Assembly (NCBI RefSeq): GCF_001746835.1
Contig: NZ_CP016094.1
Location: 3,115,501-3,179,500, forward strand
Direction: 5' to 3'
DNA from: Lacunisphaera limnophila
GTDB taxonomy: Bacteria > Verrucomicrobiota > Verrucomicrobiia > Opitutales > Opitutaceae
Length of the DNA: 64,000 bases
Part shown: piece by piece, positions 1-64,000 of the stretch
Layout: every line of letters starts with the position of its first letter
How positions within the stretch are numbered: position 1 is the first letter of the stretch
Translations under genes and position numbers: made by a program
Notes under the pieces: generated by a model
Told to the model about the DNA's origin: nothing
What the model saw: the letters and a program-made list of their open reading frames with translations, nothing else
Databases searched by the model: none

Positions 1-476
1 AGGTGCCGCAGACCCTGCTGGTGCGGCCGGGCCGGCGCCTGGAGCCGCTCGGTCTGACCCTCCAGCGCTTCGACGTGCGCAAGATTGCCATCGAGAGTGA
101 CGCCCCTGGCCCGGTCTACGATATCGCGGCGCAGGCCGTCCTGCTGGATGAGCAGACCGGGGCCGAGGTGCTGCTCGACAGTCGCGAGACGAAATTCACC
201 GACACCCCGCTGGCGGTTTTCCAGGCGCCGGACGGCAAGGGGCCCGCGCGCGAGTTGCAGGCCGGCGACAGCTTCAGCGATTCCGACGCCACCTACCGGA
301 TCGAACGCATCCAACTCGATCCGCCTGAGGTCATCGTCGCCCGGAGTACGCCCGGCCTGGCCGTGCCGGAAACAAGAATCCTCCGTCCGTCGGGCCCCAC
401 CCCGGAGCACATGGCCGCGCGGCCGAAGCCCTTGGTTGCTCCCGCCACCCGTGGGGTCGCCGCCCATGGCCAGTAA
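1..476 (+). CDS. Pilus-system associated protein, 5'-truncated (Amuc_1099 position)
   Basis: The frame is open at the left edge of the window, so the N-terminus is missing; a GTG at position 3 is internal or an artefact. The visible 157 residues carry no recognised catalytic motif; they end in a Pro/Arg-rich tail after a segment rich in short beta-type stretches (around residues 85-115). The stop lies six bases before the secretin start, so the two genes are almost certainly co-transcribed. In Akkermansia the gene directly before the Amuc_1098 secretin is Amuc_1099, a pilus-like assembly component; by position this may be its equivalent, perhaps a periplasmic PilP-like lipoprotein or adaptor. 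That name rests on synteny only, not on a sequence match I can demonstrate. Confidence 0.5.
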   Translation, partial: VPQTLLVRPGRRLEPLGLTLQRFDVRKIAIESDAPGPVYDIAAQAVLLDEQTGAEVLLDSRETKFTDTPLAVFQAPDGKGPARELQAGDSFSDSDATYRIERIQLDPPEVIVARSTPGLAVPETRILRPSGPTPEHMAARPKPLVAPATRGVAAHGQ

Positions 477-482
477 CTTTGC

Positions 483-2654
483 ATGAACCCTCCCGTCCGT
501 CGCCTTGTCCAGTTGGTCGCCCTCCTCGCGTTCGCCTCGTTGCAGGCGGCCTCACCGGTCACGCCCGTGATGCCCGAGGCGCAGGTCCAGCTTATGGCGG
601 AGGCGCTACATGCCCGTGATTCCGGGGATACCGCCACCGCCCGGGCAAAACTCGAGGCCTTGCTCGCGCTCAGTCCGGGCAATGAGACGGCCCAGGGTCT
701 CTTGGCCGGATTGAACGGGACCCCGACCAAGACGGTGACGGTGATCGGCGGGACGGTGACCCCGGCCGCGCCCGAGGGGGAGCCGGAAGTGCATGCGCTG
801 GTGGCCCAGGGGCGCAGCCAGTATCTGGCCGGGGATCCGGTCGCGGCGGAGCAGACCTTCCGCGCCGTGCAGCAGCGGGAGGAGGATAATGCCGACGCCG
901 GCTATTTTTTAAACCGCATCGCGGATGAGCGGAACCGCTCGCGCGGCCAGATGCTGACCGAGGTGGATCAGGCCTGGCGCCGGCCCGCCGTCACGGGTGA
1001 TGGTCCGGGGCTGGCTGCGGCCGACAACGCGATTTCCCCCGTCTGGGCGCGGCTCAATGCCATCGTGCTCCCCGAGGTGAATTTCAGCGGCATGGAACTC
1101 AGCCGGGTGGTGAACACCCTGAGCGTGATCTCGGCCGAATTTGATCGCACCGGGGCGGAGCCGAAGGGCGTGAACATCGTGCTGCTCGACCCCGCCGGCA
1201 CCAATCCGGCGGTCAGCATCACGCTGCGCAACCTGTCGCTCAAGCGCGTGCTGGACTTCATCACGGGCGCGGCGGGTTACCAGTACGAGGTGCAGGCCGA
1301 TGCCGTGGTCGTGCGCCCCGGCGGCGACCAGACGGCCTTGGACACACAGTTTTTCCCGGTCTCTCGCTCCACCGTGCTGCGGATGACCGGCCGGCCCCCG
1401 GGGCCGCCGAACGGGGAGAGCGCCGCTCCCGTGGCCGTCGAGACCGAGGGCCAGTCGATCCGCAGCTTCCTGCAACTCGCCGGCGTCAGCTTCGAGGCCG
1501 TGCCGGGCAGCACCCTCGCCTTCGACGGGTCGCAGCTGATCGTCACCCAGACGCCGCGCAATCTCACGCGGATCCGCAACATCCTGACCCGGTACCAGAA
1601 CGTGCGACAGGTGGAGATCGAGGCCAAGTTCATGGAAGTGCAGGAGGGCGCGCTGGAGGAGCTGGGTGTGCAATGGAACCTGGCCACCCGCGCCACGGCG
1701 CTGAACGCCACCCAGGCCGAATACACCACCGGTTCGGGCATCACCCGGTCGCTGGCCGATGCCTTCAAGAACGCCACCTCCTCGCAGCAGATCTCCATCT
1801 CGGGCGAGGGCCAGCCGCCGGGTGGGCTGAATCTGCCCGCGTCCGCCCCGACGATCCCCGGCGGCGTCCTGCTGGGGGCCGGTGCCGCCCCGCTGGCCAA
1901 TATCACCGGCATCATCGGTGACTTCGATGTCAACGCCATCGTGCGCGCCCTCGCGCAGAAGAGCGGTACGGAACTGCTCAGTGCGCCGAAGCTCACGGTG
2001 CTCTCGGGCAACCCAGCCACCATCACTGTCGCCCAGGAGCTGCGTTATCCGCAAAGCTACGGCCAGATCCAATCGCAGGTCGGTACCGGCAGCCTCTCCG
2101 GTGGCGGCTCGGCCGGGGTCTCCATCACCTCCGGCACACCGCAGGAATTCACCACGCGCAACGTCGGCGTCGAGCTACGCGTCACGCCCACGGTGGAGGA
2201 GGACGACCACAGCGTGAGCCTCGACCTCAACCCGAAGGTCACGGAGTTCGAGGGTTTCGTAGAATACGGCGGACCGAGTGTCGCGATCTCGGGCGGCACG
2301 ACCGTCACCGTGCCCCCGGGCTTCTACCAGCCGATCTTCGCCGTGCGCGAGGTCAGCACACGGGTGACCATCTGGGATGGCGCCACGCTGGTGATGGGCG
2401 GCCTCACCCGCGAGGAGGTGAAGAAGGTGGACGACAAGGTGCCCGTGCTGGGCAGCATGCCGATCATCGGCCGGCTCTTCCGCAGTCAGGGTGAGAGCTC
2501 GCAAAAGCGGAATCTGCTGATCTTTGTCACTGCGAATCTCGTCAATCCCGGCGGCGCGCTGAAAAAGCAGGCGGTGGCCGGGACGCCGAGCGGAAGCCTT
2601 TACCAGAACCCGACGGTCGTCACCCCGGCGGGCGCGGTGCCGCGTAAGGAATAA
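483..2654 (+). CDS. Type IV pilus/type II-like secretin (Amuc_1098 family)
   Basis: A 723-residue outer-membrane secretin. Residues 1-22 form a signal peptide (Arg-Arg followed by a Leu/Ala-rich core). Residues about 35-150 look like TPR-type helices. Residues about 195-275 form an STN-like N0 domain, with 'NLSLKRVLDFI' typical of it. The N1 region with a 'RQVEIEAKFMEVQE' stretch follows, and the C-terminal secretin domain contains 'VGVELRVTPTV' and 'VPVLGSMPIIGRLFRS', the family's signature. Verrucomicrobial secretins of this layout are annotated as Amuc_1098 family type IV pilus outer membrane proteins. The multimeric pore would let a pilus or exported substrate cross the outer membrane. 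It is the last visible gene of the operon; the reverse-strand PEP-CTERM gene follows. Start ATG 483 has no good Shine-Dalgarno sequence but gives a clean signal peptide. Confidence 0.88.
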   Translation: MNPPVRRLVQLVALLAFASLQAASPVTPVMPEAQVQLMAEALHARDSGDTATARAKLEALLALSPGNETAQGLLAGLNGTPTKTVTVIGGTVTPAAPEGEPEVHALVAQGRSQYLAGDPVAAEQTFRAVQQREEDNADAGYFLNRIADERNRSRGQMLTEVDQAWRRPAVTGDGPGLAAADNAISPVWARLNAIVLPEVNFSGMELSRVVNTLSVISAEFDRTGAEPKGVNIVLLDPAGTNPAVSITLRNLSLKRVLDFITGAAGYQYEVQADAVVVRPGGDQTALDTQFFPVSRSTVLRMTGRPPGPPNGESAAPVAVETEGQSIRSFLQLAGVSFEAVPGSTLAFDGSQLIVTQTPRNLTRIRNILTRYQNVRQVEIEAKFMEVQEGALEELGVQWNLATRATALNATQAEYTTGSGITRSLADAFKNATSSQQISISGEGQPPGGLNLPASAPTIPGGVLLGAGAAPLANITGIIGDFDVNAIVRALAQKSGTELLSAPKLTVLSGNPATITVAQELRYPQSYGQIQSQVGTGSLSGGGSAGVSITSGTPQEFTTRNVGVELRVTPTVEEDDHSVSLDLNPKVTEFEGFVEYGGPSVAISGGTTVTVPPGFYQPIFAVREVSTRVTIWDGATLVMGGLTREEVKKVDDKVPVLGSMPIIGRLFRSQGESSQKRNLLIFVTANLVNPGGALKKQAVAGTPSGSLYQNPTVVTPAGAVPRKE

Positions 2655-2689
2655 TAAACATCGAGGCAATCTACCGGCGGCCGCCGCCG

Positions 2690-3823
2690 TTAGGCCCGGT
2701 TGGCTGGGGCGGAACCGTCCGGGCGACGGCGCCACATCCGGGCGCCGAAGGCGAGCAAGCCGCAGAGTGCGGCCCAGCCGGCGGGCTCGGGGATGGCCTG
2801 CAGGTAGGTCAGCTGGCCACCGCCGTCGAGGTAGAGCAAGTGAGCGGTGGCACCGTCATCCACGAGGAGTGGCGCAGTGCCGGCGAGCGGGGAGGCGAGG
2901 TAGCTCACGGCGGCGGTGGTGGTGCCATCCCACTGCATCAGGTTTCCGGAGGAGGAGAACACGACCAGGGAATGGTCCGCGCCGTTGACGCTCAGGCCGC
3001 TGGCGGCGCCGAGGTTGACGGCGCCGTTCCAAGTCGTGCCGTCGAAAACGGTGGCGTAGGCGTTGCCGCCGTTGAGGTACCCGAAGAGGCCGCCCGACGC
3101 GTTGAAAAAGAGGCCGCCGTCCGGGAGTACCATGTCGAAACCGTTCCAGCTGGCGCCGGCCGAGGCGTTCGAGGCGAAGCCCGAGGTGGTGATGCCTTTG
3201 TCGGACCAACTGGCGTTGCCCCCCCAGTTGTTGATTTCGTAGGCTAGGCGGTAGCCGGCGGCGTGGGGCGACGCGGCTAGGACGCCCTGATGGTAGTAGT
3301 TGCCGCTCCCGGAGTCGTACCAGCCGTAGGCGAGGTTGGTGAATCCGCCGCCCCAGCCGCTGCCCGTGTTGGTCGCCAGATCGAGTGAACCGCGGCCACC
3401 GGTGCCGGAGCCGTTCGTCAGCAGATACATGGCGCCCGAGCTGTCGGTGCGGAGCTGGACCTGGAAGGAGCCGTTGATGTTACCAAGGTCGGCGCCGGAC
3501 CAGCCCGAGCCGGAGTTGGCGCTGACGTTCACGTTGTTGCCGACCAGGTAAGCCACGTTGAGTCCCCCGGTCCCGGTGGTGATTGACGGCGCCGTGCCCG
3601 CGCCGAGCAGGCTAGCCGCGGACCACCCGGCCTCACCATAGCCCTTGGCCGTGACGTAGATGTTGCCGGCGGACTCATAGGCCACGAAGGTGGTGCCGCC
3701 GCTGATGGTAGCGTCAAAGCTGACGGCCGAGGGGGCGACGACGGTTTGCTGGGCCCACTGGGCCCGGACGGACACGAGCGGCAGGAGGCCAAGCACGAGC
3801 CAACAACGGAGGGGAAAGTTCAT
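2690..3823 (-). CDS. PEP-CTERM sorting-domain protein
   Basis: A 377-residue secreted protein. An N-terminal signal peptide (residues 1-18, ending VRAQ) is followed by a Gly/Ser/Asn/Trp-rich body with repeated short beta-strand motifs reminiscent of a propeller-like or jelly-roll surface protein. The C-terminus reads IPEPAGWAALCGLLAFGAR then Arg-rich residues, which is a canonical PEP-CTERM tripartite signal: PEP motif, single transmembrane helix and basic tail. Such proteins are processed by exosortase (EpsH/XrtA-type) and often belong to the extracellular matrix. No exosortase gene lies in this window. The frame extends upstream to 3961, but the start at 3823 is chosen because it begins the signal peptide. 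The gene converges with the secretin (35-bp gap), so it is a separate transcript. Its specific function is unknown. Confidence 0.85.
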   Translation of the reverse strand: MNFPLRCWLVLGLLPLVSVRAQWAQQTVVAPSAVSFDATISGGTTFVAYESAGNIYVTAKGYGEAGWSAASLLGAGTAPSITTGTGGLNVAYLVGNNVNVSANSGSGWSGADLGNINGSFQVQLRTDSSGAMYLLTNGSGTGGRGSLDLATNTGSGWGGGFTNLAYGWYDSGSGNYYHQGVLAASPHAAGYRLAYEINNWGGNASWSDKGITTSGFASNASAGASWNGFDMVLPDGGLFFNASGGLFGYLNGGNAYATVFDGTTWNGAVNLGAASGLSVNGADHSLVVFSSSGNLMQWDGTTTAAVSYLASPLAGTAPLLVDDGATAHLLYLDGGGQLTYLQAIPEPAGWAALCGLLAFGARMWRRRPDGSAPANRA

Positions 3824-4026
3824 GGGAGTGGGGCTGGGCGGAAGGACAGGAAACCGGGCGGCCGCGGGGAAGATTTTCCTTTTTAGCCGAAAACGTCCGA
3901 CGCGTCTCCGCATCCCTTGGGAAACCGGGCGGCGGGGTCTCCGCATTTTTTGCGCCGTCACCGCCGCGACGGCCGGGGAAAACTGAAATTGGTTTACGGC
4001 CCGCGGTATTCCGCTTTGGTCGGGCC

Positions 4027-4911
4027 ATGGCGAAATGGCTCTTGGTCGACGGCTACAACATGGCGTTCCGCGCGTTCTACGGGATGCCCGAGCTCACGCG
4101 GGCGGACGGGTTTCCCACCGGGGCGCTGCACGGCTGGGTGAAGACGATGTGGCGGCTGCAGGACCAGGAGAAGCCTGACGCGATGGTGGTGTTTTTCGAT
4201 CTCGGCGGCTCGCAGGACCGCCTGGCCTTGCACCCCGAATACAAGGCACAGCGCAAGGAGACGCCCGAGCCACTGGAGAAGCAGATACCCGTGATCAAGG
4301 AGCTGACGCGCGCGATGGGGCTGGTGGGCGTGGAACTGGACGGGGTGGAGTCCGACGATCTGGTCGCCGCGCAGGCGCGGACCCTGGCGGCCGACGGGCA
4401 CGAGGTGTTGATCGTCAGCGCCGACAAGGATTTTGCGCAGTGCGTGGATGACCGGATCAAGATCCTGCTGCCCCCGCCGACGGCCAATCCCAAGCTCGGC
4501 TGGCGGGTGCTCGACGCGGCGGGCGTGCGCGAGAAATTCGGGGTGCCGCCGGAGCAGATCGCCGAATACCTCGCCCTGATCGGCGACACGTCGGACAATA
4601 TTCCCGGCATCAACGGCGTCGGGCCCAAGACGGCGGCGAAGTGGTTTGAGGAATTCAAATCTCTCGAGGGCATCATCGCCGGCGCGGCCGGCCTGAAACC
4701 CGATCGGTTCCGCGAAGCAGTGGCCCAGAACGCCGACCGGCTGCGGTTGAATTTGAAACTCACGACCCTCAGCGGCCGGTCGCCGCTCCCGGCGGTCCCG
4801 CGGGGCGAGCCCCAGCCGGCGAAGCTCTTGCCCCTGCTGGTGGCGATGGAAATGAAATCCACCCTGGCCGAGGCGGAGAAGCGCTACACGGGACAGACCG
4901 AGTTATTCTGA
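4027..4911 (+). CDS. Stand-alone 5'-3' exonuclease (PIN/FEN, Pol I N-domain type)
   Basis: A 294-residue protein equivalent to the 5'-nuclease domain of DNA polymerase I but without polymerase domains. Metal-binding acidic residues are visible: D8 in 'LLVDGYN', the 'FFDLGG' strand, 'DGVESDDLVA', 'SADKDF' and 'GDTSDNIPG'. The last is followed by the helix-hairpin-helix 'INGVGPKTAAKW', which binds DNA. It would remove flaps or RNA primers during replication and repair. Length matches stand-alone bacterial family members (about 250-300 residues). The start at 4027 puts the first catalytic Asp at the expected position 8. A 75-residue protein follows after 58 bp on the same strand. Confidence 0.87.
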   Translation: MAKWLLVDGYNMAFRAFYGMPELTRADGFPTGALHGWVKTMWRLQDQEKPDAMVVFFDLGGSQDRLALHPEYKAQRKETPEPLEKQIPVIKELTRAMGLVGVELDGVESDDLVAAQARTLAADGHEVLIVSADKDFAQCVDDRIKILLPPPTANPKLGWRVLDAAGVREKFGVPPEQIAEYLALIGDTSDNIPGINGVGPKTAAKWFEEFKSLEGIIAGAAGLKPDRFREAVAQNADRLRLNLKLTTLSGRSPLPAVPRGEPQPAKLLPLLVAMEMKSTLAEAEKRYTGQTELF

Positions 4912-4969
4912 GGGCGGGGGAGGGGCGGTCGGTCTTGCCAAACCGGCCGGCGGGAGCACACTCGCTGGC

Positions 4970-5197
4970 ATGAGCAATTCCGACTTGGATAAGAAGGAGG
5001 CCATGCTCGAGATCATCGCCAAAGTGGGGCGGGAACGGGCCATTGACCTCGTGATGCAGTCCTACAACACGGAGCTCCTGACGTCGCTCCTGAACCGGCT
5101 CGAAGAAGGCAAGGCGAGCATGATTGGCGGCTACAAGCGGCGCGACCACCTGACGGATGCCATGAAGAGCGTGCGCGAGGTCTGCGAGCTGGCTTAA
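4970..5197 (+). CDS. Small hypothetical protein (75 aa)
   Basis: A short, charged, mainly helical protein with no signal peptide or membrane segment. 'AKVGRERAIDLVMQSYNTELLTSLLNRLEEGKASMI' looks like two amphipathic helices with a basic turn, and the C-terminus is again helical. I do not recognise the family. Base usage matches its neighbours and the codon choice is ordinary, so it looks like a real gene. It lies 58 bp after the 5'-3' exonuclease on the same strand and may share its transcript. A hairpin-pair repeat begins about 30 bp beyond its stop and may protect or end the mRNA. Confidence 0.6.
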   Translation: MSNSDLDKKEAMLEIIAKVGRERAIDLVMQSYNTELLTSLLNRLEEGKASMIGGYKRRDHLTDAMKSVREVCELA

Positions 5198-5223
5198 GCC
5201 AGAGTAACGCCAATCTGCTTTAA

Positions 5224-5290
5224 GTAGGGGCCAGTCTCAGACTGGACTTGTCTGGACGAACGCAGGGGCCGGTCGGAGACCGGCCCTACG
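5224..5290 (+). repeat. REP-like double hairpin, copy A
   Basis: Two perfect stem-loops lie side by side. The first is CCAGTCT-C-AGACTGG at 5231-5245. The second is GGGCCGGTC-GGA-GACCGGCCC at 5266-5286, followed by TACG. The same two-hairpin layout, in the same orientation, recurs at 44471-44515, and a degenerate inverted relative lies at 10472-10499. The position between convergent gene ends is typical of repetitive extragenic palindromes. No transposase is nearby. Confidence 0.75.
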
Positions 5291-6025
5291 TCAGGCGGCG
5301 GGCGGCTCGAAGATGTAGCCGATGCCGTGGACAGTCTTGAAGCAGTCGAGGGAGATGCCGTTTTTGCCGAAGGCCGCGCGGACCTTCACGATGTACTGGT
5401 CGAGCGAGCGGCTGCGGATGTCGGCGTGGATGCCCCAGACGGAATGGATGAGCTCCTTGCGCGTGATCACCACGTTGCGGTGGGTGTGGAGGTAGGCGAG
5501 GATGCCGAGTTCCTTGCGGCCGGTCTTGAGGGTGGTGCCGTTGGGGAAACCGATCTCGAGGCGCTCCGGATGGATCTGCGCCCCGAGGAACTCAAAGGGA
5601 CCGTCGGTCGTGCGGACGTTCTTGGTGACGTTGAAATCGGCGTGGGACTCGGTGCGGCGCAGCACGGCGCGGATGCGGGCGATGAGCTCGTTGTAGCTGA
5701 AAGGCTTGGTGATGTAGTCATCGCCGCCCATGTTCAGGCCCTGGATCTTGGACTCGTCGTGCGCGTTCGCCGTGAGGAAGATAACGGGCGTGGTGATGTC
5801 CTGGTCCTTGAGCTGTTTCATCAACTCGAAGCCCGAACCGTCGGGGAGGTTGACGTCGAGGAGCAGGAGGTTGGCGAAGTTATGCTGCAGGAAGCGCAGG
5901 GCCGGCACGGAGCGCGGGTAGATCTGCACATTCATGCCCGCCTCCTCCAAGTGTTGGGCGATGATCTTGGAAAGTTCGACTTCGTCTTCGACCACGACGA
6001 TGAGGGGACGGGGTTCGGCGCACAT
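5291..6025 (-). CDS. OmpR/PhoB-type response regulator (orphan)
   Basis: A 244-residue two-component regulator. The receiver domain (about residues 7-125) has the acidic pocket E13-D14, the phospho-acceptor D57 in 'LLLLDVNLPDGSG', T85 and K107 in 'DDYITKPF'. A linker leads to a C-terminal winged-helix DNA-binding domain (about residues 145-240) with 'GRKELGILAYLHTHRN', 'ELIHSVWG' and the wing 'KTVHGIGYIFE'. No histidine kinase gene is adjacent, so the partner is elsewhere. The gene is divergent from aguB; the 133-bp gap holds a perfect palindrome and a 10-bp tandem repeat that could be its binding site. Autoregulation and control of aguBA are inferences from this layout. Confidence 0.92.
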   Translation of the reverse strand: MCAEPRPLIVVVEDEVELSKIIAQHLEEAGMNVQIYPRSVPALRFLQHNFANLLLLDVNLPDGSGFELMKQLKDQDITTPVIFLTANAHDESKIQGLNMGGDDYITKPFSYNELIARIRAVLRRTESHADFNVTKNVRTTDGPFEFLGAQIHPERLEIGFPNGTTLKTGRKELGILAYLHTHRNVVITRKELIHSVWGIHADIRSRSLDQYIVKVRAAFGKNGISLDCFKTVHGIGYIFEPPAA

Positions 6026-6078
6026 AGACAGAGTGGATTGAGAGGAGAGGGACTGGTACCCTTTTTACAATTCGCCCG

Positions 6079-6108
6079 GGCTTTGTCAAAGCCTACTTAA
6101 GCCTATCT
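6079..6108. promoter_or_regulatory. Operator-like palindrome and tandem repeat
   Basis: GGCTTTG-T-CAAAGCC (6079-6093) is a perfect 7-bp inverted repeat. It overlaps a direct repeat AAGCCTACTT/AAGCCTATCT (6089-6108) with exact 10-bp spacing. OmpR/PhoB-type regulators commonly bind direct repeats spaced by about one helical turn. The site sits between the divergent regulator gene (start 6025) and aguB (start 6159). A TAGAAT at 6116-6121 could be an aguB -10 element, but no good -35 is visible. Confidence 0.5.
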
Positions 6109-6158
6109 GAGGGCATAGAATACTTGTCATTCCCGGGCTGGGAACCTTCGCTGCCCCC

Positions 6159-7034
<876 letters not shown>

Positions 7035-7037
7035 GCC

Positions 7038-8081
7038 ATGGCCGTGAAAAAAACGCCCGCCGCGCTCGGCTTCCGGATGCCGGCCGAGTGGGAGCCGCAG
7101 GAGGCCGTGTGGCTGTCGTGGCCGCACAACCACGCGACCTGGCCCGGGCAGTTCCGGCCAATTCCGTATGTGTTCGCCGAAATCGTGCGGCAGATCAGCC
7201 GGTTTGAGGCAGTGCGGATCAATTGTGCCGCCGCGCTTCAACCGCGCGCGAAGCGCCTGTGTGCCAAAGCCGGGGCGGACATGAAGCGCGTGACCTTCTA
7301 CAATCACCCGACGAACGACGCATGGTGTCGCGACCATGGCCCGATCTTCGTGAAGCATGATCGCACGGGCGAGGTGGCGGTGACCGATTGGGTGCACAAT
7401 GCTTGGGGCGGCAAGTACCCGCCCTACGACCTCGACAACCTCATTCCGCCCAGCATCGCCCGGAAACTGAAACTCCGCCGGTTTGAAAACGATCTGGTGC
7501 TCGAAGGCGGCTCGATCGACGTAAACGGGGCCGGCCTGCTGCTCACGAGCGAGCAATGCCTGTTGAATCCGAACCGCAATCCGCACCTGACGCGGGCGCA
7601 GATCGAGCAAAATCTCCGGGACTACCTGGGCGTGAAGCAGGTGCTGTGGGTGGGCGAGGGGATCGTGGGCGACGACACGGACGGGCACATCGATGACATC
7701 ACGCGATTCTTCAAGGCCGACGGTTTCATCACCTGCGTCGAACCCCAGCAGCGCGACCCCAACCACCGGTTGCTGGCCGAGAATCTCGAGCGGCTGCGTG
7801 GTTTCCGCACGCCGGGGGGGCGCAAATTTGAAATCGTGGAACTGCCCATGCCAGCGCAACTCGCTTTCCGCGGGCAGCGGGTGCCGGCCAGCTACGCGAA
7901 TTTCCTGATCATCAACGGGGCCGTGCTCGTGCCGCAGTTCCGGCAGCCGAAGCGCGACGCCGCCGCCTGCGCGATCATCGGGAACTGTTTCCCCGGCCGG
8001 GAGGTCATTCCCATCGACTGCTATCACCTGATCTGGGGTCTCGGCACCCTGCACTGCATTTCGCAACAACAGCCGGCCTGA
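7038..8081 (+). CDS. aguA: Agmatine deiminase
   Basis: A 347-residue member of the PPAD/guanidino-group-modifying superfamily. Diagnostic motifs are 'MPAEWEPQEAVWLSWPHN' near the N-terminus, 'NDAWCRDHGPIF', 'LEGGSIDVNG', 'DTDGHIDDITRF' and the C-terminal 'LHCISQQQP' holding the catalytic Cys at residue 340. It hydrolyses agmatine to N-carbamoylputrescine and ammonia, supplying AguB. It starts 3 bp after aguB and ends 4 bp before a lipoprotein gene, so all three are probably one transcript. Length and motif order are normal. Nothing indicates a catabolic aguD-type (antiporter) operon, so the role here is putrescine synthesis. Confidence 0.95.
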   Translation: MAVKKTPAALGFRMPAEWEPQEAVWLSWPHNHATWPGQFRPIPYVFAEIVRQISRFEAVRINCAAALQPRAKRLCAKAGADMKRVTFYNHPTNDAWCRDHGPIFVKHDRTGEVAVTDWVHNAWGGKYPPYDLDNLIPPSIARKLKLRRFENDLVLEGGSIDVNGAGLLLTSEQCLLNPNRNPHLTRAQIEQNLRDYLGVKQVLWVGEGIVGDDTDGHIDDITRFFKADGFITCVEPQQRDPNHRLLAENLERLRGFRTPGGRKFEIVELPMPAQLAFRGQRVPASYANFLIINGAVLVPQFRQPKRDAAACAIIGNCFPGREVIPIDCYHLIWGLGTLHCISQQQPA

Positions 8082-8085
8082 AACC

Positions 8086-8541
8086 ATGAAAACCCTCCCG
8101 CTTCTGGCCGCCTTGGCCGCCCTGCTATTCGCCGGCTGTGAATCCACCTCGTTTTCCGACCGCTTCGAGACCGTGCCGCCGCAGGTGCAGTCGGTGCCAG
8201 GTGAAGTCGAGGAAGTCTACTTCGCGGCCCAAAAGGCCTTCAAGCGGTTGGATTTTGTGCTGACGCGCTCGTCCATGGGCCGCGTCGAGGCGGCGAGTGC
8301 CATCAGGACCAGCGAGACCTTTGGTGACTCCCGGCAGATGATCGCCCGGCTCAAAATCACCCAGGGTGAGGCCGGCCAATCCGAGGTGGCCCTGAGCCTG
8401 ACCGAGGAGGCGGTCAGCGCCTCGATGGGCGGGACGCGGCAGCAGGGGCTGCGGGACCATGGCTTCTACCAGCTCTATTTCGCTACGCTGCAGCAGGTTT
8501 TGGTGGAGCGGGCGACGGACCGGGCGGTCGAGAAAAACTGA
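8086..8541 (+). CDS. Putative lipoprotein, function unknown
   Basis: A 151-residue protein with a short N-terminal signal and lipobox 'LLFAGC' (lipidated Cys at residue 18), so it should be processed by Lgt and LspA and anchored in a membrane. The mature part shows alternating strands and helices ('EVYFAAQKAFKRLDFVLTRS', 'LRDHGFYQLYFATLQQVL') without a motif I can name. It begins 4 bp after aguA and is presumably co-transcribed, but nothing in the sequence links it to polyamine chemistry. It may simply be carried on the same transcript. A short gap with no clear signal separates it from rpsA. Confidence 0.8.
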   Translation: MKTLPLLAALAALLFAGCESTSFSDRFETVPPQVQSVPGEVEEVYFAAQKAFKRLDFVLTRSSMGRVEAASAIRTSETFGDSRQMIARLKITQGEAGQSEVALSLTEEAVSASMGGTRQQGLRDHGFYQLYFATLQQVLVERATDRAVEKN

Positions 8542-8735
8542 TTATTCTCTTGCCGGGCGGAGGGGGATCGGGGACTTTTTGCCCCTTACGCGGCGTTCTT
8601 AGGTCAGGCCGGTGTTGCCGCACGCTCCCACCGGCTTGTCAGACAGTCCAACCCTCAACCAGCGGATCCGCAAGGATCCACCCCGGATTGCCGGACGTGC
8701 CGGAGCACGCGGCCGACTTTCCGAACATCGTCATC

Positions 8736-10409
8736 ATGAGTTCGCTAATGCAAGAACTGCTCGCCCAGAGCACCTTCGACAAACTGAAGGCCGGTAGCAT
8801 CGTCTCGGGCGTCATCACTGAAATCCGCGCCAATGAAGTCGTCGTCGACATCGGCGGCAAAGCGGAAGGCGTCATCCCCGCCAACGAGTTCTCCGATCTC
8901 GGTGAACTCCAGATCGGCTCCACCATCGAGGTCATCCTCGAGAAGCTCGAGGACAAGGAGGGCAACCCCATCCTCTCCTACGAGCAGGCGCAGCAGAAGA
9001 AGAACTGGGAAAACATCCTCTCGAAGTGCCAGGAGGGCGCCATCGTCCCCGGCCGCGTGAAGACCAAGGTGAAGGGCGGCCTGATCGTCTCGATCGGCGT
9101 CGACTCCTTCCTCCCGGCCTCGCACATCGACATCCAGCCCCCCAAGAACCTCGACCAGTACGTCGGCCAGACCTACGATTTCAAGGTTCTCAAAATCAAT
9201 CACGAGCGGAAGAACATCGTGCTCTCCCGCCGCGAGCTCATCGAGGAACAGCGCGTCTCCAAGCGCCGCGACCTGCTCGAGAAGCTCCAGCCGGGCCAGG
9301 TCCGCAAGGGCGTGGTCAAGAACATCACCGACTTCGGCGCGTTCATCGACCTCGACGGCATGGACGGCCTGCTGCACATCACCGACATGAGCTGGGGCCG
9401 CATCGGCCACCCGTCCGAGCTGCTGAAGCAGGGCGAGGAGATCGAGGTGATGATCATCGACATCAACCGCGAGAAAGAGCGCGTGTCGCTCGGCCTCAAG
9501 CAGACCAAGAACAACCCGTGGGACAACATCGACCACAAGTTCCCGGTCGGTTCCAAGATCCACGGCAAGGTCGTCAATCTCGTGCCGTACGGCGCCTTCA
9601 TCGAGCTCGAGCCCGGTGTCGAGGGCCTCGTGCACATCACCGAGATGTCCTGGACCAAGCGCATCAACAAGCCCTCCGAGCTGCTCAAGGTCGGCCAGGA
9701 GCTCGATGCGGTCGTCCTCGGCATCCAGAAGGATGAGCAGAAGATCTCGCTCGGTCTCCGCCAGCTGGAGCCGAACCCGTGGGATATGGTGCGCCACAAC
9801 TACCCGGTGGGCGCCCGCGTCCGCGGCAAGGTGCGCAACATGACCACCTACGGCGCCTTCGTCGAACTCGAGGAAGGCATCGACGGCATGGTGCACGTCT
9901 CCGACATGTCCTGGACCCGCAAGATCAACCACCCGTCCGAGATGCTCAAGAAGGGCGACGAAGTGGACGCGATCGTGCTCGACGTGGACGCCGGCCAGCA
10001 GCGCATCAGCCTCGGCATGAAGCAGCTCGCCACCGACCCGTGGACCGACATCGACTCGTTCTTCCGCATCGGCGACGTCGTCCAGGGTGTCATCTCCAAG
10101 GTGACCACCTTCGGCGCCTTCGTGGAGCTCAAGGACGGCATCGACGGCCTCGTCCACATCTCGCAGATCCAGGAAGATCGCGTGGACAAGGTGAAGGACG
10201 TGCTCAAGCCCGAGCAGCAGGTGTCCGCCCGCGTCATCAAGATCGACCGTGAGGCGCGCCGCATCGGCCTCTCGATCAAGGCCGCCAACTACTCGGCGGA
10301 GCAGCTCGCGCAGGAAACTGCGACCTACGAGCAGTTCTCCAAGAGCTCCGGCGCCTCCGACATGACGAACCTCGGCGACATCTTCGACGAGGCCGCCAAG
10401 AAGGAATAA
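8736..10409 (+). CDS. rpsA: 30S ribosomal protein S1
   Basis: A 557-residue protein with six S1 (OB-fold) repeats. The repeats begin near residues 18 (AGSIVSGVITEI), 103 (GAIVPGRVKTKV), 188 (PGQVRKGVVKNI), 273 (VGSKIHGKVVNL), 358 (VGARVRGKVRNM) and 445 (IGDVVQGVISKV). This matches the six-domain organisation of Gram-negative S1, which binds mRNA leaders and assists translation initiation. That fits a genome in which few genes show strong Shine-Dalgarno sequences. The frame is open upstream to 8550, but that extension is Pro/Arg-rich and not S1-like. ATG 8736 is chosen because it precedes the conserved 'MQELLAQSTFDKLKAG' start; ATG 8748 is possible. A strong terminator follows 26 bp after the stop. 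Confidence 0.95.
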   Translation: MSSLMQELLAQSTFDKLKAGSIVSGVITEIRANEVVVDIGGKAEGVIPANEFSDLGELQIGSTIEVILEKLEDKEGNPILSYEQAQQKKNWENILSKCQEGAIVPGRVKTKVKGGLIVSIGVDSFLPASHIDIQPPKNLDQYVGQTYDFKVLKINHERKNIVLSRRELIEEQRVSKRRDLLEKLQPGQVRKGVVKNITDFGAFIDLDGMDGLLHITDMSWGRIGHPSELLKQGEEIEVMIIDINREKERVSLGLKQTKNNPWDNIDHKFPVGSKIHGKVVNLVPYGAFIELEPGVEGLVHITEMSWTKRINKPSELLKVGQELDAVVLGIQKDEQKISLGLRQLEPNPWDMVRHNYPVGARVRGKVRNMTTYGAFVELEEGIDGMVHVSDMSWTRKINHPSEMLKKGDEVDAIVLDVDAGQQRISLGMKQLATDPWTDIDSFFRIGDVVQGVISKVTTFGAFVELKDGIDGLVHISQIQEDRVDKVKDVLKPEQQVSARVIKIDREARRIGLSIKAANYSAEQLAQETATYEQFSKSSGASDMTNLGDIFDEAAKKE

Positions 10410-10435
10410 GGCCGGTCGAGTCTCCAGACTTCCAA

Positions 10436-10467
10436 GGCGTCCCGCGCAAGCGGGGCGCCTTTTTTTT
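10436..10467 (+). terminator. Rho-independent terminator of rpsA
   Basis: GGCGTCCCGC - GCAA - GCGGGGCGCC forms a 10-bp stem (one G-T pair) with a GNRA-type loop, directly followed by eight T residues (10460-10467). It begins 26 bp after the rpsA stop. Confidence 0.92.
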
Positions 10468-10471
10468 GGGG

Positions 10472-10499
10472 GGTAGGGCCGGTCTTTGACTGGACCGAC
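10472..10499. repeat. Degenerate REP-like hairpin, copy B
   Basis: The segment GTAGGGCCGGTC-TTTGACT-GGACCGAC shares the TAGGGCCGGTC core with the reverse complement of copies A and C, but the stem is imperfect. It lies just beyond the rpsA terminator, and its inverted orientation relative to the other copies suggests a decayed family member. Confidence 0.45.
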
Positions 10500-10629
10500 T
10501 CCGGGCCGCGTGCGCCGGAAACAACCTTAACTGTCAGACAAGCGTTCTAAGGCCGAGGCGGTGGACGAGCTTGAACTTCGACAGTCGCGCGGGTGGTCTA
10601 GGGACGGATTTCCCCTAACCCCGATCCCC

Positions 10630-11832
10630 ATGAGAAAGCTGATTGTCCTGTGCCTGTGTCTCGTCACGTCCGCGTTTGCCCAGAAATTCGAGGGCCTCGT
10701 GCTCACGCCCCCGATGGGCTGGAACACCTGGAACACCTTCGCGAGCAACATCGACGAGTTCATGATCAAGGAGACCGCCGAGGCCATGATCAAAAACGGC
10801 ATGCGGGACGCGGGCTACGTCTACATCGTGCTCGACGACACCTGGTCGGCGATGGAGCGCGACGCACAGGGCAACCTGCAGGCGCACCCGGTCAAGTTCC
10901 CCAGCGGCATGAAGGCCTTGGGCGACTGGCTGCACGCGCGCGGGTTCAAGTTCGGCATCTACAACTGCGCGGGGCGCAAGACCTGCGCGGGTTATCCGGG
11001 CGGCTGGGGTCATGAATTTCAGGACGCCCTCAAATACGCCGAGTGGGGCGTGGACTACCTGAAATACGACTGGTGCACGGCAGGCGACGCGAACCCCAAG
11101 GACGCCTACACCCGCATGCGCGATGCGCTGTGGGCCGCCAAGCGCCCGATCGTCTTCAGCATTTGCGAGTGGGGCGGCAGCAAGCCCTGGGAATGGGCGA
11201 AGGACGTCGGCCACCTTTGGCGCACCACCGGCGACATCACCGACTGTTACGATTGCATCCAGCGCTGGGAGAACGGCTGGAAGGTCATCCTCGATCTGCA
11301 GCACTCGCAGGTCCAGCCGGCCGACGGCCAGAACAACGGCATCGGCAAATTCGCCGGCCCGGGCCACTGGAACGATCCGGACATGCTGGAGGTCGGCAAC
11401 GCCGGCCTGACCTTCGCCGAGTCCCGCGCCCATTTCAGCCTCTGGGGCATCCTCGCCGCCCCGCTCATGGCTGGCAACGATGTGCGCAAGATGTCGCCCG
11501 AGATCACAGCGCTGCTGACCGACAAGGAGGCTCTGGCCATCAACCAGGATCCCCTCGGCAAGCAGGGCTGGCGTTTCCGCCGCGAGCCCGGCCGCGAGAT
11601 CTGGGTGCGCGAGCTGGCTGGCGGCGAGTGGGCGATCGCCCTGCTGAACAGCGGCGACGAGACCGCCGAGTTGGAGATCGATTTCAGCCACGGCTTCTGG
11701 TTCCTCGGTGGCGAGTGCACCGTGCGTGACATCTGGGACAAGCAGGACGTCGGCACAACGGCCCAGCCCTTCAAGAAGCAGCTCGCGGCCCACGACGTCG
11801 CCTACTTGCGGGTGAAACCGATCAAGAAGTGA
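10630..11832 (+). CDS. Secreted GH27 alpha-galactosidase
   Basis: A 400-residue glycoside hydrolase. Residues 1-17 are a signal peptide (MRKLIVLCLCLVTSAFA), so it acts in the periplasm or outside. The (beta/alpha)8 catalytic domain begins with 'TPPMGWNTWNTF'. The nucleophile is D147 in 'YLKYDWC', and the acid/base aspartate is in 'WNDPDMLEVGN' (D251 region). 'FSICEWG' and 'AAPLMAGND' are further GH27 signatures. About 90 C-terminal residues form the usual beta-sandwich. It would release alpha-linked galactose from galactomannan or raffinose-type sugars. The frame extends upstream to 10561, but the start at 10630 fits the signal peptide. It stands alone, ending at a bidirectional terminator shared with the sigma factor gene. 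Confidence 0.94.
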   Translation: MRKLIVLCLCLVTSAFAQKFEGLVLTPPMGWNTWNTFASNIDEFMIKETAEAMIKNGMRDAGYVYIVLDDTWSAMERDAQGNLQAHPVKFPSGMKALGDWLHARGFKFGIYNCAGRKTCAGYPGGWGHEFQDALKYAEWGVDYLKYDWCTAGDANPKDAYTRMRDALWAAKRPIVFSICEWGGSKPWEWAKDVGHLWRTTGDITDCYDCIQRWENGWKVILDLQHSQVQPADGQNNGIGKFAGPGHWNDPDMLEVGNAGLTFAESRAHFSLWGILAAPLMAGNDVRKMSPEITALLTDKEALAINQDPLGKQGWRFRREPGREIWVRELAGGEWAIALLNSGDETAELEIDFSHGFWFLGGECTVRDIWDKQDVGTTAQPFKKQLAAHDVAYLRVKPIKK

Positions 11833-11913
11833 CCGCGGGCAAGGTCGCCGCAAACAACGACCCTGCAGGCTGGAACTGGCGCGACGCCGGCGCGCCCGTG
11901 GATTTCGGGCATT

Positions 11914-11945
11914 AAAAAACGCGCAACTGGAGGGTTGCGCGTTTT
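11914..11945. terminator. Bidirectional terminator between GH27 and sigma factor genes
   Basis: A perfect stem ACGCGCAAC / GTTGCGCGT with a 6-nt loop TGGAGG is flanked by AAAAAA on the left and TTTTG on the right. The A/T flanks allow termination on both strands, which suits the convergent genes on either side. Confidence 0.88.
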
Positions 11946-11964
11946 GTTTGGGCGGACGTCTCGG

Positions 11965-13056
11965 TTAATTGACGGGCTCGGTCTGGCGGGCGACGAGACC
12001 GCGGATGGCATCGGCGCGTTCCCCGGCGAAGCGCTCTTCCTCGACCTCATCCGCGGTGCGGATGCGGTTGTGGCTCTGCATCTGCCGGCGGATCTTGGCC
12101 AGGGCGAGGTACTCGAGCTGGCGGATGCGTTCGCGGGTGACCTTGAATTTCTTGCCGACCTCCTCGAGGGTCAGCTCCTTCTCGCCGTCCAAGCCGAAGC
12201 GCAGCTTGATGATGCTGGCTTCGCGGGGGTCGAGGGAGTTGACCATGGCGCTGAGATCCTCGCGGAGATTCTTGTCGCCCAGACCCTCGTAAGGGCTGAC
12301 GGCGGCATCATCGCCCACGAGGTCTCCGAGCGTGGCCGAACCATCGTCTTCGCCGACGGGGGCGTCGAGGGAGGCGGGGCGGACGCTGACGGTCTTCAGC
12401 AGGGCGACCTTGGCGGTCGGGATCTGCAATTCCGCCGCGATCTCCTCATTCTCCGGCTCGCGGCCGAGTTCGTCGGTAAGCTTCGCGATCATCTTCCGCA
12501 TGCGGGAGATCTTGTCGACGAGATGGACAGGCAGGCGGATCGTCTTGGACTGGTTGGCCAGGGCGCGCTTCATGGACTGCTTGATCCACCAAGCAGCATA
12601 GGTGGAGAGCTTGCCGCCCTTGGCGGGGTCGAAGCGCTCGACGGCCTTGATCAGGCCGAGGTTGCCCTCGCTGATGAGGTCCATGAGCGGGAGGCCCATC
12701 TGGTTGTAGTCGTAGGCAATCTTCACGACGAGGCGCAGGTTGGCCTTGATCATGTGGTCGCGGGCGGCCTTGTCGCCCTTCTTGATGCGGGCGGCCAGCT
12801 TGATCTCCTCCTGCACGGTGAGGAGGGGCGTCAGACGGATCTCGTTCAGGTAAAGCTGGAGATTGGACCGCTCATCGCGCCGGTCGACAGGCGAGGCGAC
12901 ATCAAACTGGGAGGCCGGGGCGGCGGGGGTGATCTCGGGGCGGACGGTCAGGCCCTCGTCAGCAGACGGAATGGAGAGGGCAGGGGTGATCGGGCGGTTC
13001 GCAGAGGTCGGGACTGATTCCCGCGTGGATTGGGTAGTCTTTTTGCGAGTGGGCAT
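11965..13056 (-). CDS. Sigma-70 family RNA polymerase sigma factor
   Basis: A 363-residue sigma factor. After a roughly 65-residue Ser/Thr/Pro-rich N-terminus, region 1.2 starts at 'LQLYLNEI'. Region 2 contains 'NLRLVVKIAYDYNQMGLPLMDLISEG' and the -10-reading 'STYAAWWIKQSMKRALANQ'. Region 3 has 'IRLPVHLVDKISRM', and region 4 ends with the helix-turn-helix 'LTLEEVGKKFKVTRERIRQLE'. Region 1.1 is absent and the protein is short for a housekeeping RpoD. It could be the principal SigA-type factor or a group 2 (RpoS-like) alternative; the sequence alone does not decide, so I give no symbol. It converges with the GH27 gene and shares its terminator. Confidence 0.9.
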   Translation of the reverse strand: MPTRKKTTQSTRESVPTSANRPITPALSIPSADEGLTVRPEITPAAPASQFDVASPVDRRDERSNLQLYLNEIRLTPLLTVQEEIKLAARIKKGDKAARDHMIKANLRLVVKIAYDYNQMGLPLMDLISEGNLGLIKAVERFDPAKGGKLSTYAAWWIKQSMKRALANQSKTIRLPVHLVDKISRMRKMIAKLTDELGREPENEEIAAELQIPTAKVALLKTVSVRPASLDAPVGEDDGSATLGDLVGDDAAVSPYEGLGDKNLREDLSAMVNSLDPREASIIKLRFGLDGEKELTLEEVGKKFKVTRERIRQLEYLALAKIRRQMQSHNRIRTADEVEEERFAGERADAIRGLVARQTEPVN

Positions 13057-13192
13057 GATGAAAGGGTGGTGACGAGTGGGACAGGTGAGTGGTTACTCTG
13101 CTGTTCCTTGCATTTAAGATGCCTGAGGCCGGGATTTAATTCCCAGCCCCTCATCTGACACAGACTACGCGGGATGGTGCCCGGCAGATGCC

Positions 13193-14632
13193 TTAACTCG
13201 ACAACCGATCCGCCAAGGCGATGGCCTTGAAGAGGGCGGAGGCCTTGTTGATGGTCTCCTGATACTCCGCGGCTGGGACCGAATCGGCCACCACCCCGGC
13301 CCCGGCCTGGATGTGCACCTGACCATCCTTAACCAATGCTGTCCTGAGAGTTATGCAGGAGTCAAGATTGCCATCGTAGCTGAAATAGCCCAAGGCGCCG
13401 GCGTAGCTGCCGCGCTGGGTTCCCTCTTTTTCAGCAATAAGTTGCATGGCGCGAATTTTTGGGGCGCCGCTGACCGTGCCGGCGGGAAAGGTGGCACGCA
13501 TGAGGTCAAAAGCGGATCGTTCTGGCGCTAGTTGTCCCTCTACCTGGGACACAATGTGCATGACATGCGAGTAGCGCTCGATGGTCATGAATTCGGGCAC
13601 TTTGACCGTGCCGTAAGCGCAGACGCGGCCGATGTCGTTACGGGCCAGGTCGACCAGCATCAGGTGCTCGGCCTTTTCCTTTTCGTCGGCGAGCAGTTCC
13701 TTTTCGAGGGCGACGTCCTCGGCCGTGGACTTGCCGCGGGGACGGGTGCCGGCGATGGGACGGATCTCGACTTTGCGGCCGGTCAGACGCACATGGACCT
13801 CGGGGGAGGCCCCGACGAGGGCGAAGTCGCCGGTGTCGAGCAGGAACATGTAGGGCGACGGGTTGACCGTGCGCAGGGCGCGGTAGAGATCGAGCGGGGT
13901 CTTCGTAAACGCGCGGCTGAAGCGCTGGGAGAGCACGATCTGGAAAATGTCGCCGGCCCGGATGAACTCCTTGGAGTCATCCACCATTTTCTCAAAAGCA
14001 GCCTGCGTGAAATTGCCCGGCGGGACCTGCACCGGGCCGGTCATCCCGAGGGTGGCGGGGGCGAGGGGGGAGGGCCGGCCCAGCGCGGCCTGCAGGCGCA
14101 GCAGTTCCGTGCAGGCGGCATCATACGCAGCGCCCGAGTCAGCGCCCACGTGGGCGTTGACGATGAGCCGCATGGTCTGGTGGGCCCGGTCAAAGGCCAC
14201 GACCGAGTCGCAAAACATGAACCACATGGCCGGTACGCCGAGTTCATCGCGGGCGGCCAGCGGGACGGACGGCTCCACGCTGTGGATGAATTCATACCCC
14301 AGGTAGCCTACGGCGCCGCCGGTGAAGGGGGGGAGGCCAGGGATCTCGACCGGCTTGTAGCCGGCGAGTTCGGACTCGAGCAGTTTCAGGGGATCGGCGT
14401 CGCCGGGGCGCGCGGTGATGATCTGGCGCGGGTTGCAGCCGATGAAGCTGAAACGGGAAACGTTTTCCCCACCCTCCACGGATTCGAGCAGGAAGGCCGG
14501 GCCGGTGCCGCGGAGCTTTGCAAAGGCCGAGACCGGGGTCTCGAGGTCGGCCAGCAGGTCGGTGCAGACCGGGATGACGTTGCCCTGGCGGCTGAGTTCG
14601 AGGAAGGCGGCGCGGGTGGGGGTGACTTGCAT
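13193..14632 (-). CDS. trpE: Anthranilate synthase component I
   Basis: A 479-residue chorismate-binding enzyme that makes anthranilate from chorismate in tryptophan synthesis. The N-terminal domain carries 'FLLESVEGGENVSRFSFIG', whose LLES motif binds tryptophan for feedback inhibition and separates TrpE from PabB. The catalytic domain shows 'DIFQIVLSQRF', 'IAGTRPRGK', 'ELLADEKEKAEHLMLVDLARND' and 'FPAGTVSGAPKIRAM'. It ends with 'GAGVVADSVPAAEYQET'. It begins 3 bp after the glmS stop on the same strand, so the two are likely co-transcribed, an unusual pairing. No trpG or other trp gene is in the window. Length is typical. Confidence 0.96.
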   Translation of the reverse strand: MQVTPTRAAFLELSRQGNVIPVCTDLLADLETPVSAFAKLRGTGPAFLLESVEGGENVSRFSFIGCNPRQIITARPGDADPLKLLESELAGYKPVEIPGLPPFTGGAVGYLGYEFIHSVEPSVPLAARDELGVPAMWFMFCDSVVAFDRAHQTMRLIVNAHVGADSGAAYDAACTELLRLQAALGRPSPLAPATLGMTGPVQVPPGNFTQAAFEKMVDDSKEFIRAGDIFQIVLSQRFSRAFTKTPLDLYRALRTVNPSPYMFLLDTGDFALVGASPEVHVRLTGRKVEIRPIAGTRPRGKSTAEDVALEKELLADEKEKAEHLMLVDLARNDIGRVCAYGTVKVPEFMTIERYSHVMHIVSQVEGQLAPERSAFDLMRATFPAGTVSGAPKIRAMQLIAEKEGTQRGSYAGALGYFSYDGNLDSCITLRTALVKDGQVHIQAGAGVVADSVPAAEYQETINKASALFKAIALADRLSS

Positions 14633-14635
14633 GGG

Positions 14636-16486
<1,851 letters not shown>

Positions 16487-16556
16487 AAGTTGGTTTTGGC
16501 TGGAGATTTTTGGGGACCTTCAAATGATACCGCAAGGAATTAGAACACCCCAATTT

Positions 16557-17840
16557 ATGGCGGAATCCAAACGAGTCTTATCAGTGATCATGGGCGGCGG
16601 TCGCGGCACGCGGCTCTTTCCCCTGACGAAGGAACGGTGCAAGCCGGCGGTGCCCCTCGCGGGCAAGTACCGACTGGTGGACATCCCGATCAGCAACTGC
16701 CTCAACTCGGGCTACAACCGGATCTTCCTGCTCACGCAGTTTCTGACGGCGTCGCTGCACCGACACATCAACAAGAGCTTTCATTTCGACCCGTTTGGCG
16801 CGGGCTTCATCGACCTGCTCTCCGCCGAGCAGACGAACCTGAGCACCTCGTGGTATGAGGGTACGGCCGACGCGGTGCGCCGCAACCTGGAGCATTTCGA
16901 CGCCCACGCGCACGACCTGATTTTGATCCTCTCGGGCGACCAGTTGTACCGGATGGATTTTCGCCAGATCATCGACCAGCACGTGGCCACCGGGGCGGAT
17001 GTCACCATCGCGGCGATCCCGTTCCCGGTCTCCAAGGTCGAGGGCCTGGGCCTCATGCGGGTGAACGACGACCTTTCCATTTCCGAGTTCGTCGAGAAGC
17101 CCAAGGATCCGGCCGTCATCAACAGTCTCACGGTCAGCCCGGCGCTGGAAGCGAAGCTGGAGCCCTGTCCCGAAAAGCGCTGCCTGGCCTCCATGGGCAT
17201 CTATGTTTTCAGCCGCGACGTCCTGAAGCGCGCGCTGGCGAACGACATGAAGGATTTCGGCAAGGAGGTCATTCCGGCCCTGCTGGGTCAGCAGAAACTC
17301 TACAGCTACATCTTCGAGGGCTATTGGGAGGACATCGGCACCGTCCGCGCCTTCTTCGAGGCGAATCTTGCGCTGGCGCAACCGCTGCCGCCCTTTAATT
17401 TCTTCGACCGGAGCGCGCCGATCTACACGCATGCCCGTTACCTGCCGGCGTCCAAGATCAACCGCTGCTCCATCGACCATGTGGTCATCGGCGACGGCTG
17501 CCTGGTCACGGATTCCACGCTCAAGCACAGTGTCATTGGCATCCGTTCCGTCCTCGGGGAAAATTCCGATCTCGAGGATGTGGTTATGATGGGTTCGGAC
17601 TACTACCAGACCAAACTGGAGGTCGAGTCCGACAAGGCCCGGGGCCGCCCGCCGATCGGCGTGGGTCGCAATTGCCGCATCAAGCGGGCCATCATCGACA
17701 AGAACGCCCGCATCGGCGACGGCGTCACGCTTTCACCCGACGGCAAGCCCGACGGCGACTACCCGCACGGGGTGGTGATCCGCGATGGCATCCTCTGCGT
17801 CTGCAAGGGCGCGGTGATCCCCTCAGGTTTTACCCTGTGA
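16557..17840 (+). CDS. glgC: Glucose-1-phosphate adenylyltransferase
   Basis: A 427-residue nucleotidyltransferase that makes ADP-glucose from ATP and glucose-1-phosphate for glycogen synthesis. The nucleotide-binding start 'VLSVIMGGGRGTRLFPLTKERCKPAVPLAGKYRLVDIPISNC' resembles plant and cyanobacterial enzymes. Next come 'YEGTADAVRRNL', 'ILSGDQLYRMDF', the glucose-1-phosphate segment 'FVEKPKDP', and a C-terminal left-handed beta-helix domain ('CSIDHVVIGDGC'). Start 16557 matches the family; an in-frame ATG at 16524 would add 11 residues. Its 3' end overlaps the convergent lgt gene by 18 bp. No other glg gene is nearby. Confidence 0.93.
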   Translation: MAESKRVLSVIMGGGRGTRLFPLTKERCKPAVPLAGKYRLVDIPISNCLNSGYNRIFLLTQFLTASLHRHINKSFHFDPFGAGFIDLLSAEQTNLSTSWYEGTADAVRRNLEHFDAHAHDLILILSGDQLYRMDFRQIIDQHVATGADVTIAAIPFPVSKVEGLGLMRVNDDLSISEFVEKPKDPAVINSLTVSPALEAKLEPCPEKRCLASMGIYVFSRDVLKRALANDMKDFGKEVIPALLGQQKLYSYIFEGYWEDIGTVRAFFEANLALAQPLPPFNFFDRSAPIYTHARYLPASKINRCSIDHVVIGDGCLVTDSTLKHSVIGIRSVLGENSDLEDVVMMGSDYYQTKLEVESDKARGRPPIGVGRNCRIKRAIIDKNARIGDGVTLSPDGKPDGDYPHGVVIRDGILCVCKGAVIPSGFTL

Positions 17841-18641
17841 CCGACCGCGGGTGGCGATGATCGCCAGCCCGCTGACGGCCATGAAGAGCGAATAGAACAT
17901 GCCGCGGCTCAGGCCGAGGATGAGCCCGGCATCGGGTTCGCGGAAGGCCTCGCAGACGACGCGGGCGAGGGCGTAGGCCAGCAGGAACTCGCCGGTGAGA
18001 CGGCCCGGTTGCGTGCGTACTGCGGGGCTCCGCCAGAAACGCCACTGCAGGTAGGCAAACAACAGGAAACCCTCCAAGGCGGCCTCATACAGCTGAGAGG
18101 GATGCCGCGGCACATTGCCCCCGCCGGTCTGCAAGAAAATCACCGCCCAGGGTACGTCCGTCGCTTTGCCCCAGAGCTCGCCGTTCAGGTAATTGGCCAA
18201 CCGGCCGAGACCCAGTCCGAGGGCCCCGGTGCTGACGATCAGGTCGCTGAGGAGGAAAAAAGAGGTCTGGGATCGCCGGGCAAAGAGGATCAGGGCCACG
18301 ACCACCCCCAGAAACCCCCCGTGGCTGGCCATGCCGCCTTCCCAGACACGGAAGAAGGCGAGTGGCTCCGTCAGCAAGGTGCCGGGTTGGTAGAGCAAAA
18401 AGTACCCCAGCCGGCCGCCGAGCAGCACGCCGGCGATCAAATACGTCATCAGGTCGCTGATGGCCGGGAGCGCGAAGGGGGAGCGGCCCGCGCGCTCATA
18501 GCGATGGAGCAGCCACGCGGCGGCGACGAAGCCCAGGAGGTACGCGAGGCCGTAGTAACGAAGGCCGAAGCCTTCGCCGAAGCGAATGAGAAACGGGTGG
18601 GGGGTATGAACCCACTGGGCGATCACGGGCCAGCCAAGCAT
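17823..18641 (-). CDS. lgt: Prolipoprotein diacylglyceryl transferase
   Basis: A 272-residue inner-membrane enzyme that attaches diacylglycerol to the lipobox Cys of prelipoproteins. Seven or so hydrophobic helices are visible. The Lgt signature 'GLGRLANYLNGELWGKATDVPWAV' is followed by 'HPSQLYEAALEG', and near the N-terminus 'RYYGLAYLLGF' contains the conserved Arg-Tyr-Tyr-Gly. The C-terminus holds 'GEFLLAYALARVVCEAFREPD'. The start at 18641 is chosen over an upstream Met at 18677 because the mature family begins with the periplasmic 'FLIRFGEGFGLRYYG' stretch. It is convergent with glgC (18-bp overlap) and divergent from gcvT. Substrates encoded here include the 8.1-kb lipoprotein and the RND adaptor. 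Confidence 0.94.
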   Translation of the reverse strand: MLGWPVIAQWVHTPHPFLIRFGEGFGLRYYGLAYLLGFVAAAWLLHRYERAGRSPFALPAISDLMTYLIAGVLLGGRLGYFLLYQPGTLLTEPLAFFRVWEGGMASHGGFLGVVVALILFARRSQTSFFLLSDLIVSTGALGLGLGRLANYLNGELWGKATDVPWAVIFLQTGGGNVPRHPSQLYEAALEGFLLFAYLQWRFWRSPAVRTQPGRLTGEFLLAYALARVVCEAFREPDAGLILGLSRGMFYSLFMAVSGLAIIATRGRSQGKT

Positions 18642-18766
18642 GCCACCAGAGCAGAGGAGGCCGGCGGGTGAACACAATCTCTTTCAAGTCGGGTAACCCG
18701 GCTACTTGCGGACCAGCGGAGCACTGTTGCCTTGCGACCGGCACGGCGGACTGGCTTCTTCATCCC

Positions 18767-19864
18767 ATGAGCGTGCTGCAAACGACCCCCCTCAACGCCT
18801 TTCACCGCCGGCAAGGCGGACGCATGGTGGACTTCGCCGGCTGGGACATGCCGGTGCAATACCGGAGCATCCTCGAGGAGCACAAGGCGGTGCGCCAACG
18901 CGCCGGCCTCTTCGACGTGAGCCACATGGGCGAGGCCGAGGTCAAGGGGCCCGAGGCGCTCAAGTTCCTGCAGCACCTCGTGAGCAACGATTGCAGCAAG
19001 CTGTTTCCCGGCCGGGTCCTCTACACCGTGATGTGTTACCCGCATGGCGGGGTGGTCGACGACCTGCTCGTCTATATGCGCGGGCCGGACGACTATTTTC
19101 TCTGCATCAATGCCGGCAACATCGCGAAGGACATCGCGTGGATGCAGGAGCAGGTGAAGGGCTTCGCCTGTACCGTGACCGACCGCTCGGCCGACTATGG
19201 GCAGATCGCCATCCAGGGCCCGAAGGCCGTGGCGATCGTCCAGGCGCTCACCAGCAGCGACCTGAGCGGCATCAAGTATTACCATTTTGCCGATGGCGAG
19301 GTGGCCGGCGTGAAATGCATCATCAGCCGCACCGGTTACACCGGGGAAGACGGCGTCGAACTTTATTGTGCGGCCGGTGACGTGGAACGGCTGACCGAGG
19401 CCGTGCTGGCGGCCGGGCTGCCGCACGGTCTCGAGCTAACGGCGCTGGGGGCGCGTGACTCCCTCCGTCTGGAGGCGGGATTCCCGCTTTACGGGCATGA
19501 GATCACCGAGAACATCAATCCGCTCGTGGCCGGACTGGGTTGGGTGGTGAAGTTCGACAAGGGCCCGTTCATCGGTTCCGCGGCGCTGCAGGCGGAGAAG
19601 GCCAAGGGCCTGGCCAAGAAGATCGTTTTCTTCCGCACGGGCGATCGCCGCATCGTGCGGGCGGGCAGTCCGGTGCTGAACGCGGCCGGCAACGAGGTGG
19701 GGCAGGTGGTCTCGGGCACGCTGTCACCCATTCTTAACGAAGCGATCGGATCCGCGCTGATCGACGCGGCCGCGGCCCAGGACCTGCTGATGGTCGATAT
19801 CCGTGGCACGAAACTGAATTTGCATCTGGTCAAGCCGCCGTTCGTCCCACTAAAGAAGCACTAG
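18767..19864 (+). CDS. gcvT: Glycine cleavage system aminomethyltransferase (T protein)
   Basis: A 365-residue protein transferring the methylene group from lipoyl-bound aminomethyl to tetrahydrofolate. Family motifs include 'TPLNAFHRRQGGRMVDFAGWDMPVQY', 'RAGLFDVSHMGE', 'GGVVDDLLVY', 'GYTGEDGVELYC', 'LGARDSLRLEAGFPLYGHEI' and 'SGTLSPILNEAIGSALI'. The start is ATG 18767, though the frame is open to 18668. The preceding 125 bp lacks the conserved core of a glycine riboswitch. gcvH follows after 9 bp in the same operon. The P-protein gene does not follow, so the complex is split across the genome. Confidence 0.95.
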   Translation: MSVLQTTPLNAFHRRQGGRMVDFAGWDMPVQYRSILEEHKAVRQRAGLFDVSHMGEAEVKGPEALKFLQHLVSNDCSKLFPGRVLYTVMCYPHGGVVDDLLVYMRGPDDYFLCINAGNIAKDIAWMQEQVKGFACTVTDRSADYGQIAIQGPKAVAIVQALTSSDLSGIKYYHFADGEVAGVKCIISRTGYTGEDGVELYCAAGDVERLTEAVLAAGLPHGLELTALGARDSLRLEAGFPLYGHEITENINPLVAGLGWVVKFDKGPFIGSAALQAEKAKGLAKKIVFFRTGDRRIVRAGSPVLNAAGNEVGQVVSGTLSPILNEAIGSALIDAAAAQDLLMVDIRGTKLNLHLVKPPFVPLKKH

Positions 19865-19873
19865 ACCACTTCC

Positions 19874-20257
19874 ATGAGCAACCTCCCTTCCGATCTGAAA
19901 TACGCCAAGTCCCACGAATGGCTGAAGCTTTCCGCCGACGGTACCGCCCTCGTGGGCATCACCGATTATGCGCAGAACAGCCTCGGTGATATCACCTTCG
20001 TCCAGCTCCCGAAGGTGGGCACTGCGCTCAAGGCCGGCGAGACCTTCGGGGTCGTGGAATCCGTCAAGGCCGCCTCGGATGTTTACGCCCCGGTGGCTGG
20101 CACCGTGCTGGAGGTGAACCAGGCGCTCGAGGCGAATCCCGAGCAGGTCAACAGCGCCCCCTATGCCGGGGGCTGGATGCTCAAGCTCAAGCTGATTGAT
20201 CCGGCCGCCGCGGAATCCCTGCTCAACGCCGCGGATTACGCGAAGGTGATCGGCTGA
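19874..20257 (+). CDS. gcvH: Glycine cleavage system H protein
   Basis: A 127-residue lipoyl carrier that shuttles the aminomethyl group between P, T and L proteins. The lipoylation site is K65 in 'GVVESVKAASDVYAPVAG', followed by 'EVNQALEANPEQVNSAPY' and 'GGWMLKLKLIDP', all typical of GcvH. Start 19874 is 9 bp after gcvT. The next gene is an RND adaptor whose start lies 46 bp on, rather than gcvP. Confidence 0.97.
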   Translation: MSNLPSDLKYAKSHEWLKLSADGTALVGITDYAQNSLGDITFVQLPKVGTALKAGETFGVVESVKAASDVYAPVAGTVLEVNQALEANPEQVNSAPYAGGWMLKLKLIDPAAAESLLNAADYAKVIG

Positions 20258-20302
20258 TTGTCTCTTGCGCCGGGGTGGTTCCTGACAAGTGTGGGAGGCC
20301 GT

Positions 20303-21412
20303 ATGCCTACCCCCTTTCGCCCCGCTTGGTTGCCTGTCTTGCTGCTGCCGGGGTTGCTCTTCACCGGCTGCGCTAAAAAAACGGCCGCCGCGGGCGGTCC
20401 GGCCACCGGCGGCCAGCGCCAGCCGGTCGAAGTTGTGCAAGTGGCGCGGCGCGACATGGTGGAATCCCTTTCCCTCGTCGGTTCACTCGCGCCGAACGAG
20501 ACGGCCCAGATCCGCGCGGAGATTTCCGGCCAGGTGCGCGATGTGCTCTTTGACGAAGGCCAGCGCGTGACGCGGGGCCAGGTGCTGTTGCGCATTGATG
20601 ATGCCGAGCTCCGGGCCCAACTCGCGCAGGCCGAGGCGCGGTTTCATCTCGCCGAACTCAACCTGAAACGCAGCGAGGACCTCACGCAGGCCCGCTCGAT
20701 GTCGCAGGCCGAGGCCGACCGCATGCGCTCGGACCATGCCTCAGCCGAGGCGGAGCTGCAGCTGCTGCGGGTGCGCCTCGCCAAGATGGAAATCAAGGCG
20801 CCTTTCGATGGCATCGCCGGCGCCCGCACGGTTTCACCCGGCGATTACGCCACCGGGTCCACCCCCATCACGACCATCGACGACCTCACGCGGCTGAAGG
20901 TTGATTTCCAGGTTCCCGAGCGGTTCACCGATCGCATCCGGCCCGGCTCGGCTTTCACCATGAGGGCGCAGACCCCGGCGGGCGAAATCCGCACCGCCGG
21001 CGAGGTTTATTTCATCTCCTCCGTGATCGACCGCACCACGCGCTCCAGCCAGGTGAAGGGGTATCTGGCCACCGAGACGAGCGGGCTCAAGCCCGGCATG
21101 TTTGCCAACATCGACATCGTGCTGCAGGTGCGCGGCGGGGTGCTGGCCGTGCCCGAAGGGGCCATCCTCACCACGCCAGCCGGGCCGCAGGTGGTAGTCG
21201 TGCAGGACAAGGACGGCGGGAAGGTCGCCGATTTTGTCGGCGTGCAGCTGGGCTTGCGGGAAACCGGCCTGGTCGAGGTTGCGCCGCTCAAACCCGGCGC
21301 GCTCACCGAGCAGCACCAGATCGTGGCCTCGGGCGTCGGCGCCCTGGTGCTCTATCCCGGGGTGAAGCTCGAGCCCCGCCCCCTGCGCCCCGAGTTTCGC
21401 ATCGGCAACTGA
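20303..21412 (+). CDS. RND efflux periplasmic adaptor (membrane fusion) lipoprotein
   Basis: A 369-residue HlyD/AcrA-type adaptor. The lipobox 'LLFTGC' puts the acylated Cys at residue 23. Then come the lipoyl-like beta-hairpin ('GSLAPNETAQIRAEISGQVRDVLFDEGQRVTRGQVLLRID'), a short alpha-hairpin ('AEARFHLAELNLKRSEDLTQARSM'), the second lipoyl half ('IKAPFDGIAGARTVSPGDYA') and the beta-barrel. It connects the inner-membrane RND pump to an outer-membrane channel. The start at 20303 is supported by GGGAGG at 20293-20298. The pump gene starts 3 bp after its stop. No TolC-like outer-membrane gene is present here. Confidence 0.94.
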   Translation: MPTPFRPAWLPVLLLPGLLFTGCAKKTAAAGGPATGGQRQPVEVVQVARRDMVESLSLVGSLAPNETAQIRAEISGQVRDVLFDEGQRVTRGQVLLRIDDAELRAQLAQAEARFHLAELNLKRSEDLTQARSMSQAEADRMRSDHASAEAELQLLRVRLAKMEIKAPFDGIAGARTVSPGDYATGSTPITTIDDLTRLKVDFQVPERFTDRIRPGSAFTMRAQTPAGEIRTAGEVYFISSVIDRTTRSSQVKGYLATETSGLKPGMFANIDIVLQVRGGVLAVPEGAILTTPAGPQVVVVQDKDGGKVADFVGVQLGLRETGLVEVAPLKPGALTEQHQIVASGVGALVLYPGVKLEPRPLRPEFRIGN

Positions 21413-21415
21413 GCC

Positions 21416-24400
21416 ATGATCCTTTCCGATGTCTCCATCCGCCGACCGGTGGTGGCCCTCGTGGCCTCGATCCTCGTCGTGCTCATCGGTCTGCTCAGCT
21501 TCGCCAAGCTGCCGGTCCGCGAGTACCCCCTGATCGACTCGCCGGTGGTCTCGGTCGAGACCAGTTATCGCGGGGCCTCCGCCGAGGTGGTCGAGGCCAA
21601 GATTACCGAGCCGTTGGAAAAGGAAATCGCCTCCATCGACGGCATCCGCGTCATCCGCTCCAGCTCCCAGGAGGAGTCGTCCCGCATCACGGTCGAGTTC
21701 GGCCTGAGTCGCAGTGTGGACGAGGCGGCCAACGATGTGCGTGACCGCGTCAGCCGCGCCCGCGGCCGGTTGCCCGACGAAATCAATGAGCCGGTCATCA
21801 CCAAGGCCGATGCGGATTCCTCGCCGGTGATCACGCTCGCCTTCAATTCCGAACGCTACAGCCGGTTGGAGCTGGTCGAGCTGGTCGAGCGCATCGCGAT
21901 CCAACGCCTGCAGACCATCCCGGGCGTCGGCACGGTGGGCGTGCGCGGGCCGCGCTACGCCATGCGCCTGTGGGTGGACAGCGACCGCCTGGCCGCGCAC
22001 CAGCTCACGGTGGGCGACGTGGAGAACGCCCTCCGCCAGCAAAACGTCGAGATTCCCGGTGGCCGCATCGAGTCCAGTTCACGCGAGTTTCCGGTCCGCA
22101 TCGAAGGGCGCATGACCCAGGTCGCGGAATTTGAAAACCTGGTGCTCGCGACCCGGGGCAACTATCAGGTCAAGTTCAGCGATGTCGGCCGGGTGGAGCT
22201 GGGGGCGGAGGAGTACCGTTCCGAGGCCTATTTCAAGGGTCGGCCCACGGTGGGCGTCCAGGTCCTCCGGCAGGCCCAAGCCAACGTGCTGGATGTCGCC
22301 GCCGGGGTTAAAAAAATGATCCCGCTGATCAAGGCCGACCTGCCGGACGGCATCAACGTGGACATCGGTTTTGACAGCTCCGTGTTCGTCGACCGCTCCG
22401 TGCGCGAGGTCTACAAGACGCTCTGGGAGGCGTCGGTGCTCGTCGTGCTGATGATCTTCCTCTTTCTCCGCGACTGGCGCGCGACCATGGTGCCGCTGGT
22501 CGCCATCCCGGTGTCGATCATCGGCTCGTTTGCCGTGATGAGCTGGATGGGTTTCACGATCAACACGCTCACGCTCCTCGCGCTGGTCTTGGCGGTGGGC
22601 CTCGTGGTCGACGATGCCATCGTGATGCTCGAGAACATCTACCGGCGCATCGAGGAAGGGGAGGGCCCCATCCATGCGGCCATCTTCGGCGCGCGGCAGG
22701 TGGCCTTCGCGGTGATCGCCACCACCCTCACGCTGGCGGCGGTGTTTCTGCCGGTGGCCTTCCAATCCGGCCAGACCGGGCGGCTGTTCTTCGAGTTCGG
22801 CATCACGCTCGCCGTGTCGGTCCTGGTGTCGGCCTTCGTGGCCCTGACTCTGACCCCGATGCTGTGCTCGCGGGTGTTGCGGCCCAAGATCGTGGACGGC
22901 CAGGCGCAGCACGGTTGGTTCTACCAGAAGACCGAACCTTTCTTTGTCCGGCTCAACGGCCTGTTCGAGCGGACTCTGCGCGGGGCTTTCCGGGTCCAGC
23001 CGCTGGTGCTGCTGGGCGCGCTGCTTTTCACGGCCGGCGGCATGGCGCTTTATACCCAGCTCCAGCGGGAGCTCACGCCGCTTGAGGATCGCGGCATCTT
23101 CACCGCCAACCTGATCGCGCCCATCGGGGCGACGCCCGAATACCTGCGGCTCTACTCCGTGGACATGGAGCAGATGATCCTGAAGATCCCCGAAATCGAC
23201 CGCACCTTCCACCGTACGGGCGACGGCGGCCGGGCCTTTGTCTTCGCCACGCTCAAGCCGTGGGAGGAACGGGAGCGCAAGACGCAGGAGATCGTTGCGG
23301 AGCTCCGGCGCAATTTCCAAAGGGAGGTCACCGGCGGCCAGGCGGTGGCCAATCCCGTGCGCCCGTTCGGTGGCGGCCCCCGGGGCGGCGCCGGCGGCGT
23401 GCAACTCGTGCTGCTGGGCAGTGATTTCGACGAGTTGCAGCGGCTGGGCGGGGAATACCTGAAGGCGATGCGCGAGAGCGGCCAGTTCATCCAACCGCGG
23501 GTGGATCCCTCACCCACCAAGCCGCAGCTCGACGTGAAGATCGACCGGGCCAAGGCCGCCGATCTCAAGGTGCCGATCAGCGCGATCGCCTCCACGCTCG
23601 AATCCCTGCTCGGCGGCCGCCGCGTGACCGAGTTCCAGCGCGGCAACCAGCAGTATTACGCCATTGTGCAGGTGACCGACGAAAACCGGGCCACGCCCAG
23701 CGACCTGTCGCGCCTGTATGTGCGCTCCACCGACGGCGTGCTGGTGCAGCTGAGCAATGTGGTCAGCTGGTCCGAGAACACGGTGCCGGAGAGCTACCCG
23801 CACTTCAACCGGCTGCGGTCGGTCACGGTGTCGGCGCAGATGAGCGAGGGGCGCACCATCGGTGATGGCGTCGCCTTCCTGAACAGCCTCAGCGAGACGA
23901 CGCTGCCGGCGGGCTACACCTATGCCTGGGACGGCGAGACCCGGGAATTTGTCGAGAGCGGCAACGACACCCTGATCCTCTTCGGCCTCGCCCTGCTGTT
24001 CACCTTCCTGATCCTGGCGGCCCAGTTCGAGTCGTGGATCCATCCGGTCACGATCTTCACCGGTGTGTTCATCGCCGTGGCCGGCGGCCTCCTGGTGCTC
24101 TACGCCACGCGTTATTGGGGCGTGGCGATGACGGACAACCTCTTCTCCCGTTTCGGGCTGATCATGCTGATCGGGCTGGTGGCCAAGAACGGCATCCTCA
24201 TCGTGGAGTTCGCGAACCAGCTGCAGGTGGAGAAGGGCGAGGACGCCATGACCGCCGCCTTCGAGGCGGCGACGATCCGTTTCCGTCCGATCCTGATGAC
24301 CTCCATCTCCACGGTGCTCGGGGCCGTGCCCATCGCCTTCGCCTCGGGCGCGGGGGCGGAGACGCGCAACCCGATGGGCATCGTCGTCGTAGGCGGCCTG

Positions 24401-24559
24401 ACGCTCTCCACCCTTATCACGCTCTATGTGATCCCGATCGTCTACGTGCTGATGGACCGGCTTTGCGTCCGTTTCACCGGCCACTCCAGCGCTCATGGCC
24501 TGAAGAAGGCGGCGGAGATCGAACGCGAGACCGAAAGCCTGCCGGCCACGGCGCACTGA
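21416..24559 (+). CDS. RND family efflux transporter permease
   Basis: A 1047-residue proton-driven inner-membrane pump of the AcrB/MexB (HAE-1) type. It has the N-terminal helix with 'RPVVALVASILVVLIGLLSF', the two large periplasmic loops after TM1 and TM7, and the paired Asp in TM4 ('AVGLVVDDAIVMLENI') that carries protons. 'GLVAKNGILIVEFANQ' marks TM10. Substrates cannot be read from the sequence; multidrug or small-molecule export is the family norm. It forms an operon with the upstream adaptor (3-bp gap). A secreted repeat protein of unknown role begins 45 bp downstream. Confidence 0.95.
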   Translation: MILSDVSIRRPVVALVASILVVLIGLLSFAKLPVREYPLIDSPVVSVETSYRGASAEVVEAKITEPLEKEIASIDGIRVIRSSSQEESSRITVEFGLSRSVDEAANDVRDRVSRARGRLPDEINEPVITKADADSSPVITLAFNSERYSRLELVELVERIAIQRLQTIPGVGTVGVRGPRYAMRLWVDSDRLAAHQLTVGDVENALRQQNVEIPGGRIESSSREFPVRIEGRMTQVAEFENLVLATRGNYQVKFSDVGRVELGAEEYRSEAYFKGRPTVGVQVLRQAQANVLDVAAGVKKMIPLIKADLPDGINVDIGFDSSVFVDRSVREVYKTLWEASVLVVLMIFLFLRDWRATMVPLVAIPVSIIGSFAVMSWMGFTINTLTLLALVLAVGLVVDDAIVMLENIYRRIEEGEGPIHAAIFGARQVAFAVIATTLTLAAVFLPVAFQSGQTGRLFFEFGITLAVSVLVSAFVALTLTPMLCSRVLRPKIVDGQAQHGWFYQKTEPFFVRLNGLFERTLRGAFRVQPLVLLGALLFTAGGMALYTQLQRELTPLEDRGIFTANLIAPIGATPEYLRLYSVDMEQMILKIPEIDRTFHRTGDGGRAFVFATLKPWEERERKTQEIVAELRRNFQREVTGGQAVANPVRPFGGGPRGGAGGVQLVLLGSDFDELQRLGGEYLKAMRESGQFIQPRVDPSPTKPQLDVKIDRAKAADLKVPISAIASTLESLLGGRRVTEFQRGNQQYYAIVQVTDENRATPSDLSRLYVRSTDGVLVQLSNVVSWSENTVPESYPHFNRLRSVTVSAQMSEGRTIGDGVAFLNSLSETTLPAGYTYAWDGETREFVESGNDTLILFGLALLFTFLILAAQFESWIHPVTIFTGVFIAVAGGLLVLYATRYWGVAMTDNLFSRFGLIMLIGLVAKNGILIVEFANQLQVEKGEDAMTAAFEAATIRFRPILMTSISTVLGAVPIAFASGAGAETRNPMGIVVVGGLTLSTLITLYVIPIVYVLMDRLCVRFTGHSSAHGLKKAAEIERETESLPATAH

Positions 24560-24604
24560 GGATTGCGATTGTGCCGCCGGGTGGATTCCGTTTCTTCCCC
24601 CAGC

Positions 24605-25183
24605 ATGATGCGACCACTCTTCCGCCCTCTGTTTGTGATCGGCCTGCTCCTGGGCGGCCAGGCCGCCGGCGCCGAGGATCTGGCGGGGGCGCGCGCCGAG
24701 CTGGCTGACGTGACGGCGCGATACGCCGAGAGGCATCCCCGGGTCATCGAGCAGAAGCTGCGCGTGGCCGAATATGAACGCCAGGCGGACACGCCGGCGC
24801 CGGCTATCCTGCGCACGGCGCGGGTGGAGCTGGCCGTGATGAGGGCCCGTTACGCGGAGAAACACCCGAAGCTCCAGGCCCAGGCGGCCCGGGTGAAGGC
24901 CATGGAAAAATCGGTTGGCGCCGATCCGGCGACCCCGGATGAGCTGCTGGAAGCCCAGGCCGAACTGGCCGCGTTGTCGCTGCGCTACGGGGACAAGAAC
25001 CCGCGCCGGGTGACCGCCCAGGTGCGCGTGAACGCCTTGGAGAAGCATCTGCGGGCGCCGGGGTCGGACTCACACGAGCTGCGCCTGGCGCGGGTTGAAC
25101 TGGATGTATTATCGGCCCGCTATGGGGCGAACCATCCCAAGGTGATCGCGGCAAAAGAGCGGGTCGCCGGGCTGGCCAAGTAA
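24605..25183 (+). CDS. Secreted small protein with four RYxxxHP repeats
   Basis: A 192-residue protein with a signal peptide (residues 1-23, ending AGA) followed by four imperfect tandem units of about 43-45 residues. Each unit has an A-x-x-E-L-x-x-L helix, then RYAERHP (39-45), RYAEKHP (82-88), RYGDKNP (127-133) or RYGANHP (172-178), then a second charged helix 'RVxxLEK'. The 'Y-x-x-x-H-P-x-(V/L)' phrase recalls the coiled-coil segment of Wzz/GumC-type polysaccharide chain-length proteins, but no membrane-spanning domain is present. It follows the RND permease by 45 bp and could be its periplasmic partner. That is inference only. The start at 24605 fits the signal peptide; the frame extends to 24563. 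Confidence 0.78.
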   Translation: MMRPLFRPLFVIGLLLGGQAAGAEDLAGARAELADVTARYAERHPRVIEQKLRVAEYERQADTPAPAILRTARVELAVMRARYAEKHPKLQAQAARVKAMEKSVGADPATPDELLEAQAELAALSLRYGDKNPRRVTAQVRVNALEKHLRAPGSDSHELRLARVELDVLSARYGANHPKVIAAKERVAGLAK

Positions 25184-25278
25184 GCCGGGCGGGGGCCCCG
25201 CACGATCGCACGGGCGGGCTCGCCCGCACTGCCGCATGCCTGAACGGAGCCCCGGCGGCCTCGCCGGGATCAGGCGGG

Positions 25279-25311
25279 TAAAAAAAGACCCGCAGCTTGC
25301 GGCTGCGGGTC
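25279..25311 (-). terminator. Terminator of typA (reverse strand)
   Basis: On the reverse strand GACCCGCAG-CCGCAAG-CTGCGGGTC forms a 9-bp perfect stem followed by TTTTTTT (complement of 25280-25286). It lies 18 bp past the typA stop. Confidence 0.92.
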
Positions 25312-25329
25312 GGGGAGGGGAGTGGCGGC

Positions 25330-27153
25330 TCAGGCCTTGCCGGACTTCGCGGCCTTTTGACGGGCGGCGTTGTTCAGGATCCGCTTGCGCAGGCGCAGGC
25401 TCTTCGGGGTGACCTCGACCAGCTCGTCGGCGGCGATGTACTCGATGGAGCGCTCGAGCGAGAGCTTGGTCGCGGGCGTGAGGCCGGAGGCCACGCCTTC
25501 GCCCTGGGAGCGGAAGTTGGTGAGCTTCTTCTCGCGCACGGCGTTGATGGCGATGTCCTCGTTACGGGGATTCTCGCCGACGATCATGCCCTCGTAGACC
25601 TGCTCGCCGGGGTTGACGAAGAGCTTGCCGCGCTCCTGACACATGACGAGGGCGTAGCCCGTCGTCTCGCCGGCCTCGGTGGCGATGAGCGTGCCGGTGA
25701 TGCGGGTGAGGACCTCGCCCGCGAGCGGGCCGTATTCCTTGAACAAGTGGCTGAGCACGCCGCGGCCGCTGGTGGCGTTGACGACGTCGATCTCCATGCC
25801 GATGAGGCCGCGGGTGGTGATGACGGCCTCGAGCATCGTGGAGTGGGAGAGCTTCTCCATGTTGGTCAGGCGGCCCTTGCGGTTCGCCAGATTCTGCATG
25901 ATGGAACCGACGCACTCATCGGGTACCTCGATCCAGACGGTCTCGTAGGGCTCCTGGCGCTCGCCGTTGGGTCCGATCTTCTCGATGACGGTCGGGCGGG
26001 AGACGAGGAGCTCGAAGCCCTCGCGACGCATCGTCTCGACCAGCACGGCGACCTGCATGGCGCCGCGGGCCTTGACGTTGAAGATGCCGGCCTTGTCGGA
26101 GTCCTCGATCTGGATGGACACGTTGACCTTGAGCTCGCGCATCAGGCGCTCGCGCAGCTGGCGGGAGGTGACGAGCTTGCCTTCCTGGCCGACGAGCGGG
26201 CCGTCGTTGACGCAGAACTGCATCTCGAGGGTCGGCGGGTCGATCTGGGTGAAGGGGAGGGCATGGGCCTCCTCGCGCACATCGAGGGTGTCGCCGATGT
26301 CGACGTCCTCGAAGCCGGAGAGACCGACGATGTTGCCAGCCGCGGCGCTCTCGACCTCACGCTGGCCGAGGCCGGTGAACTCGAAGATCTTGGTGATCTT
26401 GGCGCGGATTTTTTTGCTGGTCTCGTTATGGCGGATGACGTTGACGGCATCACCGATGCGGACGGTGCCGCCGAGGATCTTGCCGACGGCGATACGGCCG
26501 ACGTAGTCGCTCCAATCAATGTTGGACACGAGCATGTGGAAGGGCTCGTCGGGCTTGGCGAACGGGGGCGGGACGTGCTCGATGATCGTCTCGAAGAGGG
26601 GGGTCATGTCCTTCTTCTCCTCGCCGAGGTGGTACATCATGTAGCCGTCGCGGCCGGAACCATAGACGACGGGGGCGTCGAACTGCTCCTCGGTGGCGTT
26701 GAGCTCCATCAGGAGTTCGAGCACCTTGTCGTACATCTTGGCCGGGTCGGCGTTCTCGCGGTCGATCTTGTTGATGACGATGACGACCTTGAGGCCGTGC
26801 GCGAGGGCCTTGCGGAGCACGAAACGGGTCTGGGCCTGGGGACCGTCATAGGCGTCGATCACGAGGAGCACGCCGTCGACCATGCGGAGGGCGCGTTCGA
26901 CCTCGCCGCCGAAGTCGGCGTGGCCGGGGGTGTCGAGAATGTTGACGATCTTGTCCTTCCAGTGGACCGAGGTGTTCTTGGCCTTGATGGTGATGCCCTT
27001 CTCCTTCTCGAGGTCCATGGAGTCCATGGCGCGTTCCTCGACGCGTTGGTTGGCGCGGTAGACACCGCCCTCCTTGAGGAGCTTGTCGACCAGGGTGGTT
27101 TTACCATGGTCAACGTGGGCGATGATGGCGATGTTGCGGATGTTCTGGTTCAT
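25330..27153 (-). CDS. typA: Ribosome-associated GTPase TypA/BipA
   Basis: A 607-residue translational GTPase. The G1 motif is '[15 protein letters not shown]' (residues 12-26), G3 'DTPGHADF' and G4 '[10 protein letters not shown]'. The EF-G-like domains follow, and the C-terminal part contains '[18 protein letters not shown]' and '[34 protein letters not shown]', which are specific to TypA. It binds 70S ribosomes and helps ribosome assembly and stress or low-temperature growth. A strong terminator follows. Its 5' leader contains a long nested inverted repeat (27296-27358), and a structured-RNA candidate ends about 225 bp upstream on the same strand. Confidence 0.96.
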
Positions 27154-27295
27154 GTTCGGGCGGACCTGTTTAAAATGGGAAAACGGTCACGGTGCGTCCC
27201 GGCCCGGGGCTTGGCAAGGCTGAACCTGAGGAAGCTGTGTGACGTCGAGGCGGCGCCTCTGACGGAGCTTCGAAAGTTACCTAACTCCCTTGAAG

Positions 27296-27358
27296 TCAGC
27301 GCGCCGGGCCATGGCTAGAGCCATGGTTCCGGGCATAAAGTTGGGCCCGGCGCGCTGA
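27296..27358. repeat. Nested inverted repeat in the typA leader
   Basis: The arms TCAGCGCGCCGGGCC (27296-27310) and GGCCCGGCGCGCTGA (27344-27358) are perfectly complementary over 15 bp. They flank an inner hairpin CCATGGC-TAGA-GCCATGG (27309-27326) that shares two bases with the left arm. There is no T-run on either side, so it is not an ordinary terminator. It lies about 140-205 bp upstream of the typA start and could form a folded leader or a cruciform. Function unknown. Confidence 0.6.
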
Positions 27359-27371
27359 AAAGGGGTGTCTA

Positions 27372-27410
27372 CTAAAGATAAAGGCCCGGGTTCCTTGCGG
27401 AACCCGGGCC
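27372..27410 (-). terminator. Strong terminator closing a reverse-strand transcript
   Basis: GGCCCGGGTTCC (27383-27394) pairs perfectly with GGAACCCGGGCC (27399-27410). On the reverse strand the loop reads GCAA, a GNRA tetraloop, and the stem is followed by TTTATCTTTAG. The forward strand has no T-run after the stem (AAAATCGG). No protein gene precedes it on the reverse strand, so it must end the transcript of the adjacent non-coding region. Confidence 0.82.
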
Positions 27411-28050
27411 AAAATCGGGGGTGGGTGCTCGCCACGCACTCTTCCCCATTCGCACAACATTGGGCGCCTCGCTTTCGCGGGCCGTGTGCTTCCCGACGCT
27501 ACTCATCGCGGCATGCGATGCTGTCGGTCTCATAGCGGGACCGTCCCGGACATTTCTGCTCCGGAATTTTTCGAGTGAGGCCTCTCCGCCCGGTTCGGCT
27601 CCATCTGCCGATGGGAAACTCGCCGGACGGGTGTTGGCACGCCTGCAACGTGGCATTTCGCACCAGCACCTTGCCACGGGGACGGCCCCGGCTTTTGGCC
27701 GGGCGTTGGCCCCGTGTAACGGGTCTGACCTCTTACCTCTCAGGTTGCTTTCGATTTGCAGTTGGGTGATCCCGCTTTACGGGACCGCCCCAATGAGGAG
27801 GTTTTGCGAGCTTTGCCAGACTCGCCCGCTCCCCGCTGCGCCTTGTCCCTTTCGCGCCCCGCCTTTGCGGGCCGGGCCTTTTGGTGGGGTGGACCCACCG
27901 GAACAACGCGCTGCGTCCTGGTCATACAGTAGCAACCATAACCCTCTGGGTAACTGCATCGGTGCAAGGCCCGAAACTGGCCTTGGACCTGACTCGGCTC
28001 GGACGTGGTTTCTAGGTCACGCCTCGCCGCACAGCTCCTATGTCGCAATA
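27411..28050 (-). ncRNA. Candidate structured non-coding RNA (class unknown)
   Basis: No plausible protein gene lies here, yet the region is full of stable hairpins whose loops make sense on the reverse strand. These include CGC-GAAA-GCG near 27470-27482, GCCCGGC-CAAAA-GCCGGGGC at about 27684-27703, CCCG-TAAAG-CGGG at about 27770-27783, CCGC-AAA-GGCGG at about 27860, and AAGGCC-AGTTTCG-GGCCTT at about 27966-27984. A-rich and GNRA-type loops are common in large structured RNAs. A strong terminator follows at 27372-27410. The stretch with the CCCG-TAAAG-CGGG hairpin and a nearby GAGGTAAGAGG superficially resembles the P8-P12 part of RNase P RNA. However, the invariant RNase P and tmRNA sequences are missing. 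The 5' end is a guess. Confidence 0.5.
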
Positions 28051-28283
28051 CTGGAACGGCTGCGACGCCGTCCAGAGGAACTGGTGATATTTGCCTGCCG
28101 GCGGCTCGCGCCGCGGAGGGGAGGGCGTCACCAATTAACGCCCGCCTTTCCCCGGTTGCCCGGGATTATCCCAGTCGTGCTCCCGGCGGGTTTTTCATGC
28201 CGCCGTGCTTCGACTGTTCTATCAAGGAACGGATGCAACATGCGTCCCGCACGGCGAAAAGTCACGGGGTTGTTCCTCCCATC

Positions 28284-28364
28284 TTATTCACCCCCGCGGG
28301 CGGGTTCCGGTTTTTCCACCGGTGAATAACTTGTGCGCATCCGCTTGCTCCCCGGTTGTTCACA
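28284..28364. other. Cluster of DnaA-box-like 9-mers
   Basis: Four near-consensus sites (consensus TTATNCACA) lie within 81 bp: TTATTCACC at 28284-28292, TTTTCCACC at 28312-28320, TTATTCACC on the reverse strand at 28321-28329 and TTGTTCACA at 28356-28364. Two of them form an inverted pair. Each has one or two mismatches, so this may be chance. The preceding stretch 28051-28283 holds several GC hairpins and nothing else I can name. Confidence 0.35.
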
Positions 28365-28427
28365 TGTTCGACGGACAAGGGGGAACTGCGGCCTTGCGGC
28401 GTCGTCCGCCGGCGCCGACAAGAAAGC

Positions 28428-30344
28428 ATGTTGCCCCGCCCCCTGCGCCTGCTCGCCCGTCTCGTTGTCCTGGGGTTGCTCCCCGTGATGCTCCGCGCCT
28501 TGCCTGAATCCGGCGAAGTGCACGTGTGGGAAACGCAGGAGATCACCTTCCAGGCGGCGTCGGACTACGCCAATCCCTACGCCGAGGTGGATTGCTGGAT
28601 CGAGCTCGAGGGCCCCGGTTTCGCCAAGCGCGTGTACGGCTTCTGGGATGGCGGGCGGACCTTCAAGGTGCGTTTCGTCACCACGGCTCCCGGGGAATGG
28701 CACTGGCGCTCGGGCTCCAACCAGCCGGCCGACGCCGGTCTGAATCGCGGGGCCGGCAAACTGAAGGCCATTGCCTGGACGGACGCGGAAATGGCCGCGA
28801 ATGCCAACCGCCGGGGCTTTGTCCGCACCGCCGCCGGTGGTCACGCCCTGACCTACGCCGACGGTTCGCCGTTTTTCCTGGTGGGCGACACCTGGCTCGC
28901 GGCCTCGACCTGGCGTCTGCCGTGGCGCGGGGCGCCCGCGACCCCGGACTACGAGCCCGCCAGCGGCATCAGCTTTGAGGAGGCGGTGGCCTACCGCAAA
29001 CGGCAGGGGTACAACTCCGTGAGCTTCATCGCGGCGTTTCCCAACTGGGCGGCCGATCACCGCGGCGCGACCTTTGCCAACGCCGACGGCATCTACCTGC
29101 GCAACGCCTGGGAAAAATTCGGCCACTGGGCGCCCAACGCCCGGATCTCCACGGCGGACGGCGCGACCACCACCGCGAAGGATATGCATGACGAGGACGG
29201 CAACCGTCCGTTTGAGATGATGCCGGATCGCGACGACGGTCTCGCCAACTTCGACCGCATCAACCCTGCGTACTTCCGCAGCCTCGACCGCAAGATGCGG
29301 CACCTGGCCGACGAGGGATTCGTGCCCTTCCTCGAGACCATCCGCCGTGACAACGCCCCGGCCTGGAAGGCCTATTTCGATTTCAACGTCTCCTATGCGC
29401 GCTTCGTCCAGTACCTCATCGCCCGCTACGGTGCCTACAACCTCGTGTTCAGCGGCATCCACCTGGATTGGATCCCGAAGGACTTCAGCCTGACCGCGGA
29501 TGAGTTCAATGCCGCCCTTACGCATCACTGGAAAACTTACGGTCCGCTGCCGTTCGGCCAGCCTTACACCGTCTTGATCGACAGCGCCACCCACAAGGTC
29601 TTCGGACACGGCGAGACCGCCCCGTGGCTGACCATGCATACGGTCGGCAACAAGCCGCGCAACCATGCGATCTACGCCTCGCTCGAGGAAATCTTCCGCC
29701 TGACCCCCGCGTATCCCGCGGCCAACCTGGAACCTTATTATACGGGCTGGAACCACGCCATCAATCGACCCGGCGGCGAGACCCCGGCGGAGAATTCGGA
29801 CCGCGATAACTATTTCGCGCGCGCCATGATGTACGGTTCGTTCCTCTCCGGCGGTCTGGCCGGTCATGTCCACGGCACCGCGGCCTACGATCTGACAAGC
29901 ACTGGCGAGCCGGCCGGCTGGCGTCCGCATATCTGGACCGCCCTCCGTTACGAGTCGGGAGGACAAATGAAGCACCTGCGTGACTTCGTGCTGTCGGAAG
30001 GCGTGCGTTATCAGGATCTCGAGCTCGCCTCGGCTGATCTGTCCACCCGCTCGACCGCCAATCCCCTGGACGACGGTCTGGACGGCTGGTCATTCATGAT
30101 GCGCACCCCGGAGCGTGATTTCGCGCTGCTCTATTTTGAAAACCGGTCCGGACCGGCGCAGCTCGCGGGCTTTCCGCCCGGGGCGCGTTACCGTTGGACC
30201 TGGTTCAACCCGCGCCAGGGCGGCTGGAGTGAGGCCCCGGAATTGGAGGTCGATGCGGAGGGAAAGCTCGCGACGCCGTCCTTCCCCGTGGGCGAGCCAG
30301 GCATCATCAACGACTGGGCGGCGAAGCTGCGGCGTACGAAGTAG
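28428..30344 (+). CDS. Secreted DUF5060/apiosidase-like (GH140-type) glycoside hydrolase
   Basis: A 638-residue secreted enzyme. After a signal peptide (about residues 1-24) comes a DUF5060 beta-sandwich: 'VWETQEITFQAASDYANPYAEV', then 'GFWDGGRTFKVRFVTTAPGEWHWR'. Next is a DUF4038-type (beta/alpha)8 catalytic domain, opening with 'DGSPFFLVGDTWLA' and including 'YRKRQGYNSVSFI', 'YNLVFSGIHLDW' and 'NLEPYYTGW'; the Glu of that last motif is a likely catalytic residue. A small C-terminal beta domain ends the protein ('RYRWTWFNPRQGGWSE'). Known relatives remove apiose or related sugars from plant pectin. The exact substrate is not readable. The frame opens upstream at 28356 (TTG), but ATG 28428 fits the signal peptide. 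It stands alone. Confidence 0.83.
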   Translation: MLPRPLRLLARLVVLGLLPVMLRALPESGEVHVWETQEITFQAASDYANPYAEVDCWIELEGPGFAKRVYGFWDGGRTFKVRFVTTAPGEWHWRSGSNQPADAGLNRGAGKLKAIAWTDAEMAANANRRGFVRTAAGGHALTYADGSPFFLVGDTWLAASTWRLPWRGAPATPDYEPASGISFEEAVAYRKRQGYNSVSFIAAFPNWAADHRGATFANADGIYLRNAWEKFGHWAPNARISTADGATTTAKDMHDEDGNRPFEMMPDRDDGLANFDRINPAYFRSLDRKMRHLADEGFVPFLETIRRDNAPAWKAYFDFNVSYARFVQYLIARYGAYNLVFSGIHLDWIPKDFSLTADEFNAALTHHWKTYGPLPFGQPYTVLIDSATHKVFGHGETAPWLTMHTVGNKPRNHAIYASLEEIFRLTPAYPAANLEPYYTGWNHAINRPGGETPAENSDRDNYFARAMMYGSFLSGGLAGHVHGTAAYDLTSTGEPAGWRPHIWTALRYESGGQMKHLRDFVLSEGVRYQDLELASADLSTRSTANPLDDGLDGWSFMMRTPERDFALLYFENRSGPAQLAGFPPGARYRWTWFNPRQGGWSEAPELEVDAEGKLATPSFPVGEPGIINDWAAKLRRTK

Positions 30345-30420
30345 GGCCGACAACGCTTGGCGCCGCGGCCATCGCCGACGGTCCGGGGGCAGGCGGTTCC
30401 TCGCGCAGGCGCGCCCGGGC

Positions 30421-31299
30421 TTAACCTCTGTTCGCCGCGTCTTGGGTAGCGGGGTGGGCGGCCGCTCCGGGCGTGGGAAGCCGGGGCTGCCAGCGGTAAA
30501 GCAGCACGATGGCGCCCACGACAAAGGTGAGGCCGGGCGCGCTGGCCTCCAACCCAAATGAACCGCCGGTCACCCAGTCCGGAGCGGAATCAAAGTGGGG
30601 GGCCAGCAATCCCGGTTGCTCTGTTCCGCTGACCCCGAACCCGAGGACCGCGCCCTGCGTCAGGTTGGCCATGAAATGCAGACCGAGGGGCATGGCCAGG
30701 CTGCCGGTGCGCAGATACGCCAGGCCGAAGAGGATTGAGGCCAGGAAAATGTTCACGCTGCCGAGCAGTTTGCCGGTGCCGGCCATCCCGGGGTTGTTCA
30801 GGTGGGTGAGGAGAAAATAAGCGGCCATCAGCAACTGCGCCGGCCACGGGCCGAGACCGGCGACCAGTCGCTGAAAAAAGAAACCCCGAAACATCAGCTC
30901 CTCGGCCATGGCCACCCAGATGCCAAGGAGAACGAGGGAGGGAAAGGCGGCAAAACCGGCCGGGTTGGGGCTCCACACGACGCTGCCGCCGAGCCCCAAC
31001 AACAGCGCCGGTGCCAGCATCAGCGCGGCCCCCAGCAGGCCGCCCAAGCCCAGCTGGGCCAGCCAGCGGCGATCAAATCGCCCCCACAATTCCCGCTGAG
31101 GCCGGCGCCGGCCGAGCTGGCAGACGCCGGAGGCCAGGGCCACGATCGCCGCCTGGTGCAGTGGGGACAGTTCGGTCCCGGCCTCCTGGGCGAGCAAGAG
31201 GGCGGGGATCAGCAGCGCGGCCAGCACCAAAAAGAAGAGCGCAATCCACCACCCGTTTCGCAGCTGCCGCTCGGCGTTATAGAACGGGTGCAAGCGCAT
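30421..31299 (-). CDS. CPBP family intramembrane metalloprotease (Abi/CAAX type)
   Basis: A 292-residue membrane protein with about seven hydrophobic segments. The CPBP signature is clear: 'VAMAEELMFRGFFFQRL' with the glutamate pair E133-E134 and Arg, then 'LLTHLNN' and 'MPLGLHFMANL', which supply the two His. Bacterial members are implicated in processing of prenylated or bacteriocin-like peptides and in self-immunity, but the substrate here is unknown. The start at 31299 is preferred over 31326, since the shorter form begins just before 'FYNAERQLRNGWW'. It converges with the GH140-like gene and is divergent from a secreted protein gene. Confidence 0.88.
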   Translation of the reverse strand: MRLHPFYNAERQLRNGWWIALFFLVLAALLIPALLLAQEAGTELSPLHQAAIVALASGVCQLGRRRPQRELWGRFDRRWLAQLGLGGLLGAALMLAPALLLGLGGSVVWSPNPAGFAAFPSLVLLGIWVAMAEELMFRGFFFQRLVAGLGPWPAQLLMAAYFLLTHLNNPGMAGTGKLLGSVNIFLASILFGLAYLRTGSLAMPLGLHFMANLTQGAVLGFGVSGTEQPGLLAPHFDSAPDWVTGGSFGLEASAPGLTFVVGAIVLLYRWQPRLPTPGAAAHPATQDAANRG

Positions 31300-31685
31300 G
31301 GTCTGATGGCGGCAGGGGACCACCAACGGGGAAGCGGGGCAAGCGATTCCGTCCCGGCCCTCCAGACGCGATCCGGATGATCAGGATTGAACCGGTGGCG
31401 CCTCGGCTGGTTCTCCTGCCTGTCCGGTTGGCAGGTTCAGAAAGCGATTCGTGGAAAAACATGCGCACCGGCCCGGGGACGGCCGTTCAGCCAACGGCGG
31501 GTTTCACCAACCATGATCTTTCGAGCCTGACCGCATCAGGGCCGGATGCCCGCGATCACAGCGCCCCCGCTCCATGTACGTATACATACGCATGCGGGGC
31601 CAATTGACTGGCATAGACGGGATATGCCGCGAGCATGACCGGCGCGGCGGTTTCCCAGACAATTTCGCTGCCTATTACAGTATCT
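31300..31685. other. Intergenic region, 386 bp
   Basis: This divergent intergenic region should hold promoters for the CPBP protease and the 31.7-kb secreted protein. The left half is ordinary GC-rich sequence. An imperfect palindromic stretch TACGTATACATACGCATG lies near 31576-31593 in a locally AT-richer patch. I see no convincing promoter hexamers, riboswitch, tRNA or small gene. Confidence 0.45.
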
Positions 31686-32813
31686 ATGACCACCTCGATG
31701 AACCGGCCTCATCATCGCCTCGCGAACGGTTTAGCCCGCGTTGGCTTGCTTGTCCTCACCTGCCTAGGCGCAAACGCCCTGATTCAAGCTGCGGCCCCGG
31801 CTAGTTCGGCTTCGGCGGTCTTCACCGACAGTTCTGCGGCTGGGTTGGCTGGAACCAAGCGCGTCGCCATCACCAGCGTGCTGGTGTCATTTCAGGCATC
31901 CACGTCCAACCGGACTGACACCAATGGTATCCTGGCCAACAAGAGCGATACCGAGGCCAAAATGGTCTGGCCTACCATGGATCCCGCCGAACTCGGCGCG
32001 ATCACCGACGAAATTTACGCGCAGTTGCGGACCGATTTGGCCGCCCACGGCTTTGAAGTCGTGCCCGAGGCCACCGTGCTCGCCAGTCCCACGTATCAGC
32101 AGATCGTCAAACTGGCCGCCTTTAGTAATTTCTCCAAGTACGGTAACATGGAAGGCGATGTCATGCTCGTCGAGGCAAGCAGCCTGAAGCCGTACGTGCC
32201 GTTTTCGCTTGAAGTCGGGACGTTTCCCTATCCGTTCAAGGGCGTGATCAAGGGGTGGTCATCGAAGGATACCGGCGGACTTACCGCCAACAGCACCTAC
32301 TACACCGCCGACCTGCCCAAACTCGAAGTGGCCCTCGCGAAGGAACTCAATGCGCACGTGGTGAAGGCCACCTACCTGGTGACGCTCGGCTCGGCGAAAG
32401 CCGGCACCAGCGGGCGCATGTTCCGCGCCGGATCGGCCCACAGCGGCTCGTCGGTCACCAACACTCACACGGCCGAGATATTCCCCCAGGTTGGCATCCG
32501 GGCCACGCACACACGCATCGCCTTCCGCACACCCACCGGGAAACCCAAGGGCCAGACGACCTCCCGGGCGAAGCCGGTGCCCGCCAAGGACGGCGATGTC
32601 GTGGTCACGCTGGCCCAGCCGCTGCTCGGCGCCACGGATCTGTTTTCGTTCACTTCGGCCTCGCAGGGCAAGGGCGTGTGGGGCCTCGCCCCGGGAGCCG
32701 ACATGAAGTTCACCTTCACGGCCACGCTCACCGATCCCAAGGCGTATCACGACGAGGTCGTCGCCATGGCGAAGGCCGCGCAAGAAGACCTGCTCGCGCT
32801 GGTGCAGCAGTAA
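31686..32813 (+). CDS. Secreted protein of unknown function
   Basis: A 375-residue protein, with residues 1-36 a signal peptide (ending 'NALIQAAAP'). The mature part is Ser/Thr/Ala-rich with alternating strands. Segments such as 'ELGAITDEIYAQLRTDLAAHGFEVVPEATVLASPTYQQIVKLA' look like an alpha/beta fold, and 'PYPFKGVIKGW' and 'AEIFPQVGIRATHTRIAFRT' suggest strands. No family motif is recognised. It precedes the 1379-residue secreted protein on the same strand with 67 bp between them, so the two may be co-expressed and work together outside the cytoplasm. The start could equally be ATG 31698; neither has a clear ribosome-binding site. Confidence 0.72.
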   Translation: MTTSMNRPHHRLANGLARVGLLVLTCLGANALIQAAAPASSASAVFTDSSAAGLAGTKRVAITSVLVSFQASTSNRTDTNGILANKSDTEAKMVWPTMDPAELGAITDEIYAQLRTDLAAHGFEVVPEATVLASPTYQQIVKLAAFSNFSKYGNMEGDVMLVEASSLKPYVPFSLEVGTFPYPFKGVIKGWSSKDTGGLTANSTYYTADLPKLEVALAKELNAHVVKATYLVTLGSAKAGTSGRMFRAGSAHSGSSVTNTHTAEIFPQVGIRATHTRIAFRTPTGKPKGQTTSRAKPVPAKDGDVVVTLAQPLLGATDLFSFTSASQGKGVWGLAPGADMKFTFTATLTDPKAYHDEVVAMAKAAQEDLLALVQQ

Positions 32814-32880
32814 GCCACGGGCTTTTTCCCGTGGGAATGAGGCACGGTGCCAGCGCCGGCCCTCCGTCATTATCCGTGCG

Positions 32881-35800
32881 ATGAAAAAACACCTCCTGTC
32901 CCCCGTGCGGATTCTTCTGCTCGCGACCTTGACCGCCGTCCCGATCGTAAGTCAGGCGGCGGACTGGACCGACAAGAACGGGAAACGGATCTACATTTCC
33001 GAGGATTTCCAAGCGGCTCAAAACGCACAGTCCCGGGCCTCACTTGAGGCTTACCGGAAGAACGCGCAGGGAGTCTCGGGCCCAAGCGAAGCGGGCCCCC
33101 TGGATTTGTGGCTGCGCGAGTTGCAGGCGAAAGAAGAGGCGAGACTGAAGACCGAACAGGAGGCGAAGGACAAGCAGTTGTCCGAGAAACGCCAGCAGGC
33201 GGAAGGGGAGAGAAAGCAGGTGCAGGCCGCGCTTGAAGAGCGCCGGCGGCAGGAGCGCGAGGATGCGCAGATCGTGGTGGTGGGCGGACAATTCATGACG
33301 GGCAAGGCAGCCCGGTTGAATCGGGAGGCGGAGGCCGACAAGGCCGCGTGGGATAAATGGGCATCGGACAAAGCAGCGTTCGACCAGGTTTACGGACCGA
33401 TCATCCGGACCTTCGAGGCCGCACGCGAAGCCCAGCGCAACGGAACCCGCTTGATCGTGCCCGCCGATGCCGAGCCCATTGCCCGGGCGCTGGTCTCTGA
33501 CTACCATCAGGGCCAAAGACTTTCCGGACTGAATGAGGTCCGGGGCACTGAGGCGGAACTCTTCGCTGTCGGCATGGACCTTTACCGGCAGTGTGATCTA
33601 ACGCAGGCCAGTCTCACCGGGATCGCTTGCACCGCGGCCGCGTTGAGCGGTCGTGGCCGGATTCTCGTCGACCGGTTTCTGGCGGAATGCGCGGACCGGA
33701 AGAATGCGGCCAACGGCCCCGGCAACCGGGGCGCCTACGGCTACGATAAAGGATGGGCTGTGCTGGCGTGCGCTCTCGCGACCCCGGACGGCAAACTGGA
33801 CGAGGATCAGCGTCGCCTCGCGGCGGCGCTGCTGGCGGAGGTGATCAATGGCCGGCCCGTGGATGACTATCCTGACTTTGAGGAAAAAACGGTGGCGGCC
33901 CTGCTGGTCGCAGCCGCCTGCCAGGCACCTGAGTTGGGGCAACTGCCGCAGATGAGGCTAAACTATATTCCGATGGTCAGAAAGAGTATCTGGACCCAAG
34001 GCTTCCAATCCTATCCCGCGCCTGTCATGGGAGCGGTTCCGCTGGTGCCCTCCGCACTCGATGCGCAAGTCTGGTTGAGCTTGGCCATACGGTTGGTTCT
34101 GTCTGACGGGTCCGCTTATCCCGGCCTCTGGTTTGCGCAGGTCCGCGCCGTGCTCAATGGCAAGACGGGCTTCGTCCTTTCCGCCACGGCCCGGCAAACC
34201 CTCCAGCAGGCCCTGGACGGTTGGTGCAACCGGGCTCAGGCTTCGCCGTGGCTGCGACAGGCGCTGCAGGCGGACTTTGACCTGACTTGCGCGGTGCTCG
34301 AGGGGAAAATCGCGGAAAACGATCCGCGCGCCGCGGAGCTGAAAGCACTGTGGTATTGGGACTGCCTCATCCGGGATCACGACGAGACGGCCTTGGTCGG
34401 GGAAAGGATTAAGGATTTGGCCAACGAAGACCCTTTCCATTCCGGGGTGACGGGATTTCTGCTCCACGCCGGAGCCCCGGCCGTGGAGCGATACATCACG
34501 GCAGTTACAACGGCCGTCCGGGGTGAGCCCGATGGTCTGGCCACCTGGACGGCGATCCAGGAATTGACCAATTTTCGGGTGGCAGAGGGTGAAAAACTCC
34601 CGGACCTCGGGATCTCTCCCGCGGCCTGGCGTCGGCTCGTGATCGCGGGCGAAGCCTCCCGGCAGCTGAACGCCCGGTGGCAGTGGAATGATCCGAGAAG
34701 GGATGAAGCGCCGACGATGGCCCGGATAAAACGCATCCGGCAGGACATCCTGGGGGAGTCCGCCGATGAATTAAAACTCCCGGAATATTCCCGTGAACCA
34801 GCGGATTTCGTGCGGTCGTTGCTCCTCCTGACCGAAGGCGGTCTGATCCCCGAAGCCCGGCCCGCGGTGAAAAAACTGCTGGAGAACAAGGAGGGCGTTA
34901 CCGATCCGACCACCGTGTGGCTCATCGCCCGAATCCTCGGCATGGAACTGGGCGAATGGGCGCAGGTTGGCACGTGGCTGGACGATGACCGCCGCCGGCC
35001 GAACGACCGCAGCAATCCGCTCTATTTGCCTTACCTCGTCGCGATCATCGCGCGGGAACATGCGACCGGCTATTGGCACCAAAAGGAATTCGACCCGCTG
35101 GCGCAGCCTGCCAATGACACCGAACGGATCATGCACGAGGCCATCGACGAACTGGCGGTCGAACTGGCGGACTCGGAAGCGTATGAATCCTACACGGACG
35201 CGCAGCGGCGGCCCTTCCTTTTCCTGCGGTTGCTTGAGCCGCTCTCGGCGGAACCCGGGGTGAGGTCTTTGCTCGCCCACGCCATGGTGGGTGCGGCCCA
35301 GCGCATTCACTCCGCGGCCCTGGCTTACCACACGGCCACGGGCACCGATCGCGAATACGCGATGTCTGGCATTGTCTACCCGCCGACTTACCGGGTGATT
35401 GAGCTGGCTGCGCTTACTTTGGACTGGAAGGAAATCTCCCCGGATTTACGAGTCGTCGCGGCCAATCTCCTGATTGATTTTACTTCGGACTATTCGGACA
35501 AGCACGGGCTCTTTGCCGTGCTCGATGGACTCATTGCGGGTGAATCTGATCGGCTGGCTGATCCGGTGGCTTACCTGGCCGGGCAATTCACCGGTCAAGC
35601 CGCAGAAGAGTATGCCAGTCAACGTCGCGCGCTGCTTCGCGTCGCGAAACTCCCCAGGGGTTCGCTTCAGACCGCCGTCCCATGGGATTCGATTCCGAGT
35701 GTGGCGGCGAGAGATGTCCTCCCTCCGCCTGAGGCCACGCTCGCGGCGACCACGGCGTTCGAGTCCGCCGCCGTCGGTTCGCCGGAACGGGCGAAACTGG

Positions 35801-37020
35801 CTGAGACCTTGGTGACGGTGCAACTGACCGCCGATCTCGAAAATCCGTTCGAGCGCTCCGCCGAGAAAGCGCTTTATTCTGCTGCGAGCAACCACACGGA
35901 TGATGGCGTGGCCGCGTTGGCTTACGCGACGTTGATCCGCCGCGAGCACAACGAGATTCCCTGGGCCTATCCGCCGGCTTCCCGGCTAGTCACGGATTTG
36001 AGGAGCTTGTCCGCATTCAGCTTTCGCGAAAAAGAGAATGACTGGTATACCCGGAGTCGCGAAGCAAATGGCTTCGCCGCACTCGTGCTCGCCTACCAGA
36101 AAAGAGTTCCCGGTGCCCGGACTCGCTTGATCGAACTCTATGATCCCGTCCTAGGGGACGAAACCCGCTTTGCGCTCGGCAGCGAAACCCACTCATTGCT
36201 CGATGATGACAGCAGTGGTTTCGCGCAGATCGGCACGCGCGCCCGGCTTGCCGCCGTTGGCACCAAGGACGCGACCAGTTGGCTGCAACGGGTGACCGCG
36301 CTCCCGTCGGCCGAGGACGAGGCCGGACTTACCGCGCTTTATGTCAATGCCGTCCGGGCCCATGCGCAGCCGGAAGTAATTACGACCGAACTGCTGCGCA
36401 TGGTGCGGCAGGATACCGCGGGCAATGCTGAACGCGCCGCGCTGCACACGCTGATCGCCGACGCCGATGCGCCACGTTTTTTCGGGTCCGCCTGGCGCGA
36501 CGACAGTCCGACTCCTTTTAAGTCCGCTTGGATGCTGGAGATCCTCGACCAGATGGCCGCCCTGGAGATCCCGGTGCCGGAGGATGATTTCACCCAGCCC
36601 TTGGAAGCCGAGTCCGAGCAGCTCTTAGCATCCGTTCCCGAGGGCACCGACGTGCCGGAGGAAGTCATGGCCCGGCTCAGCATGATCTCCTTGGCACTGG
36701 GCAGTCACCGGGCAGAATATCAGGAACAAAAAACGCGGGAGCGCATGCGGCGCCTCGACCCTAAAACCAAGATATTGCTGGCGTTTGCCTCCACCCGCAC
36801 CACCTCGGAACTCGCCCGCACGATCATTCACGGTGCCCCCTACGATTTCATCAACAGCCTGGTGCAAATCGCCGCGGAGGAGGATCCGTCATTAATACCG
36901 TTGTTGCTCCGCTATAACGTAAGTGCCGCCGGCTTGAAACCGATAACGGCCGAACACTGGGCCCTCCTCGCAGAAGGCCGGCTCTGGCCGCTGCCCGACG
37001 GCGTCCGCGAGGCGGAATAG
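32881..37020 (+). CDS. Very large secreted protein (1379 aa), function unknown
   Basis: The largest gene in the window. Residues 1-27 are a signal peptide (ending 'SQAA'). Immediately after, 'DWTDKNGKRIYISEDF' resembles the beta start of an SHD1-type module found in secreted Planctomycetes/Verrucomicrobia proteins, but this is a weak similarity. Residues about 75-125 are a highly charged coiled coil (Glu/Lys/Arg/Gln). The remainder, about 1200 residues, is mostly helical, Ala/Leu-rich and rich in Trp/Asp turns, with no catalytic motif, transmembrane helix or repeat I can identify. It could be a solenoid scaffold. It lies 67 bp after another unrecognised secreted protein and 78 bp before hrpB. 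Confidence 0.75.
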   Translation: MKKHLLSPVRILLLATLTAVPIVSQAADWTDKNGKRIYISEDFQAAQNAQSRASLEAYRKNAQGVSGPSEAGPLDLWLRELQAKEEARLKTEQEAKDKQLSEKRQQAEGERKQVQAALEERRRQEREDAQIVVVGGQFMTGKAARLNREAEADKAAWDKWASDKAAFDQVYGPIIRTFEAAREAQRNGTRLIVPADAEPIARALVSDYHQGQRLSGLNEVRGTEAELFAVGMDLYRQCDLTQASLTGIACTAAALSGRGRILVDRFLAECADRKNAANGPGNRGAYGYDKGWAVLACALATPDGKLDEDQRRLAAALLAEVINGRPVDDYPDFEEKTVAALLVAAACQAPELGQLPQMRLNYIPMVRKSIWTQGFQSYPAPVMGAVPLVPSALDAQVWLSLAIRLVLSDGSAYPGLWFAQVRAVLNGKTGFVLSATARQTLQQALDGWCNRAQASPWLRQALQADFDLTCAVLEGKIAENDPRAAELKALWYWDCLIRDHDETALVGERIKDLANEDPFHSGVTGFLLHAGAPAVERYITAVTTAVRGEPDGLATWTAIQELTNFRVAEGEKLPDLGISPAAWRRLVIAGEASRQLNARWQWNDPRRDEAPTMARIKRIRQDILGESADELKLPEYSREPADFVRSLLLLTEGGLIPEARPAVKKLLENKEGVTDPTTVWLIARILGMELGEWAQVGTWLDDDRRRPNDRSNPLYLPYLVAIIAREHATGYWHQKEFDPLAQPANDTERIMHEAIDELAVELADSEAYESYTDAQRRPFLFLRLLEPLSAEPGVRSLLAHAMVGAAQRIHSAALAYHTATGTDREYAMSGIVYPPTYRVIELAALTLDWKEISPDLRVVAANLLIDFTSDYSDKHGLFAVLDGLIAGESDRLADPVAYLAGQFTGQAAEEYASQRRALLRVAKLPRGSLQTAVPWDSIPSVAARDVLPPPEATLAATTAFESAAVGSPERAKLAETLVTVQLTADLENPFERSAEKALYSAASNHTDDGVAALAYATLIRREHNEIPWAYPPASRLVTDLRSLSAFSFREKENDWYTRSREANGFAALVLAYQKRVPGARTRLIELYDPVLGDETRFALGSETHSLLDDDSSGFAQIGTRARLAAVGTKDATSWLQRVTALPSAEDEAGLTALYVNAVRAHAQPEVITTELLRMVRQDTAGNAERAALHTLIADADAPRFFGSAWRDDSPTPFKSAWMLEILDQMAALEIPVPEDDFTQPLEAESEQLLASVPEGTDVPEEVMARLSMISLALGSHRAEYQEQKTRERMRRLDPKTKILLAFASTRTTSELARTIIHGAPYDFINSLVQIAAEEDPSLIPLLLRYNVSAAGLKPITAEHWALLAEGRLWPLPDGVREAE

Positions 37021-37098
37021 GTGGCCGGGGAGGGAGTTGCCCGATGACCGAGGCTTAGCCTTGCGCTGTCACCTCGGTCGGGCTCAATCGACCGATCC

Positions 37099-39690
37099 AT
37101 GCCCGCACCGCGCGAACTGCCCATCTACGAACTCGAGGACCGCATCGTCGCGGCCGTGCGGGGGCAGGGGCGCCTGATTGTCCAGGCGCCGACGGGGTCG
37201 GGCAAGTCCACGCAGGTGCCGCAGATGCTGCTCAACCACGGGCTGCTGGGGGAGGGGGAGGTGGTCGTGCTGCAGCCGAGGCGGCTGGCGGCCCGCATGC
37301 TGGCCAAGCGCGTGGCGGAGGAGGTCGGCACGCAGCTGGGCGACGTGGTCGGCTACCAGATCCGCTTGGATTCGCGCGTGTCCAAGGCGACGCGCATCCG
37401 CTTTGTGACCGAGGGCATATTGCTCCGGCAGATGTCTTTTGACCCCACGCTGCGCGGCATCAGCGCCATCGTCTTCGATGAGTTCCACGAGCGGCATCTT
37501 TATGGCGACATCTCCCTGGCGCGCGCGCTGCAGATCCAGCAGTCCCAACGCCCCGACCTGAAGCTGGTGGTCATGTCCGCCACGCTCGACGCGGTGCAAC
37601 TCAAGGCCTACATGGCGCCGTGCGAGGTGCTGACTTCGCAGGGCCGGACCTTTCCGGTGCAGGTCGAATACCTTTCGAAAACCGTGGATTTCGACCACGA
37701 TCCGGTGTGGGCCGTCGCGGCGCGCGAGTGCGAGCGGGTCGCGGCGAAGACCACGGGCGATATCCTTGTCTTCATGCCCGGCGCCTACGAAATCAGCCGC
37801 ACGGTGCAGGATGTGCAGGGATCGCACGGCTTGCGCGGGTTCATCTGCTTTCCGCTCCACGGTGAACTGCCGCCCGAGCAGCAGGACCGGGCCGTGGCCC
37901 GCTACGAGACGCGCAAGATCATCGTCTCGACCAATGTGGCCGAGACTTCCCTCACGATCGACGGTGTGACCGCCGTGGTGGACTGCGGCCTGGCCCGCGT
38001 GGCGCGCTATGATCCGCACCGTGGCATCAACACGCTGCTGATCGAGAAGATCTCCGTGGCCGCCTCCGACCAGCGCGCCGGCCGCGCCGGCCGCACGGCC
38101 CCGGGCATCTGCGTGCGGCTGTGGACCGAGAACGAGCATGCCCGGCGTCCCTTGCAGGAACTGCCGGAGGTGAAGCGACTCGACCTCGCCGAGGTGGTCC
38201 TGACGCTCAAGGCCGCGGGTATCGATGACATTGCCGCCTTCCCCTGGCTGGAGAAGCCGGAGCCCAAGGCGCTGGAACGGGCAGAGATGCTCCTGGAGGA
38301 TCTGGGGGCGATTGGCGCCGCGGCGTCCTCGCCGCGGGGGGAAGACCGCACCGGGGTCGGTGCAGCTCCAGCAAAATCCATCACCCCGACCGGCCGGAAG
38401 ATGCTCCGCTTCCCGATGCACCCTCGCTACGCCCGCATGTTCCTGGCGGCGCAAGATTATGGGTGTGTGCGCTCGGTGGCCCTGATGGCGGCGCTCACCC
38501 AGGGCCGGAATTTTCTCCTCCGCAACGTCGACAAGCGCACGCAGGAGGCCCGCGACGATCTCTTTGGCGAGGAACACGAGTCCGACTTCTTCCTCCTGAT
38601 GCGGGCCTGGCGCTACGCCGACAAGGCCAACTACAACGCCGACGCCTGCCGCCGGCTGGGCATCCATATCCAGGGCGTGCGCGCCGTCGGCCCCCTGTTC
38701 GAGCAGTTCCTGCAGATCGCCCAGGCCGAGAAACTGGACATCGCGGAGAAGCGCATCGACGGCGTGGCCGTCCGGAAATGCGTGCTGGTCGGCTTCAGCG
38801 ACCATCTGGCCCGCCGGCTGGACCAGGGCACGCTGCGCTGCGAACTGGTGCACAAGCGCAAGGGCGTGCTCGCCCGCGAAAGCTGCATCGACCAGGCCAC
38901 CCTGCTGGTGGCGGCCGAGATCACCGAGATCGAGAGCCGGGGCGAGGTGAACACCCTCCTCAATCTCTGCACGGCGGTCGAAGAGGCGTGGCTCAAGGAA
39001 ATCTTCCCCGAGGATTTCCACGATGCCGGCGGGGTCTCCTATGATGTGACCGCCCGCCGCGTCCTGGCGCGCAAGGAGCGCCGGTTCCGCGATCTCGTGC
39101 TGGAGTCCAAGCCGACGGCCGAGGAGCCGCCCGAGGGCGAGGCGGCGGCGCTCCTGGCCCGCGAGGTGATGGCCGGGAGCATTGTGCTCACCGAGTGGAA
39201 CGAGGCGGTCGAGCAATGGATCGTGCGCGTGAACTGTCTCGCCAAATGGTGGCCGGAGCTGGAGGTCAACCCCATCACCGACGCCGACCGGGCCACCCTC
39301 ATCGAGCAAATCTGCTACGGCAGCCACGGCGCCCGCGAATTGAAGGACAAGCCCGTGATGCCCGTCCTGCGCGACTGGCTGCTGGCCGAGCAGCTGGCGG
39401 TGCTCGATGACTACCTGCCGGAGCGGCTCGTGATGGCCAACGGCCGCAAGGCCCGCCTCACCTATACCAAGGACGGCCCGCCGGTCCTGAGCGCACGCAT
39501 CCAGGAGCTCTACGGCGTCAGCTCGAAATTCACGCTGGGGCACGGCCGCGTGGCGGTGAAGATCGAGGTCCTGGCGCCCAACCAGCGTCCCATCCAGGTG
39601 ACCGACGACCTTTCGAATTTCTGGACGGAGCAGTATCCGAAGATCAAGACCGAGCTCTCCCGCCGTTACCCACGCCACGAGTGGCGCTAA
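37099..39690 (+). CDS. hrpB: ATP-dependent RNA helicase, HrpB-like (DExH)
   Basis: An 863-residue SF2 helicase. Walker A is 'QAPTGSGKSTQVPQ' (GSGKST at residues 33-38), motif II is D127-E128-F129-H130 (DEFH), motif III 'SATLDA', motif V 'STNVAETSLTIDGV' and motif VI 'SDQRAGRAGR'. A winged-helix/HA2 region follows, and the C-terminus 'SARIQELYGV... RPIQVTDDLSNFWTEQYPKIK' (two separate segments) marks the HrpB C-terminal domain. A short low-complexity insert (about residues 413-430, Ala/Ser/Pro/Gly) sits just after the helicase core. RNA remodelling is the expected role. Its stop overlaps the convergent TMTC-like gene by 4 bp. Confidence 0.9.
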   Translation: MPAPRELPIYELEDRIVAAVRGQGRLIVQAPTGSGKSTQVPQMLLNHGLLGEGEVVVLQPRRLAARMLAKRVAEEVGTQLGDVVGYQIRLDSRVSKATRIRFVTEGILLRQMSFDPTLRGISAIVFDEFHERHLYGDISLARALQIQQSQRPDLKLVVMSATLDAVQLKAYMAPCEVLTSQGRTFPVQVEYLSKTVDFDHDPVWAVAARECERVAAKTTGDILVFMPGAYEISRTVQDVQGSHGLRGFICFPLHGELPPEQQDRAVARYETRKIIVSTNVAETSLTIDGVTAVVDCGLARVARYDPHRGINTLLIEKISVAASDQRAGRAGRTAPGICVRLWTENEHARRPLQELPEVKRLDLAEVVLTLKAAGIDDIAAFPWLEKPEPKALERAEMLLEDLGAIGAAASSPRGEDRTGVGAAPAKSITPTGRKMLRFPMHPRYARMFLAAQDYGCVRSVALMAALTQGRNFLLRNVDKRTQEARDDLFGEEHESDFFLLMRAWRYADKANYNADACRRLGIHIQGVRAVGPLFEQFLQIAQAEKLDIAEKRIDGVAVRKCVLVGFSDHLARRLDQGTLRCELVHKRKGVLARESCIDQATLLVAAEITEIESRGEVNTLLNLCTAVEEAWLKEIFPEDFHDAGGVSYDVTARRVLARKERRFRDLVLESKPTAEEPPEGEAAALLAREVMAGSIVLTEWNEAVEQWIVRVNCLAKWWPELEVNPITDADRATLIEQICYGSHGARELKDKPVMPVLRDWLLAEQLAVLDDYLPERLVMANGRKARLTYTKDGPPVLSARIQELYGVSSKFTLGHGRVAVKIEVLAPNQRPIQVTDDLSNFWTEQYPKIKTELSRRYPRHEWR

Positions 39691-41531
39691 GGGTGCGGGA
39701 CCCCGAGGCTGCGGCGGACCTGACCCAAGGTCGCCTGGATTTCCCGATCCGCCGGACGCAGCCGTGCCGCGGTCTCAAGGTACGGGAGTGCGTCGGCGGG
39801 GCGGCCGCGCTGAAGCAGCAGCAGCGCGACGTTGTAGTGCGCCTCCACCGATGCCGGGCGCAGCGCGATCACGCGCTGGAAGTGCGGCAGCGCCTCGTCC
39901 ACCCGGCCCAGCTGGTAGAGGGCTGCGCCCCAGTTGCCCTCGGCGTCGGCATGGTCGGGTACGAGCCGCACCGTCTCGGCAAAATGCCCGATCGCCGCCG
40001 CGGGCTGGCCGGCGGCCAGCAGCCCGACGCCGCAGCGAAAATGGGCGTGGGGTTGATCGGGCTGCAACGCGAGGACCCGCTGATAGCCCGCCAGCGCCTC
40101 CGGGCCACGGCCCAGCCGCTCCAGGGTCAGGGCCAGGGCGTAGTGAAAATCGGCGCTGTCCGGCCGCATCTGCGTGGCGAGGCGGTTTTCGACCTCGGCC
40201 TCAGCGAGGCGGTTGAGCTGAAAATAGGTTTTCCCGAGGTTGAACCGGGCCCAGGGATTGCCGGGGGCCTTGGCCACGGTGTCCGTCCACAAGGTCAGTT
40301 CGCTGGCGTAATCCGCGCTGCGGCGGATCGTGACGAAGCCTGCGACCAGGGCCGCCAGCACGCAGATCACCCACGCCGGCTGCCGGGCCAGGCGGAAGAG
40401 GCCGGTCACCAGCAGCGCCAGCACGCCCGCCAAGGGCAGGTGCATCCGGTGTTCGGCGATGGTCTGCGACAGCAGCGGGTAGACGCTGGAACTAGGGGCC
40501 AGGATCACAAAGAACCAGGCGCCGAGAAAACCGATCCGCGGGTGGCGCACGAGCGCGTAGAGCGTGGCGCCGAACAAGGTGGACATGAGCAAAAACTCCC
40601 CGCGCACGGCGTGCAGGCCCGGGGCCAGCCAGTCGCCGTAGTCGATGATCAGCGGATGCGGCCAGACGGAGAGCTTGAGGTAGGTGGTCAGGGCGTGCGC
40701 TTGCGTCAGCAGATAGGTCCAGGATGACACCCCCTGCCCAAAGCCCGAGGTGCCACCGCGGCTGCCACCGGAGTCCACCACCAGCCAGACGAGCAGCAGC
40801 CAGCAGGCCGCGAAGGCCGCATGCCAGCGTCCGCGCTGCTGCCAGGCCTCGCGAAAGGTCCCAGCCACAAAAGTCCGGTCAAAGAGCAGGGTGAGGAGGG
40901 GGGCGGCCACCATGACCTCCTTGGAGGCCATGCCGAGCAGGCAGACAATCCAGGCGGCCGCGAGCCACCCCCGGCGTCCCCCGGGCTCCACCGCCCGGAC
41001 GAAGCAATACAGCATGAACAGAAACCAGAGACTGACGATGGCTTCGGTGCGCTGGATGACGCAGATCACCGTTTCGCTTTGCAGGGGATGCACGGTCCAG
41101 AGCAAGGCCGTGCAGAACGCGATCGGCCGGGCCAGGGGGCGCAGCCGCGCGGGCCCCCGGCGCAGGGTCAGGGTCCGGCGCAGGAGACCCAGCAGCGCCA
41201 GCGCGCCGAGGACGTGGAGCGCGATGTTGGTGAGCCGGTAACCGCGGGGATCGAGTCCCCCGACCGCGTGGTTGAGGGCCAGGGAGAGATTGACGATCGG
41301 CCGCGAGTCCGTGCCGGCGCCGTTCGCCGGCGGGCGCAGCACCTGACCCAAGTCGGCCAGATCCCGGATGGTTTCATTCTGCACCACCGCGGGGAGGTCA
41401 TCAAAGACGAAGGGCGCATCCAAGCTGCCGTGGTAGGTGCCGAATCCCGCCAGGACGATGAGCACCGAACCCACCCAGCCAGGTATCCGGACCCGGGAAG
41501 GCAAGGATGGCGGGATGGAGTTTACAGACAT
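39687..41531 (-). CDS. TMTC-like membrane protein with C-terminal TPRs
   Basis: A 614-residue integral membrane protein with roughly ten hydrophobic helices across residues 15-430, followed by about four tetratricopeptide repeats ('NPWARFNLGKTYFQLNRLAEAE', 'ADFHYALALTLERLGRGPEALAGY', 'VEAHYNVALLLLQRGRPADAL'). The motif 'FDDLPAVVQNETIRDL' in the first external loop matches the Asp-Asp motif of GT-C glycosyltransferases of the TMTC/PMT superfamily. The likely role is transfer of a sugar to extracytoplasmic proteins from a lipid-linked donor, but acceptor and sugar are unknown. It is divergent from ppc and convergent with hrpB. Confidence 0.75.
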   Translation of the reverse strand: MSVNSIPPSLPSRVRIPGWVGSVLIVLAGFGTYHGSLDAPFVFDDLPAVVQNETIRDLADLGQVLRPPANGAGTDSRPIVNLSLALNHAVGGLDPRGYRLTNIALHVLGALALLGLLRRTLTLRRGPARLRPLARPIAFCTALLWTVHPLQSETVICVIQRTEAIVSLWFLFMLYCFVRAVEPGGRRGWLAAAWIVCLLGMASKEVMVAAPLLTLLFDRTFVAGTFREAWQQRGRWHAAFAACWLLLVWLVVDSGGSRGGTSGFGQGVSSWTYLLTQAHALTTYLKLSVWPHPLIIDYGDWLAPGLHAVRGEFLLMSTLFGATLYALVRHPRIGFLGAWFFVILAPSSSVYPLLSQTIAEHRMHLPLAGVLALLVTGLFRLARQPAWVICVLAALVAGFVTIRRSADYASELTLWTDTVAKAPGNPWARFNLGKTYFQLNRLAEAEVENRLATQMRPDSADFHYALALTLERLGRGPEALAGYQRVLALQPDQPHAHFRCGVGLLAAGQPAAAIGHFAETVRLVPDHADAEGNWGAALYQLGRVDEALPHFQRVIALRPASVEAHYNVALLLLQRGRPADALPYLETAARLRPADREIQATLGQVRRSLGVPHP

Positions 41532-41719
41532 GAATGCAGTATGGTTTGGTCAGTTTACCGGTCGGCCAAGGATACGGTCAGTCCAATAAAAGACCATGCT
41601 TTCGACAGGGTGTGCCGGACAAGGGGGAGGGATGGCCGGTGGGCGGCCCCCGTATGACACCGGAAGGCGCTGAATTTCGCTTTCGCCGCGGCACAGGAAT
41701 TGCGTATTCATCCCCCCGA

Positions 41720-44470
<2,751 letters not shown>

Positions 44471-44515
44471 GACCAGTCTTCAGCTGGTCCGGGCCGGTCG
44501 GACACCGGCCCTACG
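44471..44515 (+). repeat. REP-like double hairpin, copy C
   Basis: GACCAG-TCTTCAG-CTGGTC (44471-44489) is followed by GGGCCGGT-CGGAC-ACCGGCCC (44491-44511) and TACG, the same order, spacing and flank as copy A at 5224-5290. It lies immediately after ppc and overlaps the stop codon of the convergent GH2 gene. Confidence 0.78.
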
Positions 44516-47500
44516 GCTGGCTGACGAAGACCAGGTAGAGATTTCCCGCAGTGAGGGCGGTGTTCTCGGTGTTGGCCCCGAGGGTCAGGCTTTCACCGGC
44601 GGCGGGAATGGTGCGGCGGAAGAGCGTCATGGGCTGGCCGAGGACGACGAGGGTACTGGTCGTCGGGTGGAAGAGTTTGGTCAGCCAAGCGGGGCGGGGG
44701 AGGCGGTCGTCGTGCGCGATCCACGCCGTGCTCGTGCCGGTCACGGCGAGCTCGATCAGGTCGACCGCGCTGTAGAGGGCATCGCGGTTGTCCCCCTGGA
44801 TCCAATCGGCGCCTTGGAGTTCGGCCGGCAGAAGCGGGAACGGGGAGTCGACGTTCACGTAGGCGTTCTTGCCCTCGCGGGCGGCGATTTCGACATGGAC
44901 GATGGAGGCGTTGGGACCGGTGTAGTTCAGGGTCTGGATGAATTTCCCGAGCATGGCCGGGCCGGGGCGATTTGCCGGGTCGGTGGCGGGGGCGACGATC
45001 GTGCGGGCCGGGGCCTGACCGAGGGCGAATACGGGAAGCGCGGGCAGGGCACCGGAATAGGGGAGTGATTCCACGGTGAGGGTGGCGGGCTTCAGTCCCT
45101 CCGCCCGGGCCGTCAGCGTGATGGTCCCGGCGGTGCGGCCGGCCCGCACGGCGACGCGGTTGATGCCGGCCTCGAGGTCGAGGAAGAGGTGGTTGATGGA
45201 GTCGGTCTTGCCGCTGTTGTACCCACCGCGCCAAGTCGCGGGGCCGGTCACTTCGAAGTCGGCGCGCTGCTGGAAGGTCGGCACGCGTTGGCCTTGCGCG
45301 TCCACGGCCTTAACGTCGAACAGGGCGACGGCGGCGCCGTCGGCGACGAGGCCGCTGGGGTCGGTGAGGGCCGTGAGACGCAGGGCCACCGCCGGTCCGG
45401 CCGTGTGCTTCACCGTGGTGGCAACGACCCGGCCCTCGCGCGTGGCGACGGCCTTGAGTTCGCCGGGTTCGAAGGTCACGTCGGGAAAAGTGAACAAGTG
45501 GCGATCGGAAATGCGGCCGAGCCCGACGGAACGACCGTTGAGGAAGAGTTCGACGGCTTCCGCGTTGGACGCGACGTAGACGGATTTCTTGGTGCCGGCG
45601 GGATAGGACCAGTGGCCGATGAGATGCACCTGCGGATCGTCGCGGAACATCGCCTGGGTGACAAAATAGGCCTCCTTGGGCAGGCGCGCGCCGTCCACCT
45701 CGCCGCTGGCGCGGGCGACCTCGACGGCGACGCGGCCGCCGCTGGTGGAATCGGAGAAAATCCAGTTGGCGCCGCCGGCGTGCTCCGGGGCGCCGAGCTT
45801 CTTGACGTAGTGGCCGACCTGGTTGGCGGCGAACTGCTCGGAGGTGAGCTGGTAAGTCTGACCCTTGGCCTCGGGGTAGCCGAAGTTCGGCGGCGAGAAT
45901 TCGTCCCAGACACGGCGAGGGGATTCCTCGCGGTTGTATTCGCCCTCGACGACGGCCAGACGGGCGATCTCGCGGCCGCCCTCGGTACCGATGCCGACGT
46001 CCATGAATTCGGCGGTGATCGCATCCGCCCGGCGGTGGGCATAGGCGCGGCCGCCGTGGGGATCGTATTGATCCATCAAGGCGCGGAGCTCGGCGGCGTG
46101 TTCGCGCGACACCTTCTGGTTGCCGCCTTCCCAGATGAAGACGGACGGATTGTTGCGGTAGTAGATGAGGACGTCGCGGAAGTTGGCCACGCGCAGGGCC
46201 CAGGCGCCGCCGACGGTGTCGTGCTCGCCGTCGCCACCCGGTTGGAGGGCGATGATCCCGAGCCGGTCACCCGCCGTGATCTGCGCCGGACCGCCGGGCA
46301 CGTGGCCCCAGCGGACGAAATTGCCGCCGGCTTCGCGCATCAGGTTCATCGTGTAGAATTGGAGCCAATCGGGCAGGGCGGCACCGAGGCCCGGCCACTC
46401 GTTGGTGGCCTTCTGGCCCCAGCCGTGGAGCTTCAGGGGGGCGCCGTTGACGAAGAGACCGACGCCAGCGTCCCAGCGGATGTGCCGGATGCCAAGTGGA
46501 ACTTCGGTCGAGTCGAGGACCTGGCCGCGCCACAGGAGTTTGAGGGCGACGCGATAGAGATGAGGGTAAGCCGGCTCCCAGAGGCGGGGATTGGCCAGTG
46601 TGGTGCCCAGCTTGACCTTCACGTGGCCGCCGGCCGGGAGCACGACACGCACGGCCTCGCGGAACACGGATTTGCCGTCGGCATCGAGGATCTCGGCGCG
46701 AATCTCGCCGTCGGCGGCGGTCAGGCCGTCGTTGCGGACCGGGACTTCCAAACCGACTTGGGCGGATTTTTCGGTGATGCCGGTCGCGTAGGCGTAGGGG
46801 CCCTCGGTCTGGAGGAAGCTGTAAAGCGGGAGCTCGAAGTGCAGCGGGTCGGTGACGATGAGCCGGACGTTGCGGTAGATACCGCCGTGCGCGGGGTGCC
46901 AGTGCGGGTTGTTCCAGGGGATCTGGTCGGCCTGCAGTTCGTCGAGGGTCGCGGGAATCTTCTCCATCAGTTCCCGCGAGAGCTGGGCCAGGTTGGGGTG
47001 GGTGGCCGAGGTCGTGGCAGCCTGCGGGGCGAGCTTGGGATCGAGCGGATCCTTCATGAAGCGGTTGTCCGCCATCACGGCGAGCACGTTGGCGGCGCCG
47101 ATTTTCAGGTGCGGCGTGAGGTCGAAGCCGAACGGGGTGAAACCGCCCTTCGCCGTGCCGAGGAGGTGGCCGTTCAGGTAAACCTCGGCGACCTGGCGCA
47201 CGGCCTCGAACTCGATGAAGACCTTTTTCCCCTCCCACGCGGCGGGGGCGGTGAAGGTTTTCCGGTACCAGGTGCGGCCGCTCCACTGTTCCTGCTCGCC
47301 GCGGTGGCCCGGCAGGGACCAGTTGTCGAAGGTGTCGGTGTCGTTGTAGGTGTGGGGAGCCGAGACGGGGGCCCAGCTGGCATCATCAAAACCGGGCGCG
47401 GCGGCACCGGCGGGATCGGCCTTCAGGAATTTCCAGTCCGGATTGAAATTGAGGGTCTGGCGGCCGTCGGCCAGGGCCAGGCCGGCCAGCAACACGAAGA

Positions 47501-47516
47501 GCAGGGGTAGTCTCAT
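44511..47516 (-). CDS. Secreted glycoside hydrolase family 2 protein (beta-galactosidase-like)
   Basis: A 1001-residue secreted enzyme. Residues 1-17 are a signal peptide. The GH2 sugar-binding domain opens with 'FNPDWKFLKADPAGAAAPGFDDASWAPVSAPHTYN' type sequence (residues about 28-60) and 'GRTWYRKTF'. The immunoglobulin-like and TIM-barrel domains follow ('LGIRHIRWD... FVNGAPLKLHGWGQ' in two segments). The nucleophile is probably E526 in 'VVEGEYN'. At the usual acid/base position the motif reads FIWEGGNQ, so the expected Glu of 'GNE' is Gln at residue 467. C-terminal beta domains of DUF4982 type complete it. It may be a beta-galactosidase, a related exo-glycosidase or a variant with altered catalysis. 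The start at 47516 fits the signal peptide. Confidence 0.85.
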   Translation of the reverse strand: MRLPLLFVLLAGLALADGRQTLNFNPDWKFLKADPAGAAAPGFDDASWAPVSAPHTYNDTDTFDNWSLPGHRGEQEQWSGRTWYRKTFTAPAAWEGKKVFIEFEAVRQVAEVYLNGHLLGTAKGGFTPFGFDLTPHLKIGAANVLAVMADNRFMKDPLDPKLAPQAATTSATHPNLAQLSRELMEKIPATLDELQADQIPWNNPHWHPAHGGIYRNVRLIVTDPLHFELPLYSFLQTEGPYAYATGITEKSAQVGLEVPVRNDGLTAADGEIRAEILDADGKSVFREAVRVVLPAGGHVKVKLGTTLANPRLWEPAYPHLYRVALKLLWRGQVLDSTEVPLGIRHIRWDAGVGLFVNGAPLKLHGWGQKATNEWPGLGAALPDWLQFYTMNLMREAGGNFVRWGHVPGGPAQITAGDRLGIIALQPGGDGEHDTVGGAWALRVANFRDVLIYYRNNPSVFIWEGGNQKVSREHAAELRALMDQYDPHGGRAYAHRRADAITAEFMDVGIGTEGGREIARLAVVEGEYNREESPRRVWDEFSPPNFGYPEAKGQTYQLTSEQFAANQVGHYVKKLGAPEHAGGANWIFSDSTSGGRVAVEVARASGEVDGARLPKEAYFVTQAMFRDDPQVHLIGHWSYPAGTKKSVYVASNAEAVELFLNGRSVGLGRISDRHLFTFPDVTFEPGELKAVATREGRVVATTVKHTAGPAVALRLTALTDPSGLVADGAAVALFDVKAVDAQGQRVPTFQQRADFEVTGPATWRGGYNSGKTDSINHLFLDLEAGINRVAVRAGRTAGTITLTARAEGLKPATLTVESLPYSGALPALPVFALGQAPARTIVAPATDPANRPGPAMLGKFIQTLNYTGPNASIVHVEIAAREGKNAYVNVDSPFPLLPAELQGADWIQGDNRDALYSAVDLIELAVTGTSTAWIAHDDRLPRPAWLTKLFHPTTSTLVVLGQPMTLFRRTIPAAGESLTLGANTENTALTAGNLYLVFVSQP

Positions 47517-47608
47517 GCAGGCGCCAAAGTTGGAGGCAGACCGTGCGGTCACGAGAAAAAACGGGGTGGGGCGCGTAAGCGGCGGGGGACCTGATCGGAC
47601 CGGGCCGT

Positions 47609-49549
47609 CTACCGCTTCTTCTTCCCGGTGTGCTCGATGTTGAGGTAGGTCTTCGCGAGCATCTGGGATTCGTAGAACTCGACGAGGCGCACGCCCTCGC
47701 GGGGCTTGATGAGGTCCTTCTTCGTGGCGTGGTCGATCTGCTGCTTGATGCGGCGGCAGAGTTCCTCCCACTGGTATTGCACGCCCTCGATGACGTCGGA
47801 GATGCGCGAGCCGGCGAGGGCCTCCTCGATGTAGTAGCCGTTAGGTTCGTCGTCCTCGAGGAAGACATGGACCTCGTTGACGCGCCCGAAGAGGTTGTGG
47901 AGGTCGCCCATGATGTCCTGGTAGGCGCCGGTGAGGTAGATGCCGAGGTAGTACGGCTGGCCGGCCTTGAGCGGATGGAGCGTGATGTAGTCCTTCACGT
48001 CCTGCAGGTCGATGAAGCGGTCCACCTTGCCGTCGGAGTCGCAGGTGATGTCTACGAGCACGGCGTTGACGGTGGGCTTCTCCTTGAGGCGGTGGAGCGG
48101 GGTGATGGGGAAGAGCTGCTTGAGCGCCCAGCTGTCGAGGAGGGATTGGAAGACGGAGAAGTTGCAGACGTACTGGTCGGCGAGGAGCTTCTTCAGCTCG
48201 TGGAGTTCCTCGGGCTGGTAGCCGGCCTTGTCGCTCTCCTTGTCGATCTGCTCGCAGATCTGCCAGAAGATCTGCTCGGCGGCGGCGCGGTTCTCGAGGT
48301 CGAGGTAGCCCAGGTTGAAGAGGGAGAAGGCCTCCTCCTTCTTCTGGAGGGCGTCGTGGAAGCGCTCGAGCCGGCCGAGGCGGGCCTTGTTTTTCAGGAG
48401 CACGGCGAGATCGTCCACGATCTTGTGGCGCGACTTGGGCTGGTGCTGCTTGCCGAGGGACTCGTGCTTGTTGATGCGCTCAAAGACCTCGACGACCAGC
48501 ATGGAGTGGGGGGCGGCGACGGCGCGGCCGGACTCGGTGACGATGTCGGGGACCTTGACGCCGGAGGCCTCGCAGATCTCGCGGATGTTGAACACGACGT
48601 CGCGGGCGTATTCGCCCACGGTGTAGTTCATCGAGGATTCGAAATTCGTGCGCGAGCCGTCGTAGTCGATGCCCAGCCCGCCGCCGACGTCGAGGAAACC
48701 CATGGGGAACCCCATCTTGGCCAGCTGGCAGTAGAAGCGCGCGGCCTCGGTGACGGCGGCCTTGATCGTGATGATGTTGGGCACCTGCGAGCCGATGTGA
48801 AAGTGCACCAGGCGCAGGCTGCTCTGCATTTTGGCGGCGCGGAGCTTCTCGACGGCGAAGAGGATCTCGGCGGTGTTAAGGCCGAACTTGGCGTTGTCGC
48901 CGGTGGAGGAGGCCCACTTGCCCTCGCCGCGGGTCTGGAGCTTCACGCGGAAGCCGAGCATGGGCTTCACCCCGGTCTCCTTGGCGATCTCGATGATGCT
49001 GTCGACCTCGGAGAGCTGCTCGACCACGATGATGATCTTCTTGCCCAACTTGCGGCCGAGGAGGGCGAGCCGCATGTAGTCTTTGTCCTTGTAGCCGTTG
49101 CAGATGATGAGGCGCTGGCCACCCTCATGCATGCCGAGGGCGATCATGAGCTCGGGCTTCGAGCCGGCCTCGAGGCCGTAGTTGAAGTCCTTGCCGGCGG
49201 AAACCACCTCGTCGACGACCTCGCGCAGCTGGTTGACCTTGATGGGGAAGACCCCGCGGTATTCGCCCTTGTAGCCCTCTTCCTTGATGGCCTTGCGGAA
49301 CACCTCGTTGAGCTGGGTGACCCGGTGGCGGAGGGTGTCCTGCATGCGGATGACCAGGGGGGCCTTGAGGCCCATGCTGGCGGCCTCCTCGACCACGTCC
49401 ATGAGGCGGACGGCGCGGCCGTCGGAGAGGGGCTGGACTTGCACAAACCCCTCGGAATCCACGGAAAAGTGGTTGGCGCCCCAGCGCTTGAAACCGTAGT
49501 GTTCTTCGGACTGGGCGGCGGACCAGTTTGATGCGGATTTGGTCTTCAA
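47609..49549 (-). CDS. speA: Biosynthetic arginine decarboxylase
   Basis: A 646-residue PLP enzyme of the alanine-racemase fold (fold III). The PLP Lys is in 'GVFPIKVNQLREVVDEVV'. 'LVHFHIGSQVPNI' and 'FLDVGGGLGIDYDGS' are the phosphate-binding segments, and 'VTESGRAVAAPHSMLVVEV' is typical of SpeA. It decarboxylates arginine to agmatine, which AguA and AguB (6-8 kb) turn into putrescine. Its length matches biosynthetic SpeA (about 630-660), not the larger inducible AdiA. The gene is reverse-strand, 92 bp before the GH2 start and divergent from yajC, so it is transcribed alone or with the GH2 gene. Confidence 0.96.
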   Translation of the reverse strand: MKTKSASNWSAAQSEEHYGFKRWGANHFSVDSEGFVQVQPLSDGRAVRLMDVVEEAASMGLKAPLVIRMQDTLRHRVTQLNEVFRKAIKEEGYKGEYRGVFPIKVNQLREVVDEVVSAGKDFNYGLEAGSKPELMIALGMHEGGQRLIICNGYKDKDYMRLALLGRKLGKKIIIVVEQLSEVDSIIEIAKETGVKPMLGFRVKLQTRGEGKWASSTGDNAKFGLNTAEILFAVEKLRAAKMQSSLRLVHFHIGSQVPNIITIKAAVTEAARFYCQLAKMGFPMGFLDVGGGLGIDYDGSRTNFESSMNYTVGEYARDVVFNIREICEASGVKVPDIVTESGRAVAAPHSMLVVEVFERINKHESLGKQHQPKSRHKIVDDLAVLLKNKARLGRLERFHDALQKKEEAFSLFNLGYLDLENRAAAEQIFWQICEQIDKESDKAGYQPEELHELKKLLADQYVCNFSVFQSLLDSWALKQLFPITPLHRLKEKPTVNAVLVDITCDSDGKVDRFIDLQDVKDYITLHPLKAGQPYYLGIYLTGAYQDIMGDLHNLFGRVNEVHVFLEDDEPNGYYIEEALAGSRISDVIEGVQYQWEELCRRIKQQIDHATKKDLIKPREGVRLVEFYESQMLAKTYLNIEHTGKKKR

Positions 49550-49648
49550 TTTTACAGGGCGACGAACGGGTGGGGGTTAGGCTTGCTTTTTAAAATCGGG
49601 CTGGGCTTAGTCGCCCTTTTCAAATTTTTCAAAACACCCGAAGACGCA

Positions 49649-49969
49649 ATGACTAAGTTCCACCTGTTCCTCGCCCAAGCCACCGCTCCCGCCCCCTCCG
49701 GCGCCTCCGCCCTCATGCAGTTCCTGCCCCTGGTGCTCATGTTCGCGGCCATGTATTTCCTGCTGATCGCCCCCCAGCGCAAGAAGCAGAAGGCGCACGA
49801 GAAGATGCTCACCGAGCTCCAGTCGGGCGACGAAGTCGTCACCGCCGGCGGCATCTACGGCGTCATCACCCAGGTCAAGGACGACCGCTTCGTGATCCGC
49901 ATCGGGTCCGACAACGCCAAGGTCGAGGTCGGCAAGGGCTTCATCAGCGCCCTCGTCAAGAAGGCCTGA
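49649..49969 (+). CDS. yajC: Preprotein translocase subunit YajC
   Basis: A 106-residue single-span membrane protein. Residues about 22-43 form the helix ('ALMQFLPLVLMFAAMYFLLIAP'), with 'QRKKQKAHEKML' just inside. The conserved cytoplasmic segment 'LQSGDEVVTAGGIYGVITQVKDD' completes the family signature. YajC joins SecD and SecF in the accessory Sec complex that uses the proton gradient to finish protein export. The frame opens at 49583, but the start at 49649 matches the family. secDF follows 68 bp on; the gap contains a perfect 20-bp palindrome. Confidence 0.96.
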   Translation: MTKFHLFLAQATAPAPSGASALMQFLPLVLMFAAMYFLLIAPQRKKQKAHEKMLTELQSGDEVVTAGGIYGVITQVKDDRFVIRIGSDNAKVEVGKGFISALVKKA

Positions 49970-49990
49970 GTCCGTTTTCCTGTCTGCTTT

Positions 49991-50010
49991 GCGCGGCCCG
50001 CGGGCCGCGC
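49991..50010. promoter_or_regulatory. Perfect 20-bp GC palindrome before secDF
   Basis: GCGCGGCCCGCGGGCCGCGC is fully self-complementary. It lies between yajC and secDF, 27 bp upstream of the secDF start, with no T-run after it. As RNA it could form a hairpin that tunes secDF expression within the operon, or it may only reflect high GC content. Confidence 0.4.
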
Positions 50011-50037
50011 CCCATACCCCTTTAACAACCAACAACC

Positions 50038-52581
50038 ATGTTCCGTCAAAATCTGTGGAAACTGACCCTGTGCGCCATCATCGTGCTGTGGGCGGCGTTC
50101 AACCTTATTCCGCTGAAGGACCAACCCTTCGGTGATTACGTCAAGGCGGAGGCCGAGGCCAAGCCCACGCAGTTCACCACGCTGATGACCCGCGTGGCCG
50201 AGCGCGTGAAGTCCGGCCAGGCCTCCAGCACCTTCGTGGCGCTCAAGCAGATCGGCCGCGAGGACAAGATCGACCTCTCCGAGTTCTTCCCGCAGATTCG
50301 CCTCGAGGAGTCGCTCAAGAACGTCGAGAAGCGCAACGAGCTGCTCCTGAATGAGCTCCTCCGCCGGTCCAAGGGCCGCCTCCAACTCGGCCTCGACCTC
50401 AAGGGCGGCGTCGCCTTCACCCTCGAGGTGGATGAAACCCTCGCCGTGGAGGAGCCGGACTACGCCCGGACCGAGAAGCTGAACAAGGCCATCGAGATCA
50501 TCGGCAACCGCGTGAACGGCCTCGGCGTCTCCGAGCCCATCATCCGCGCCGTCGGCACCAACCGCATCGAGGTCCAACTCGCCGGTGTCACCACCACCGA
50601 CAACCCCGAGGTCCTCAGCAGCCTGCGCAAGCCCGCCCGGCTCGATTTCCGGATGGTCCATCCCTTTGCCGCGCCGCCGATGGAGGCCCCGCCGGGCTTC
50701 ACGGCCATGACGCTTGAGCAGGAAACCCGCACCGGCGAGACCTTCGCCGAGGAGCTTTACGTCAAGCGCATCCCCGAGATGACCGGCGAGGCTGTGTCGG
50801 ATTCCTACCCGATCATGGACGAGTTCGGCCGCTTCAAGATCATCCTGCGCTTCACCGCCGAGGGCTCCACGCAGTTCGCCCAGGTCACGAAGGCGATCGC
50901 CGACGAGGGCCAGCGCACCGGCCGCCGCGGCCGCCTGGCCATCGTGCTCGACGACAAGCTCTACTCCGCCCCCGGCGTCGAGAAGGAGATCAACAGCGAT
51001 TCCGCCGAGATTTCCGGCCAATTCTCCCAGCGCGAGGCCGTCGACCTGGCCAACGTGCTCAACAACCCCCTGGACATCCCCCTCGTGGTGAAGGAGCAGT
51101 ACGAGGTCGGGCCCTCGCTCGCCCAGGATGCCATCGCCAGCGGCAAGCTCGCCTTCATCATCGGCACGAGCCTGACCGTGGGTTTCATCCTGCTGTTCTA
51201 CACCTACGGCGGCATCGTCGCCGCGGTGGGCATGGGCATCAACGTGCTGATCGTCCTCGGCGTCATGGCCAGCATCGGCGCCACCCTCACGCTGCCCGGC
51301 ATCGCCGGCATCGTGCTGACCCTCGCCATGTCGGTGGATTCCAACATCCTGATCTTCGAGCGCATGCGCGAAGAGCTGAAGCAGGGCAAGTCGCTGGCCA
51401 CCGCTCTCGAGGCCGGCTTCGACAAGGCCTGGTCTGCCATCATCGACGGCAATCTCACCACCCTGATCACCGCCGCGATCATGATCGTGCTCGGCACCGG
51501 CGCGGTGAAGGGCTTCGGCGTCACGCTCACCATCGGCATCTTCACCACGATGTTCGCCGCGGTCGTCGTCTCCAAGCTGATGCTCGAGTTCCTGGTCCAC
51601 GGCAACGTGATCAAGAAGCTCCCGATGTTCTCGGTCCTGCAGAACACGAACTACGATTTCCTCAAGAAGGCCAAGATCGCCTTCATCGGCTCCTGGCTCC
51701 TGATCGCCGTCGGTGTCATCACCGTCGCGGTGAAGGGCAAGGATGTCTACGGCATCGATTTCCTCGGCGGTGACACCGTCGCGCTCTCGTTTGCCAAGCC
51801 GGTCGAGGTCGGTGCGCTCCGCGCCGCCGCCCAGGCCGCCGGGTTCAAGGAGGTCAACCCGGTCTACCAGAAGCCGATCGGCTCCGACCGGACCCTGCTC
51901 AAGATCACCACTCCGTTTGACCAAGCCGCCCCGCTCGTGGAAAAGCTCCAGCAGGCCTTCCCTGAATCCCAGTTCAAGAACGAGGGCGTCACCCGCATCG
52001 GTGCCTCGGTCGGCGAGGAGATCCAGTGGAACGCCCTCAAGGCCGTCTTCTGGGCCCTCGTGCTCATCCTGATCTACGTGGCGTTCCGCTTTGAGTTTGG
52101 CTATGGCATGGGCGCGGTCGTCTCGACGATTCACGACGTGGTCATGACCATCGGCGTCTTCGTGCTCTTTGACCGGCAGTTCAACGCCTCCATGGTCGCG
52201 GCCATCCTGCTCGTGATGGGTTACTCCATCAACGACACCATCGTGGTGTTCGACCGCATCCGCGAGGAGCTGAAGCTGAACCCGACGGGCACGCTGCGCG
52301 AGATCATCAATCGCTCGCTCAACCTCACGCTCTCCCGCACGATCATCACTGGCGGCACCACGCTGCTCACGGCGCTCACGCTCATCTTCGTGACGAGCGG
52401 CGACGTGAACGACATCGCGCTCACGCTGCTCATCGGCGTGGTCACCGGCACGTTCTCCTCGCTCTTCATCGCCAGCCCGATCTTCTACTGGTGGCACAAG
52501 GGTGACCGGAAGCACGTGGAGGCGCACCACGACATCGCGCCCAAGTACGACTGGGCCGGCTCCTCCCGCGCATCTGAGTAA
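50038..52581 (+). CDS. secDF: Protein translocase SecDF (fused)
   Basis: An 847-residue fusion of SecD and SecF. It shows the SecD N-terminal helix, the large periplasmic domain with the D1 motif 'LGLDLKGGVAFTLEVD' and P1 head, and the SecD membrane half ('GIAGIVLTLAMSVDSNILIFERMREELK'). The SecF half begins about residue 540 with 'YGIDFLGGDTVALSF' and contains 'ILLVMGYSINDTIVVFDRIREELKLN' and 'LTLSRTIITGGTTLLTALTLI'. About 12 transmembrane helices are visible. Together with YajC it pulls exported proteins through the Sec channel using the proton motive force. The fused form occurs in many Verrucomicrobia and Planctomycetes. recJ starts 18 bp downstream. Confidence 0.96.
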   Translation: MFRQNLWKLTLCAIIVLWAAFNLIPLKDQPFGDYVKAEAEAKPTQFTTLMTRVAERVKSGQASSTFVALKQIGREDKIDLSEFFPQIRLEESLKNVEKRNELLLNELLRRSKGRLQLGLDLKGGVAFTLEVDETLAVEEPDYARTEKLNKAIEIIGNRVNGLGVSEPIIRAVGTNRIEVQLAGVTTTDNPEVLSSLRKPARLDFRMVHPFAAPPMEAPPGFTAMTLEQETRTGETFAEELYVKRIPEMTGEAVSDSYPIMDEFGRFKIILRFTAEGSTQFAQVTKAIADEGQRTGRRGRLAIVLDDKLYSAPGVEKEINSDSAEISGQFSQREAVDLANVLNNPLDIPLVVKEQYEVGPSLAQDAIASGKLAFIIGTSLTVGFILLFYTYGGIVAAVGMGINVLIVLGVMASIGATLTLPGIAGIVLTLAMSVDSNILIFERMREELKQGKSLATALEAGFDKAWSAIIDGNLTTLITAAIMIVLGTGAVKGFGVTLTIGIFTTMFAAVVVSKLMLEFLVHGNVIKKLPMFSVLQNTNYDFLKKAKIAFIGSWLLIAVGVITVAVKGKDVYGIDFLGGDTVALSFAKPVEVGALRAAAQAAGFKEVNPVYQKPIGSDRTLLKITTPFDQAAPLVEKLQQAFPESQFKNEGVTRIGASVGEEIQWNALKAVFWALVLILIYVAFRFEFGYGMGAVVSTIHDVVMTIGVFVLFDRQFNASMVAAILLVMGYSINDTIVVFDRIREELKLNPTGTLREIINRSLNLTLSRTIITGGTTLLTALTLIFVTSGDVNDIALTLLIGVVTGTFSSLFIASPIFYWWHKGDRKHVEAHHDIAPKYDWAGSSRASE

Positions 52582-52599
52582 GGGGCGGTTTCGCCACCC

Positions 52600-54315
52600 A
52601 TGCGCTGGAATTACACGCCGGTCCACGCCGAAAGCGTGGGGGCCCTCGCGCGCAGCCTGGGCACGACCCCGGTCGTGGCCGAGCTGTTGCTGCGCGCCGG
52701 GGTACCGGAGGCCGGGGCCGTGCGCTTCCTGCAGCCGACCCTCGCCAGCCTCGGCGATCCGTTTCTGGTGGTGAACCTGGAGCGGGCCGTGGACCGACTG
52801 CTGCTGGCGCTGCAGCGCCATGAGCGGGTGACCGTGCTGGGGGATTACGACGTGGATGGGGTGTGTAGCACCTCGATCCTGGTCTGCCTGCTGCGCCGGC
52901 TGGGGCTGACGCCCGCCTACCTGGTGCCCCGCCGCGCCGAGGAGGGTTACGGCCTGAGCGCCACCGCGATCGAGCGGGCGTTGGAGCAGGGCTGCCCGGA
53001 CCTTTTCATCGCGCTGGACTGCGGCACCAACTCGGGCGCCGAGGTGGCCTTGCTCCGGTCGCGCGGCGCGGAGGTGATCATCGTGGATCACCACCGTTCG
53101 ACCGAGCCTCCGGCCACCGATGCGATCCTGATCAACCCGCATGTCCACCCCGCGCCGGATGACGGGGCCTGGCACTACCTGTGCACCGTGGGCCTCGTTT
53201 TCAAGCTGGCCCACGGGCTGCTGAAGAAACTGCGGGCGGAGAACCACCCCGTGGCGCTGAGCATCGTGCTCAAGGACTACCTTGACCTGGTCGCGATGGG
53301 GACCATCGCGGACTTGGTCCCGCTGCACGGCGAGAACCGGATCTTTGCCCGCCACGGCCTGCGTGTACTGGCCGAGACCCGCCGGCCGGGGCTGATCGCG
53401 CTGATGCAGGTTTCCGGGCTGAAGACCGACCAGGGGCTGGTGCCGACCGATGTCTCTTTCCGGCTCGGGCCGCGCATCAACGCCAGCGGCCGCCTGGCGG
53501 ACGCCGCGCTCTCCGTGGACCTGCTGCTCAGCGCCGACCCGGCCTTCTGCGATGCGACGGCGCGCCAGCTCGACGCGCTGAACCGCGAGCGGCAGGACAT
53601 CGAGCGGCAGATCACGGAGCGCGCCGAGCGTTACGTGGAGGAGCATTTTCAAGCGGCCAGCGGACTCGTGCTGTTCGACGAGGCCTGGCATCCGGGCGTG
53701 GTCGGCATCGTGGCCGGACGGATTTCGCGCAAGTATCACCGGCCGGCCATCGTGCTGGGGAACGAGGGGGAGTTGGCCAAGGGCTCCGGGCGCGGGATCA
53801 ACGGTTTCAACCTGGTCGAGATCCTGGCGGCCTGCGCGGACTGCCTCGATGGCTGGGGCGGGCACCCGATGGCGGTCGGCGTCGCGCTCAAGAAGGGGCG
53901 ATTGGACGAGTTCCGTGCCCGGTTTGACGAGGTCATCCGCACCCGTTCGGACCAGGGGGCGGGGGAGCCCGGCCTGGAGCTGTCCGGTTGGCTCGACGCC
54001 ACCGAGGTCACCGACCGGCTCATGGGCGAATTGGAGCAGCTGCATCCCTTCGGCATGGGCAATCCCGAGCCGGTCTTCGGCGTCCGCGGCCTCCGGTTGC
54101 GGAACCGCCCGGACGTGTTCAAGGAACAGCATTTCCGGTTTTCCGGCGAGGATGCCACCGGCCGCCGGATCAGCGGCGTCGCGTGGAAGCTCGCCGACCG
54201 CCTGCCGCCCGTCGGGCAACCGATCGAAATCGCGGTCCAGCTGAACTGGAACCACTACAATGGCCGCCGGACCCTGCAAATGGAGTTGCTAGATTGGCGG
54301 GTAGCCGGAACCTAG
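52600..54315 (+). CDS. recJ: Single-stranded-DNA-specific exonuclease RecJ
   Basis: A 571-residue DHH-family nuclease. Motif I is 'DYDVDGVCST' (D82-Y83-D84-V85-D86-G87), motif III is the D163-H164-H165 of 'VDHHRS', and 'DLVAMGTIADLVPL' and 'GPRINASGRLADA' are further metal- and substrate-binding motifs. DHHA1 ('GSGRGINGFNLVEIL', 'GGHPMAVGV') and a C-terminal OB domain complete it. It degrades ssDNA 5' to 3' in RecF-pathway recombination and mismatch and base-excision repair. It starts 18 bp after secDF and is followed 21 bp later by a DedA gene, so all four genes from yajC on could share one transcript. Confidence 0.95.
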   Translation: MRWNYTPVHAESVGALARSLGTTPVVAELLLRAGVPEAGAVRFLQPTLASLGDPFLVVNLERAVDRLLLALQRHERVTVLGDYDVDGVCSTSILVCLLRRLGLTPAYLVPRRAEEGYGLSATAIERALEQGCPDLFIALDCGTNSGAEVALLRSRGAEVIIVDHHRSTEPPATDAILINPHVHPAPDDGAWHYLCTVGLVFKLAHGLLKKLRAENHPVALSIVLKDYLDLVAMGTIADLVPLHGENRIFARHGLRVLAETRRPGLIALMQVSGLKTDQGLVPTDVSFRLGPRINASGRLADAALSVDLLLSADPAFCDATARQLDALNRERQDIERQITERAERYVEEHFQAASGLVLFDEAWHPGVVGIVAGRISRKYHRPAIVLGNEGELAKGSGRGINGFNLVEILAACADCLDGWGGHPMAVGVALKKGRLDEFRARFDEVIRTRSDQGAGEPGLELSGWLDATEVTDRLMGELEQLHPFGMGNPEPVFGVRGLRLRNRPDVFKEQHFRFSGEDATGRRISGVAWKLADRLPPVGQPIEIAVQLNWNHYNGRRTLQMELLDWRVAGT

Positions 54316-54336
54316 AAGTCTTTTCGTACCCCGCGC

Positions 54337-54969
54337 ATGTTCGAGACCCTCCTCAAGTACTTCCAGCATTCGCCGCTATCCTTGTGGGGGCCCTTCATCG
54401 TCCTACTCCTCTGCGGTCTCGGTCTGCCGGTGCCGGAGGATGTGGTGCTGGTAGCAGCCGGCGCCCTGGGAGAGATTGATGGCCGGAGCTGGATCGAAGT
54501 CAGTCTCCTGATGTACGCCGGCGTGATGATCGGCGATTCGAGCATTTTCATCGCCGGGCGCTATTTTGGCTCGCAACTGCGCACGGCGCGTTGGTTTCAG
54601 CGCTATTTCTCCGCGAAGAAGCAGGCGAAGGTGGAGGACCTCTTCGACCGTTACCATTCCTGGGTGCTCTTCGTCGGCCGTTTCCTGCCCGGGTTGCGCG
54701 CCCCGATCTTCTTCACCGCCGGGTCCACGCGGGTCAAATTCTGGAAGTTCTTCTTTTTCGACGGCCTGGCGGCGCTGATCAGCGTGCCGTTCTTTGTCTG
54801 GCTGGGACACTGGCTGTGGGCCAAGTTCAAGGACGACATCGCCCAACTCGACCGCGCGCTTTCGCAGACGCAGACCTACACGATGATTGTGGCCGGCGTG
54901 ATTCTCGTGGTCGTGGTCACGCTCGTGGTCCGCAAGATCCGCGAGCTGCGGACGAAGTGGGACGAGTGA
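54337..54969 (+). CDS. DedA family membrane protein (VTT/SNARE-associated domain)
   Basis: A 210-residue membrane protein of the DedA family. It opens with 'FIVLLLCGLGLPVPEDVVLVAAGALGE', followed by 'DSSIFIAGRYFGSQL' and the signature 'WVLFVGRFLPGLRAPIFFTAGSTRVKFWKFFFFD', with conserved Arg and Gly. It ends with a hydrophobic helix (about residues 178-198) and a basic tail. Bacterial DedA proteins are lipid scramblases or flippases (for example for undecaprenyl phosphate), so an envelope role is likely; the lipid cannot be told from sequence. It follows recJ with a 21-bp gap. Confidence 0.9.
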   Translation: MFETLLKYFQHSPLSLWGPFIVLLLCGLGLPVPEDVVLVAAGALGEIDGRSWIEVSLLMYAGVMIGDSSIFIAGRYFGSQLRTARWFQRYFSAKKQAKVEDLFDRYHSWVLFVGRFLPGLRAPIFFTAGSTRVKFWKFFFFDGLAALISVPFFVWLGHWLWAKFKDDIAQLDRALSQTQTYTMIVAGVILVVVVTLVVRKIRELRTKWDE

Positions 54970-55332
54970 GGCGGCGCCCGCGCGGGCCAGCGAACGTCCC
55001 CTCTGGTGCGTCCGCCCGCGGGGGTTGAACCCGGCCTTTCACCTTCGCCCAGCCTACGGTGGACAGGCCGGACGGGTTGATCGGATGCGCGAAGGAAGAA
55101 ACTGGTCCGGCGGCCCGGTGCCACCTCGGCCAACACAGGCGCGAGTGCTTCGCCTGACTTCCCGCACCCGGGCAAAATAAAGGCCGCTCACCCCTGAGCG
55201 GCCTTTTTATTTCTAATGTTACCCTAACACCAAACAAACCTTTGAACACTAAGTCAGACGTGCCCCGGACCGTATCGTTCAAAGATTATTGGATTCCGAC
55301 AAAATGACCCCCGGCCGGGTCAGCGGCTCCGC
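54970..55332. other. Intergenic region, 363 bp
   Basis: The first 210 bp are GC-rich and gene-free. A bidirectional terminator lies at 55181-55207. Beyond it is an AT-richer stretch (55208-55300) with an 8-bp inverted repeat CTTTGAAC/GTTCAAAG (55240-55247 and 55277-55284). No small gene or RNA family is recognised. Confidence 0.6.
55181..55207. terminator. Bidirectional terminator between dedA and the UnbV-like gene
   Basis: AGGCCGCTCA-CCC-CTGAGCGGCCT is a strong stem (about 10 bp) preceded by AAAATAA and followed by TTTTTATTT, so it can terminate in both directions between convergent genes. It lies about 210 bp past dedA. Confidence 0.88.
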
Positions 55333-58300
55333 TCAATCGGTCGGCTTGAGCGTGAGGCGGATCGTGCCGGGCGGGCAGGCGTGGGTGGTGCGCGTGCCGT
55401 CAGGCCAGACCACCTCGAGGCGGGTCGGGGATTGGCCGGGCGCGTAGCAGAAGAACGCAACCGGCTCGGATTGAGAGAGATAACCGGAGCCAGCGGCGAG
55501 TTCGATGACTTGGGCCCGCCCCTCGGCATAGTGGGCGGTGACCCGCCCGCCGATGCCGGCGGGGTTGCCGGGCTGGCCGGTGAGTTCGACCCGGAAGCTG
55601 CGGCCGTTGGGGGCGGTGCGGGGGTTCAGCGCCATGACCGTGGCATTGGTCCGCGTAATCAGGAGGCCGGGCCGGCCATCCTGGTCCCAGTCGGCGAGGG
55701 CCACGCTCCGGCCTTCGCCGGCGAGGGCGATCCCGCTTTCCTGGGCGGGGGCGGCCCGGAAGCCGCCCTGGCCGTCACCGATGAGCAGGAGGCTGATGCC
55801 GCCGTCGTACCGGCCGGTTTCGACCTGCGGGCCGTGGAAATTCTGCACGGCCACGATGTCGAGCCAGCCGTCGCCGTTGAAATCCGCGGCGGCGGTGCCG
55901 AAGATGGGCGAGGTCTGGGCGAGGCGGGGGAAGGCGCGGAAGGTGTAGCGGCCGTGGCCGTCGTTGAGGAACACGCCGGAGGCCAGCTCGGTGGCGTGCA
56001 GTTGCAGCGACTCGCTGAGCTTTTCCGTGGGGTAGATCTCCGGCAGCAGCGCGGCGCCGAAATCGCGGAAGGTCGGGAATTTCGTGCGCAGGCTCGGCAT
56101 GGCGCGGGAAGAACAGCTGCGGCCGCGGACCGGGTAGAGCCGGTCGCCCTCGTACTCGCTCTCGACGATCTCGTAGCGGCCGTTGCCCTCGAAGTCGCCG
56201 TAGTAGATGCTGGTCGGCCGGGCTTCACTGGCGTGGTATTTCGAATTCAGGCCCTGATTGCCCGCGATGTAGTCGAGGTGGCCGTCGTGGTTGACATCCG
56301 CGGCGGTGAGGGAATTCCACCAACCGGTGAGCTTCGCGAGCCCGGCGGCTTCCGTCGTCTCGCTGAATGCGCCGCGGCCTTCATTGTGGAACAGGCGCAG
56401 CGGCATCCACTCGCCCGCGAGGAGCAGGTCAACGTGGCCGTCGGCGTCGGCGTCGGTCCACAGGGCGGAGGTCACCAGGCCCGCCTGGCGCAGGGCGGGG
56501 CAGACGGTGTCCGTGACATCGACAAAGGCTCCGTCCCGGTTCTCGAGCAGGACGGACGGGGGCGTGCGCGGGTATTCGCCCGGCACGACGCGGCCGCCGA
56601 TGAAGACATCGAGGTCGCCGTCGCGGTCGTAATCGCCGGCGGCCACGACGGACGAGCTCACGGCGGGGGCCGGGAACTGCGCGGCGCCCGCCGCGGTGAA
56701 CCGGGCATGTCCCTTGTTCAGGTAGAGGCGGCTGCGCAGTAGGTCGCTGTCCTTGTCCGGCTCCGTGCTCCCGGCGGTCACGATCAGGTCCATCGTGCCG
56801 TTGCGGTCCACGTCGAGGAAGACGGCGGCCATGGCCTCGCGCTCGATGGTGTCGTCCCAGGGCTGCTGCTGGCGGGAGCGACGAAACCGTCCGGTGCCGT
56901 CATTCAGGTAGAGCCCTGACGCTTGGCCGGCGGCGCCGCAGAAGAACACGTCGGTGTGACCGTCGCCGTTGGCGTCCCCGAGGGCGAAGCCGCCGCCGAG
57001 GGTGTTCATGCGGTTGGGCAGCAGGGATTGCGCGGGGCGCCGCATGTCATTGAACACGCGTTCCTGGTTCAGGAAATCGAGCCCGAGGTCGGCGGCCTGG
57101 TCGGCCAGCAGGCCAGCGTCGGCGGGCCGGTGCGCGCGGGCCGCGTCGGGCGGGGCGGCGTCGGCGGGTTCGGTGAAGGTGTAGCGGCGGTTGGCGGCGA
57201 GCGGGCCGGTTTGCTGGACGAGACCGCCGGGCCAGCGGATTTCGAGGTCGGCGACGGTCTCGCTGGCGCCGAGGCCAAAGTGCAGGATGGGCTCGGAGGA
57301 GGAGAGGGCACCGCGCGCCACGGTGAGCCGGCGGGTTTGGCGGCCCTGGTCGGTCAGCGCGGTTACCTGTGCGCCGACGGCCTGGGCGTTCCCGCGGGTG
57401 CCGCGCAGGGCGATGACGAGGCGGTTCCCGGCCGGGCTGTCGTTGCGGTAGAGGCTGACCGTGTCCTCATAGTTGACGTAGACGAGGTCGAGGTCGCCGT
57501 CGCGATCGAAGTCGGCGAAGACCGAGCCGAAGCTCACGCTGGCGTGGGCGAGGCCCCAGTCCTGCTGCACCTTGGTGAAGCGAAGGTTGCCGTCGTTGCG
57601 GTAGGCGAGGTTGACGTCGCGCTGCGGGGGCTGCGCCTTCATCAGGGCGATGGCCTCGCGCGGGGTCTCGAATTTCTTGATCTGGTTGAGTAGGTCGGAA
57701 TCGACGAAGGGGCGCACCATGCCGTTGGTGACGTGCAGGTCGACCCAGCCGTCGTTGTCGAGGTCCTCGAAGCGGGCGGACCAGGTCCAGTCGGTGCTGC
57801 CCAGGCCGGTCATCTTGGCGATCTCGAGGAAGCGGTCGGTGCCGGAGTTCAGGAAGACGGCGTTCTTCATGTACTGGGGCGTGGGCAGGGTGTCCATGTA
57901 GTCGACCAGGCCGCCCATGTCGCCCATCGCGACCTTGGATTTGAAATGCGTGGTGCCAGCCATCTCGGCGACGAGCAGGTCGGTCAGGCCGTCATTGTTG
58001 ATGTCGGCGGCGTCGGCGCCCATGGAGAACCAGGTGGTATGCGGCAGGGCGGCCGCGAGCACATCGGCGAACGTGCCGTCGCCGTTGTTCCGATAGAGGT
58101 GATCGGGGGCGCTGAAGTCGTTCGCGATGTAGAGATCGGCCCAGCCGTCATCGTTGCTGTCGAACCACGTCGCGGAATGGCCGCGTCCGGCATCCAGGGC
58201 GAGGCCGGCGCGGGCGGTGATCTCCTCGAAGGTGCCGTCGCCGCGGTTGCGGTACAGGTAATCGCGTTCGCCGTCGCCGGAACGGTCGACGTCGAGCACG

Positions 58301-58923
58301 TTGGTGACGACAAAGAGGTCCAGGTGGCCGTCACGGTCGTAGTCCTCGAACGCGCCGACGACGCTGCCGGAAACGAGCGCGATGCCCGCGGCGGCGGCGG
58401 CCTCGCGGAAGCGGCCGTGGCCATCATTGAGATAAAGCAGGTTGGGGGCGTTGAACCGGCAGACGTAGAGGTCGAGGTCGCCGTCGTTGTCGATATCGGC
58501 GAGGGTGGATCCCGTCTTCCAGCCGATGCCGTCGGCGGCGGCCGGCCCGGCGACGCCCGCGGCGGCCGTGATGTCGATGAACTTGAACGGCGCCACCTGG
58601 CGGAAGAGCTGGCTCGGCTTCGTCTTGTTGGCCACGAAGAGGTCGGTCAGTCCATCGCCATCGATGTCGCCGGCGGCCAGGCCGCTGCCGATGGCGCCCC
58701 CTTGGAACTCGGTGTAGCGCGCGCCCCACATCGCGGGGTCGTCATAGGGATTCTCCACCGCCAGGCCGGATTCGGCGGCGGGGATCGCCGTGAAGGTCAT
58801 CTTGGCGGAGCCGCCGCTTCGCGCGGCCAAGGGCTCGCCGGACGGCGGGGGTGTCGCGAGGGCGGCAAAGCCGGACAATGCGGCGGTGAGGACAAGGCAC
58901 GGGAGGAACGCGGAACCTTTCAT
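55333..58923 (-). CDS. FG-GAP/VCBS repeat protein with ASPIC/UnbV domain (CRTAC1-like)
   Basis: A 1196-residue secreted protein. The signal peptide is residues 1-23 (MKGSAFLPCLVLTAALSGF...). More than a dozen FG-GAP/VCBS blades carry Ca-binding loops such as 'DIDGDGLTDLFVANKT', 'DIDNDGDLDLYVCRF', 'DYDRDGHLDLFV', 'DANGDGHTDVFF' and 'DYDRDGDLDVFIGG'. These indicate two seven-bladed integrin-like propellers in tandem (roughly residues 60-520 and 640-1080). UnbV/ASPIC-type segments follow each ('LTVARGALSSSEPILHFGLGASETVADLEIRWPGG' and the similar C-terminal 'SQSEPVAFFCYAPGQSPTRLEVVWPDG'; each stated here as long phrases in parts). Such proteins occur in large numbers in Verrucomicrobia and Planctomycetes; their role is surface adhesion or carbohydrate binding. 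The start at 58923 fits the signal peptide. Confidence 0.86.
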   Translation of the reverse strand: MKGSAFLPCLVLTAALSGFAALATPPPSGEPLAARSGGSAKMTFTAIPAAESGLAVENPYDDPAMWGARYTEFQGGAIGSGLAAGDIDGDGLTDLFVANKTKPSQLFRQVAPFKFIDITAAAGVAGPAAADGIGWKTGSTLADIDNDGDLDLYVCRFNAPNLLYLNDGHGRFREAAAAAGIALVSGSVVGAFEDYDRDGHLDLFVVTNVLDVDRSGDGERDYLYRNRGDGTFEEITARAGLALDAGRGHSATWFDSNDDGWADLYIANDFSAPDHLYRNNGDGTFADVLAAALPHTTWFSMGADAADINNDGLTDLLVAEMAGTTHFKSKVAMGDMGGLVDYMDTLPTPQYMKNAVFLNSGTDRFLEIAKMTGLGSTDWTWSARFEDLDNDGWVDLHVTNGMVRPFVDSDLLNQIKKFETPREAIALMKAQPPQRDVNLAYRNDGNLRFTKVQQDWGLAHASVSFGSVFADFDRDGDLDLVYVNYEDTVSLYRNDSPAGNRLVIALRGTRGNAQAVGAQVTALTDQGRQTRRLTVARGALSSSEPILHFGLGASETVADLEIRWPGGLVQQTGPLAANRRYTFTEPADAAPPDAARAHRPADAGLLADQAADLGLDFLNQERVFNDMRRPAQSLLPNRMNTLGGGFALGDANGDGHTDVFFCGAAGQASGLYLNDGTGRFRRSRQQQPWDDTIEREAMAAVFLDVDRNGTMDLIVTAGSTEPDKDSDLLRSRLYLNKGHARFTAAGAAQFPAPAVSSSVVAAGDYDRDGDLDVFIGGRVVPGEYPRTPPSVLLENRDGAFVDVTDTVCPALRQAGLVTSALWTDADADGHVDLLLAGEWMPLRLFHNEGRGAFSETTEAAGLAKLTGWWNSLTAADVNHDGHLDYIAGNQGLNSKYHASEARPTSIYYGDFEGNGRYEIVESEYEGDRLYPVRGRSCSSRAMPSLRTKFPTFRDFGAALLPEIYPTEKLSESLQLHATELASGVFLNDGHGRYTFRAFPRLAQTSPIFGTAAADFNGDGWLDIVAVQNFHGPQVETGRYDGGISLLLIGDGQGGFRAAPAQESGIALAGEGRSVALADWDQDGRPGLLITRTNATVMALNPRTAPNGRSFRVELTGQPGNPAGIGGRVTAHYAEGRAQVIELAAGSGYLSQSEPVAFFCYAPGQSPTRLEVVWPDGTRTTHACPPGTIRLTLKPTD

Positions 58924-59122
58924 AGAGGCAGGGAGGGTTGGTGGGGTCGCGCCGGCGGGAGACGCATGGCGCAGCCGGATTATCGCCGATGCCGGCGGGC
59001 GGCGGCTGCGCAGAATTTGGTCAGGGGCGTGCAGACCTTGAGGGCGGTTCACCCCGCTGGGGCGGCACTTCATCCCTGCGCCCCTCGGGCGCCGGTCCGC
59101 GCCAGCGTAACACGGGGGAAAT

Positions 59123-61324
59123 TTATTTTTCGCCTGCCGCCAGTTGCACCCTGAGTATGGCCGGCTCACCGGTGGGCAGACGACAGACGAAATTTTCGCA
59201 CACGTACGCCATCGGTGCACCGGCGGGATCGTCCGGGAGTGCGCGGATGAACTCGACCCGGGACTCCAGGTAAGCCCGGCTCACCCGGTCAATACGGACC
59301 AGCACTCGGCGCGGCAGATAGCGCCGCCAGACTTCCCGCACCAGGTCCGCGGTGCCGGGTTGGCCGGGTTCGCCCTGGATGAGAATCTGTTGGGGCGTAC
59401 CTTCCAGCCAGCCGATCGCAGCGAGCATCTGGGGCAGGGAGAAAGGGGCCTGCGCGAGCTGCGCGGAAAAGGCGCGGGCGGTCCGCGCCGCCCGCGCGTG
59501 CCAGTCGGGCCGGTGCAACAGGGCGGCCAGACGGGCGAGGTTGCGGATCGCGACCGAGTTGGGCGAGGGCTCGGCACCATCGTCGCTGACCTTGAGTCGC
59601 AGCAACACGTCGTCGGCCCCGGCGGTGCTGGCAAAATAACCGCCGTCGGTCTCGTCCCAGAACAGCTGATCTTGGATGTCCTGCAACTCCGCCGCCCAGG
59701 CCAGCGTGGGGGCGTCGAAGGTGGCCTCATACAGGTCGAGCAAGCCCTGGATCAGGAAGGCGTAGTCCTCGGCAAAGCCGCGCCCGTCCGGGCGTCCAGC
59801 CCGGTAACAGTGCGCGAGCCGGCCGGTCGCGGGGTCACGGAGCTGGTTGTGCAGGAAGGTGGCGGCGCGCGCCGCGGTGGCGGCGTGTTCGGGCGCATCC
59901 AGCACCTGCGCCGCACGGGCGAAGGCGGATATCATCAGGCCGTTCCATGCGGTGACAATCTTGTCGTCGCGCAGCGGACGCGGACGGGCCGCGCGATGGG
60001 TGCGGAGGGCGTCGCGGGCGCGATCGAGCACGGCCTGCACCTCGGCCTCGCGCCGTTCAAAGTGTCGCGCGACGGCGGCCATGGGCTGGGCGCGGTACAG
60101 CACGTTCCAGCCGGCCGGGGCGGGGTCGGTCCCCGCGGTCAGGTTGCCCTCCGGCTGCAGACCATAGGCATAGGCGAAAAGGGCGGCGTCGCCGGGTCCG
60201 AGAACCTCGGTGAGTTCGGCCATGGTCCAGGCGTAGAAGGCGCCCTCCGCGTGTCCGCCCGGTTGGTCGGGGGCGGCGCTCTCGGCGTCCTCCGCGGTGT
60301 AGAAGCCGCCCTCCGGGGCGGTGAGCCGCTCGCGCACGTAGCCGAGCGTGTCCACGGCGGTGTCCCGAAAGGTCGGATCCGCGGTCAGTTGCGAGGCCGT
60401 GAGGAATACGCCGGCCAGCTGGGCCTGGTCATAGAGCATCTTCTCGAAGTGGGGGATGCGCCAGGCCGCGTCGACGGCGTAGCGGTGGAAGCCGCCGCCC
60501 AGCTGGTCGTGAATGCCGCCGGCCGCGAGCGCGTGCAGCGAGCGCGTGGCCAGGTTCCGCGCCTGTTGGCGTCGCGCGGGATCGGCGGCGGTGGCGGCCT
60601 CATCCAGGAGGAAATCGAGCATCACAGGATTGGGAAACTTCGGCGCGCCTTCGAAGCCGCCGTGCACCGGGTCAAAGGCGGCCTGCGCGGCAGCCAAGCC
60701 CCGCCCGCGCAGCTCCGCCACGGGCAGCTGCCCCGCTCCGGCGCTCAGGCGGGATTCCGTGACCAACGCCTGCCACACGGTTGCGGCCTGCGTGGTGAGC
60801 TTGTCGGGCGCCTGCTGCCACAGATCCGCCAGGCGGGTGGAGATGTCTCGCAGGGCTGGCAGACCCGCGTCGCGATCCCGGGGAAAATAGGTGCCGCCGA
60901 ACAGCGGCTTGAGTTCCGGGGAGAGCCAGACCGTCAGCGGCCAGCCGCCGGCGCCGGTGGTGGCTTGCACAAAGGTCTGGTACACCCGGTCCACATCGGG
61001 CCGTTCCTCGCGGTCGACCTTGATGCAGATGAAATGGGCATTGAGCAGCGCGGCGGTCGCGGGATCGGCGAAGGACTCGCGGGCCATCACGTGGCACCAG
61101 TGGCAGGTGGAGTAGCCGACCGACAGGAAGATCAGTTTGTTTTCCGCGCGCGCCCGCGCGAAGGCCTCGGGGCCCCACGGATACCAGTCCACCGGCTGCG
61201 ACGCGTGTTGCAGGAGGTAGGGCGAATTTTCGTGCCGGAGCCGGTTGCCGGACTCCTCGGCGGCGGTCAGCCGCATGACGAGCAGCAGCGCCGTGGTGCA
61301 GAGAATGAAAACACGGATCGGCAT
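59123..61324 (-). CDS. DUF255/YyaL-type thioredoxin-domain protein
   Basis: A 733-residue secreted or periplasmic protein. After a signal peptide (residues 1-21), the family start '[29 protein letters not shown]' leads into a thioredoxin-like domain with C74-H-W-C-H78 in 'STCHWCHVM', then '[14 protein letters not shown]' and 'GGWPLTVWL'. An (alpha/alpha)6 barrel follows, like N-acylglucosamine 2-epimerase or glucosidase folds ('[33 protein letters not shown]', quoted in part). Most relatives are cytoplasmic, so the signal peptide is notable. The family's activity is not established. It is a single gene, divergent from the multihaem protein at the window end. Confidence 0.87.
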
Positions 61325-61586
61325 GGGGGATGCCGTCCTACTTCAGCGCGGAAGCGGGTCGATGCAAGGGTGCGCGCCGCGAAAACAAGATACGCCCAAC
61401 ACTCGCCAACGCGGGCCGAGGCGCGCGCCCGTTTCTGGGGCGAAGCGCAGTGAAAACGGGGCGAGTTGCCGGGGTCGTCATGCGATCAACAATAACTGCG
61501 GAGCGACGGGTCAAAAAATCTGCAATCATGCCTCATTGCCATGCCCCTGAACGATCACCCCTGCCGTGCGCCCAACCGTGCGTAAT

Positions 61587-64000
61587 ATGCCGAAGACCGT
61601 GCTCCGGGCCGGCCTCGGGGTCACCGCCCTCGCGGCGATCGTGGTGGCGGTGCTTTTCGTGCGCAGCCATTACGCGGCGGAGTCCACGCCCGCGCTGCGC
61701 GGCGAGCGGATCGCACGCGAGCAGGGTTGTTTTGCCTGTCACGGGCCGGATGGAAAGGGCGGGGTGGCCGATCCCGGCGCCCGCGGCGGGGTCGTTCCCG
61801 GCTGGGACGGTCGGACGGTCGCCACGTATGCCCTCAATGAGGCGGAGGTGGTCGAGTGGATCCTCGAGGGCCGGCCGGCGCGGCTGAAGGACGTCGACCT
61901 GCACACGGGACGCAAACCGCTGTTGCCGATGCCCGCCTACCGCGACCGGATGTCGGCGGGCCAGCTGGACGATTTGATGGCCTACTTCCGGGCGGTCTCG
62001 GCGTTCGACACCAACATCCCCGCGCTCGCCTACGAGGGGATGGTCGAATCGGAGAAGTATGGCTGCTTCGCCTGCCACGGTCCTGGCGGCGTCGGTGGCG
62101 CGCCGAATCCCGGCAGTTTCAAGGGCCACATCCCCGCCTGGGATGGCGCCGAATACGCGGAGATTGTCCGCGACGAGGGTGAGCTGCGCGAGTGGATCCT
62201 GGACGGTCATCCGCGGCGCCTGTGGGACAACCCGGCGGCGCGTCATTTCCTCGAGGGCCAGCTGGTGCAGATGCCCGTCTACCGGCGCGTGATCTCCGAT
62301 GACCAGCTCGCTAAGATCATGGGCTACGTCCAGTGGCGCCGTACCGAGCGTCCGGCTGCCGAGCGGCACGATCCGGCGCGGCCGACGTTTCCTCCCGAGA
62401 CCGGCCGGCCGGCCTCCCCGGTGTACCGGTCGCCGCTGCATATCGTGCTTTCCCCCGACGGCCGGCAGGCCTGCGTGGTCAACTACACCGCCAACCTGCT
62501 TACCCTGCTCGATGTGCGTTCCCGGCAGGTGATTGCGGAAATTCCGGTCGGCGAACGCCCCACGCAGGCGCGGTATGCGCCCGACGGGCGCACGCTGTAT
62601 GTGAGCTGCACGTGGGGCGGGAAGATTGATGTGGTGGACCTCGCCGAGCGGCGCGTGGTGCGGTCGTTGACCGCCGGCCACGAGCCCTGCGGCCTGACGG
62701 TCTCGGCGGATGGCCGCCGCCTCTATGTCACCAACGTCGTTTCCAGCACGGTATCGATCCTGGATACGGAGACCGGCCAGACCGTGCACGAGACCCCGGT
62801 CGGCGCGCAGCCACGTTTTGCGACGCTCACGCCCGACGGCGCGCGGCTGGCGGTCTCGAATGGGTTGTCCCCGTGGGTTTCGATCCTGGACGCTCGGGAC
62901 GGACGGGAGACCGGCCGGTACGACATGGGCCGGGCGTCCATGCTGCGCGAGATCGTGTGCAGCCCGGATGGCCGCTGGGCCTTCCTGACCAACCTAGTTT
63001 CCCACAACGAGGTGCCGACCGTGCAGATGGAACGGGGCTGGATCAATTCCAACGGCTTCACCGTGCTGGACCTGGCGGAGCCGGGCCGGCGGGTCACGCT
63101 GTTGCTCGACCAATTGCTCTCCGGCGCCACGAATCCGAGCGGGCTCGTGCTGTCAGCCGATGCCCGCAAACTCTACGTGAGCCTGGCGGGCATCCATGAG
63201 ATCGCGATCGTCGATGTGCCCGCGGCGCTGGCGCTGGCGGCCGCCACGCGCACGCCCACCGAGATCCAGCTGCTGGAGGAGGACGTCGAGATCCTGCACC
63301 GCCGCGGGATAGCCCGGCGCCTGCCCGCCGGCGGGCTGGGGCCGCGTTCGCTCGCGTTGAGCGAAGCCACCGGCGAATTGTGGGTGGCCAACTATTTCAG
63401 CGATACGATCACGGTGCTCGACGCGGAGACCGGGGCGCAGCGCGCCGAGATCGCGCTCGGCCCGGTCCAGGCGATGAGCACCTGGCGGGAGGGCGAGTTG
63501 ATGGCCAACGACGGTCGGATCACCTACCAGAACTGGATCAGCTGCACGAGCTGCCACCAGGAGGACACCTCCAGTGACGGCCTGAACTGGGACCTCGCCA
63601 ACGACGGCCTCGGCAACGCGAAGAACAACAAATCGCTGCAGGACACCCATTTTTCCCCGCCGGCGATGTGGAGCGGCGTGCGCGCCGATGTGGCCGACGG
63701 AGTGGGGGCGGGGGAGCGGTTCCAGGGTTTCGTGCCGATGGCCCACGTGCAGGGCCCGATCACCGAGTACCTCTCGCATCCCGACCGGGCGCCGAGCCCC
63801 TACCGGCATGACGACCCGGTGATCCTGGAGCGCGGCAAAAAGCTCTTCGCCGCGGCCGGCTGTGATGTCTGCCATCCCGCGCCGTTCTACACGGATTTGA
63901 AATTCCACGACCTGGGCTTCGGCACCCCCAACGATTTCCGCAGCCGCTTCGACACGCCCTCGCTCAAGAGCACGTACCGCACGGCGCCTTACCTGCATGA
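61587..64000 (+). CDS. Multihaem cytochrome c / YVTN propeller / MauG-like fusion, 3'-truncated
   Basis: The frame stays open to the window end, giving at least 804 residues. A signal-anchor (residues 8-25) leads to two tandem single-haem cytochrome c domains with CFACH at C48-H52 and C160-H164. A YVTN-type beta-propeller spans about residues 285-630 ('VLSPDGRQACVVNY', 'GLTVSADGRRLYVTNVVSSTVSILD'). The third haem motif is CTSCH (C653-H657), and the fourth is CDVCH (C759-H763) in 'GKKLFAAAGCDVCHPAPF', with 'TPSLKSTYRTAPYLH' after it. Those last parts match MauG/di-haem cytochrome c peroxidase family proteins. It is likely a periplasmic redox enzyme, perhaps a peroxidase or post-translational oxidant. 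The substrate and the missing C-terminus are unknown. Confidence 0.85.
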   Translation, partial: MPKTVLRAGLGVTALAAIVVAVLFVRSHYAAESTPALRGERIAREQGCFACHGPDGKGGVADPGARGGVVPGWDGRTVATYALNEAEVVEWILEGRPARLKDVDLHTGRKPLLPMPAYRDRMSAGQLDDLMAYFRAVSAFDTNIPALAYEGMVESEKYGCFACHGPGGVGGAPNPGSFKGHIPAWDGAEYAEIVRDEGELREWILDGHPRRLWDNPAARHFLEGQLVQMPVYRRVISDDQLAKIMGYVQWRRTERPAAERHDPARPTFPPETGRPASPVYRSPLHIVLSPDGRQACVVNYTANLLTLLDVRSRQVIAEIPVGERPTQARYAPDGRTLYVSCTWGGKIDVVDLAERRVVRSLTAGHEPCGLTVSADGRRLYVTNVVSSTVSILDTETGQTVHETPVGAQPRFATLTPDGARLAVSNGLSPWVSILDARDGRETGRYDMGRASMLREIVCSPDGRWAFLTNLVSHNEVPTVQMERGWINSNGFTVLDLAEPGRRVTLLLDQLLSGATNPSGLVLSADARKLYVSLAGIHEIAIVDVPAALALAAATRTPTEIQLLEEDVEILHRRGIARRLPAGGLGPRSLALSEATGELWVANYFSDTITVLDAETGAQRAEIALGPVQAMSTWREGELMANDGRITYQNWISCTSCHQEDTSSDGLNWDLANDGLGNAKNNKSLQDTHFSPPAMWSGVRADVADGVGAGERFQGFVPMAHVQGPITEYLSHPDRAPSPYRHDDPVILERGKKLFAAAGCDVCHPAPFYTDLKFHDLGFGTPNDFRSRFDTPSLKSTYRTAPYLH

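Follow-up and report, generated by a model that had tools for sequence, protein, structure and literature searches.

The reverse strand of a 64,000-nucleotide stretch of Lacunisphaera limnophila DNA (NZ_CP016094.1, positions 3,115,501 to 3,179,500; hereafter the window, whose numbering we use throughout) carries the gene for MISL, an already catalogued class of large folded RNA of Verrucomicrobiota, in a form longer and more knotted than the Rfam model of the class. With a probability of roughly 60%, we read the locus as a free-standing gene with its own start near 28230 and a boxA-type 15-mer, whose product would act in trans. A scan of the whole window against Rfam 15 returned RF03079 (MISL) at 28171-27424 on the reverse strand, with 524.7 bits against a cut-off of 274.6; the match, 250 bits above that cut-off, spans the complete model (1-751 of 751) rather than a fragment of it, and MISL is the single above-threshold family in the window.

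27424..28171, reverse strand: MISL RNA core (Rfam RF03079 model 1-751, 524.7 bits; covariation)

A sequence-only reading had proposed a large structured non-coding RNA on this strand, which the MISL match and the covariation described below bear out; the span it gave, 27372-28050, has the right location and stops about 180 nt short on the 5' side (Rfam start 28171, leader 28230). It had also suggested a new or very divergent RNA class, prompted by GC hairpins and a terminator that all lie on one strand, and had named a strong Rfam match as the result that would make the RNA a known one. Such a match, full-length and with no second family at threshold, is what was found, and a new class, or a divergent RNase P RNA or tmRNA, now has a negligible probability. 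RNase P RNA, tmRNA and 6S RNA have no Rfam match over threshold anywhere in the window, and nor do GOLLD, ROOL or OLE RNA, so the earlier view that the RNA is neither RNase P RNA nor tmRNA stands. The element GAGGTAAGAGG, taken as an echo of RNase P, actually forms the 5' side of a junction helix in MISL (RNA positions 433-443, paired with 592-599). The window locus shares with RF03079 a full-length match, all model helices and a Verrucomicrobiota distribution; it differs in that the Rfam model, being a covariance model, holds no pseudoknots and begins at GGATAAT, whereas the conserved unit begins about 60 nt further upstream (leader from 28230, Rfam match from 28171), and the 5' leader, its domain P0 and the pseudoknots are added here. 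As far as the open-access literature searched can tell, these three additions appear to be new.

The Rfam fold is supported by covariation. When the Rfam structure was laid on a MAFFT alignment of 105 non-redundant homologues, itself unfitted to structure, 85.9% of cells were paired over 174 pairs and the structure scored 0.413, where shuffles gave 0.173 and slid versions no more than 0.12; compensatory changes, proposed earlier as a check, are present as double changes in 146 of the 174 pairs. Two helices fit poorly (388-391/399-402, 24% paired, and 59-70, 54% paired). A covariation scan, pair counts and shuffle controls yield further pairings that are absent from the Rfam structure line:

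28043..28065, reverse strand: pseudoknot a (28065-28061 with 28047-28043), 98.7% paired, outscoring all 200 shuffles
27743..27937, reverse strand: pseudoknot b (GGTTGC 27937-27932 with GCAACC 27748-27743), 99.0% paired, double changes in 6/6 pairs, 0/200 shuffles
27643..27761, reverse strand: pseudoknot e (27761-27756 with 27648-27643), 95.8% paired, double changes in 6/6 pairs, 0/200 shuffles
27499..27535, reverse strand: possible pseudoknot f (27535-27532 with 27502-27499), 95.5% paired, 2/200 shuffles scoring as high
27918..28134, reverse strand: tentative loop contact g (28134-28131 with 27921-27918), 97.4% paired, double changes in just 2/4 pairs
27836..27913, reverse strand: additional helix c (27913-27908 with 27841-27836), 76.2% paired, score 0.634 (shuffles 0.208)
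27762..27792, reverse strand: additional helix d (27792-27789 with 27765-27762), 84.8% paired, score 0.586 (shuffles 0.224)

Pseudoknots a, b and e are well supported, none of 200 shuffles being as high on either measure, while f and g are tentative. De novo covariation is noisy here, with 24% of the top 200 column pairs being Rfam pairs, and among the runs kept, for neighbour support and at least 70% pairing, some look spurious (-4/686, 83/213). In an empirical null of 5504 chance 4-bp stacks, 211 were at least 95% paired, 3 of them with double changes in three pairs, which makes g in particular tentative.

The RNA ends at an intrinsic terminator, a perfect 12-bp stem (GGCCCGGGTTCC/GGAACCCGGGCC) exactly where the sequence-only reading had placed it, capped by a GCAA loop and directly followed by TTTATCTTT.

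27374..27410, reverse strand: intrinsic terminator (stem 27410-27383, T-rich tail 27382-27374), from sequence, scan and conservation

By scanner count alone the terminator is not unusual (one such site in 27000-28500 against a shuffle mean of 1.7, stem length carrying no weight). Its weight comes instead from conservation across MISL loci, as a terminator-like hairpin lies 3' of the RNA in 78 of 80 loci compared with 20 of 227 control stretches. Between this terminator and typA, the next gene downstream, the window holds a long near-perfect inverted repeat, GTCAGCGCGCCGGGCC ... GGCCCGGCGCGCTGAA (27295-27359), and several relatives begin a similar repeat at the same position.

Protein coding was rejected on either strand, in agreement with the earlier statement that the region holds no coherent protein gene: in the 105 homologues the longest stop-to-stop frames average 134.5 aa on the RNA strand and 145.4 aa antisense, much as they do after shuffling (121.7 and 147.7 aa). 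Folding energy hardly discriminates strand, since both strands fold better than shuffles (z -3.30 reverse, -2.74 forward; 0/20 shuffles equal it on either), and the assignment of the RNA to the reverse strand is based on the Rfam match and covariation.

Upstream of the Rfam boundary, MISL loci share a 15-mer of the form GTTC-N-TTGA-N-AGAAC, found with up to 2 mismatches within 120 nt of the Rfam start in 79 of 80 loci (68 without mismatch, 10 with one and one with two; L145 has none), while none of 1499 control windows taken from these loci contains it. It mostly lies 54 to 64 nt from the Rfam start, with three exceptions at 39, 83 and 117. With up to 3 mismatches allowed, 189 of 190 loci have it; this larger set includes many duplicates and comes down to 108 unique sequences.

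28237..28275, reverse strand: predicted promoter region (A-rich stretch, -35-like GTGACT 28265-28260, -10-like CATGTT 28242-28237)
28216..28230, reverse strand: near-invariant boxA-like 15-mer GTTCCTTGATAGAAC, in 79/80 loci, predicted at or adjoining the transcript 5' end
28173..28215, reverse strand: 5' domain P0 (outer helix AGTCG 28215-28211 with CGACT 28177-28173, plus an inner hairpin)

The promoter is predicted from the base composition of upstream regions, 61 from the family and 18 from other families, placed in register by the 15-mer; this profile is A-rich near -43, has TT at -35/-34 and carries an A/T-rich hexamer ending at -8; a strict sigma-70 scan returned no promoter in the window, so the promoter is a phylogenetic inference. 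P0 directly follows the 15-mer, and a single base separates the 3' end of its helix from GGATAAT. Its alignment derives from the 80 loci by excluding L145, two loci with long spacing (L189, L191) and near-identical rows, which leaves 56, and then L182 with its short spacing. In the resulting 55 sequences double changes occur at all five pairs of the outer helix, pairing reaches 89.1% of cells, and the covariation score is 0.649, compared with 0.176 in shuffles and at most 0.19 when slid. The number of pairs with a double change (5 against 3.9) was equalled by 69 of 500 shuffles, the other four measures by none, and RNAalifold, unguided, returns exactly this helix. Since the P0 pairs covary as RNA, this part of the upstream leader belongs to the transcript.

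The 15-mer itself is conserved as sequence: its GUUC and GAAC arms show no double changes and could form a weak hairpin (-0.5 to -1.0 kcal/mol), the formation of which is unsupported by covariation. We suggest that it resembles a boxA antitermination site, the signal that protects rRNA genes against premature termination. The boxA of the Legionella pneumophila Lens CRISPR array is given as GTTCTTTAAAA in PMC7862264; the window's GTTCCTTGATA matches it at 8 of 11 bases and the variant GTTCTTTGAAA of four loci (L157, L182, L188, L361) at 10 of 11. The same paper describes boxA elements, to which the Nus complex binds, as frequent upstream of long non-coding RNAs, 16S among them. The MISL 11-mer may thus be akin to that of rRNA leaders and CRISPR arrays, and its site likewise has a predicted promoter on one side and a long untranslated RNA on the other; the 15-mer differs in an extra conserved GAAC that an 11-base boxA does not need, and its boxA role is proposed from likeness of sequence. 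Gram-positive boxA sites resemble TGTTCYTTGA. PMC4807359 and PMC10250234 describe boxA, NusB and Rho resistance for rRNA, and the former contends that Nus factors serve rRNA mainly in some way other than antitermination, which calls for caution in the boxA reading.

The alternative that the 15-mer serves a dedicated regulator as its DNA operator, overlapping the MISL start site and having no part in RNA antitermination, is less probable, if still a serious competitor. GTTC-N7-GAAC is a near-perfect palindrome at the predicted start, and its right half (GAAC) is kept in 76 to 79 of 79 loci; against this, the TTGA of the spacer is conserved as strongly as the arms, and the 4.2 Mb L. limnophila genome holds one 15-mer site at up to 1 mismatch, hence no visible regulon. 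The LexA motif of Verrucomicrobia has a spacer of 4 bases, compared with 7 here. Among 57 class genomes sampled, the exact 15-mer occurs in 10, namely in all 9 that carry MISL and in 1 of the 48 that do not, with MISL status taken from a class-level scan whose stricter filters lose weak matches. Separately, genome G076 contains three dispersed copies of a non-MISL element that carries the same 15-mer (GTTCTTTGATAGAAC; L392, L397 and L398, near position 1501), with a common upstream stretch, repeated CGGATAAGTNCGC-like units downstream and no Rfam match at the element; it is possibly another untranslated RNA with the same leader.

On our preferred reading of a free-standing gene with a boxA-type leader, RNA polymerase would start near 28230 and produce a transcript of about 0.86 kb that ends at the terminator near 27374. 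The 15-mer would recruit NusB/S10, so that polymerase, as on rRNA genes, could pass through structured sequence that is not translated and escape termination by Rho. The RNA would fold into a compact, knotted form that may act in trans, either in a structural or catalytic capacity or as part of a ribonucleoprotein.

The genes on either side bear on whether MISL is such a unit or the leader of its downstream neighbour:

25330..27153, reverse strand: typA/bipA, next gene downstream, outside the RNA gene (Pfam TypA/BipA C-terminal and EF-Tu GTPase domains)
28356-30344, forward strand: apiosidase-like protein with DUF5060, divergent upstream neighbour (domain match)

As the sequence-only reading had held, no reverse-strand protein gene lies upstream, at least as far as the nearest neighbour, which is on the forward strand. 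This apiosidase-like gene occupies, as an insertion, the spot where most relatives carry an hrpB-like gene. Among 56 first copies of the family, a divergent hrpB-like helicase gene lies upstream in 49 (within 500 nt in 39; the type was named by eye, and Pfam DEAD, Helicase_C and HA2_N domains are shown in one relative, L411) and typA lies downstream on the same strand in 49, some of the misses on either side being contig ends. That typA is so regularly the downstream gene would suit a cis-acting leader that regulates it, a reading we reject on context and consider very improbable, as typA adjacency fails outside the family's first copies. A terminator separates MISL from typA, and the distance between the two ranges from 152 to 4771 nt, 34 of the 49 loci having typA within 1.5 kb; neither typA nor an hrpB-like gene is near MISL in any of 19 other-family loci or 5 second copies, and no neighbour is conserved outside the family. 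Moreover, all 12 MISL-negative genomes searched keep typA, and in one of them (G320, locus L411) hrpB-like and typA genes stand divergently, 159 nt apart. The confinement of the hrpB-MISL-typA order to the family indicates that the synteny is inherited and the RNA is its own unit, and argues for a trans-acting RNA. In three other-family loci (L177, L179, L184; cluster c29) a gene that by eye resembles transcription terminator Rho lies within about 1.5 kb downstream of MISL.

The L. limnophila genome (4.2 Mb, one contig) has one MISL copy. MISL is matched in 19 of 29 relatives (17 over cut-off), among them 16 of the 18 other genomes of the genus, in one of which (G015) it appears as fragments at a contig end. 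Under stricter filters that lose weak matches, it was found in 52 of the 100 family genomes (29 of 49 genera), 21 of 113 genomes of the class and 19 of 194 of a phylum sample; with many near-complete genomes lacking it, MISL is accessory. Five genomes (G001, G018, G319, G339, G363) have two copies, and a tree places the second copies in two small clusters, separate from the first copies found in the same genomes. Four of these five second copies (L134, L142, L169, L172) have a universal stress protein, S30AE/HPF-type, DksA/TraR-type or Hsp20 gene within about 2.7 kb, as identified by tblastn and, for six of these proteins, by Pfam; the four show four different arrangements, and L359 has none of these genes. 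Within the stretch available, one of the other 75 loci (L183, Hsp20) has a member of these families nearby, giving p = 1.6e-5, a value inflated by the choice of the four families after the loci had been seen.

A 22-base pattern scan returned 50 stretches, 44 of them with Verrucomicrobiota names, of which the two scanned against Rfam (L026, L033) both match MISL. The six others (L023, L030, L040, L049, L058, L068) have no Rfam MISL match, L023 and L040 also having none at E 0.05, and are therefore taken as chance.

The idea that MISL is a phage or plasmid RNA was rejected, blastn of the window RNA finding no match in phage and plasmid records. Five pattern scans of viral contigs returned 15 distinct stretches, all of which were scanned against Rfam, and four match MISL (L073, 1-2470; L077, 1-2347; L335, 1-4330; L353, 1-1046). 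Three are IMG/VR levivirus contigs with MISL in sense directly 5' of the maturation gene: L073, with near-whole MISL, encodes Phage_mat-A (weak, 22.1 bits) and RNA_replicase_B (145 bits); L077, in which MISL is cut at the 5' end and near the last quarter, encodes Phage_mat-A (98 bits); and L335, with the 5' third alone, encodes both. The fourth viral contig, L353 (15.1 kb), joins a piece from the 5' part of MISL (Rfam 33-259, 66 bits) to a DUF3383 phage gene. If single-stranded RNA phages had taken up MISL at the genome 5' end, a host structural RNA would have entered an RNA virus and would name Verrucomicrobiota as its host; we rate this a long shot, and consider the four contigs far more likely to be reverse-transcriptase/template-switch or assembly chimeras, because the levivirus joins fall at three different MISL positions in one orientation, L353 joins MISL to a DUF3383 gene and related phages begin without MISL. 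The last point comes from two sets of 80 relatives (the best of 295 and of 564), of which 29 had their 5' ends read and 11 without MISL were scanned against Rfam; L271, which shares the maturation protein of L077, begins downstream of the MISL part and cannot decide the matter. The L073 leader has no match in phages. Single-stranded RNA phages have no DNA stage, so chimeras formed by template switching in RNA libraries would imply that MISL is transcribed.

For MISL, no function is reported in the open-access literature searched, which does not include the original description of the class (Weinberg 2017). GOLLD, ROOL and OLE are likewise presented, in PMC12286853, as large, intricate bacterial RNAs of poorly understood function; GOLLD and ROOL are placed there in phages and prophages, unlike MISL, which lacks blastn matches in phage and plasmid records and has stable chromosomal synteny inside the family. 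With its added 5' domain and pseudoknots, the unit described here is a better construct for probing or cryo-electron microscopy than the Rfam boundaries. The boxA reading offers a directly testable handle through Nus factors and a Rho inhibitor and, if correct, means that MISL synthesis draws on the antitermination aid used for ribosomal RNA, suggesting high, processive expression. As second copies adjoin ribosome-hibernation, universal-stress, DksA/TraR-type and Hsp20 genes, we hazard the weakly supported guess that MISL may be an accessory RNA of a stress or slow-growth programme; the position of these copies points to growth conditions in which a phenotype could be sought.
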